DNA of 36,976 nt, taken from the NCBI GenBank assembly GCA_947623815.1, contig CANQHO010000091.1, positions 1-36,976 on the forward strand, in the 5' to 3' direction. Shown here piece by piece: positions 1 to 36,976 of the stretch. The stretch comes from an uncultured Bacilli bacterium. GTDB lineage: Bacteria > Bacillota_I > Bacilli_A > RF39 > UBA660. Made by a program: the position numbers and the translations under genes. Within the stretch, counting starts at the first letter, position 1; the number at the start of each line of letters is the position of its first letter. Below the pieces are notes generated by a model. The model was not told the origin of the DNA. It saw only the letters and a list, made by a program, of their open reading frames with translations, and made no database searches.

Positions 1-114
1 TTTTCTCGGCATAAAATCGCATTAATTACTTATTATAGATTATTCTAAAAGTTGCACTTGACTTTTTAATTAAATAATGGCAATGCTTTTACAAAATGAT
101 TGTTAAAATTTCAT

Positions 115-139
115 TTTTTCCTTATAAATAAAGGAAAAA
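115..139 (-). terminator. Terminator-like hairpin after the small unknown gene
   Basis: Nine-base arms TTTTTCCTT and AAGGAAAAA surround a 7-base loop just past the stop codon of the gene at 146-451. The arms themselves supply U-rich flanks on both strands, so it could act in either direction. The first 114 bases of the window hold no gene that I can support. Confidence 0.6.
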
Positions 140-145
140 TAGAAT

Positions 146-451
146 TTAAAAATTTTTATTATTTTCTAAAATTTCTTTAACTATATCTGTTAATTTTGAT
201 ATAGTGATGATTTCAGATAAATCTTCATTATATAGATTTGTATCATCATCATCATAACAAAGCAAAACTATTCTTTTCTTATCATTACTAATAATAATTT
301 TATGTGGTTCTTTAAGTCCCAAATTAGAGTTATTAAAGATAATATTTTTACCTGTAATATATTCTATATTTAATTTAGTTATATCTTTAATTCTTAGTAT
401 CTTGTTTTTTACGCACAAAGGAAATTCTAAAATTTCTATGGACACATTCAT
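146..451 (-). CDS. Hypothetical protein, 101 aa
   Basis: I do not recognise this family. The product is small, has no evident signal peptide or membrane segment, and carries a run of four Asp near residues 67-70 followed by a predicted C-terminal helix. Alternating hydrophobic and charged residues over positions 1-65 suggest a small mostly-beta domain; that is inference. The start has a plausible site, GGTGGTGAGG, about 7 bases upstream. It lies about 100 bases downstream of tRNA-His on the same strand and could share its transcript. A hairpin follows the stop codon. The composition matches its neighbours, so nothing suggests recent transfer. It is probably a real gene, because start, ribosome site and terminator agree, but the function is unknown. 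Confidence 0.6.
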   Translation of the reverse strand: MNVSIEILEFPLCVKNKILRIKDITKLNIEYITGKNIIFNNSNLGLKEPHKIIISNDKKRIVLLCYDDDDTNLYNEDLSEIITISKLTDIVKEILENNKNF

Positions 452-550
452 TATTTATCCTCACCACCTTTGCAAAAGAAAAAGTCCATAATATCAAGTA
501 TTACGAACTTTTACTTATCTTTCGCACAAAGGTGTGCGTAAAATTCAATA

Positions 551-627
551 TGGGGCGCGATAAGGGGATCGAACCCTTGCATAACGGAACCACAATCCGC
601 CGTGTTAACCACTTCACCAATCACGCC
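551..627 (-). tRNA. tRNA-His (anticodon GTG)
   Basis: The minus strand folds as a full cloverleaf. The acceptor stem is GCGTGAT paired with ATCGCGC, preceded by the extra G at position -1 typical of tRNA-His and facing C73. The anticodon loop TTGTGGT carries GTG at positions 34-36. The T arm contains GGTTCGATCC, and CCA is encoded. A promoter-like pair lies just upstream. Length is 77 bases. Confidence 0.95.
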
Positions 628-646
628 ATATCAAATGTTCTTATAT

Positions 647-675
647 AATATATCAATTTTTTTAGTTTTTTTCAA
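647..675 (-). promoter_or_regulatory. Sigma-A-type promoter for tRNA-His
   Basis: Minus strand TTGAAA (670-675) and TATATT (647-652) are separated by 17 bases. Transcription would start a few bases before the 5' end of the tRNA. Confidence 0.5.
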
Positions 676-758
676 GTCCTAATATAATATTTTTATAAAT
701 TAGGCAAATATCTATACCAAAATGGTGTAAATGACTAATATATAGTGGGAGGAATAAT

Positions 759-1178
759 ATGAATAACTATAAACCAGCACTAGATTATTATAATTATAAA
801 AACAACAACTTCAATCAACCAACTTTTACCAAAAATGAAAATCCTAGTGCAATATATGATCCTTATCAAGGATTTATTCGTGGAAATATGTTTCCCGACT
901 TATACAACTCTTACAAAACTAATCAACCTTACGCTTTAAAAGAAGACGCTTTTACTTATATGGATGCCTTTGCTTTTGCTGCTCATGATATTAACTTATA
1001 CTTAGATATCTATCCAAATGACAAAGATATGATTGCTGCTTTTAGTGAATACACACTTCAAGCTGACAAACTTATGGAAGAATATCAAAGTAAATATGGT
1101 CCATTAGTTGTTAGTAGCAAAACAAATATGGTATACCCTTGGGCTTGGGATATGGAACCATGGCCATGGGAAAATTAA
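759..1178 (+). CDS. cotJB: Spore coat protein: CotJA-CotJB fusion
   Basis: This is a component of the CotJ spore coat complex, which in Bacillus is deposited in the inner coat during sporulation. Residues 64-139 match CotJB throughout: an acidic helical core (INLYLDIYPND near 78-88), then KYGPL and the aromatic tail with PWAW and PWPW. Residues about 30-53 (YDPYQGFIRGNMFPDLYNSY) match the short CotJA motif, in which RG-x-hydrophobic-FP-x-L is the conserved core. In Bacillus, CotJA and CotJB are separate proteins of roughly 80-90 residues each; here both signatures sit in one 139-residue chain. The start follows GGGAGG. The cotJC gene begins 12 bases after the stop codon. A sporulation sigma factor probably drives the operon, but I could not assign its promoter. 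Confidence 0.88.
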   Translation: MNNYKPALDYYNYKNNNFNQPTFTKNENPSAIYDPYQGFIRGNMFPDLYNSYKTNQPYALKEDAFTYMDAFAFAAHDINLYLDIYPNDKDMIAAFSEYTLQADKLMEEYQSKYGPLVVSSKTNMVYPWAWDMEPWPWEN

Positions 1179-1190
1179 GGAGGAATTGAT

Positions 1191-1760
1191 ATGTGGAAAT
1201 ATGTAAAAAAATTACAATATCCAGTTAACATTAGAAAAAAAGATTTAAAAATGGCTAAATATTTATATAGCCAATACGGAGGTCCAGATAGTGAATTATC
1301 AGCAGCCTTACGTTATTTAGAACAAAGATATACTATGCCTGATGATCGAGGAAAAGCCTTACTTACAGATATTGCTACCGAAGAAATTGCCCATTTAGAA
1401 ATGATTGCCAGCATGATATATCAACTAACAAAAGGAGCAACTATCGAAGAACTAAAACAAGCCGGTATGGGTGGTACTTTTGCTCAACACGATAGTGCTT
1501 TATTCTTGACAGATGCTAATGGTGTACCATTTACATCAGCCTATACTGAAGCATCAGGTGATTTTATTGCTGATTTAGAAAGTGATATGGCTGCCGAACA
1601 AAGAGCAAGAGCAACTTATGAACATTTGATGGATTTAACTGATGACAAAGATGTTTTAGCCCCACTTGCTTTTTTAAGGCAAAGAGAAGTTGTTCACTAT
1701 CAAAGATTTAAAGAACTACGTAATTTATATTTAAAAGAAAAAATTCAAAGGAAAATTTAA
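1191..1760 (+). CDS. cotJC: Spore coat manganese catalase CotJC
   Basis: This is a manganese catalase-family protein of the spore coat, expected to dismutate hydrogen peroxide with a di-manganese centre. The four-helix ferritin-like fold carries the expected ligands: Glu35 (DSELSAAL), Glu65 and His68 (EEIAHLE), Glu136 (AAEQRA), and His169 with Glu166 nearby (REVVHYQ). The spacing follows the characterised Mn catalases. At 189 residues it has the usual CotJC length and lacks the long C-terminal tail of larger Mn catalases. The start has AAGGAGG 8 bases upstream. It is the second gene of a two-gene operon with the CotJA-CotJB fusion, whose product probably places it in the coat. A strong terminator overlaps its stop codon. 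Confidence 0.93.
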   Translation: MWKYVKKLQYPVNIRKKDLKMAKYLYSQYGGPDSELSAALRYLEQRYTMPDDRGKALLTDIATEEIAHLEMIASMIYQLTKGATIEELKQAGMGGTFAQHDSALFLTDANGVPFTSAYTEASGDFIADLESDMAAEQRARATYEHLMDLTDDKDVLAPLAFLRQREVVHYQRFKELRNLYLKEKIQRKI

Positions 1761-1786
1761 AACAAGGAAAGCCTTGTTTTATTTTT
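1759..1786. terminator. Bidirectional terminator between cotJC and typA
   Basis: Arms AAAACAAGG (1759-1767) and CCTTGTTTT (1772-1780) enclose a 4-base loop, followed by a T run on the plus strand and preceded by A residues. It overlaps the end of cotJC and the end of the convergent typA gene, so it can stop both transcripts. Confidence 0.8.
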
Positions 1787-3590
1787 TACTATCAAATTTT
1801 TTTCTTTCTTGAGTATTTAAAATTCTTTTTCTCATTCTAAAATTTAACGGTGTAACTTCTAAAAGTTCATCATTATTTATATACTCTAAACAATATTCTA
1901 AGGACATTTTTCTAGGTCTTTTTAAAACTACAGTATGATCCTTACCAGCACTTCTTGTATTAGTTAAGTTTTTACCTTTAACTACATTGACCGCTAAATC
2001 ATTCTCATGAGTATGTTCACCAACAATCATACCTTCATATACTTCCGTTCCTGGTTCTACAAACATAACTCCTCTATCTTCTAGTTGACCTAAAGCATAA
2101 GCCGTTGCTTTTCCATTTTCCATAGAAACTAAAACACCTAGTTTTCTTTCTCCAACGTTACCACTTAACATTTTACCATATTCTTTAAAACTGTGATTTA
2201 AAATACCATAACCTTTAGTTAAAGTCATAAATTCTGTATTAAAACCAATTAAACCTCTTGAAGGAATAACATAATTTAATCGAACTTGATTTTCTCTTGT
2301 TTCCATATTTACCATTGTTGCTTCTCTATTCCCTAACATTTCAATAACCGAACCAACATATTCCTCTGGGACATCAACTTGGACATCTTCAAATGGTTCA
2401 TACATTTCCCCATCAATTTCTTTAGTTATTACTTCTGGTTTAGAAACTTGTAATTCAAAACCTTCCCGACGCATATTTTCAATTAAAATTGATAAATGAA
2501 GTTCTCCTCTTCCAGATACAATAAAAGTTTCATTATCATGAGTTTCTACTCTAAGAGAAACATCCTTTTCACATTCTTTTTGTAATCTTTCTTCAATTTT
2601 TCTAGCTGTTACAATATCTCCTTCTTTTCCCACAAAAGGTGAAGTATTAGCCCCAAACATCATTTGTAGTGTCGGTTCATCAATTCGTAATTTTGGTAAA
2701 GCCTCTTCTTTACCCACTTCACAAACAGTTTCACCTACTGAAATATCTGGTAAACCAGATATTGCAATAATATCACCAGCACTAGCGTGATCTATTTCAA
2801 TTCTTTTTAAACCTTGAAAACCAAATATTTTAGCAATTCTAAATTGTTTTATAGAACCATCTAATCGAACACAAGAAACCATTTGATTGGCACTTATTTT
2901 TCCTCTTTTAACAACCCCAATTCCAATTCTACCAACATAATCATTATAATCTAATAAAGCCGGTTGAAATTGTAAACTGGCACTTTCATCAACATCTGGT
3001 GCTTTAATATAATCGACAATCAAATCTAAAATAGGATCCATTCCCTCTTTTTGCGTACTAATATCTGGATCTAATGAAGAAGTTCCATTGATTGCTGACA
3101 TATAAACCACTGGAAATTCTAATTGATCAATATCGGCACCAAGTTCAATAAATAAATCAATTACTTCATCAACAACTTCTTTAGGACGCGCAGTATCTTT
3201 ATCTATTTTATTAACTAACAATATTGGGGTAACTTTTGCCTCTAAAGCCTTTTTCAAAACAAATCTGGTTTGGGGCATAGTTCCCTCATAAGCATCAACA
3301 ACTAATAAAACTCCATCAACCATATTCATTATTCTTTCTACTTCGCCACCAAAATCAGCATGACCTGGCGTATCAAGAATATTTATATGACAACCATTAT
3401 GTTCAATGGCTGTAGTTTTAGCCAATATCGTTATTCCTCTTTCTCTTTCCAAATCATTGGAATCCATTACTCTTTTATCAATTTGTTCATTTTCTCTAAA
3501 CGCCCCTGAATACTTTAATAATTGATCGACAATTGTTGTTTTTCCATGGTCAACATGGGCAATAATTGCGACGTTTCGTATATTTTTCAT
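1779..3590 (-). CDS. typA: Translational GTPase BipA/TypA
   Basis: BipA/TypA is a ribosome-associated GTPase of the EF-G/LepA superfamily that assists 50S subunit assembly and stress adaptation. The N-terminal G domain shows HVDHGKTT (G1), the RGITILAK switch region, DTPGHADFGGEVER (G3) and NKIDKD (G4). EF-G-like domains II, III and V and the BipA-specific C-terminus follow, ending with EYINNDELLEVTP. An in-frame TTG lies 15 bases further upstream, but GGGAGTGA is placed correctly for the ATG at 3590, giving 603 residues, a normal length. The promoter overlaps that of the divergent gene at 3721. The gene is monocistronic, as a convergent terminator follows it. Confidence 0.96.
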   Translation of the reverse strand: MKNIRNVAIIAHVDHGKTTIVDQLLKYSGAFRENEQIDKRVMDSNDLERERGITILAKTTAIEHNGCHINILDTPGHADFGGEVERIMNMVDGVLLVVDAYEGTMPQTRFVLKKALEAKVTPILLVNKIDKDTARPKEVVDEVIDLFIELGADIDQLEFPVVYMSAINGTSSLDPDISTQKEGMDPILDLIVDYIKAPDVDESASLQFQPALLDYNDYVGRIGIGVVKRGKISANQMVSCVRLDGSIKQFRIAKIFGFQGLKRIEIDHASAGDIIAISGLPDISVGETVCEVGKEEALPKLRIDEPTLQMMFGANTSPFVGKEGDIVTARKIEERLQKECEKDVSLRVETHDNETFIVSGRGELHLSILIENMRREGFELQVSKPEVITKEIDGEMYEPFEDVQVDVPEEYVGSVIEMLGNREATMVNMETRENQVRLNYVIPSRGLIGFNTEFMTLTKGYGILNHSFKEYGKMLSGNVGERKLGVLVSMENGKATAYALGQLEDRGVMFVEPGTEVYEGMIVGEHTHENDLAVNVVKGKNLTNTRSAGKDHTVVLKRPRKMSLEYCLEYINNDELLEVTPLNFRMRKRILNTQERKKFDSKK

Positions 3591-3614
3591 TCTTTTCACT
3601 CCCAAACTTATGGT

Positions 3615-3643
3615 ATTATACCACGCTTTTACTTGTCTGTAAA
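3615..3643 (-). promoter_or_regulatory. typA promoter
   Basis: Minus strand TTTACA (3638-3643), a 17-base spacer and TATAAT (3615-3620). Transcription would start about 18 bases before the typA ATG. The -35 box shares base 3638 with the -35 box of the opposite promoter. Confidence 0.75.
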
Positions 3644-3661
3644 GAAAAAATACGATATAAT
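3633..3661 (+). promoter_or_regulatory. Promoter of the gene at 3721
   Basis: TTGTCT (3633-3638), a 17-base spacer and TATAAT (3656-3661), predicting a leader of about 50 bases. It is back-to-back with the typA promoter. Confidence 0.7.
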
Positions 3662-3720
3662 AAAATAGAGATAATTGTCCATACTATATACATAGAAATT
3701 TAAAAAAACAGAGGTAAGTT

Positions 3721-4362
3721 ATGAAGTTATTTGATTGTGATTTTAGAGAATTAGATCGTAAATGGATTGCGGTTTCTAAATGGAAAGATATTAAAAGGAT
3801 TGGAAAAAAATATAAGTTAGAACTTGTTGATGCTTTAGTTTTAATTTACTTATATATCGATCATGAAAAAGGAATTTGTGGTTATTTAATTGGAAATTTG
3901 TACCATGATTCTAAAAATCTTCTCCAAATTGAAGAAGATTATATGGAACATATGATTATTTTAGAAGATGATATTTTAAGTAAAATTAAATTTCAAATTA
4001 TCGACAATTCATTATTAAATCATTTAAAAGAAAAAGAAATGATAGAACAAAAAATAGATGTTGCTTATTATCAAGATGAAAATATTTTAAATGCTAGAAA
4101 TGTTGATATAATTGATGAATGGCGTCATGAAACTAATCCTGATGATATTGAACTTATTTTAATAACTGATAAAAAAGAAGAATTTATTTGGGGTAAATTA
4201 GAATTATTTTCTAAAGATCGACTAATATGCCGTTTATTAGATGATTCAAAATACAACAATCATTATAAAAAAGGAGAAACTGTTTTAGCATCCATTGTAA
4301 AAGATAAAAAAGATGCTGATATAATAATTCAATATTTAGTTGAAAAAAAGAATTCTGATTGA
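3721..4362 (+). CDS. Hypothetical protein, 213 aa
   Basis: I do not recognise this family. The product has no signal peptide or membrane segment and looks cytosolic. Residues 1-75 alternate charged and aliphatic residues (ELDRKWIAVSKWKDI, then a hydrophobic stretch near 36-46). A central acidic part (about 76-135) precedes a segment, EEFIWGKLELFSKDRLICRLL near 151-172, that reads like a small beta domain. AGAGGT lies 4 bases before the ATG. A clear sigma-A promoter sits upstream, facing away from typA, and a short terminator hairpin covers the end. The convergent Nudix gene ends 4 bases later. Composition is native. The gene is well supported; its function is not. Confidence 0.65.
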   Translation: MKLFDCDFRELDRKWIAVSKWKDIKRIGKKYKLELVDALVLIYLYIDHEKGICGYLIGNLYHDSKNLLQIEEDYMEHMIILEDDILSKIKFQIIDNSLLNHLKEKEMIEQKIDVAYYQDENILNARNVDIIDEWRHETNPDDIELILITDKKEEFIWGKLELFSKDRLICRLLDDSKYNNHYKKGETVLASIVKDKKDADIIIQYLVEKKNSD

Positions 4363-4368
4363 ATTCTT
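4348..4368. terminator. Short bidirectional terminator
   Basis: Arms AAGAATTC (4348-4355) and GAATTCTT (4361-4368) with a 5-base loop lie where the converging genes at 3721 and 4795 meet. T residues follow on the plus strand. Confidence 0.55.
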
Positions 4369-4795
4369 ATTTTATTATGTATTTAATTATATAATCGTAA
4401 GTAATAAGAATATCTGGAAAAATATTTAAATTTTCCAATTCTTCTCTAGAAAACCATTTTACGTTTAAACTTTCAAAACTGACATTGGTTTCTAAACTAC
4501 CTACTGGAACTGCTGGATATATTATATCAATATGTAAATCTCCTTCGGCTCCTCTATTTTTTTGAATACCTAAAGGTCTTATAAAATCGTCTTCTCTAGG
4601 AAATCTTTCTCCAAGTAATTTAACTTTGACACCAGTTTCTTCATAAGCCTCTCTAATTGCCGCTTCTTCTGGTGTTTCATCATGTTCAATATGGCCTCCT
4701 GGTTGAACCCATTTTTTAAATTTTTTATGTTTCACTAACAATATTTCTTTGGTTTCTGGGTTAATTATAAATGCTGAGGCACAAAAATGTCGCAT
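4367..4795 (-). CDS. Nudix hydrolase
   Basis: A Nudix-fold pyrophosphohydrolase acting on a nucleoside diphosphate linked to another moiety; the substrate cannot be read from the sequence. The Nudix box is complete: Gly34, five residues, Glu40, seven residues, Arg48-Glu49, then Glu52-Glu53, Gly55 and a hydrophobic residue, following the GX5EX7REUXEEXGU pattern. The upstream WVQPGGHIE is the usual entry strand. At 142 residues it is a single-domain enzyme without extra targeting. Its promoter lies just upstream and it seems to be transcribed alone. Similarity to the MutT-like group that handles 8-oxo-dGTP is possible but unproven. Confidence 0.9.
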   Translation of the reverse strand: MRHFCASAFIINPETKEILLVKHKKFKKWVQPGGHIEHDETPEEAAIREAYEETGVKVKLLGERFPREDDFIRPLGIQKNRGAEGDLHIDIIYPAVPVGSLETNVSFESLNVKWFSREELENLNIFPDILITYDYIIKYIIK

Positions 4796-4818
4796 TGTTT
4801 CACTTCCTATCTTTATTT

Positions 4819-4847
4819 ATTATACATAAAGCTTTAAAAAGAAACAA
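4819..4847 (-). promoter_or_regulatory. Promoter of the Nudix gene
   Basis: Minus strand TTGTTT (4842-4847), 17 bases, TATAAT (4819-4824), placing the start point roughly 15 bases before the ATG region. Confidence 0.6.
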
Positions 4848-4865
4848 TATTTTTTTATAATTTTC

Positions 4866-5582
4866 TTATTCTAAAATCTTTTTACCTTCATCATTGACAT
4901 TTTTTTCATAAAATGTCAATTTTTCTTGATTATCCAATGTAGCTAGTAATATAGAATTAGTATCTTTATATCCTTTTATTTTTAATTGTTGTTCTAACCA
5001 TTTTTTGTTTTTATGCATGTTTTTTAAATTTTCCATCATTACCTTACCATCTATAATAATATTAGCGACTAAACCACTGTTTTCTTTTTTTATATTGATA
5101 TCTTTTAAAGTCACAGGTTTATAAATGGCTTTGGGTAATATACTCATTTTACCATTTGATTCTAATATAGCGTATTCTATTTCATCTAAAGAAAAGTAAC
5201 CACTATTGCGACATGTTTCTAAAAATTCATTAACATCTAATCTGGTCTTTTTTAAATTTTTTTCTAAAAGTTTACCTTCTTCAACAATTATTATAGGACT
5301 TCCCATTATAATTCTTCTTAAAACAATGCTTTTATTGGTTAAAATTGATAATATATAGGCAATAAAACCATATATTACAATAGCTACTATTCCAACGTAA
5401 AATTCAACATCTTGATTTATTGTTATTTCCGCTGCAAAATTACCGATTGATATTCCTATAATATAATCAAAAAAATTTAATTCAGATACTTGTCTTCTAC
5501 CTATCAATTTAGTTATTAAAAATAAGGTTAATAAAGAAAATAATCCCCTATATATTACTTCATAAAATGTTTGTGGAAGCAT
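4866..5582 (-). CDS. DUF421 (YetF-like) membrane protein
   Basis: A YetF/YrbG/YdfS-type DUF421 protein. In Bacillus, members affect spore properties or envelope functions; the biochemical role is not settled. Near the N-terminus are three hydrophobic helices, with the characteristic KLIGRRQVSELNFFDYIIGISIG region between the first and second. The cytosolic part contains the paired DUF421 folds, with GSPIIIVEEGKL and the RLDVNEFLETCRNSGYFSLDEIEYAILESNG segment (split here by a short gap in my reading of the family). A longer reading frame begins at 5618, but its first codons lie in the terminator hairpin of the upstream gene. GGTGAT precedes the ATG at 5582, which I choose, giving 238 residues. 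Confidence 0.85.
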   Translation of the reverse strand: MLPQTFYEVIYRGLFSLLTLFLITKLIGRRQVSELNFFDYIIGISIGNFAAEITINQDVEFYVGIVAIVIYGFIAYILSILTNKSIVLRRIIMGSPIIIVEEGKLLEKNLKKTRLDVNEFLETCRNSGYFSLDEIEYAILESNGKMSILPKAIYKPVTLKDINIKKENSGLVANIIIDGKVMMENLKNMHKNKKWLEQQLKIKGYKDTNSILLATLDNQEKLTFYEKNVNDEGKKILE

Positions 5583-5610
5583 ATTATCACCATTTGTATT
5601 ATGCCACAAA

Positions 5611-5630
5611 AAAAGCATTTTTATGCTTTT
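5611..5630 (-). terminator. Terminator at the end of tagO
   Basis: Arms AAAAGCAT and ATGCTTTT with a 4-base loop, followed on the minus strand by more T residues. It begins in the last codons of tagO and ends just upstream of the DUF421 gene, suggesting separate or attenuated transcription. Confidence 0.55.
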
Positions 5631-6676
5631 TTCTTATTTTTTCTTATTTTATCATGATCAAACAATATATTAGTTTTTAATACAAATACTACTACTATTA
5701 TTGTTAGGATAATATAAAGGGAATAACCCATTTTAGTATCTCCTACTACGTAAAATATTGAAGCAATAGCAAATAATATATCAATTGCATATATAATTAA
5801 AACTGATGTTCTTTGACTTAAATTGTGATTTAACAATTGATGATGAAGATGGCAAGCATCACCTTCGGTTATGGCTTGTCCTTTAAGTAGTCTTCTCAAA
5901 ATAGCAAATAAAGTATCTAATATTGGTATAGCAAGTATTATTAAAGGTATTAAAAATGATGTCATAGTTACATTTTTAAATCCAAGCAAAGCTACAATCG
6001 ATATCATAAACCCCATAAAATTTGAACCGGTATCACCCGCAAAAACACTTGCCGGATAGAAATTGTAAACCAAAAAGCCAAGGATTGCTCCTAACATGAC
6101 AAATGCCAAAGTTATATCTAACCCAGTTTTTAATTGAATTGTTCCTATTATACCGACAGTTAAAAAATATATTCCACTTATTCCACCACTTAATCCATCC
6201 AATCCATCTATAAAGTTTATACAGTTTATACAACCAAGAATAAAAAATAAAGTAAGTGGATAAGATAAAATACTAAAATCTATTTTTATGTTAAAAGCAC
6301 TAACATCTCTGATAAGTAATTGACCATAAAAAACTATGACACAAGCCGCCGCTAACTGTCCAATAAATTGAGGAAGTGGTCCTAAATCACAAATATCATC
6401 AACCACTCCGGTTAAAATGATTATAAAACTTCCTATCAATACCGCATTCATAATAGGACTTGGTGATCCAAAAACCATATACCCAACTAAAAAACCAATA
6501 AAAATAGCTAAACCTCCTAGTTTTGGTATTACCTTTTTATGTATATGTCTTCCTCCAGGTATATCAACAGCATCAATTTGTATAGCTATTTTTTTTATAA
6601 AGGGCATGATAATAACTACAGTTATCATAGAAAGTATAATCATACTAAAAATTCTAATCAATAATTCTCCATTCAT
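5621..6676 (-). CDS. tagO: Undecaprenyl-phosphate sugar-1-phosphate transferase (TagO/WecA family)
   Basis: An integral membrane enzyme of the MraY/WecA/TagO family that moves a sugar-1-phosphate (GlcNAc-1-P in TagO) from its UDP form to undecaprenyl phosphate, the first step of wall teichoic acid or other envelope glycan synthesis. Around ten hydrophobic helices carry the family's cytosolic motifs: PGGRHIHKKVIPKLGG (40-55), the paired Asp of VVDD (93-94), NFIDGLDGL (154-162), AGDTGS (213-218) and the His-rich HLHHQLL. The family split (TagO rather than MraY) rests on NFIDGLDGL and HLHHQ and on absence of a peptidoglycan gene cluster. The ATG at 6676 has only a weak ribosome site; the TTG at 6661 has GGAG at good spacing and could be the true start. 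Confidence 0.9.
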   Translation of the reverse strand: MNGELLIRIFSMIILSMITVVIIMPFIKKIAIQIDAVDIPGGRHIHKKVIPKLGGLAIFIGFLVGYMVFGSPSPIMNAVLIGSFIIILTGVVDDICDLGPLPQFIGQLAAACVIVFYGQLLIRDVSAFNIKIDFSILSYPLTLFFILGCINCINFIDGLDGLSGGISGIYFLTVGIIGTIQLKTGLDITLAFVMLGAILGFLVYNFYPASVFAGDTGSNFMGFMISIVALLGFKNVTMTSFLIPLIILAIPILDTLFAILRRLLKGQAITEGDACHLHHQLLNHNLSQRTSVLIIYAIDILFAIASIFYVVGDTKMGYSLYIILTIIVVVFVLKTNILFDHDKIRKNKKKA

Positions 6677-6738
6677 AATATTTACAATGAGTTTTACCCC
6701 GTTTTATATATTTTAAAATAAATATTTTACTACATATC

Positions 6739-6776
6739 AAACAAAGGCAATAGCTTATATCCTCCTTCCTTTGTTT
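6739..6776 (-). promoter_or_regulatory. Leader hairpin enclosing a strong Shine-Dalgarno sequence
   Basis: Minus-strand arms AAACAAAGG and CCTTTGTTT, complementary over 9 bases, close a 20-base loop that begins AAGGAGG. No gene of normal size starts here. The only downstream reading frame is TTG with six codons (M-P-L-F-D-M) ending in TAG. It lies inside the predicted tagO transcript, roughly 65-100 bases before the tagO start. The structure is seen in the sequence; a regulatory role is inference. Confidence 0.4.
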
Positions 6777-6880
6777 TCCCCTTATATTCTTATGTTGAAC
6801 AATTTTTCATTTCTTAACAATTTTTTGTAGTAATATTTATCTTTTGTATAAAAAATTTGCTAAGTAATTAAATCACTTAA

Positions 6881-6909
6881 ATTATAACATTTTTACCAAT
6901 ATCTGTCTA
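6881..6909 (-). promoter_or_regulatory. tagO promoter
   Basis: Minus strand TAGACA (6904-6909), 17 bases, TATAAT (6881-6886). It predicts a leader of nearly 200 bases before tagO. The gene-free stretch 6677-7027 therefore holds this promoter, the tagO leader, and the terminator of the upstream surface-protein gene. Confidence 0.65.
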
Positions 6910-6975
6910 GAGAACAAAATACCATACTTATTTATCAATATTAAAATTATTATTTATTTTATTTAAATCAAAAAT

Positions 6976-7004
6976 AAAAGCATACACAATTTTGTGTATA
7001 CTTT
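6976..7004 (-). terminator. Terminator of the surface-protein gene
   Basis: Thirteen-base arms (AAAGTATACACAA with TTGTGTATGCTTT on the minus strand, one G-U pair) with a two-base loop, then TTTTATTTTTG. It lies about 25 bases after the stop codon. Confidence 0.8.
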
Positions 7005-7027
7005 CATTTAATCAAATAATTATAATA

Positions 7028-8302
7028 TTATGATTTTTTTAATATTTTAGCTGTTACTACTGTTCCAGTTAAAGCCAGACCTAATAACAATACTAATGTT
7101 AAAATATTATCTCCAGTTGCCGGATTTTTATCAGCTTTATTTGTTTCTGGTTTAGCTGGAGTTTCAGGATTAGTTGGTGTATCAGGGTTAGTTGTTGGAT
7201 CTGTAATTGTTGGTTCGTTTGGATCAACAACTTTATCTCCTTCAATTTCCAATCCTTCACCTAAGTAAGCATCTATATTTTCTACTTTTCCTTCTAATGT
7301 AGTTCCCTTTTCAATAAAGGCTTTTTGAACTTCATTAAATTTGTCAGATGCAGTTATTATTTCTTTATCATCAGCTGATACTAAAGTTGCATTCCCTTTA
7401 ACAGCAATATCATTTACTGATGATTTAGTAGTTTCACCAGCTAAATATTCTTCAATTGCTGAATTATTAGTACTTGAAACTTTTCCACCATCGATATTGA
7501 CATCAACATTTCCTGCATAATTTTTATTTGATTCTATTTGGATACCTGCTCCAGTTGGAACAAATCCATTTCCAGAAGCTTCAGATGATGCTAGTTGTCC
7601 AGTTCCTGATACTGTAGCACCAGTTACATTTAAAGCACCAGCTTTAGTTACAACACCACTAGCTCCAGTTACTTTAGCTCCACTTTTCAAGTTAATAGTA
7701 GATGCACCTGCTTGGTATATACCAGCATCAATACCTGTTAATTCCCCAGATACATTGATAACTGCATCTCCTTCTTTTAACTTACCATGAACAGTTATAG
7801 CAGATGTTTCAATACCATTTTGTTTTTTTGTTACATTGATTTTACCATCAACATTAACAACAACACCAAAAGTTTTTCCACTATTATCTGTTGATACTAC
7901 AATTCCGCCAATACCTTCAAGAGTTAAAGATTTGTCTAAAGTTAAATTAACTTTATTAGATCCTTCTTTGCTATCTGAACCGTATACATAAATAATAGCA
8001 CCATCACTATTACCATTTTCATTGATAATTTTACCATTTTTAATTACAACTGTACCGTTTTTTACATTAAATACTCTATTAGCATTACTAGTAATAGTTT
8101 TACCACCTAAATCGATAGTAACATCGTGAGTAATTTCTATTACTTGATCTAAATCATCAATATTAGCAGTTAATTTAATATCTCCACCCTTTTCAACTTC
8201 TGTTTTTAAATCACCTTTATTAGCTACATCTGTAGCATATACTTTAGGCATAATAACTAATCCACAAACAAATGCGATTAAAGGCATAACGATTTTTTTC
8301 AT
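7028..8302 (-). CDS. Secreted, sortase-anchored surface protein (NPATG signal)
   Basis: A wall-anchored surface protein of unknown binding function. Residues 1-23 are a signal peptide ending VYA, with cleavage before TDVA. Residues about 30-340 are short repeating strands of the type VxVNVDGKINV and INLKSGAKVTGASG, with Asn/Gly turns, as in right-handed beta-helix or pectate-lyase-like proteins. A Pro/Thr/Asn-rich stalk follows (about 362-392). The C-terminus is a complete sorting signal: NPATG (393-397), a hydrophobic segment (400-418) and the positive tail KILKKS. NPxTG suits a class B-type sortase such as the one encoded divergently 240 bases away; (S/P)PxTG substrates are known for Clostridioides difficile SrtB. 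The start has GGAGGTGG. The promoter lies within a set of dyads. Confidence 0.88.
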   Translation of the reverse strand: MKKIVMPLIAFVCGLVIMPKVYATDVANKGDLKTEVEKGGDIKLTANIDDLDQVIEITHDVTIDLGGKTITSNANRVFNVKNGTVVIKNGKIINENGNSDGAIIYVYGSDSKEGSNKVNLTLDKSLTLEGIGGIVVSTDNSGKTFGVVVNVDGKINVTKKQNGIETSAITVHGKLKEGDAVINVSGELTGIDAGIYQAGASTINLKSGAKVTGASGVVTKAGALNVTGATVSGTGQLASSEASGNGFVPTGAGIQIESNKNYAGNVDVNIDGGKVSSTNNSAIEEYLAGETTKSSVNDIAVKGNATLVSADDKEIITASDKFNEVQKAFIEKGTTLEGKVENIDAYLGEGLEIEGDKVVDPNEPTITDPTTNPDTPTNPETPAKPETNKADKNPATGDNILTLVLLLGLALTGTVVTAKILKKS

Positions 8303-8334
8303 TTCATTCCACCTCCTCTCTGTTTCATAAATGA

Positions 8335-8357
8335 TTTATTATGTGTAACATAATAAA
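8335..8357. repeat. Perfect inverted repeat, leader of surface-protein gene
   Basis: TTTATTATGT and ACATAATAAA are perfect complements, separated by GTA. It lies in the transcribed leader between the promoter and ribosome site, so it could be an RNA hairpin or an operator. Confidence 0.6.
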
Positions 8358-8373
8358 TTCAGTATATACTGAA
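8358..8373. repeat. 16-base perfect palindrome TTCAGTATATACTGAA
   Basis: A spacerless palindrome directly adjoining the previous dyad. It is about 20 bases downstream of the predicted start of transcription, a normal operator position. Confidence 0.6.
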
Positions 8374-8387
8374 CACAGTGCTCTAAT

Positions 8388-8407
8388 ATATACTAACATT
8401 AGTATAT
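8388..8407. promoter_or_regulatory. Dyad operator overlapping the -10 box
   Basis: ATATACTAA and TTAGTATAT are perfect 9-base arms with a 2-base spacer. One arm contains the minus-strand -10 box TATACT. A protein bound here would block RNA polymerase. The regulator is not identified in the window. Confidence 0.55.
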
Positions 8408-8428
8408 CAAATTTTAATTTTTAGTCAA
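8401..8428 (-). promoter_or_regulatory. Promoter of the surface-protein gene
   Basis: Minus strand TTGACT (8423-8428), a 16-base spacer and TATACT (8401-8406). The leader would be about 90 bases and holds two of the three dyads. Confidence 0.65.
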
Positions 8429-8542
8429 TCGATTTTCTTATTTTTTATTTTTGATTTACATCTAAACAAAAAATAATTTTTTAATCTCTAAGTAGTACTA
8501 TTTTTTTTTATTTTTTTATTGTAAAATATAATTGGTGATACT

Positions 8543-9367
8543 ATGGAAAAATTAGAAAAGAGCATCATAATTATTAAAAAAATTCTTTATTTTATTTTAA
8601 TGATTATGTTTATCATATTACTAATTGTTTCTATTATTCATATAATTGATTGGAATAAAGATAATAAAGATATTGAAAAGCAAATAAACGATATTGAAAA
8701 TAAAATTGACGTCAAAGAAATTGAAGATAAAAAGGCTGAAAAAGTAAATCCTGAAAAAGATAAAAATAGTTTATATTTTAAATTTATTAAAATGCCTCTT
8801 ATTGAAGTAGATTTTACCAATTTATTAAAGCAAAACAAAGATACTGTTGGTTGGTTACAAGTAAAGGGAACGAATGTAAATTACCCATTTGTACAAGGAA
8901 AAGATAATGATTATTATTTAAAACATTCTTTTAATAAAACTAAAAATGACGCTGGTTGGGTATTTATGGATTATCGAAATAATAAAAATGATTGGGACCA
9001 AAATACTATTATTTATGCTCATAGTAGACTTGACACTTCAATGTTTGGTACTTTAAAAAACATTTTTAAAAGTGATTGGTTAAAAAATAGAGATAATCAT
9101 ATTATTAGAATTTCTACAGAAAAAGAAAATACTATGTGGCAAGTATTTAGTGTTTATAAAATTAAAACAACTACTGATTATTTAACTACTAGTTTTAGTA
9201 CCCAAAAAGAATATCAAAATTTCTTAAATATGATAGAAAAAAGAAGTACTTTTGATTTTAAGGCTAATGTTACAACTGATGATAAAATTATTACATTATC
9301 TACTTGTTATAATGATACAACTAAAACTGTTATGCATGCGAAATTGATATTAAGAAAAAAAAGATGA
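8543..9367 (+). CDS. srtB: Class B sortase with Arg-to-Lys active-site change
   Basis: A membrane-anchored cysteine transpeptidase expected to cut the NPATG signal of the neighbouring surface protein and attach it to the cell wall. Residues 1-12 are cytosolic, 13-37 a membrane helix, 40-75 a charged probable coiled coil, and 90-271 the sortase domain. Motifs: GWLQVKGTNVNYP, then NTIIYAHS with catalytic His160, DTSMFGTLKN, and TLSTC with Cys255. Lining up the C-terminus with S. aureus SrtB (ETTKRIVVVAKII, catalytic Arg233) puts Lys261 at the Arg position. The rest of the fold and its length (274) are normal. The start has GGTGAT 3 bases upstream. It is transcribed alone and ends at a bidirectional terminator. 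Confidence 0.9.
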   Translation: MEKLEKSIIIIKKILYFILMIMFIILLIVSIIHIIDWNKDNKDIEKQINDIENKIDVKEIEDKKAEKVNPEKDKNSLYFKFIKMPLIEVDFTNLLKQNKDTVGWLQVKGTNVNYPFVQGKDNDYYLKHSFNKTKNDAGWVFMDYRNNKNDWDQNTIIYAHSRLDTSMFGTLKNIFKSDWLKNRDNHIIRISTEKENTMWQVFSVYKIKTTTDYLTTSFSTQKEYQNFLNMIEKRSTFDFKANVTTDDKIITLSTCYNDTTKTVMHAKLILRKKR

Positions 9368-9421
9368 TTAATTTTTAAAAAAATCATAAACTTAGTCATT
9401 AACAATTAAGTAAATCAAAAC

Positions 9422-9446
9422 AAAAACTCGCTTTAAACGAGTTTTT
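9422..9446. terminator. Bidirectional terminator between srtB and the AbgT gene
   Basis: Arms AAAAACTCG and CGAGTTTTT with a 7-base loop. It overlaps the stop codon of the minus-strand transporter gene and lies about 55 bases after srtB. Confidence 0.8.
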
Positions 9447-10971
9447 ATATTGTTGGATAAGTTCCAATTCCAATAGGGAAATTCGCAATATACCAAAAAC
9501 ATATTAACACTATCCAAAAAATAGTAATAATTACAATAGCTGGTAAAATTGTTTTTAAAACCCCAAAAATACTAACTTGCTTTTTATTATCAATTCGATA
9601 CTTTTCTAAAAAGGCCAACATAATTATAAAATATATAAACAAAGGTGTATAAGCCTTTCCTACTGAATCGGCAATCTTAAAAATAAATTGCGTAAAATCG
9701 GGAGTTATATTGGCTCTCATAAATAACGGTACAACAGTTGGAGCCATAAGTTGCCACTTAACAATAGCATCCGGTATAAAAATACTAGATAAAATAACAA
9801 CTATAAAAAAGGCAACAACAAGAGGTAAACCGGCCACTTGAAGAGAACTCATAAATTCAGTTAATTTACTACAAATAACAACCCCAATATTAGTCCAATC
9901 AATAACGGCCGTTACTTGACATATAAAAAACATCAAAACAAACATAAAACCTAATTTTTCAAAATTTTTAGATAAACCTAAACTATATTCATTACTGTTT
10001 TTTATATTTCCTGACACTTTACCATAAATTAAACCAGCAACCATCATTAAGAATGCAATTATAATAACTATACCTTCTTTAAATGGAGAACCATCTCCAA
10101 ACAATTTTGCTACATAAGTACTACCATCTTTAGCCAGCAATATACCAGCAAATGGTAACTTGACATCAATAATCATATAGACAATAGCCAAAATCAACAA
10201 CAAACATACTATAAAAGTTAAAGTAAGTCCTTTAGCCGAAAATTTAGTTTCAATTTCTTCATCAGCGGATATTCTTCTTTTTGGATACTTTGGAACGATA
10301 AATCTATTTACCACCGTTGTAAGTACAAAAGTTAAAAGAAGAGTTGATCCAAGCATAATATAAATATTAGAAAATAATTTATAGGTATATGTTTTATCAA
10401 CATCAAAAGATGCAGCACTTTGCGTTAATGTACCAAGAACATAATCATTATAATTATAAATAATACCCGTACCATATCCTAAAGTAATACCAAGATATAT
10501 AATAAGTACACCTAAAATTGGGTTTTTATCTAAATACTTATACATAGCAGCAACAAAAGGTATTAAAAACAAATAACTATAATCACCAATTACCGAACTT
10601 ATAATACCAACTAAAACAGTAAAAAATACAACTACTCCAAATTTAACTTTTTTAAGAGGTTGGAACATAGCATTAAATAAACCACTTTTTTCACAAATCC
10701 CGATACCAATTAAAGAAATAATAATTACTGCCAAAGGTTCAAAATTTCTAAAATTAGTAACAATACTTCCAATCATATACCTAATACCAGAACTACTTAT
10801 TATATTTTTTACTAAAACTAAATTAGCCTCTAAAACATTTCCATTTATTACAGTTTGATTACTTCCAAAACTAATCAAAGAAAGAACTAGGCTTAAACAA
10901 GCAATCCCAATAGCCATAAATAAAATAATCGATACTGGACCGTATATTTTTTTCTTTTTTCTCTTTGCCAT
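9445..10971 (-). CDS. AbgT-family transporter
   Basis: A multi-pass membrane transporter of the AbgT family (p-aminobenzoyl-glutamate transport in E. coli; sulfonamide or antimetabolite efflux in other members). About eleven to thirteen hydrophobic helices follow a basic N-terminus. Family features include NFEPLAVIIISLIGIGICEKSG in the first third, GIISSVIGDYSYLFLIP, and the C-terminal IADSVGKAYTPLFIYFIIMLAF. Length (508) is typical. AAGGAGG lies 5 bases before the ATG. It follows the DUF951 gene by 9 bases on the same strand and may be the last gene of the parA-parB-mscS-DUF951 operon. The substrate cannot be told; folate-intermediate uptake or drug efflux are both possible. Confidence 0.85.
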   Translation of the reverse strand: MAKRKKKKIYGPVSIILFMAIGIACLSLVLSLISFGSNQTVINGNVLEANLVLVKNIISSSGIRYMIGSIVTNFRNFEPLAVIIISLIGIGICEKSGLFNAMFQPLKKVKFGVVVFFTVLVGIISSVIGDYSYLFLIPFVAAMYKYLDKNPILGVLIIYLGITLGYGTGIIYNYNDYVLGTLTQSAASFDVDKTYTYKLFSNIYIMLGSTLLLTFVLTTVVNRFIVPKYPKRRISADEEIETKFSAKGLTLTFIVCLLLILAIVYMIIDVKLPFAGILLAKDGSTYVAKLFGDGSPFKEGIVIIIAFLMMVAGLIYGKVSGNIKNSNEYSLGLSKNFEKLGFMFVLMFFICQVTAVIDWTNIGVVICSKLTEFMSSLQVAGLPLVVAFFIVVILSSIFIPDAIVKWQLMAPTVVPLFMRANITPDFTQFIFKIADSVGKAYTPLFIYFIIMLAFLEKYRIDNKKQVSIFGVLKTILPAIVIITIFWIVLICFWYIANFPIGIGTYPTI

Positions 10972-10980
10972 AATTCCTCC

Positions 10981-11160
10981 TTATGCTAATATTTTTTTTA
11001 ATTTTTTATTAAATTCAATTCTTGGCATCATAATACTCCTACCACATTGATTACATTTTATTTTTACATCTGCCCCTATTCTAGTAATTGTAAATTCACT
11101 ATTTCCACAGGGATGTTGTTTTTTCATAAGAACAACAGTTCCAATCTTATAATCAAGCAT
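10981..11160 (-). CDS. DUF951 (YyzM-like) mini-protein, 59 aa
   Basis: A small basic protein of the DUF951 family, found next to parAB, mscS or ychF in many Bacillota. Its function is not established. The reading begins M-L-D-Y-K-I-G-T-V-V and includes KKQHPCGNSEF near residues 13-23, then ADVKIKCNQCGRSIMMPR near 30-47. Cys18, Cys36 and Cys39 with His16 could bind zinc. Those residues and the GADVKIKC-x-x-CGR core are diagnostic. The ATG overlaps the stop codon of the MscS gene by 8 bases, with GGTGAT 5 bases upstream, which implies translational coupling. The AbgT gene follows 9 bases after it. Confidence 0.88.
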   Translation of the reverse strand: MLDYKIGTVVLMKKQHPCGNSEFTITRIGADVKIKCNQCGRSIMMPRIEFNKKLKKILA

Positions 11161-11983
11161 TGTGAATCACCAATTGATTATAAGGTATTTCTATATTATG
11201 TTTATCAAATTCTAATTTAATTTCTCGCATTATTTTTCTTTGAATATCAAAATGTTCCATCGATTTTGTCAAAACGCTTAAGCGATATTCAATACCAGAA
11301 GCCCCTAATTCATTAACCCCTAATAATTCAACAGGACTTCTTAAATTAGGTAATTCATTGGTTAATCTTTTACACAATTCTTCTAAAACACTTTCTACTT
11401 TTAATAAATCTTCTTCATAAGATACATAAACATTAACAATTGCTAAAGATTTTTCTAAACTATAATTTATAATGTTATTAGCATCTCTATTAGATATTAT
11501 TTTTATATCCCCTTCGTAAGATTTTATTCTAGTTGTTTTCAAACCTAAAGCAATTACTTCTCCTTTAAAATCTCCAATAGAAATCGTATCTCCTACTGCA
11601 TATTGGTTTTCTAAAACAATAAATATACCAGCAATAATATCTTTTAAAACATCTTGAAAAGCCAAACCTATTACAGCACTAAAAATTCCTAATGAAGCAA
11701 AGAAAGTACTGGAATTTATACCAAATAATTTCAAAACAACAATTATATCAATTACAATAATAAAGAATTTTATTACATTAGAAAATACAACTGATGTTAC
11801 TTTGGCTTTTCTTTCATTATATAATTTGGTATGAATTTGATGAGTAGGGGGAGTTGATATTTTTCTAGCTATTTTATCAATAATAGAAAACAATATCAAT
11901 GTAACTAATAAAACTATAACAGGACCAAGTATTTCTTTAGTCAAAATAGTTTTATATACATCTTGTATATCTAGGATAGACAT
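11153..11983 (-). CDS. mscS: Small-conductance mechanosensitive channel (MscS family)
   Basis: A membrane channel that opens under tension to release solutes on hypo-osmotic shock. The N-terminal third holds three hydrophobic helices: about 18-36, 66-85, and a pore-lining TM3 (about 90-118, SLGIFSAVIGLAFQDVLKDIIAGIFIVLENQYAVGD) rich in Ala and Gly, the MscS signature. The beta domain follows (ISIGDFKGEVIALGLKTTRIKSYEGD) and then the alpha/beta C-terminal cage. At 276 residues it is a short single-unit MscS resembling Bacillus YkuT. It lies between parB (4 bases before) and the overlapping DUF951 gene, in one operon. Confidence 0.93.
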   Translation of the reverse strand: MSILDIQDVYKTILTKEILGPVIVLLVTLILFSIIDKIARKISTPPTHQIHTKLYNERKAKVTSVVFSNVIKFFIIVIDIIVVLKLFGINSSTFFASLGIFSAVIGLAFQDVLKDIIAGIFIVLENQYAVGDTISIGDFKGEVIALGLKTTRIKSYEGDIKIISNRDANNIINYSLEKSLAIVNVYVSYEEDLLKVESVLEELCKRLTNELPNLRSPVELLGVNELGASGIEYRLSVLTKSMEHFDIQRKIMREIKLEFDKHNIEIPYNQLVIHNA

Positions 11984-11987
11984 TAAA

Positions 11988-12869
11988 TCACTCCTTTACA
12001 TTTAAAACTTCCAGTATTCTATTTAAATCGGCAACATTTGTAAAAGATATTTCTATCTTTTTTTCTTTTACTTTTATTTTAGTATCTAATTTATCACGTA
12101 ATAAATTTTCCACATATTGAAATTCCGGATTAACTTTTTTAACTGTTCTTTTTATTTTTACTCGCTTTTCCATATCATCATTTTTAGCTAAGTCTTCTAA
12201 TTCCCGAACAGTCATAGTTTGATCTACTATTTTTTTTGCCAATTCTAATTGTTTTTTTTCACTTTCTAGTTTACTTAAAACCCTAGCATGACCCATCGTT
12301 ATTTCATTTTTTACAATCATGTTTCTTATAGGACTTGGTAATCTAAGTAAACCTAAAATATTAGTAATATGACTTCTACTCTTACCAACTTTACCGGCTA
12401 ATTGTTCTTGTGTTAAATGTAATCCGGTAATCATAGATTGATATGCTTCGGCTTCTTCGATTACATTTAAATTTTCTCTTTGTAAATTTTCCAATAAACC
12501 AATTTCCATCATTTGTTCATCAGTAAAATCTTTGATTATAGCCGGTACTTTTTTTAAACCGGCTAATTTAGCGGCTCTAACTCTTCTTTCACCAGCAATA
12601 ATATGATACCCTTTAATACTTTTTTTGGCAAGTATCGGTTGAAATATACCATGTTCTTTAATTGAAGCAGCCAATTCTTTTAAAGCATCTTCTTCAAATA
12701 TTTTACGAGGTTGATATGGATTTGGTCTTAATTCAGATATATCTATTTCAACAATATCTGATTTATCAACTGTTTCATAAACCGTTTTTTCAAACGATTC
12801 TAAATCCAAATTTTCTGTATTAAATAATTGTTCTAGTCCTCTACCTAACGCCCTTTTTTTAGTTTCCAT
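11988..12869 (-). CDS. parB: Chromosome partitioning protein ParB/Spo0J
   Basis: The DNA-binding, CTP-dependent clamp that loads at parS, spreads, and recruits ParA and SMC for origin segregation. It opens with the ParB mark RALGRGLEQLF, which reaches ParA. The N-terminal CTP-binding domain contains NPYQPRK and the catalytic GERRVRAAK; a central HTH contains LTQEQLAGKVGKSRSHITNILGLL, and a C-terminal dimer domain ends the chain. A TTG three codons upstream is possible, but AGGAAGTGA fits the ATG at 12869, giving 293 residues. The start overlaps the end of parA by 11 bases. Two parS-like sites lie at the far end of the window. Confidence 0.95.
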   Translation of the reverse strand: METKKRALGRGLEQLFNTENLDLESFEKTVYETVDKSDIVEIDISELRPNPYQPRKIFEEDALKELAASIKEHGIFQPILAKKSIKGYHIIAGERRVRAAKLAGLKKVPAIIKDFTDEQMMEIGLLENLQRENLNVIEEAEAYQSMITGLHLTQEQLAGKVGKSRSHITNILGLLRLPSPIRNMIVKNEITMGHARVLSKLESEKKQLELAKKIVDQTMTVRELEDLAKNDDMEKRVKIKRTVKKVNPEFQYVENLLRDKLDTKIKVKEKKIEISFTNVADLNRILEVLNVKE

Positions 12870-13644
12870 TACGAGCAATCACTTCCTTTGCTAAATTGAT
12901 ATAAGCAAGTGTACCACGACTAGTTGAATCATAGGCTAAAATTGGTTTACCGTAACTTGGTGCTTCGGCAAATTTAACTAATCTTGGTATAATTGTATCA
13001 TATACTCTTTCTTTAAAATAACTTTTAACATCTTCTACTACTTCTAATCCCAAATTAGTTCGAGCATCTAACATAGTTAATAATACTCCTTCAATATCTA
13101 AGGTAGGATTCAAATCTTTTTGAGCCAACATTATCGTACTTAATAATTGCATAATACCTTCTAAGGCAAAAAATTCACATTGAACTGGTATTAAAACAGA
13201 ATCTGCGGCTATTAAAGCATTTTTGGTCAATATTCCAAGTGATGGTGGGCAATCAATAATTATATAATCGAATAAATCTTTAGCCTGATCTAAATACTTT
13301 TTTAATTGTCCACCGGTTTGAAATGTTGGATCTTGTTTTGATCTTTCAACTAATTCTGTATCTAATCCAGCTAAGTTAATTGTTGCAGGTAAAACATATA
13401 AATTTTTAAATTTTGTTTTTACCATCACTTCTGACATTTGAGTTCTATCGGTTAATAAATCATATATACTTTCTTTATAATCAGTTTTTGATATTCCTAC
13501 TCCAGTAGTAGCATTTCCTTGTGGATCTAAATCAACAAGTAATACTTTTTTCTTTAGATATCCTAAAGAGGCTGATAAATTTATACTAGTTGTCGTTTTA
13601 CCGACTCCACCTTTTTGATTAACTAAAGCAATAATTTTGCCCAT
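12859..13644 (-). CDS. parA: Chromosome partitioning ATPase ParA/Soj
   Basis: A Walker-type ATPase that binds DNA as an ATP dimer and acts with ParB at parS; in Bacillus, Soj also controls DnaA. The deviant Walker A KGGVGKTT lies at 11-18, with the signature lysine at 11. Walker A' (LLVDLDPQGNATTG, about 35-48) and Walker B (FDYIIIDCPPSLG, about 122-134) follow. Length (261) is that of chromosomal Soj, without the long N-terminal extension of plasmid ParA proteins. It starts the minus-strand run parA-parB-mscS-DUF951-abgT, and its start is preceded by GGTGAT. Confidence 0.96.
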   Translation of the reverse strand: MGKIIALVNQKGGVGKTTTSINLSASLGYLKKKVLLVDLDPQGNATTGVGISKTDYKESIYDLLTDRTQMSEVMVKTKFKNLYVLPATINLAGLDTELVERSKQDPTFQTGGQLKKYLDQAKDLFDYIIIDCPPSLGILTKNALIAADSVLIPVQCEFFALEGIMQLLSTIMLAQKDLNPTLDIEGVLLTMLDARTNLGLEVVEDVKSYFKERVYDTIIPRLVKFAEAPSYGKPILAYDSTSRGTLAYINLAKEVIARNGN

Positions 13645-13732
13645 ACAATCACCATCTTCTATAATTCTTTTCTTATTTATTTTATCATATATATTTTTAA
13701 AAATCTATCATTTACCTAAATTTATAAATATT

Positions 13733-13753
13733 AAAAATACTCTAACGAGTATT
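13733..13753 (-). terminator. Terminator of the gene at 13742-14842
   Basis: Minus-strand arms AATACTC and GAGTATT with a 4-base loop followed by TTTTTAA. It overlaps the stop codon. Confidence 0.65.
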
Positions 13754-14842
13754 CTTAATTTGTCTACTTGGAAAGTCGATAACCAAATTGGTTTTAGTTC
13801 TTTCATTTTCTTTTTGGATATATTTATCATATTCTTGAGGATTTTTTTGTTTTAATATTTTTAATATTTCTCTTTGAACTTCATAATATATTTTTAAGTC
13901 TTTAAAATTCATTTTTGAAACATCAAGTAAGTTGTATTTCATTACTTCTTCGTAATCTAATATAGTAAATTTATTATATTTTAATATATCATCTAAAATG
14001 TTAAATTTATTGGCAAAATGAAATAGTAATTCCAAATCAGTATATTGTAAAAAACCTTTACTTTCTTCACATTTTTCCAAAATAATATCGTATATCATGG
14101 TGTATTTTTTTTCTTTTATATGTTCGTTATACCAATCCCAATTTTTCTTAATGGTATTAAATTTGTTTTGTTGTTTTTTTAATGTTTCAACATGACATAC
14201 TACATAATCGGTCAAATCAGTATCATAACAACTTAAAACCTCTATAATAAATTTTATAACCCCAGTTTCTTCAAATTGTTCATATTGTTGGTATCTAGCA
14301 TGTAAAAATTCTTCTAAATTTATATATTTATAAAATATATCTTCTATCATTTTTTCCGCAAAATAATTTAATGTTGTTTCACTAAATTCAAAAGCATTTT
14401 GTATAAAGTAAAATCCTTCTTCAAAATAGTCATTATAATCTTCTTCTTTAATACTCTCTAAATTGTCTTTTATTATCTCATATAAAATATCAGCAGTAAA
14501 TTTATAATCTTCATAAAATTCATAATCTTTATTTTTTGCTATATCACACATTGCTAATTTGATTTCAATTTGTTCTAAAATGTCGGAATTATTACTAAAA
14601 AAATCATTAACAATTTTATCTAAAAATGGAATATCATCTTTAAATGTATATATCATAAATCTTATAAATTTCCAATCATTTTTCATTTCATTGGAACATA
14701 AATTATATATATTTTTATCTTTAGTAAAATCCATTACCTCCATCATAAACTGTTGGTCATTTTCTAAAGTATCAATATCGTAGTCTTTTATATCATCGCC
14801 ATTTATATAATCAATTATTGTTTTTAAATTATATTTTTCCAT
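13742..14842 (-). CDS. Hypothetical acidic helical protein, 366 aa
   Basis: I do not recognise this family. The sequence is strongly acidic and aromatic, without signal peptide or membrane segments, and seems almost wholly alpha-helical. Short segments of alternating helix pattern (for example DYINGDDIKDYDIDTLENDQ split around residues 11-30, and MKNDWKFIRFMIYTFKDD near 53-70) suggest a solenoid of helical repeats; that is inference. The last 25 residues are basic and probably loose. GGAGGGG lies before the ATG, a terminator follows the stop, and the gene stands alone between parA and ftsH. Base composition is native. It looks lineage-specific; no function can be assigned. Confidence 0.7.
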   Translation of the reverse strand: MEKYNLKTIIDYINGDDIKDYDIDTLENDQQFMMEVMDFTKDKNIYNLCSNEMKNDWKFIRFMIYTFKDDIPFLDKIVNDFFSNNSDILEQIEIKLAMCDIAKNKDYEFYEDYKFTADILYEIIKDNLESIKEEDYNDYFEEGFYFIQNAFEFSETTLNYFAEKMIEDIFYKYINLEEFLHARYQQYEQFEETGVIKFIIEVLSCYDTDLTDYVVCHVETLKKQQNKFNTIKKNWDWYNEHIKEKKYTMIYDIILEKCEESKGFLQYTDLELLFHFANKFNILDDILKYNKFTILDYEEVMKYNLLDVSKMNFKDLKIYYEVQREILKILKQKNPQEYDKYIQKENERTKTNLVIDFPSRQIKNTR

Positions 14843-14899
14843 ATTACCCCTCCAAGTTTATTTAGTATTCTAACAGATAATTTTCTTTTTGTCTATACA

Positions 14900-14933
14900 A
14901 AAAAGACTTAGTTTTCATCTTCTAAGTCTTTTT
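14900..14933 (-). terminator. Terminator after ftsH
   Basis: Twelve-base perfect arms AAAAAGACTTAG and CTAAGTCTTTTT with a 10-base loop, followed by T residues on the minus strand. It overlaps the ftsH stop codon. Confidence 0.85.
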
Positions 14934-16929
14934 CGGCTGTTAAATCTGTTGTTAAAAAGGTTATCAAATCTTCTTTATCAAGTTCATCAGCATTCAATAA
15001 TCCTTCATCCTTAGCTAAATCTCTTAATTCTTCTACTGATAAATCTTCTAAACTTGCTTCTTCAAAATCACTAGTTGAAATAGTTTCATCATCATCTGGC
15101 ATACAACCGTGTTCAACTAAATATGATATTTGTTCTTTAGTAATTGTTTCATATTGAAGTAAAGTATTAGCAATTAAATCGAGCAATTTTCTATTTTCTT
15201 TTATAACTTTAGTTGTTTTTTTGTAACATTCATCAACAATTTTTCTAATTTCTTGATCTATTTCATAAGCAACTTGCGATGAGAAGTTACGACTTTTATT
15301 ATAATCTCTACCTAAGAAAACACTACCTTCTTGTTGTTCTAATTGAATAGGTCCTAAACTACTCATACCATATTCTGTAACCATTGCCCGGGCAATTTTA
15401 GTTGCTTGTTCAATATCGTTATGAGCACCAGTTGTTATTTCGTTAAATACTAATTCTTCTGATATACGACCACCAAGCAAACCACAAATTGTATCTAAAA
15501 GTTCATTTTTAGTTTGTAAGAAGGTTTCTTCTTTTGGAAGCATTAAATTATATCCTCCAGCTGAACCTCTTGGAATTATGGTTATTTTTTGAACTTCATT
15601 AGCCCCATCTAATTTAATTCCCATAACTGCGTGTCCGGCTTCATGATAAGCAACCGTTTTCTTTTCTTGTTCCGTATATTTTTTACTAACTTTAGCTGGT
15701 CCCATTAAAACTCGATCGTGGGCTTCGTCTATTTCCGCCATAGTTATAGCTTTTTTATGACGTCTTACCGTTAATAAAGCCGCTTCATTTAATAAGTTTT
15801 CCAAATCGGCTCCACTGAAACCAACTGTTCGATTAGATATATTATGTAATGATACATTTTTGGCAAATTTTTTATTTCTAGCATGAACTTCTAAGATTTC
15901 TTCCCGACCTTTTTTATCTGGTAAAGATACTTGAACTTGTCTATCGAATCTTCCCGGACGTAATAAGGCTGGATCTAATACATCTGGACGGTTAGTAGCA
16001 GCAATAATAATTATTCCTTCATTAGCCCCAAAACCATCCATTTCAGTAAGTAATTGGTTTAAGGTTTGTTCTCTTTCATCGTGACCGCCACCAATTCCAG
16101 AACCACGTTGACGACCGACAGCATCTATTTCATCAATGAATATTAGACATGGCGCATTATGTTTGGCTTGTTTAAACATATCTCTAACTCGGCTGGCACC
16201 AACACCGACAAATAATTCAACAAAATCAGAACCACTTATAAAGTAAAATGGAACATTGGCTTCCCCGGCTACCGCTTTAGCAAGCAATGTTTTACCTGTA
16301 CCTGGAGGACCAACTAATAAAACTCCTTTAGGAATTCTAGCCCCCATTTCTTGGAATTTTTTAGGTGCTTTCAAAAAGTCAATTAACTCTTGAACCTCTT
16401 CTTTTTCTTCAGTTAACCCGGCTACATCTTTAAAGGTTACTTTACCGGCATCCTCATTTAGACGGGCTCTACTTTTTCCAAAGTCCATTGATTTATTAGC
16501 GCTGCTCATTTGTCTGGAAACTAAAATAAAGGCAAACCCAGCAACTAATACTAATGGTAAAATGTTGACAATAAATAATAAAATCACATTAGAAGAAGGA
16601 TCGGCTTCGGTTTGAATCTTAAATTGACCAGTTTTTTTAACTTTCAATACTTGATTCATTACTTCTTCTGAAAGTGGGGCTCTTAAAAAGAATGTTTCTT
16701 TTTCATCATAGCCTTTTAATTTCCCAACAATTTCATATATTCCAGCATTGCTTTTTGGTGTGATTACAATTTCGGTTACATTAGACTTATTTATTTCGGA
16801 AATAAACTTATCATAAGTCAAATGATTTATTTTACGATTCAAAACTGTAATTAAGAAAAAAACACCAAACATTACAACAGTAATCAATAAATATGGTAAC
16901 AAACCACGACGTATGGTTTTTTTATTCAT
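14908..16929 (-). CDS. ftsH: ATP-dependent zinc metalloprotease FtsH
   Basis: A membrane AAA+ protease that degrades misfolded membrane proteins and regulators. Two membrane helices (11-30 and about 114-137) flank an extracellular domain. The AAA domain carries GPPGTGKT (207-214), IFIDEID (263-269) and [18 protein letters not shown]. The zinc site HEAGH lies at 429-433, with the third ligand expected in HNDIEQAT. The C-terminus is longer than usual: after an acidic linker from about 612, residues 630-660 ([30 protein letters not shown] region) resemble a Rho-N or SAP-type helix-extension-helix unit. AAGGAGGG precedes the ATG. It follows tilS by 11 bases; the hpt gene often found between them is absent. 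Confidence 0.96.
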
Positions 16930-16940
16930 TATTTCCCTCC

Positions 16941-18266
16941 TTAATAATACCTAAGTATTATATCATACTTTTCTGATTTTGTTTTATCAAATTGCGATTT
17001 TTTTAAATTTGGCAACCAAACGATAGTACCTTTTGCATCTTCGATAATTGGATAAGTATCTCTTTTTAATGGATGAATATTATTTTCCATTAAAATATCA
17101 TTTATATTTTTATGGCCATTCATGTTTTTAACAAGCATTTTATCGCCATTTTGCCTAGTCCTTATATATAAAGGTAAGGTAATATCTTTAAAGTTTAAAC
17201 GACATATATCATTGCCATCGGTTTCACATTCATCGACTTTTTTTATAACATGATTATTTGGTAAATAAAATGGTGTATCAAGTATTTGTTTATCAATTAT
17301 ATTTAGTATATCTACCTTATCTTCGATTAAATATAAAAAATTATTTTCTTTAATTACTAAACTATTCAAAGGAAAATTTAATGTTTCGTTTTTCTTTTTA
17401 CTTTTAATTATTTTAAATAGTAATGATATATGTTTTTTTTGAATTAAATCAATATCTTTTGAATACCATTCAATTAAATATTTTTTTAAAATTTCTTGTT
17501 GAATAAATATATCTTTTTCCCAAAATAGTTTTATATTTATTTTATTATCTATAACAACTTGATTATAGTTTTTATTAACTTCTTTTTCTATATAATTATT
17601 GGCATTTAATATTTCTTCACTAAATTGATAAAATTTGCGATGAACATTCGGATCTTCCTTTTTTAAAAAAGGTAATAAATATTTGCGATATCGATTTCTC
17701 GTATATACATCCTTTTCATTTGAGTGATCGATTACATAAGGAATATTATTTTTCTTATCCCAAGTTTCTATTTCTAATTTAGTTGTATAAATCAACGGTC
17801 TTAAAATTTTCATATTATTTAAATTACTTTCGATAGCAAAACCAGCATAACCTTTTAAACTTGATCCTCTAACTAAACGCATCATAATTGTTTCAATCAA
17901 ATCATCGCCATGATGAGCGGTTAATAAATAATCTGCTTGATATTTATCTATGATTTTTTGAAAAAAGTTATACCTTTCATTTCTAGCATAATTATGAAAA
18001 TTTTCGTTTTCATAATTAGTTATTTCTTTTAATTCAAATATAATTTGCTGTTCTTCACAAAATTTTTTTACAAATATTGCCTCATTTTTACTTTCTTTTC
18101 GAACATTATGATTGACGTGGGCACAAACTATCTTAATTTTTTTTTCTTTTTTGACTAGATTGGTTAAATAAAGTAAAGCCATTGAATCGGGTCCACCACT
18201 ACAGGCAACTACTAATGTTTGATTATCTTTAATTTTATTTTTTAAAAAAACTAATGCTTCCTGCAT
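16941..18266 (-). CDS. tilS: tRNA(Ile)-lysidine synthase TilS
   Basis: TilS adds lysine to C34 of the CAU-anticodon isoleucine tRNA, so that it reads AUA codons; it is essential. The ATP-pyrophosphatase loop SGGPDS lies at 23-28, and CAHVNHNVR plus the HHGDDLIETIMMRLVRGSSLKG region complete the catalytic domain. The C-terminal TilS domains follow (GDKMLVKNMNGHKNINDILMEN and its partner). A TTG start six codons upstream is possible, but AAGGAG lies 5 bases from the ATG at 18266, giving 441 residues. It lies 11 bases after ung and 11 before ftsH, in one operon. AUA decoding matters here because AT-rich genomes use many AUA codons. Confidence 0.94.
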   Translation of the reverse strand: MQEALVFLKNKIKDNQTLVVACSGGPDSMALLYLTNLVKKEKKIKIVCAHVNHNVRKESKNEAIFVKKFCEEQQIIFELKEITNYENENFHNYARNERYNFFQKIIDKYQADYLLTAHHGDDLIETIMMRLVRGSSLKGYAGFAIESNLNNMKILRPLIYTTKLEIETWDKKNNIPYVIDHSNEKDVYTRNRYRKYLLPFLKKEDPNVHRKFYQFSEEILNANNYIEKEVNKNYNQVVIDNKINIKLFWEKDIFIQQEILKKYLIEWYSKDIDLIQKKHISLLFKIIKSKKKNETLNFPLNSLVIKENNFLYLIEDKVDILNIIDKQILDTPFYLPNNHVIKKVDECETDGNDICRLNFKDITLPLYIRTRQNGDKMLVKNMNGHKNINDILMENNIHPLKRDTYPIIEDAKGTIVWLPNLKKSQFDKTKSEKYDIILRYY

Positions 18267-18277
18267 AATTCTCCTTT

Positions 18278-18928
18278 CTACCAATCAATCGGTTTTTCCC
18301 CATGTTGTATTAAAAATTGATTCGTTTTAGAAAATGGTTTACTACCAAAAAAACCACGACTAGCAGAAAGTGGCGACGGATGGACACTTTCTAAAATCAA
18401 ATGATTTTTATTTTTTATCAATTCTTTTTTACTTCTAGCATAACTTCCCCACAAAAGAAACACTAAAGGCTTTTCTCTTTTACCTAATTCTTCTATTATT
18501 TTGTCAGTAAAAATTTCCCATCCATGTCCTTTATGAGATAGTGGACTATTAGCAACCACAGTCATAATTGAGTTTAGTAATAAAACTCCTTGACAAGCCC
18601 AATCAGTTAAATCAGTATTGGCTCTTTTTATTCCTAAATCGCCATAAATTTCTTGAAATATATTTCTCAATGATGGTGGCATCATCACCCCTGCTCTAAC
18701 TGAAAAAGATAATCCATGGGCTTCTTTTTCCCCATGATAAGGATCTTGCCCTAAAATCACTACTTTCACATCGTCAAAATCGGTTAATTTTAAGGCATTA
18801 AATATATCCTTATATTCCGGATAAATAGTTTTATTTTGATATTCTTTTTTTACAAATATTCCTAAATCACGAAAATAATCTTTTTTATATTCATCTTTTA
18901 AAATTTCATCCCATTTTTTATTTATCAT
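18278..18928 (-). CDS. ung: Uracil-DNA glycosylase
   Basis: A family 1 uracil-DNA glycosylase that removes uracil from DNA to start base excision repair. The water-activating loop GQDPYHG lies at 60-66 (Asp62), the Phe/Asn uracil pocket lies in LSFSVRAG and LLNSIMTV (near 118-124), and the catalytic-His, DNA-intercalation loop HPSPLSA lies at 183-189. The length (216) is usual. A GTG start three codons upstream is possible, but GGAG is better placed for the ATG at 18928. It heads the ung-tilS-ftsH run. Confidence 0.96.
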   Translation of the reverse strand: MINKKWDEILKDEYKKDYFRDLGIFVKKEYQNKTIYPEYKDIFNALKLTDFDDVKVVILGQDPYHGEKEAHGLSFSVRAGVMMPPSLRNIFQEIYGDLGIKRANTDLTDWACQGVLLLNSIMTVVANSPLSHKGHGWEIFTDKIIEELGKREKPLVFLLWGSYARSKKELIKNKNHLILESVHPSPLSASRGFFGSKPFSKTNQFLIQHGEKPIDW

Positions 18929-18970
18929 AATTCCCACTCCAAAATTATTTTATCATATTTTACTTTGTTT

Positions 18971-20233
18971 TTAAAGGCTTTCTTTTAGTTTCATCATAGT
19001 ATATAAATTTATAACAATCAAAATTGCCACTAACCAATCAACTATTTGCCATAATAAGGTTGGCGATAAAAAACAACCAATAAATACATTCACTAATGTA
19101 ATTATTTTTAAAACAAATAAATATTTTTTGTATTGTTTAGGAAAAAGGAATTGAAATGATACTTCTCCATAATAATAACCCGTTAAAATAGTGGAAAAGG
19201 AAAATAAAAAGATAAAAAAAGTTAGTAAGTAGGTCCCCAAAGAACCAAAATGATAATAGAAAGCATAGGATACCATTTCTATTCCATTAAAGTCTGTATA
19301 GGTTAATGTTTGATATGGACTACATAAAATAAATATAGCGGTTGCCCCACAAATTATTATTCCCGTAATATATACACCAAGCACTTGCATAAATGCCTGT
19401 TTGGATATATTATTGTTAGTTGTGGTGGATGCTACAATAGAGCCGGTTCCAATTCCTACTTCTGTTGAAAAAATACCTCGTTGTACACCGATAATAACTG
19501 TACTTATAATCCCCCCTTTTAACCCTTTTCCATTAAATGCTTCTTTAATAAATAAATTTAAAATGTTGGGAATAATTGTAATATTTTTTATAAATACTAT
19601 TAAGGCTAAAATTAAATAGAGACTCAACATAAATGGCACTAATTTTTCACTTATTTTAGAGATAGATTTTAAACCACCAATTATACAAATAGAAGTTAAT
19701 ATTACAATAATTATCCCAATGATAAAAGGAGATATATTTTTAAATACTTGAACCGATTTGGTTATGGTATTTGTTTGTATTTCTAGAAATCCACCAATAT
19801 AACAAAAAATAATCAATATACTATATAAAATGGCTAATCTTTTATTATTTAATCCTTTGCTTATATAATAACTAGGTCCACCAAAATAATTTTTATTTTT
19901 TTTAATTCGATATTTCATTCCCAATATTGTTTCTGCGTATGATAAAACCGCACTAAATAAAGATATTACCATTAACCAAAATAAACTTCCAACTCCTCCA
20001 TAATATATGGCTAAGGCTACTCCGGCAATACTGCCAACCCCTATCTTACCTCCTAATGTCACCATTAAAGTTGCAAAGGAATTTATCGATGATTTGTTTT
20101 CTTTTACTTTTATATTATTTATAATTGATGATATTTTCAAGGTTTTAAATTTGGTTTTGATTTGCCAAGTAAAACTAGTAAGTAGTATTAAAGCGGTCAC
20201 TATTGACCAACTAAGTTTTAATATTAGTTCCAT
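18971..20233 (-). CDS. AGCS-family sodium/amino acid symporter
   Basis: A membrane symporter of the alanine or glycine:cation symporter family, which imports alanine, glycine or a related amino acid with sodium. About ten or eleven helices are seen. Family motifs: GGKIGVGSIAGVALAIYYGGVGSLFW near 61-86, FGGPSYYISKGL near 117-128, and GVQRGIFSTEVGIGTGSIVAS in the second half, equivalent to the GVKRGLFSNEAGMGS signature. At 420 residues it is slightly shorter than usual AGCS proteins, mainly at the ends. GGTGGT precedes the ATG. It lies between ung and rsmA on the same strand, with a terminator before it, so it may have its own promoter. Confidence 0.9.
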   Translation of the reverse strand: MELILKLSWSIVTALILLTSFTWQIKTKFKTLKISSIINNIKVKENKSSINSFATLMVTLGGKIGVGSIAGVALAIYYGGVGSLFWLMVISLFSAVLSYAETILGMKYRIKKNKNYFGGPSYYISKGLNNKRLAILYSILIIFCYIGGFLEIQTNTITKSVQVFKNISPFIIGIIIVILTSICIIGGLKSISKISEKLVPFMLSLYLILALIVFIKNITIIPNILNLFIKEAFNGKGLKGGIISTVIIGVQRGIFSTEVGIGTGSIVASTTTNNNISKQAFMQVLGVYITGIIICGATAIFILCSPYQTLTYTDFNGIEMVSYAFYYHFGSLGTYLLTFFIFLFSFSTILTGYYYGEVSFQFLFPKQYKKYLFVLKIITLVNVFIGCFLSPTLLWQIVDWLVAILIVINLYTMMKLKESL

Positions 20234-20283
20234 AAAACCACCATCATTATTTTATCTAAATCAATTATCTTTTTTTGTCAAAA

Positions 20284-20316
20284 ATAAAAGTATACAATTT
20301 TTTTGTACACTTTTAT
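20284..20316 (-). terminator. Terminator after rsmA
   Basis: Fourteen-base arms (ATAAAAGTGTACAA with TTGTATACTTTTAT on the minus strand, one G-U pair) around a 5-base loop, followed by TTTTTG. It separates rsmA from the symporter gene. Confidence 0.8.
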
Positions 20317-20325
20317 AATTTCAAA

Positions 20326-21162
20326 TTAAATATTTTTTGTTAGTTCATTAGATATTTCAATAAAAATATCAATAGATAACTGTTCCGCCCTTACTGTTAA
20401 ATCATATTCATGTTTCTTTAAAACTTTTTCTATAATATTTAAATCATATTGTTTTAAGTTATTCCTAATAGTTTTTCTTTTTTGTTTAAAAGCATCTTTG
20501 ACTAATTTAAAAAATACTTTTTCATCTAAAACTTTATATTGACAAGTTTTTTTATTAAATGATATTACAATACTATCAACATTTGGTTTAGGTATAAATA
20601 CATTTCTTGAAACATCCATAATTTTTTGAACATCAAAATAATAATCTAAAAAAATAGATAATGATGAATAATCTTTACTACCCGGTTTGGCTTTAAATCT
20701 GTTTCCCACTTCCTTTTGAACCATTACTACCATTTTTTCTAAAGATATTCTATTTTCTATAAACTTCATTATTATAGGTGTAGTTATATAATAAGGAAGA
20801 TTGGCAACAACATATAAATTTTTATATGAATATTTTTTTAAAATATTTTGTAAATCAACTTTTAAAAAGTCTTCAAAAATAATATCGATATTCTCATAAT
20901 CTTTTAATGTTTCATCTAAAATGGGCTTTAATTTAACATCTATTTCAAAACATAAAACTTGTTTAGCAATATTGGCTAACTCACAAGTTAATGAACCAGC
21001 ACCTGGACCAATTTCTATAACTAAACTATCTTCTTTAATATCTGCTTTTTTGACAATGTTTTGAATTATATTATAATCGATAATAAAATTTTGTCCAAAC
21101 ATTTTTTTAAAATCAAAATTGTTTTTTTCTATTATTTCCTTTATTTTATTTAATGATAACAT
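20326..21162 (-). CDS. rsmA: 16S rRNA (A1518/A1519-N6)-dimethyltransferase RsmA
   Basis: RsmA (KsgA) dimethylates two adjacent adenosines in the last hairpin of 16S rRNA during 30S maturation. The SAM-binding motif VIEIGPGAG lies at 48-56 and the catalytic NLPYY at 121-125. The N-terminal QNFIID and the C-terminal helical domain (FKQKRKTIRNNL) are also typical. At 278 residues it has normal length. In Bacillus the gene is near tatD and rnmV in the origin region; here it lies about 4 kb from tatD, with the accessory genes between them, which suggests those genes were inserted. A clear promoter lies upstream. Confidence 0.95.
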   Translation of the reverse strand: MLSLNKIKEIIEKNNFDFKKMFGQNFIIDYNIIQNIVKKADIKEDSLVIEIGPGAGSLTCELANIAKQVLCFEIDVKLKPILDETLKDYENIDIIFEDFLKVDLQNILKKYSYKNLYVVANLPYYITTPIIMKFIENRISLEKMVVMVQKEVGNRFKAKPGSKDYSSLSIFLDYYFDVQKIMDVSRNVFIPKPNVDSIVISFNKKTCQYKVLDEKVFFKLVKDAFKQKRKTIRNNLKQYDLNIIEKVLKKHEYDLTVRAEQLSIDIFIEISNELTKNI

Positions 21163-21181
21163 GTATTTCTCTCCCGCTTAA

Positions 21182-21210
21182 ATTATACTAAATATTAACT
21201 TCTATAGCAA
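21182..21210 (-). promoter_or_regulatory. rsmA promoter
   Basis: Minus strand TTGCTA (21205-21210), 17 bases, TATAAT (21182-21187). Confidence 0.6.
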
Positions 21211-21284
21211 GATTTTAAAAAAAATGATAAAATTATGCAAGGATATGGTAGTCTATATTGTATTATTTGTAGGAGGTAAGAGAA

Positions 21285-21752
21285 GTGGACAAACAATATA
21301 TTGAAGAATTATATGAGCGAAATGTTGATAGAATGTATAAAATTTGTTTTATTTTCTTTAAAGGAAATAAAAGTAATATTGAAGATGCTATTCAATCAAT
21401 ATTTGTAAAAGTTATGGAAAAAAATATTGTTTTTGATAGTTTAGAACATGAAAAGGCTTGGTTTATAGTTGCTACTAACAATTACTGTAAAAACAAAGTT
21501 AAACATTGGTGGAACAAAAATGTTGAATTAAATTTTGATGTTTTAGAAGAAAATAAAATTGATCAAACATTATTAGAAGTTTTAAACTTACCAGATAAAT
21601 ATAAAATTCCTATTTATATGCATTATTATGAAGGTTATTCATGTAATGAAATAGCTAAAATGTTAAAAACAAAAGAAAATACAGTTTATTCTTATTTACA
21701 TAGAGGTAGACTGTTATTAAAAGATATGATTGAAGGTGATTTAAATGAATAA
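21285..21752 (+). CDS. ECF-type RNA polymerase sigma factor
   Basis: A two-domain extracytoplasmic-function sigma factor. Region 2 spans about residues 6-75, with DAIQSIFVKVMEK as the core-binding helix. Region 4 spans about 96-148, where CNEIAKMLKTKENTVYSYLHRGR is the -35-recognition helix-turn-helix. The start is GTG, with AGGAGGT 7-8 bases upstream. It overlaps the next gene by 8 bases, which encodes a single-pass membrane protein; the pair forms a sigma and anti-sigma unit typical of envelope or antimicrobial stress responses. Such operons usually self-activate, but I could not identify an ECF promoter with confidence. The stimulus is unknown. Confidence 0.9.
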   Translation: MDKQYIEELYERNVDRMYKICFIFFKGNKSNIEDAIQSIFVKVMEKNIVFDSLEHEKAWFIVATNNYCKNKVKHWWNKNVELNFDVLEENKIDQTLLEVLNLPDKYKIPIYMHYYEGYSCNEIAKMLKTKENTVYSYLHRGRLLLKDMIEGDLNE

Positions 21753-22737
21753 ATTTAAAGAAACAATTGATAAAATTGAATTACAAGAGGGGGAAAGAAG
21801 AAAAATGTTAAATAATATTTTAAATAATGAAAAAGAACCAAATTATAAACCAAAACCATTTGTTTTAAAATTTGCCATTTTTATAGTAGGATTTATTTTA
21901 CTATCCGGTTCATGTTATGCCTTAGTTAAAATTTTTAAATTTGATGAGCATTTTAAATGGTTATTTGATAAAAATGATGAAGAATTAGAACAAGCAGGTG
22001 TTCAAGGTACTGATGTTGCTGTAACTAAAGAATTTGATGATATAGTTGTTACTATTAACCAAACAATTCTTGATGAAACTGAAGTTTATATTATGGCTTC
22101 AATTCAAAAGAAAACGGAAAATTTTGATTTAGAAGATAGTTTCCTTTCACCGGGTAAAACTTTTAATGAAAAAGTAATGGACGAAGTTTATATGCTTGAT
22201 TACTGTCATACTGATATAAATTTTGGTTGTGTTAGTAAAGGAACTGCTGGTCAAGATGAAAGCAATATCATGTTTGACTTTTCTGTCGATAAGGAAATAA
22301 AAGACAGTCAAGATGTGGTATTAAGATTAGTTAGTAAAAACAAATATTATGATATTCCATTCACTATTTATAAAAATGATATGAAAAATAAAACAATTGA
22401 TGTAAATAAAGTTGTCTATAATAAAAATGATGTAATAGCGACATTAAAAACTATTAAATTAACACCTTTTAGAGTTATATTTATTATGGATTATAATAAA
22501 GATCCTAATAGTATTTCTGAAAAAATTGCAGAAGATATAAGTTTAGATGTTTTTAATGATTCAGCTGACGGACATAATTTCATAACATTTAATGATGGTT
22601 CGACTATGGAATTAAAAGTTTGGGGACAAACTTTAACCCAAGTTGAAAGTGAATTTGGGGAAAGTGCCAGCCAAATAGTTGATATTGATACAATTAAATC
22701 CTTTACTATCAATAATAATGTTATTGAAATTAAATAA
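21745..22737 (+). CDS. DUF4179-like membrane protein, probable anti-sigma factor
   Basis: Probably the membrane partner that holds the ECF sigma factor inactive. Residues 1-38 are cytosolic and charged, 39-63 are a membrane helix, and 64-330 are extracellular. The extracellular part begins with FDEHFKWLFDKNDEELEQAG and then FDDIVVTINQTILDETEVYIMASI, the kind of strand pattern that DUF4179 proteins show after their membrane helix. The family call is from memory and moderately sure. Unlike ZAS-type anti-sigma factors it shows no His-Cys-Cys zinc motif. Translation is coupled to the sigma gene (ATGAATAA overlap, GGTGAT upstream). Its terminator is the hairpin at 22807-22830, which may instead belong to the IS. 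Confidence 0.75.
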   Translation: MNKFKETIDKIELQEGERRKMLNNILNNEKEPNYKPKPFVLKFAIFIVGFILLSGSCYALVKIFKFDEHFKWLFDKNDEELEQAGVQGTDVAVTKEFDDIVVTINQTILDETEVYIMASIQKKTENFDLEDSFLSPGKTFNEKVMDEVYMLDYCHTDINFGCVSKGTAGQDESNIMFDFSVDKEIKDSQDVVLRLVSKNKYYDIPFTIYKNDMKNKTIDVNKVVYNKNDVIATLKTIKLTPFRVIFIMDYNKDPNSISEKIAEDISLDVFNDSADGHNFITFNDGSTMELKVWGQTLTQVESEFGESASQIVDIDTIKSFTINNNVIEIK

Positions 22738-22806
22738 CTTACTTCCAAAATCATAACCACGCCTAAAAGACGTGGTTTGCACTAGCCCTATAAGGGCATA
22801 TTATTG

Positions 22807-22830
22807 GCCAGCATTTTTAAAAGTGCTGGC
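22807..22830 (+). terminator. Terminator-like hairpin GCCAGCA/TGCTGGC
   Basis: Perfect 7-base G+C-rich arms with a 10-base loop, followed by TTTCTCTTTG on the plus strand. It may end the sigma/anti-sigma transcript or protect the IS from readthrough. Confidence 0.65.
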
Positions 22831-22867
22831 TTTCTCTTTGTTCAAGCACAAATGCCTTTTCTCCTAG

Positions 22868-23314
22868 CTACCCTTTAAAAGGGTTTTTATATTCTTTTTT
22901 CATCATTTTATCTTCTAGTTGATCTTCTTTTTCCTGTTCTCTTATGTATTTCTTTATCGTTGCTTCATTTAATCCTACTGTACTTACATAATATCCTGTT
23001 GCCCAAAAATTTCTGTTCCCTAACTTATATTTTAAGTTGGCATGTCTTTCAAATAACATCATTGTACTTTTCCCTTTTAGGTATCCCATAAAATTTGATA
23101 CACTTATTTTTGGTGGTATTTCCAATAGTAAATGTACATGATCTGGCATTAAGTTTCCTTCTATTATTTTCACACCTTTATATTGACATAATCTTCCTAT
23201 TATTTCTGCCAAATCCTTTCTTAATTTATGATATATCATTTTTCTTCTATATTTAGGTATAAATACTATGTGATATTTGCACTTCCATTTTGTATGTGTT
23301 AAACTATTAGCTAT
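22868..23314 (-). CDS. tnpA: IS200 family Y1 transposase TnpA, start codon reads ATA
   Basis: A single-strand HUH transposase. The HUH motif is in PDHVHLLLEI and the catalytic Tyr in EATIKKYIREQ; PPKISVSNFMGYLKGKS and FWATGYYVSTVGLN are family landmarks. The first ATG gives only 123 residues and begins inside the first domain. The same frame extends upstream through conserved N-terminal sequence (ANSLTHTKWKCKYHIVF, then PKYRRK) to codon 23312-23314, where the related proteins have ATG but the sequence here is ATA. That codon has GGAAGTGG at proper spacing, giving 148 residues, the family length. No in-frame ATG, GTG or TTG lies between it and the next upstream stop. Expression is therefore doubtful. 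Confidence 0.85.
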   Translation of the reverse strand: MANSLTHTKWKCKYHIVFIPKYRRKMIYHKLRKDLAEIIGRLCQYKGVKIIEGNLMPDHVHLLLEIPPKISVSNFMGYLKGKSTMMLFERHANLKYKLGNRNFWATGYYVSTVGLNEATIKKYIREQEKEDQLEDKMMKKEYKNPFKG

Positions 23315-23330
23315 AGAGCACCACTTCCTT

Positions 23331-23369
23331 TCTGATATAATTGAGGCCTGACACCTAAATTATATCAGA
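23331..23369 (-). promoter_or_regulatory. Hairpin upstream of tnpA
   Basis: Twelve-base perfect arms (23331-23342 and 23358-23369, TCTGATATAATT and AATTATATCAGA) end next to the tnpA ribosome site. In IS200, upstream hairpins limit transposase expression; this one is placed to do so. Confidence 0.55.
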
Positions 23370-23466
23370 CGTGGCGCTCTTTTGCTTAAGCATTTAACTC
23401 CTACACATATAATGTGTGGTTTTTACTTCCCGCACAAAGTGTGGGAAGAGTCCTAAAGGTTAATTA

Positions 23467-23494
23467 AAACTTAGCAATGCAACGCTAAGTTTTT
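23467..23494 (-). terminator. Terminator of the prepilin-like gene
   Basis: Perfect 10-base arms AAAACTTAGC and GCTAAGTTTT with an 8-base loop, beginning at the stop codon of the gene at 23495-24706. Confidence 0.7.
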
Positions 23495-24706
23495 CTATTC
23501 TGCTGTTAAATTATATGGTTTAGTTGAACTTCCATCCATGTCATCATCTTTAAATTTGACTCCAGATTTCAGAACTACGACTGGGCGCACTCCACTCGAA
23601 TTATTGCCGTTGCCGTAGTCCACAAACCGGCCGCTTGGAGTAGCATACCAAGCATACAAGTTGTAAGTGCTATAGGTAGACGCCAGCCAATAGTATGATC
23701 CTATGTCTATCATATCATTATCATGTCCACATTTTTTTGCATTTGTACTTCCGTAACATGTACTTTTGTTGCTTCCATTATCTTCTAGTGTGTAATTATT
23801 ATTTTTGTTTATTTGATATGTTATTAAATTAAAGTCTTCATTCGTCATATAATGTACACTTTGGGCGAACATTGAGTTTCCATATTTTGTCCATGCTTTA
23901 CTTTCTCCGGGACTACTTGAGGTTGACGCGGTTTCTAGTATTTTAACACTGGCTGCTGCTTGTCCACTGGCATGGTAGTAACATTCTGGGGTTCCAGCGT
24001 GAATTAAAGTTATTACTCCACTGCCTGATACATCTAGGACTCGCCATCCATTGTATTTAGTTTGATAACTACTATTATAGCATGTTATACTTTGACTCTT
24101 AGCTTTTCCTGTGGCTGCACTACTAGTTCCTTTATCGTATATGTTAAATTTTCCTTGACTATTTTGAGTGCTTGTTGCTACTCCGTAGCTTTCTAACTTT
24201 CCTTCTTCCCATGTTGACTCATCTGGTTCATAATTTACATATACACCAAAATCATCTGTAGTTGCCTCTCTACTTTCTTCTTTTGGTGGTACTCCCTCTC
24301 CTTCGGCCTTTTCTCCGATCCATGTTCCATTGAAACTAAATTTATACCCATTTATTACTAAATCTGTCACACCATTTACATTCCCATTTTTATCAAATAT
24401 TATTGTTCCACTACTTGGTAAACTTCCTTTTACATCTAATGTTAAAGGTACTTCTCCACAGGTTAATATATTTCCTTTTGCTGTACAATCCCCGGTTATT
24501 TTATTTTTTCTATTTTCCATTAAATGAATTATTACTCCTTTTTCACTGGCTTCCACATAGCCTATCGCACTACTTTTGGCCGCTCCATATCTGGCATTTT
24601 CGATGATGCGCAATATAACTGGGGTCGCTATTAACGCTATTACGGCTAATATTACTATTACCGCTAATAACTCTATTAGGGTAAAACCATTATAATTTTT
24701 CCTCAC
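23495..24706 (-). CDS. Type IV prepilin-like surface protein with C-type-lectin-like variable C-terminus
   Basis: An exported prepilin-like protein of unknown partner. Residues 1-7 form a short leader ending in Gly, and 8-30 (FTLIELLAVIVILAVIALIATPV) are the pilin N-terminal helix cut by prepilin peptidase; Glu at +5 is present. A pilin-type domain follows to about residue 135. A linker then leads to a domain with Cys residues and YNGWRVLDVSGSG near 220-232. The C-terminal part has YWLAS (339-343) and SGVRPVV (371-377), as in formylglycine-enzyme-like/C-type-lectin-like domains used by variable proteins. Codons 339-379 are about half G+C, far above their surroundings. The start has GGAG. A two-HTH regulator is divergent. 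Confidence 0.85.
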   Translation of the reverse strand: MRKNYNGFTLIELLAVIVILAVIALIATPVILRIIENARYGAAKSSAIGYVEASEKGVIIHLMENRKNKITGDCTAKGNILTCGEVPLTLDVKGSLPSSGTIIFDKNGNVNGVTDLVINGYKFSFNGTWIGEKAEGEGVPPKEESREATTDDFGVYVNYEPDESTWEEGKLESYGVATSTQNSQGKFNIYDKGTSSAATGKAKSQSITCYNSSYQTKYNGWRVLDVSGSGVITLIHAGTPECYYHASGQAAASVKILETASTSSSPGESKAWTKYGNSMFAQSVHYMTNEDFNLITYQINKNNNYTLEDNGSNKSTCYGSTNAKKCGHDNDMIDIGSYYWLASTYSTYNLYAWYATPSGRFVDYGNGNNSSGVRPVVVLKSGVKFKDDDMDGSSTKPYNLTAE

Positions 24707-24735
24707 AATTTATTTACTCCTTTCCTATCATATAT

Positions 24736-24744
24736 ATTATATCA
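24736..24744 (-). promoter_or_regulatory. Extended -10 promoter of the prepilin-like gene
   Basis: Minus strand TGATATAAT, an extended -10 box, about 30 bases before the ATG. No good -35 box is seen. Confidence 0.45.
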
Positions 24745-24817
24745 CATTTTGCTCGTATTTCGGACTATAAAATTTATTATTTCATATTTAATGTAAAAAT
24801 AATGACAGGTGGTAATT

Positions 24818-25252
24818 ATGAATTATAATTTATATAGTCTAAGAGAATATAATGATTTACTCCAAAAAGATATTTCTAAAATTATTGGTGTTCATGAAAG
24901 GACTTATTCTTCATGGGAAACTGAAACAAAAATAATTCCATTAAAGCATTTAAATACATTATGCAATTACTACAACGTTTCAATGGATTATGTATTAAAC
25001 TTATCCAAAAAGAAAAAAAATTCTAATATTAAAAAAATAAAAGAACTTAACAAAAAAGAAATAGGAAATAGAATTAAAATAATAAGACATGATAATAATT
25101 TAACATTACGTGATTTAGCTAAAGTATTAAATACCACATCATCAACAATTTCAGCCTATGAAACAGGCAAAACTCTAATATTAACAGCATTTGCTTACCA
25201 AATATGTAAAAAATATAAAGTTTCTTTAGACTGGTTATGTGGTAGAATTTAA
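24818..25252 (+). CDS. XRE-type regulator with two tandem HTH domains
   Basis: A DNA-binding protein built almost wholly from two lambda-repressor-type HTH domains. The first (about residues 5-62) holds LLQKDISKIIGVHERTYSSWE and ends LCNYYNVSMDYVLNL. A Lys-rich linker (about 63-78) follows. The second (about 82-142) holds LTLRDLAKVLNTTSSTISAYE and ends ICKKYKVSLDWLCG. The frame opens at GTG 24809, but AGGTGG precedes the ATG at 24818, which I choose (144 residues). It is divergent from the prepilin-like gene, only 111 bases away, and so could regulate it. There is no ligand or protease domain. Confidence 0.88.
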   Translation: MNYNLYSLREYNDLLQKDISKIIGVHERTYSSWETETKIIPLKHLNTLCNYYNVSMDYVLNLSKKKKNSNIKKIKELNKKEIGNRIKIIRHDNNLTLRDLAKVLNTTSSTISAYETGKTLILTAFAYQICKKYKVSLDWLCGRI

Positions 25253-25255
25253 AAA

Positions 25256-25286
25256 AAATATATTTTTAAATATCAAAAATATATTT
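25256..25286. terminator. Bidirectional AT-rich terminator-like hairpin
   Basis: Twelve-base arms AAATATATTTTT and AAAAATATATTT lie between the converging regulator and tatD and cover the tatD stop codon. It has no G or C in the stem, so strength is uncertain. Confidence 0.4.
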
Positions 25287-26003
25287 AGCATTTTCTTCAG
25301 TTACTTTAACTACTTCTTCATAAGAAATATTTTTAATTTCCGCTATTTTTTTAGCCACTAATTCAACATTATTCGGAACATTTTGTTTTCCTCTAAACGG
25401 TTCTGGAGTTAAATATGGACTATCAGTTTCTAAAACTAATCTATCAAGTGGTATTTCTTCAACCACCTTTTTTAATTTTTGACCATTTTTAAAAGTTAAA
25501 ACTCCTCCAATACCAAAATAAATACCCAATTTTAAAAATTCTTTGGCCATTTCTAAAGAATAACTATAACAATGCATAATAGCCTTAGTTTGTAAATGAC
25601 TTTTTAATATATCCAAAGTATCTTGACAAGCATCTCTTGAATGTATTACCACTGGTAATTGATATTTATTGGCTAATTCAATTTGTTTAATAAATAAATT
25701 TTTTTGTTCATTTTTGTTATTTGTATCATAATGATAATCTAAACCAATTTCTCCAATACCAACAACTTTGGCATTTTTTATATTATTTTCAATAAATGTT
25801 AAATCAACATTATTTGTTGCATACTCAGGGTGGATCCCTAAGGTTACAAAAACATTAGAATACTTGTCACTTAACATTAACATTTCTTTATTACTTTTTA
25901 AATCAACACCAGATGCTATCATAATACCAAGCATATTTTTTACAATACTATCAACATTCTCATAATCACTTTCAAACAAATGACAATGGGTATCAATTAA
26001 CAT
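25266..26003 (-). CDS. tatD: TatD-family metal-dependent DNase
   Basis: A TIM-barrel hydrolase of the TatD/YcfH family with 3'-5' exonuclease or related phosphodiesterase activity, implicated in DNA repair or quality control. Metal ligands: His6 and His8 in DTHCHL, the Glu of GEIGLDYHYD near 92, the His in PVVIHSRD, the His in AIMHCYS, and the Asp in VLETDSPYL. Length is 245, as in Bacillus YabD. It follows the small membrane protein gene by 4 bases, and is the last gene of the dnaX-to-tatD run. It retains its place from the Bacillus origin cluster. Confidence 0.94.
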   Translation of the reverse strand: MLIDTHCHLFESDYENVDSIVKNMLGIMIASGVDLKSNKEMLMLSDKYSNVFVTLGIHPEYATNNVDLTFIENNIKNAKVVGIGEIGLDYHYDTNNKNEQKNLFIKQIELANKYQLPVVIHSRDACQDTLDILKSHLQTKAIMHCYSYSLEMAKEFLKLGIYFGIGGVLTFKNGQKLKKVVEEIPLDRLVLETDSPYLTPEPFRGKQNVPNNVELVAKKIAEIKNISYEEVVKVTEENAKYIFDI

Positions 26004-26007
26004 ATTC

Positions 26008-26169
26008 CTACCTTCTTTTTATAAAACTCATAATTTCAATTATACATACTAGAAAAAGATATATCCAATCAATAATATTTTGAGATTGAATAGCACTAAA
26101 CAAAACAAAAAGCAAAAATACCCCAAACACTAGACGCATTAACATTACTTCACTCTTTGTTAATTTCAT
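26008..26169 (-). CDS. Small membrane protein, 53 aa
   Basis: A short frame, too small for usual gene calls, but with AAGGAG 7 bases before its ATG and its TAG 4 bases before tatD. It reads M-K-L-T-K-S-E-V-M-L, then two hydrophobic stretches: about 11-25 (MRLVFGVFLLFVLFS) and 31-49 (NIIDWIYLFLVCIIEIMSF), and ends KRR. Both are long enough to be membrane helices, with positive charges at both ends. It lies between spoVT and tatD. I know no named family for it; possibly a small spore or envelope protein. Confidence 0.65.
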   Translation of the reverse strand: MKLTKSEVMLMRLVFGVFLLFVLFSAIQSQNIIDWIYLFLVCIIEIMSFIKRR

Positions 26170-26235
26170 AATTTTCTCCTTTTCCTCTCGAACAAGTTTA
26201 TAATACCATAAAAGTCAAGGAAATGCACAAAAAAC

Positions 26236-26255
26236 TTGTCGACATACTTCGACAA
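26236..26255 (-). terminator. Terminator after spoVT
   Basis: Minus-strand arms TTGTCGA and TCGACAA with a 6-base loop, then GTTTTTTG. It separates spoVT from the small membrane protein and tatD. Confidence 0.7.
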
Positions 26256-26268
26256 AGTGTAAAGTAAA

Positions 26269-26799
26269 TTATTCTTCCAAATACTTCATAAAAAACTCGG
26301 CTGCTATATTAGCCACTTTTTCTTCAACTTCTGATAATCTATTTATTTGTGAAAAAATAATAACAAAACCCATCATATCGCCCCGGACAAAAATTGGTTT
26401 TAATATATAAGTACATTCAATTTTTTTATTAGACACAATTTCTAATATTTTTTTATGTTTTTCTAATATATTTTCATGTCTTTTTATCGATGTTAACATA
26501 GCATCACTTAAATATTGATTTAAAAATTCTTTTTTATAAGGACCACTAGCAGCAATAACACTATCAGTATCAGTAATAATGATATTTTCTTTTAAAAATG
26601 AATAAATTGAATCCGTAAAATACTGGGCAAAATCACTTATTCTTTTAACTAAAGAATATTTTTTTAAAATAAGTTGATCTCCCTGTACAAAAATTTCAAC
26701 ATTTTCTCCTTCTAAAAGTCTCATAGATTTTCTTATTTCTTTAGGAATAACTAATCTACCTAATTCATCAATGCGTCTAATCATTCCTGTCGTCTTCAT
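26269..26799 (-). CDS. spoVT: Stage V sporulation regulator SpoVT
   Basis: An AbrB-type transcription factor acting in the forespore under sigma-G control in Bacillus. Residues 1-50 are the swapped-hairpin AbrB domain (TTGMIRRIDELGRLVIPKEIR, then ENVEIFVQGDQLILKKY). Residues about 55-176 are the GAF-like domain. At 176 residues it matches the two-domain SpoVT length, whereas AbrB lacks the GAF half. AAGGAGG precedes the ATG. It follows mfd on the same strand, as in Bacillus. Its presence is a strong sign that the organism forms spores. Confidence 0.94.
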   Translation of the reverse strand: MKTTGMIRRIDELGRLVIPKEIRKSMRLLEGENVEIFVQGDQLILKKYSLVKRISDFAQYFTDSIYSFLKENIIITDTDSVIAASGPYKKEFLNQYLSDAMLTSIKRHENILEKHKKILEIVSNKKIECTYILKPIFVRGDMMGFVIIFSQINRLSEVEEKVANIAAEFFMKYLEE

Positions 26800-26854
26800 T
26801 TTTTCCTCCTTACTTTTAGAATAACAAAAAAAGAAAAAAGTATTCTAAAAATGA

Positions 26855-29800
26855 TTATTTTTCATCCTTTTTTAAACTTTTTTCCATTATTTTTATAAAA
26901 TCAATTAAATAATAAATAAAATGCTTATCCAAATTGACAAAATCTAAGGTTACTACTAATCGATTTAAACTCATAGAAAATCTAAAATTACGAGTTAAAT
27001 TAGAACATTCTAAAAATAACTTATCTCCTTCAATTTTATCAGTTAATTCTTTAGGCAATATTATCGAAATAAAATTAACAGTTTGCTTAACATCTTTAAT
27101 ATTATACTTCTTAGCCAATTTTTCAAACCATTCTTCATGCATATATATTAGTAAATTGTCGGATAATTTTCCAAATCGATCTTCTAATTCTTCTTTGACT
27201 TTCAATAAAGTTTCATGTGATTCAATTTGATTTATTTTTTTATGAATTTCAATTTTTAAATCAGGATCTAATACATATTGATCCGATATATTAGTACTAA
27301 CATCAACTAAAGGTAATTCACTAACTTCTTTTTGAGCAGTAACTTTTTTACCTTTTAATTTATCAATTTCTTCATTTAACATCGACATATAAAGTTCTAC
27401 CCCAACACTGTCGATAAAACCGGCCTGTTCACTTCCTAAAATATCTCCAGCCCCTCTTATAGATAAATCACGCATGGCTACTCTAAAACCATTACCTAAT
27501 TCAGTAAATTCTTTTATAACATTTAATCTCTTACTAGCCACTGTTGATAAAATATTACCCGGACGATACATTAAATAACAATAAGCAATTTTATTACTTC
27601 TTCCTACTCTACCCCTTATTTGATACAGTTGTGATAAACCAAATCGATCAGAATCATAAATAAGTAAAGTATTAACATTAGGTATATCTATTCCTGTTTC
27701 AATTATTGTCGTACAAAGAAGAATATCATATTCATGATCAATAAATTTAATCATAACATTTTCTAATTCTTCTTTGGACATTCTTCCATGGGCGTAAATA
27801 ATTCTTGCTTCCGGCACTAATCTTTTTAACTCTTCTTGTTTTTGTTCAATACCATCGACATAATTATATAAAATAAATACTTGTCCTTGTCTAGCTAATT
27901 CTTTATATATGGCATCTTTTATTATTGATAAATTTTCTTCTAATACATAAGTTTGAACAGGATATCTATCTACTGGAGGTGTTTCTATTAAGGATAAACT
28001 TCTTAACCCAGTCATCGACATTTGTAATGTCCTAGGAATTGGCGTAGCCGATAAAGTTAATACATCAATATTATTTTTTAAACTTTTAATTTTTTCTTTA
28101 TGTTTTACTCCAAAACGTTGTTCTTCATCAATAACTAATAAACCTAAATCTTTAAATTTAACATCATCACTTAGTAAACGGTGAGTTCCAATTACAATAT
28201 CGGTTTTACCTTCTTGGATTTTTTCAATAGTTTCTTTTAATTGTTTGTTTTTAACAAATCGGTTTAATAAAGAAATAGATGTTCCGGTATTTTTAAATCT
28301 TTCAATAGCATTTTGATAATGTTGGTTAGATAAAATAGTGGTTGGACATAAATATGCCACTTGTTTACCAGATAAAACGGCTTTATACATCGCTCTAAAG
28401 GCCACTTCAGTTTTACCATAGCCAACATCACCACATAAAAGTCTATCCATAGGATGGGGTTTTTCCATATCTCTTTTTATTTCTTCACTTACTTTATGTT
28501 GATCAACAGTATCTTCATATACAAATTCTGATTCAAACAAGATTTGATTTTCATCATCTTTGACAAAGGCAAATCCTTTGGCGGTTTGGCGAGCAGCATA
28601 TAATTTTAATAAATCCCCAGCAATACTTTCAATTTTTTTTCTAACTCTTATTTTGGTTTTAGCCCATTCTGTTCCACCCAATTTATTTATTTTTGGAACT
28701 ATATTATCATTAGATGAATATTTACTTATATAATCAATTTTTTCAACCGGAATATATAATTTATCCCCACCTTTATATTCAATGGCTAGATAATCTTTTA
28801 ATACGTTGTTTTTCTTCAATGTTTTTAAACCGACATACTTTCCTATTCCATGAACTGAATGAACAATATAATCACCAATATTTAATTTATTTATATCTTT
28901 AATTCTGGTTCCCATTTTAAATTTATTTTTATAAGGAACGATTATATCTTTTTTATGAAAAAGTTCTCTTTCAGTTATAATAACATAATTTTCAAAAATA
29001 AATCCTTCATGCATTTGTTTAATAATTATATTGATTTTATTATTGATTATTTCTTTTTCATTTGTAAATACTATATTGTTTAATTTTAATTCATCAATTA
29101 AATTGTTGACTTGATAACGATTTTTTAAACATATAATAACTGTTTTTTTATCTTTTATATATTTATTTAATAATTCTTTTATATCTTTAATATTTTTAGG
29201 CAAATAATCAAGTTCATAGGAATTATATTGTTCTTCATTTATATTAGTTATTTTATTATCATAATTAGTAAAATAAATATGATTATTTTGTTTTAATGGT
29301 TCAAATTTATGCATATAAGCAGTGTCAGCCGGTAATTCTTTACTTATATTATATTGTTTTATATCTTCTAGTAAGGTGTTATAACTTTGTAATAAATCTT
29401 GGTATTGATCAAAAAAAACATAACAAGGCGCAAAATATTTTTCTATATTCACAACATCAGTATATTTTGGTAAATCCTGATAACTAAGTTCTTCATCATT
29501 TTTATCTACTAAAAACTCGGTATTTGGCAAAATAGATACTTCATCTATTTCATATTTCATTTTTTGGGTTTCCGTATCAAAAACTCTAATTGATTCAATT
29601 GTATCACCAAAAAATTCTAATCTGATAGGATTTTCTTCATCTATAGGAAATATGTCAATAACAAAACCTCTTAAGGCCATATCTCCAGTTTTAGTTACAA
29701 TAATATCTTTTTTATATCCTAGTTGATCTAACTTTTCTATTAGTTCTTTCATAGAATAATCGGTATTTTTTTTAATTTTTACTGTTGAATTTTTAAATTT

Positions 29801-30142
29801 TTCTAAAGAAGGTAAATATCTTAAATATCCCATTAAATTAGTGACAATTATTTTTTTTTGACCATGACAAAATAAAGTAGACAATCTGTTACTTTGCAGT
29901 TCCGGACTACTCGCTAAGGCCACACTAGTAAAAAAATCATCCATAGGAAATAATAATACTTGGTCTGTATAATCTTGTATATATTGAAACATTTTATTGG
30001 CTTCAAATAAACTATTCATCACATAAATTACACTATTTTCTTGATTTTGAAAATAATTATAAACATATAATGCCCGCATAGAAAATGTTAAGCCCGATAC
30101 GCTATTTGTTTCATTAAATAAACATTTTTTAAAAATATTCAT
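26855..30142 (-). CDS. mfd: Transcription-repair coupling factor Mfd
   Basis: A DNA translocase that removes RNA polymerase stalled at damage and recruits UvrA. The UvrB-like N-terminal part spans about 1-330 (LRGFVIDIFPID in D1). The RNA polymerase-interacting CarD-like domain contains IGDYIVHSVHGIGKYVGL, then YIPVEKIDYISKY. The helicase core has GDVGYGKTE near 571-579, the DEEQ box near 672, and SATPIPRTLQMSM. The translocation motif region (IIETGIDIPNVNT, QIRGRVGRSN) and a TRCF C-terminal domain complete it. The length, 1095, is somewhat shorter than the Bacillus protein. GAAAGGAG precedes the ATG; a terminator separates it from pth. Confidence 0.97.
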   Translation of the reverse strand: MNIFKKCLFNETNSVSGLTFSMRALYVYNYFQNQENSVIYVMNSLFEANKMFQYIQDYTDQVLLFPMDDFFTSVALASSPELQSNRLSTLFCHGQKKIIVTNLMGYLRYLPSLEKFKNSTVKIKKNTDYSMKELIEKLDQLGYKKDIIVTKTGDMALRGFVIDIFPIDEENPIRLEFFGDTIESIRVFDTETQKMKYEIDEVSILPNTEFLVDKNDEELSYQDLPKYTDVVNIEKYFAPCYVFFDQYQDLLQSYNTLLEDIKQYNISKELPADTAYMHKFEPLKQNNHIYFTNYDNKITNINEEQYNSYELDYLPKNIKDIKELLNKYIKDKKTVIICLKNRYQVNNLIDELKLNNIVFTNEKEIINNKINIIIKQMHEGFIFENYVIITERELFHKKDIIVPYKNKFKMGTRIKDINKLNIGDYIVHSVHGIGKYVGLKTLKKNNVLKDYLAIEYKGGDKLYIPVEKIDYISKYSSNDNIVPKINKLGGTEWAKTKIRVRKKIESIAGDLLKLYAARQTAKGFAFVKDDENQILFESEFVYEDTVDQHKVSEEIKRDMEKPHPMDRLLCGDVGYGKTEVAFRAMYKAVLSGKQVAYLCPTTILSNQHYQNAIERFKNTGTSISLLNRFVKNKQLKETIEKIQEGKTDIVIGTHRLLSDDVKFKDLGLLVIDEEQRFGVKHKEKIKSLKNNIDVLTLSATPIPRTLQMSMTGLRSLSLIETPPVDRYPVQTYVLEENLSIIKDAIYKELARQGQVFILYNYVDGIEQKQEELKRLVPEARIIYAHGRMSKEELENVMIKFIDHEYDILLCTTIIETGIDIPNVNTLLIYDSDRFGLSQLYQIRGRVGRSNKIAYCYLMYRPGNILSTVASKRLNVIKEFTELGNGFRVAMRDLSIRGAGDILGSEQAGFIDSVGVELYMSMLNEEIDKLKGKKVTAQKEVSELPLVDVSTNISDQYVLDPDLKIEIHKKINQIESHETLLKVKEELEDRFGKLSDNLLIYMHEEWFEKLAKKYNIKDVKQTVNFISIILPKELTDKIEGDKLFLECSNLTRNFRFSMSLNRLVVTLDFVNLDKHFIYYLIDFIKIMEKSLKKDEK

Positions 30143-30165
30143 TTTTAACTCCTTTCACCAAGAAA

Positions 30166-30185
30166 AAGATACAGATTAGTATCTT
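30166..30185 (-). terminator. Terminator after pth
   Basis: Arms AAGATAC and GTATCTT with a 6-base loop, then TTTTTC on the minus strand. It covers the pth stop codon, so mfd may be transcribed partly from a separate start. Confidence 0.65.
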
Positions 30186-30744
30186 ATTTTCTATTATATT
30201 TATTCATTAACTCATCAAAGGTCATTTTTAAAAAGTCATTAACTATATTTGGTACTTTTTCTATAATATCATTTATTATTTCTAAATCTTCATTTTTTAT
30301 TTTACCTAATACATAGTCTTTGGTATCAATTTCTTTATTATTTGATATTCCTATTTTCATTCTTTTATATTTATTAGTGTGTAAATGTTGTTCAATATTC
30401 TTAAGACCATTATGACCACCACTTTTACCTGAAGGTCTCAGTTTATATTTACCAACTGGTAGATCCAAATCATCATGAATTATAAAAATATCATCGACAT
30501 CTATTTTAAAATAATCAACAAAGTCTCTAACTACTTCTCCCGATAAATTCATATATTTTTGGGGTTTTAATAAAATTATTTTTTCATCATTATCAAAATA
30601 TGATGTATACAGTCCGCCAAATTTTTTTTTATCAAAAGTAAGATTATGAATACTGGCTAAAAAATCTATGGCCATAAACCCAACATTATGCCGTGTTTTA
30701 TCATATTCTTTTCCTTTATTTCCCAATCCAACTATAAGTTTCAT
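30184..30744 (-). CDS. pth: Peptidyl-tRNA hydrolase
   Basis: Frees tRNAs from peptidyl-tRNA released by stalled ribosomes; essential in bacteria. Motifs: GLGNKGKEYDKTRHNVGF at 6-23, in which His19 is catalytic, Asn (LKPQKYMNLSGE) in the middle, then HDDLDLPVGKYKLRPSGKSGGHNGLK with its Asp. At 186 residues it has normal length. Its start overlaps the end of rsmI by 4 bases (ATGA). In Bacillus pth directly precedes mfd and spoVT, as here. Confidence 0.96.
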   Translation of the reverse strand: MKLIVGLGNKGKEYDKTRHNVGFMAIDFLASIHNLTFDKKKFGGLYTSYFDNDEKIILLKPQKYMNLSGEVVRDFVDYFKIDVDDIFIIHDDLDLPVGKYKLRPSGKSGGHNGLKNIEQHLHTNKYKRMKIGISNNKEIDTKDYVLGKIKNEDLEIINDIIEKVPNIVNDFLKMTFDELMNKYNRK

Positions 30745-31580
30745 TTTTCACCTCTATGATAAACTTGATAAACCTCATTTTTAGTAATTTTTCTTTCCTT
30801 AGCCACTAATTTTATTGCCTCTTTTGCACTTATACCTTCTTCTATATATTTTTCAATATGGTCTTTTATGGAAATATTTGGTTGTTCTATTGTTTTGTGT
30901 CCTTCCAACACTAACACCATTTCTCCTTTAGTTTGCAATTGATTTTGTACTTCTTCTACTCTTCCTCTATATATTTCTTCATATTTTTTTGATATTTCCC
31001 GGGAAATACTTATCTGAATATTTCCCATTACTTTTAAGATATCTTGTAAAGTCTTTTCTATTCTGTGAGGTGATTCATACAATATTATAGTAAAAGGATA
31101 ATTTTTTAAATTTTCCAATTCTTTTATTCTATGACTTTGTTTATTACTTAGAAATCCATAAAATAAAAAAGGGTGCGGGGCTAAACCGGAGGTTGTTAAA
31201 GCCGAAACAAAAGCCGTTGGGCCAGGTAAGGAAACAACATTAAAATTATTTTCTATAGCAATTTTTACTAAATCGTATCCAGGATCACTTATTATTGGAG
31301 TTCCCCTATCAGTTACAATACCAACATTTTTACCTTCGTTTAAATATTGTAATAATTTGGGTATATTATTTTTTTCATTATAATTATGGCTAGAAACTAA
31401 TGGTTTATGTATATCTAATTTTTTTAATAAAAGGGCAGTTTCTCTAGTATCTTCTGAAAAAATAATATCCACCATTTTTAAAGTATTTATACTTCTAATA
31501 GTTATATCTTCCATATTTCCAATCGGAGTGGGAATTAAATATACTGTTGGGCTATTATCATAACTTTTTTGTGATTTCAT
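30741..31580 (-). CDS. rsmI: 16S rRNA 2'-O-ribose C1402 methyltransferase RsmI
   Basis: RsmI methylates the 2'-OH of C1402 in 16S rRNA. The tetrapyrrole-methylase fold shows YLIPTPIGNMEDITIRS near 14-30, FSEDTRET, and VSLPGPTAFVSALTTSGL. The C-terminus has the small helical tail ending with KITKNEVYQVYHRG. The start has AAAGGA upstream. It lies between yabB and pth, its usual place; the short yazA gene often found next to it is absent. Confidence 0.95.
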   Translation of the reverse strand: MKSQKSYDNSPTVYLIPTPIGNMEDITIRSINTLKMVDIIFSEDTRETALLLKKLDIHKPLVSSHNYNEKNNIPKLLQYLNEGKNVGIVTDRGTPIISDPGYDLVKIAIENNFNVVSLPGPTAFVSALTTSGLAPHPFLFYGFLSNKQSHRIKELENLKNYPFTIILYESPHRIEKTLQDILKVMGNIQISISREISKKYEEIYRGRVEEVQNQLQTKGEMVLVLEGHKTIEQPNISIKDHIEKYIEEGISAKEAIKLVAKERKITKNEVYQVYHRGEK

Positions 31581-31592
31581 ATTTTTCCTTTC

Positions 31593-32312
31593 TTATTTTA
31601 CATATTCTAATATTTGGTTAGTGTATTCATTTTTATCATCATAAACATATAAAGGATCAAATATTTTAAGTCCTGGATTTCCATTTTTTATTCCTTCAAT
31701 TAGCAATATATTTGCTTCTTTATTTTTTTTAGGATAAACAAATTGAATTTTTTTAGGTTCTAATCTATATTTTTTCATTAGCATTATTATATCAACTAAT
31801 CGTTCTGGTCTATGTACTAGTGCTAATCTCCCACCGTTTTTTAAAAGTTTTTTACTTATTTTCATTATTTCATCAAGATTTAAAGACAATTCATGTCTAG
31901 CATATGTTTTCCTTTCCTTGTCATTTAAATGGGAACCTTCTGATGTTTTAAAGTATGGAGGATTGCATGTTATTAAGTCAAAACTTTCAGTATCCATAAC
32001 TTGATAATAATGTTTTATATCATCTTCAATTATTTCTATTTGCTTTTCTAATTTATTATAAGCAATTGACTTTTTTGCCAACTCAACTGAGCTTTTTTGA
32101 ATTTCAACACCTTTAATGTAATTGTCGGTTCTAGTAGATAAAATTATTGGGATAACTGCATTTCCAGTTCCTATATCTAAAATATTTTTAGTGCGTTTAG
32201 TTAAGGTTACAAAATGGGGTAATAATACTGAATCTAATGAAACTAAAAAAGAGTTTGTGTCTTGATATACGCATAATTGTGGTGAGCCAAAAATATAATT
32301 TAATTTTTCCAT
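31593..32312 (-). CDS. yabB: tRNA1(Val) (adenine37-N6)-methyltransferase (YabB/TrmN6 type)
   Basis: A SAM-dependent methyltransferase of the YabB/TrmN6 group, modifying A37 of valine tRNA in relatives. The SAM site ILDIGTGNAVIPIILS begins near residue 44, and the catalytic NPPY sits in LITCNPPYFKTSEGS near 112-126. The length (239) is normal. Its ATG overlaps the TAA of the ricT gene (TAATG), so the two are translationally coupled. The assignment rests on the NPPY motif and on gene order. Confidence 0.9.
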   Translation of the reverse strand: MEKLNYIFGSPQLCVYQDTNSFLVSLDSVLLPHFVTLTKRTKNILDIGTGNAVIPIILSTRTDNYIKGVEIQKSSVELAKKSIAYNKLEKQIEIIEDDIKHYYQVMDTESFDLITCNPPYFKTSEGSHLNDKERKTYARHELSLNLDEIMKISKKLLKNGGRLALVHRPERLVDIIMLMKKYRLEPKKIQFVYPKKNKEANILLIEGIKNGNPGLKIFDPLYVYDDKNEYTNQILEYVK

Positions 32313-33091
32313 TATACTTCGACCTCTTGTTCTACACCATTTTCCAACATAACAACATATTTTTGCTTTAAAACATCAACTCTTACTACTTTACCAATTT
32401 TATTATCGACTTCTACTTCTTCATCTATTTTTGGTAAATTTTTTTTCATTTTTGTATAACAATCATCTTCATATTTTAAGCAACATAATAGTCTACCACA
32501 TATTCCATTTATTTTATTTGGTGATAAGGCTAAATTTTGATTTTTAGCCATAGCGATGGATACGGAATCAAAATCTTTTAAAAATCTAGAACAACAAAGT
32601 TTTTGGCCACACATTCCAATTCCACCAACTTCTTTAGCCTTATCTCGTACTCCTATCTGTCTTAATTCTATTCTTGTTTTATAAATAGAGGCAAGTTCAC
32701 GCGCTAATTCTCTAAAATCAATCCGATTTTCAGCATAAAATTGAAATACCAATTGATCTCTATCAAGCGTATAATAAGCATCCATTATATGCATTTTTAA
32801 TTGATATTTTTTGGCTAAATAGTTACATTTTTTCAACGCTATTTTAGCATCTTTTAAATTGTTAGTATGATTATAATAATCTCTCTTTGTAGCAATTTTT
32901 TTTATTTTAAGTAATGGTTTGTCCAATTTTGTTTCATCAATTTGATGAATAGTAGTTGCTACTTTAGCTAGTCTGATTCCTTTGTTAAATTCTACTAAAA
33001 CATTTATTCCTTTTTTCAATTTAAAACCATTGGTATTATAATATGTAATATTACCATCTTTAACAAAGGTAACTCCTACTATTTCAGTCAT
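32312..33091 (-). CDS. ricT: PSP1-domain protein RicT/YaaT
   Basis: RicT forms a complex with RicA and RicF that binds iron-sulfur clusters and speeds mRNA processing by RNase Y in Bacillus, affecting sporulation, competence and biofilms. The PSP1 domain contains the characteristic Cys groups: Cys161, Cys166-Cys167 (MCGQKLCC) and Cys198, Cys203-Cys204 (ICGRLLCC). These are cluster-ligand candidates. The length (259) is close to the Bacillus protein. It lies after holB, as in Bacillus; the yabA gene usually found next is missing here. Confidence 0.95.
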   Translation of the reverse strand: MTEIVGVTFVKDGNITYYNTNGFKLKKGINVLVEFNKGIRLAKVATTIHQIDETKLDKPLLKIKKIATKRDYYNHTNNLKDAKIALKKCNYLAKKYQLKMHIMDAYYTLDRDQLVFQFYAENRIDFRELARELASIYKTRIELRQIGVRDKAKEVGGIGMCGQKLCCSRFLKDFDSVSIAMAKNQNLALSPNKINGICGRLLCCLKYEDDCYTKMKKNLPKIDEEVEVDNKIGKVVRVDVLKQKYVVMLENGVEQEVEV

Positions 33092-33102
33092 TATCTCACC
33101 AC

Positions 33103-34029
33103 CTATCTTGTCAAACTTATGACTAATTTATCAAGTAATAAATTTATATTAGCATTACTAAAAATTCTTTTTTTCAAATCTAAAACTATTTTAATTTTTT
33201 TAGTTAATTCAATTATATTATTATTTTGAACTAATTGTTCTATTTCTTTTTTATCAAATATTTCTAGTTTTCTATTTAATAAATAATTTAAACAGTCTTT
33301 ATAAAAGAATATCATAAAATCAAATAAAAATAAACATTCTTCTTTGGTTTTAACATAGTCACCTAATATTTTATTGGTTAAAATAATTGTTTCTTCTTTT
33401 TTATTTTGCATAGCATTTATAAATTTTAAATACTGTTTAGTTTTTTCTAACAATATATCATCATCAGTATCTACATTAAAGTAAAATCTAACTTTATCTA
33501 AAAAATTATTATCACCTAATAGTGTCTCTTTATTTAATGGTATTATTTGACAGCGGGACATAATTGTTTCCATCATTTGATAAATATTAGATGTAATTAA
33601 AATGGCAATTATATTTTCTTCTGGTTCTTCTAAAAATTTTAACATAGAATTGGCGGCTTCCACATTCAATCTTTCCGCCTGATTTATTATATATACTCTT
33701 TTACTAGATTGAACGGCAGTTTTACTAAATTCTTTTTGTAAGTTTTCTAATTGTCCTTTCTTTATCCACAAACCATCAGGCTCTATTATTTTTAATTCGG
33801 AAAAACTGTTATTATCTATTTGTGTACATTGAACACAATTCTGACAATTTGCTTTGTTTACATAATGGTTTTCACACAAAATAGCTTTAGCAAACGCTAA
33901 GGCTATTTTAATAGCATTAGGATTATCATTACTTTCAATAAGGTAAGCATGGTTTAATTGATTTTTTTTCAAAGAATTTATCAATATTGTTGTGGCAATA
34001 TTCTGCGTACTTAAATATTCTTCTAACAT
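33103..34029 (-). CDS. holB: DNA polymerase III delta-prime subunit HolB
   Basis: A non-motor clamp-loader subunit that with DnaX and delta opens the sliding clamp. It has the AAA+ fold with KNQLNHAYLIES near 22-33. A zinc site is formed by Cys52, Cys62, Cys65 and Cys68. The arginine-finger region reads MSRCQIIPL, and the helix ANSMLKFLEEPEENIIAILIT is typical. The length (308) is normal. The tmk gene usually upstream is not here; bofA and recR are. Confidence 0.92.
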   Translation of the reverse strand: MLEEYLSTQNIATTILINSLKKNQLNHAYLIESNDNPNAIKIALAFAKAILCENHYVNKANCQNCVQCTQIDNNSFSELKIIEPDGLWIKKGQLENLQKEFSKTAVQSSKRVYIINQAERLNVEAANSMLKFLEEPEENIIAILITSNIYQMMETIMSRCQIIPLNKETLLGDNNFLDKVRFYFNVDTDDDILLEKTKQYLKFINAMQNKKEETIILTNKILGDYVKTKEECLFLFDFMIFFYKDCLNYLLNRKLEIFDKKEIEQLVQNNNIIELTKKIKIVLDLKKRIFSNANINLLLDKLVISLTR

Positions 34030-34037
34030 ACAACCTC

Positions 34038-34226
34038 CTAAAAAACTATAATGTGAATAAATATTAAAGATAACAAAGCGGGAAAACCTAACATACTAAT
34101 AGCTAAAATTGTAATTATATTTATTGGTATAATTACATTTAATGGCGCTGCTAAAATATTATAACCATAAATTAAAAAACCACTAAAGACTATTCTTTTA
34201 AAAAAACTATAACATTTTTTTATCAT
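34038..34226 (-). CDS. bofA: Pro-sigma-K processing inhibitor BofA
   Basis: BofA is a small membrane protein that blocks the SpoIVFB protease, and so the activation of sigma-K in the mother cell, until the forespore signals. Two hydrophobic segments are seen, and the second half (PINIITILAISMLGFPALL, then SLIFI) matches the BofA core of Pro-x-Asn-hydrophobic then Gly-x-Pro-x-x-hydrophobic. The frame opens at GTG 34235, but GGTGAT fits the ATG at 34226 (62 residues). It is shorter than Bacillus BofA (87), mostly at the N-terminus. Position between recR and holB matches Bacillus. Confidence 0.85.
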   Translation of the reverse strand: MIKKCYSFFKRIVFSGFLIYGYNILAAPLNVIIPINIITILAISMLGFPALLSLIFIHIIVF

Positions 34227-34265
34227 TTTTATCACCTTACAATAATGTATGGCTTTATTTTTATT

Positions 34266-34868
34266 TTATGAAATGTCTTGTCTATCTTCAAAGGCCATTT
34301 CTAAAGTCAATGAATCTAAATATTCCATTTCCACTCCAAGTGGTACACCATGGGCTATTTTTGTGACTTTTATTGGCATACCTTCTAATAACTTAGAAAT
34401 ATAAAGAGCGGTTGTTTCGCCTTCAATACTTGGTTTAATTGCTATTATAACTTCTTTAAAATTTCCGTCTTTAATTCTATCCATTAAAGAGTTTATATTG
34501 ATATCATCTGGTGTTATTCCATCAATTGGGGATATTAGTCCTCCTAAAACATGATAAAGTCCATTATATTTTCCTAGTTTTTCAAAAAGTATTATATTTT
34601 TTGGTTCTTCGACAATACACATTGTTGTTTGATCACGTTGTTCAACATTCTTGCATATTTCGCATAAGTCTCCTTCTGATAAATGATTACAAATACGACA
34701 ATTTTTTACTTTTTGTTTCACATTTTTTAATGATTCGGAAAAAACATTTAATATATCTTCATCCATATCTAAAGTGGCTAAAGCCAGTCTTTCAGCGGAT
34801 TTTTCACCAATTGATGGCAATTTTTTAAAACACTCAATTAAATTGTTTATAATTGATGGATATTTCAT
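34266..34868 (-). CDS. recR: Recombination protein RecR
   Basis: RecR acts with RecO and RecF to load RecA on gapped DNA. The helix-hairpin-helix is LPSIGEKSAERLAL near 17-30; a zinc finger uses Cys57, Cys60, Cys69 and Cys72; the Toprim domain follows with CIVEEPKNIILFEKLGKYNGLYHVLGG split over 84-110, and a Walker B-like C-terminus contains VTKIAHGVPLG. The length is 200, as usual. Its start shares a base with the ybaB stop, so the pair is coupled. Confidence 0.96.
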   Translation of the reverse strand: MKYPSIINNLIECFKKLPSIGEKSAERLALATLDMDEDILNVFSESLKNVKQKVKNCRICNHLSEGDLCEICKNVEQRDQTTMCIVEEPKNIILFEKLGKYNGLYHVLGGLISPIDGITPDDININSLMDRIKDGNFKEVIIAIKPSIEGETTALYISKLLEGMPIKVTKIAHGVPLGVEMEYLDSLTLEMAFEDRQDIS

Positions 34869-35164
34869 TAGAATAATCCCGGCATTCCTTTAGTATATTT
34901 ACCTAATTTTTGTTCTGTTTCTTGTTCAATTTGTTTCATACAATCATTAACGGCAACCATTATCATATCTTCAAGCATTTCAATATCATCTTTTGACATT
35001 TCTTCACTATCAATATCTACTTTAATTATTTCTTTATTTCCTTTAGCTGTCACTGTTACTATTGATGATTTACCAATAAATTCTTTATTTTCAATTTCTT
35101 TTTGTTCCTCTAACATTTTCTTTTGTAAATTTTGGGCTTGTTTTAACATTGCTTGCATATTCAT
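34868..35164 (-). CDS. ybaB: YbaB/EbfC nucleoid-associated protein
   Basis: A small dimeric DNA-binding protein of the YbaB/EbfC family. It starts MNMQAMLKQAQNLQKKMLEEQKE, a tweezer helix, followed by the short beta-sheet (SIVTVTAKGNKEIIKVDID) and a C-terminal helix. The length (98) is normal. It lies between dnaX (16 bases before) and recR, the conserved dnaX-ybaB-recR arrangement. The role in origin-region operons is not fully understood. Confidence 0.95.
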   Translation of the reverse strand: MNMQAMLKQAQNLQKKMLEEQKEIENKEFIGKSSIVTVTAKGNKEIIKVDIDSEEMSKDDIEMLEDMIMVAVNDCMKQIEQETEQKLGKYTKGMPGLF

Positions 35165-35180
35165 TTTTCATTCCTCATTT

Positions 35181-36824
35181 CTATAAATATTCTATTATTT
35201 CTCCAAACATTTCTTCTAATTCATCTTTTTCTTCTTTGGATTCATCTATAATTTTAGGTTCTTCCATGTATGTATATTGTCTTTTTTTGGAGTTAAATTC
35301 TGTTTTTATTGTTTCCCATTCTTCTTTGGTTACGGCAATTGTTTTATATGTCTTATCAAAATAATCTTTTAACATTTTATCAATTTTTATTATATTTTCA
35401 TTAAATTGATTACTATCTCTTTCATTGGAAAATACAAAAATCATATTTTCATTTCCCAACGCTCTTAAGTCTCCGTCAATTACCATAGAAGCGTATTCAC
35501 TATAATCCGGATTTATTATAAGTGATCTTATTTCATCTATCCTATCTTTAAATATCTTAAATTCGTTTTTGTTAAAATTACACAAAGTGTTATTTACTCT
35601 TATTTCCTTTAATAATTTTGTATCAAAAGATACGTTTTTTTGGGAAATATTATTTTCTTTTTTAATAGGTATTTCCCGAATTGGTTCAGTTTTTTCTTCT
35701 GGTTTTATATTATCTTCTATTTCTACTTTTTTAATATCTATTTTTTCATTTTTTGTTTGTATTATTTCTATTAAAGCCATTTCAAATATAATTCTTGCAT
35801 GATTCGTTTTTTTCATTTCCGGAATTATATTATTAAAATTATTTAAATATTGAAATACAAGTTTGGTATCAAATTGTTTAGCAATATCATTATAAATATC
35901 TAAATCATAGTTTAATGTTTTAAAATAGTCAGGTACATTTATCAATAAAAGTATGTTTCTTAAAAATAAAATAATTTCTTCAGTTAGTTTAATAAAACTT
36001 TTTCCTTTTTTATCAAAAGTATCAATCAGTTCAAAAGCATTTTTATAATCTTGTTCTAATATACTATGAATAAAATTTTTCAACTCAAGTTGCGGTATGG
36101 TACCATTTATTTCATGTACATCTTCTTCTTTTATTTCTTCTGAAGAAAAAGCTATAACTTGATCCAATATACTTAATGCATCTCTCATACAACCATCAGA
36201 TAATCTAACAATTTCATTTAAAGCATTTTCTTCTATTTTAACATTTTCCAATTTTGATATTTTTTCTAAGTATGGATACATATCTTCATAAGATATTTTT
36301 TTAAAATCAAATCTTTGACATCTTGATAAAATAGTTGCGGGTATTTTATGGGGTTCAGTAGTTGCCAAAATAAATATTATGTGATTTGGTGGTTCTTCTA
36401 ATGTTTTTAATAAAGCATTAAATGCACCAGTTGTTAACATATGTACTTCATCAACAATGTATATTTTATATTTCCCAGTTGATGGGACTAAATTAACTTT
36501 ATTTCTTATTTCTCTTATTTCATCTACTCCATTATTAGAGGCAGCATCAATTTCTAATATATCAATTGCTTGATGATCTTTTATTTGTTTACAACTTAAA
36601 CAATTTTCACAAGGTATTCCATCTTTTAAATCAAGGCAATTTACTGTTTTGGCCAATATTTTAGCAATACTTGTTTTTCCTGTTCCCCTAGGTCCTGTAA
36701 ATAAATAAGCATGGTTTAAAGAATCATTATTTATTGCATTCTTTAAAGTCTGAACTATTACTTTTTGTCCTACAACTTGTTCAAAGTTTTGGGGTCTATA
36801 TTTTCTATATAATGTTTGATACAT
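35181..36824 (-). CDS. dnaX: DNA polymerase III tau/gamma subunit DnaX
   Basis: The clamp-loader motor. The AAA+ core has GPRGTGKT (44-51), a zinc site from Cys63, Cys72, Cys75 and Cys78, Walker B-like YIVDEVHML near 100-108, and the SRC arginine finger (ILSRCQRF). The C-terminal part (about 370-547) is divergent and lacks an obvious frameshift site for a short gamma form. The length (547) is within the range of Bacillota. The start has GGTGAT. It heads the long minus-strand cluster; the SRP RNA gene often found just upstream in Bacillus is not visible in the 150 bases available. Confidence 0.96.
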   Translation of the reverse strand: MYQTLYRKYRPQNFEQVVGQKVIVQTLKNAINNDSLNHAYLFTGPRGTGKTSIAKILAKTVNCLDLKDGIPCENCLSCKQIKDHQAIDILEIDAASNNGVDEIREIRNKVNLVPSTGKYKIYIVDEVHMLTTGAFNALLKTLEEPPNHIIFILATTEPHKIPATILSRCQRFDFKKISYEDMYPYLEKISKLENVKIEENALNEIVRLSDGCMRDALSILDQVIAFSSEEIKEEDVHEINGTIPQLELKNFIHSILEQDYKNAFELIDTFDKKGKSFIKLTEEIILFLRNILLLINVPDYFKTLNYDLDIYNDIAKQFDTKLVFQYLNNFNNIIPEMKKTNHARIIFEMALIEIIQTKNEKIDIKKVEIEDNIKPEEKTEPIREIPIKKENNISQKNVSFDTKLLKEIRVNNTLCNFNKNEFKIFKDRIDEIRSLIINPDYSEYASMVIDGDLRALGNENMIFVFSNERDSNQFNENIIKIDKMLKDYFDKTYKTIAVTKEEWETIKTEFNSKKRQYTYMEEPKIIDESKEEKDELEEMFGEIIEYL

Positions 36825-36846
36825 TTAATCACCTCGATTTATATAT

Positions 36847-36855
36847 ATTATATCA
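36847..36855 (-). promoter_or_regulatory. Extended -10 promoter of dnaX
   Basis: Minus strand TGATATAAT (TG, one base, TATAAT), about 25 bases before the dnaX ATG. The -35 region is weak. Confidence 0.5.
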
Positions 36856-36908
36856 TTTCACATCAAAATAAGCCTATTAAATAGTTTATATTTAATAATT
36901 TATTTCAA

Positions 36909-36924
36909 TGTTCCACGTGAAACT
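36909..36924. promoter_or_regulatory. parS: parS-like site 1
   Basis: TGTTCCACGTGAAACT matches the bacterial parS consensus TGTTNCACGTGAAACA at all but the last base. The central CACGTG is intact. ParB is encoded in this window. Confidence 0.85.
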
Positions 36925-36945
36925 TTATTTTATTTATTACTTCAA

Positions 36946-36961
36946 TGTTCCACGTGAAACT
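36946..36961. promoter_or_regulatory. parS: parS-like site 2
   Basis: The same 16 bases as site 1, 37 bases further on, within a direct repeat of the whole unit. Confidence 0.85.
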
Positions 36962-36976
36962 TTATTTTATTTATTA

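Follow-up and report, generated by a model that had tools for sequence, protein, structure and literature searches.

The locus raises the question of whether CotJA and CotJB, two small spore-coat proteins encoded by separate genes in Bacillus, are joined here in a single chain. In the window, that is the whole stretch of 36,976 nucleotides that was analysed, the first-pass annotation had recognised both in one open reading frame next to cotJC. The starting point of that comparison agrees with B. subtilis, which keeps cotJA and cotJB as separate genes according to PMC8745062. The preferred reading, to which a probability of about 85% is assigned, is that cotJA and cotJB were fused long ago into this one gene, which forms a two-gene operon with cotJC.

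Layout of the gene and its operon

The fusion gene occupies positions 759-1178 of the + strand. It starts with ATG, encodes 139 amino acids without an internal stop and is preceded by a ribosome-binding-like GGGAGG (747-752, + strand), read from the sequence 7-12 nt 5' of the ATG. The C-terminal part, residues 65-138 (951-1172), matched the CotJB profile PF12652 at full length and well over the cut-off (profile positions 4-76 of 76, E 5.2e-21, 75 bits against 29), close to the limits of 64 and 139 given at first. It comprises a predicted helical hairpin and a Trp/Pro-rich tail. Ahead of this domain lie an Asn/Tyr-rich head, mostly predicted to be disordered from its composition and pLDDT (residues 1-29, 759-845), a CotJA-derived core (residues 30-52, 846-914) and a linker (residues 53-64, 915-950). 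A scan against NCBIfam assigned no coat family to the fusion protein. A weak second CotJB match in the source genome (G000:C7, E 0.017) was treated as chance.

The next gene on the + strand, at 1191-1760, is cotJC. It starts 12 nt 3' of the fusion gene, and its own ribosome-binding-like AAGGAGG (1177-1183) overlaps the fusion stop codon. The 189 aa product matched PF05067 with E 2.9e-55 and 187.7 bits (cut-off 27; profile positions 1-189 of 284), and by this match it is a putative manganese catalase. The two-gene operon proposed for this locus was thus borne out, and its layout is common to the related families described below.

Related genomes were surveyed for CotJB through a search of genome sets, since a contig scan with the single window protein had returned only four loci. 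From 135 CotJB loci gathered in this way, one (G263; E 2.5e-4, no adjoining cotJC, 11 bits with a profile built for this analysis) was dropped from all counts as chance, leaving 106 fused and 28 split loci. The gene cotJC follows directly in 105 of the 106 fused loci and in all 28 split ones. The sole fused locus without a detected cotJC directly downstream was L031 (G060, family f3). That two genes had been joined by an assembly or sequencing error, as a draft of 96 contigs might invite, is ruled out by the recurrence of the fused arrangement in 106 loci of 105 genomes.

Three other genes of the window may be mentioned. A further sporulation gene, presumably encoding a SpoVT-like protein, lies at 26269-26799 on the - strand, and what we take to be a small IS200-type (Y1) transposase-like protein is encoded at 22868-23239, also on the - strand. 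The product of 7028-9367, with a hydrophobic anchor at its end and beside a divergent gene that we assume to be sortase-like, looks secreted.

The CotJA-derived part of the protein

The CotJA profile PF11007 aligned to residues 30-52 with E 0.0032 and 17.7 bits; the first 62 residues alone gave E 0.00086 and 19.6 bits. The core had been correctly placed by the first-pass annotation at residues 39-52, but the Pfam match begins nine residues earlier, at 30, and the expected profile match of the N-terminal part was found at the right position without reaching the curated cut-off of 25 bits. Only the C-terminal two-thirds of the profile was matched. Positions 13-35 of 35 (RG[TN]xFxxLxxPY) are present, with GFxRGNxFxxLYxPYK as the core motif of the window protein, while the AYVPxQ half (profile 1-12) was not found there, the Pfam match starting at profile position 13. 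Because the single-protein match is sub-threshold, the segment is named CotJA-derived rather than a full CotJA, and homology was tested on the family instead.

For a standalone profile, only separate CotJA proteins were used, 29 in number and all encoded in the 28 split loci; the 7768 ORFs of the surveyed loci served as target. The window protein scored E 0.0016 (15.3 bits). Among all fused ORFs, 72 of 106 outranked the first unrelated, non-training ORF (domain E 0.34) and 76 of 106 the second, with a best score of E 5e-10 in family f16. Profile-profile comparison with hhalign gave 96.85% (E 2e-10) for the N-terminal parts of family f1 against standalone CotJA and 97.6% for those of the other families; the maximum among 50 column-shuffled f1 alignments was 3.6%. 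Pfam CotJA at E <= 0.05 was detected in 39 of 62 scanned fused members (best 3e-8), the other 23 giving no match at that threshold. A loose CotJA motif occurred in 106/106 fused ORFs versus 72/595 random stretches of other ORFs, and it stood 31-33 aa ahead of the CotJB hairpin in 91 of the 106 loci. The glycine of RGN, G42, was invariant in the alignment of fused proteins (62/62 rows; alignment A1, 62 of the 106 proteins). A script selected the start codons, and its choice looks wrong in a few loci outside this alignment (L022, L036, L072, L134).

These results bear on the suspicion that the resemblance to CotJA is accidental and the N-terminal part a low-complexity coat tail of other descent, as the sub-threshold Pfam score of the window protein, its Asn/Tyr-rich head and the 34 of 106 fused ORFs that are individually inseparable from background with the standalone profile would allow. 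Such a coincidence is very improbable and, at the level of sequence, largely refuted, given the ranking of the fused ORFs, the hhalign values with their shuffled controls, the correct operon position and the eight fused loci that exceed the Pfam CotJA cut-off (G014, G072, G152, G223, G229, G241, G248 and G262). Judged by these family comparisons, both parts of the fusion are homologous to separate CotJA and CotJB proteins, and the joining of the two in one protein, as first read from the single sequence, is supported for its CotJA half.

An intact cotJA elsewhere in the genome would have spoken against the reading as a fusion, and the annotation had called for such a search. In the source genome (a draft of 1.36 Mb in 96 contigs, 94.6% complete), a profile search at E <= 10 matched only the fused ORF, so that no separate cotJA was found in this assembly. 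When relatives were searched in this way, their separate CotJA proteins reached 23-62 bits, and such a copy would probably have been visible if assembled. In the samples of 98 and 395 genomes, every CotJA match over the cut-off fell within a fused ORF or within a split operon. The five weak matches at other places (E 0.026-0.045) were short and were taken as chance.

Most separate CotJA proteins show the pattern AYVPxQxW...ALxxGTxFxxLxxPY. In the fused proteins, the core is preceded by a head of variable length, with a median of 24% Asn and 11% Tyr in 58 f1 heads, whereas the remainder of the f1 proteins contains 10% and 7%, respectively; the head of the window protein has 28% Asn and 12.5% Tyr. 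With a loose pattern, an AYVxxQ- or INSQxF-like first half was recovered in the fused protein of G072 (f3) and in all 8 loci of f21. Among the others of the 106, the pattern picked out just three loci, of f1/f5, and these are doubtful. The survival of the first half in G072 and f21 suggests that the N-terminal half of CotJA was probably lost after the fusion, and the Asn/Tyr-rich head may be a disordered tail that replaces it.

The AlphaFold model of the fusion protein had a mean pLDDT of 77 and a pTM of 0.69. The CotJA core was predicted to be fairly ordered (block means of 89 and 81 for residues 31-50, and 73 for 51-60), the helices 64-84 and 89-113 were better ordered, and residues 1-4 and 8-22 fell below 50. 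A PDB structure search with the model gave no match at E <= 0.001, and a PDB sequence search with the protein none at E <= 1. The top structure rows, mostly ribosome chains (S15 where named) and some ferritins, were taken as chance helical hairpins. The near-fixed spacing between motif and hairpin suggests a structural link, in which the CotJA-derived core and the CotJB hairpin would form one unit, held at a nearly constant distance by the short linker.

Distribution and age of the fusion

A CotJB match was found in 58 of 98 relatives and in 120 of 395 genomes of the same class. The fused loci that were read belong to nine family groups of this class: f1 (64 loci in 63 genomes), f3 (2), f5 (11), f7 (1), f16 (8), f18 (5), f21 (8), f26 (1) and f13 (6 of 9). 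Split loci were found in f8 (8), f11 (7), f19 (10) and the remaining 3 of 9 in f13. The survey of relatives suggested by the first-pass annotation therefore revealed a widespread arrangement that is not peculiar to the window, and the fusion is kept across many genera. Four related records that carry names are uncultured Bacilli or Tenericutes of metagenomic origin, and the lineage would be an RF39-like order. In G027, two different fused genes were observed (L018, L044), each with an adjoining cotJC.

The label of fused or split was set per family (f8, f11, f19 and three f13 genomes as split) and then checked. The residues ahead of the hairpin number 47-144 in the fused ORFs and 8-37 in the split ones, save two f19 loci (186 and 213), and a separate CotJA was recovered in each of the 28 split loci. 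L066 and L067 were assigned to f1 by hand and not by the tool. The reading left aside G296 and the second match of G257, both with stops, and counted one of the two G102 operons. Another 24 CotJB-bearing genomes of the class (20 f1 and 4 f21) were left unread; their tabulated open frames of 120-219 aa (f1) and 125-146 aa (f21) correspond to the fused length. An N-terminal extension of CotJB of another kind was observed in L144 and L145 (G328 and G411; f19), where CotJB ends long frames of 286 and 259 aa with a very Cys-rich N-terminal part and a separate cotJA upstream.

Outside the class, the comparison comprised one Clostridia record (Monoglobus, annotated) and one Bacillales record (Paenibacillus, ORFs read by the author), both with separate cotJ genes. 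Together with B. subtilis, these suggest that the fused state is probably derived. A plasmid search returned two CotJB relatives, both split.

The trees include 15 of the 64 loci from f1 and exclude G060, in which no cotJC was detected, together with five loci outside f1 whose cotJC is truncated. On the CotJC tree, with 79 rows, there was one change between the fused and split states, with support of 84/59, and the CotJB tree likewise showed one. In the joint CotJB and CotJC tree the single change was supported by 99/98, L131 being flagged as a long branch. From this, the fusion is old and probably arose once.

Several independent fusions are considered unlikely in view of the single change on all three trees. 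In their favour, a small change could join the split genes, whose spacing is -11 to +23 nt in 26 of 29 rows (script-chosen starts), and family f13 contains both forms. In the tree, the fused and the split cotJ operons of this family (L099-L106 and L054) fall on opposite sides, a pattern expected from whole-operon transfer or from old paralogy, and this suggests one of the two as the source of the mixed state. PMC10868615 reports no sign of sporulation-gene transfer at internal nodes, which speaks against transfer in f13 and hence in favour of repeated fusion.

Synthesis of the two parts and possible role in the coat

From the fusion, the first-pass annotation had concluded a one-to-one assembly of CotJA and CotJB. 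In-frame ATG, GTG or TTG codons close to the junction are present in 89 of the 106 fused loci. With a loose pattern, a start with a ribosome-binding-like site ahead of the hairpin was found in 7/106 fused versus 22/28 split loci, so that separate translation of CotJB looks unlikely. CotJB is thus probably not additionally translated alone in the fused loci, and the two parts are probably synthesized one-to-one. The claim holds to this extent for synthesis; for assembly it goes beyond the sequence evidence, since proteolysis and coat stoichiometry cannot be read from it.

Coat proteins are often processed. This, and the in-frame codons near the junction, would be in line with a single chain that a spore protease later cleaves, or with an internal CotJB start, separate CotJA and CotJB still being what assembles; the scarcity of ribosome-binding-like sites relative to the split loci and the near-fixed spacing of motif and hairpin make this improbable. 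Under the preferred reading of an uncut fusion, joining the genes would provide equal amounts of both parts, connected from birth.

The fusion is a variant of a known system, not a new one. The cotJABC operon of Bacillus and clostridia (PF11007, PF12652 and PF05067) shares the three parts and their order, with cotJC directly behind, and its hosts likewise have sporulation genes. It differs from the operon described here, in which cotJA and cotJB are one gene and CotJA is reduced to profile positions 13-35, an Asn/Tyr-rich head replacing the remainder. The nearest separate relatives found, in the same class, are the split operons of f8, f11, f19 and part of f13. The C-terminus of f8 CotJA (e.g. 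GTIFKDLYRPYK) strongly resembles the fused core (GNMFPDLYNSYK), but the genes of these operons are separate and most of their CotJA proteins have the AYVPxQ half. Moorella thermoacetica has cotJB-cotJC, likewise without a separate CotJA; PMC8745062 reports that no CotJA was found in that species, whereas here the CotJA core persists inside the CotJB protein.

The source genome encodes SpoIVA (E 1e-109) and Spo0A (E 4e-40), which makes a coat role of the fusion plausible. In B. subtilis, CotJA and CotJC are mutually dependent for coat assembly. By analogy with the separate Bacillus proteins, the fusion may act as an adaptor that recruits CotJC, a catalase-like protein, to the coat. In the literature, the CotJA-CotJC dependence appears as a secondary statement in PMC5061772, and sporulation has been predicted for RF39 (PMC10868615). 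In C. difficile, CotD, which is homologous to CotJC, has catalase activity (PMC9542656), whereas according to PMC3533761 any such activity that CotJC may have does not seem important for building the coat. A bolder and doubtful proposal, offered tentatively, is that one ancient fusion would have given a large group of uncultured gut Bacilli with small genomes a coat component of their own: an adaptor of CotJA core and CotJB hairpin with fixed geometry, whose new disordered head would be a cross-linking arm (e.g. through its tyrosines) beside CotJC, in a two-gene operon replacing several lost inner-coat proteins.

No report of a cotJA-cotJB fusion was found in the open literature, as far as its accessible text goes; subscription papers or domain-architecture pages may record it. 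In PMC10868615, the single mention of cotJB concerns its absence from most of one family, and the word fusion does not occur.

The fusion would constitute natural Rosetta-stone evidence for a joint action of CotJA and CotJB, something that separate genes do not reveal. As a single chain, it is a target for structural work on a coat module to which no solved structure corresponds, and it could be useful as a lineage marker. Single-protein cut-offs would miss the CotJA part, as that of Pfam does here, and cotJA may be reported as lost where its core survives, and this bears on claims of sporulation gene loss in these bacteria.
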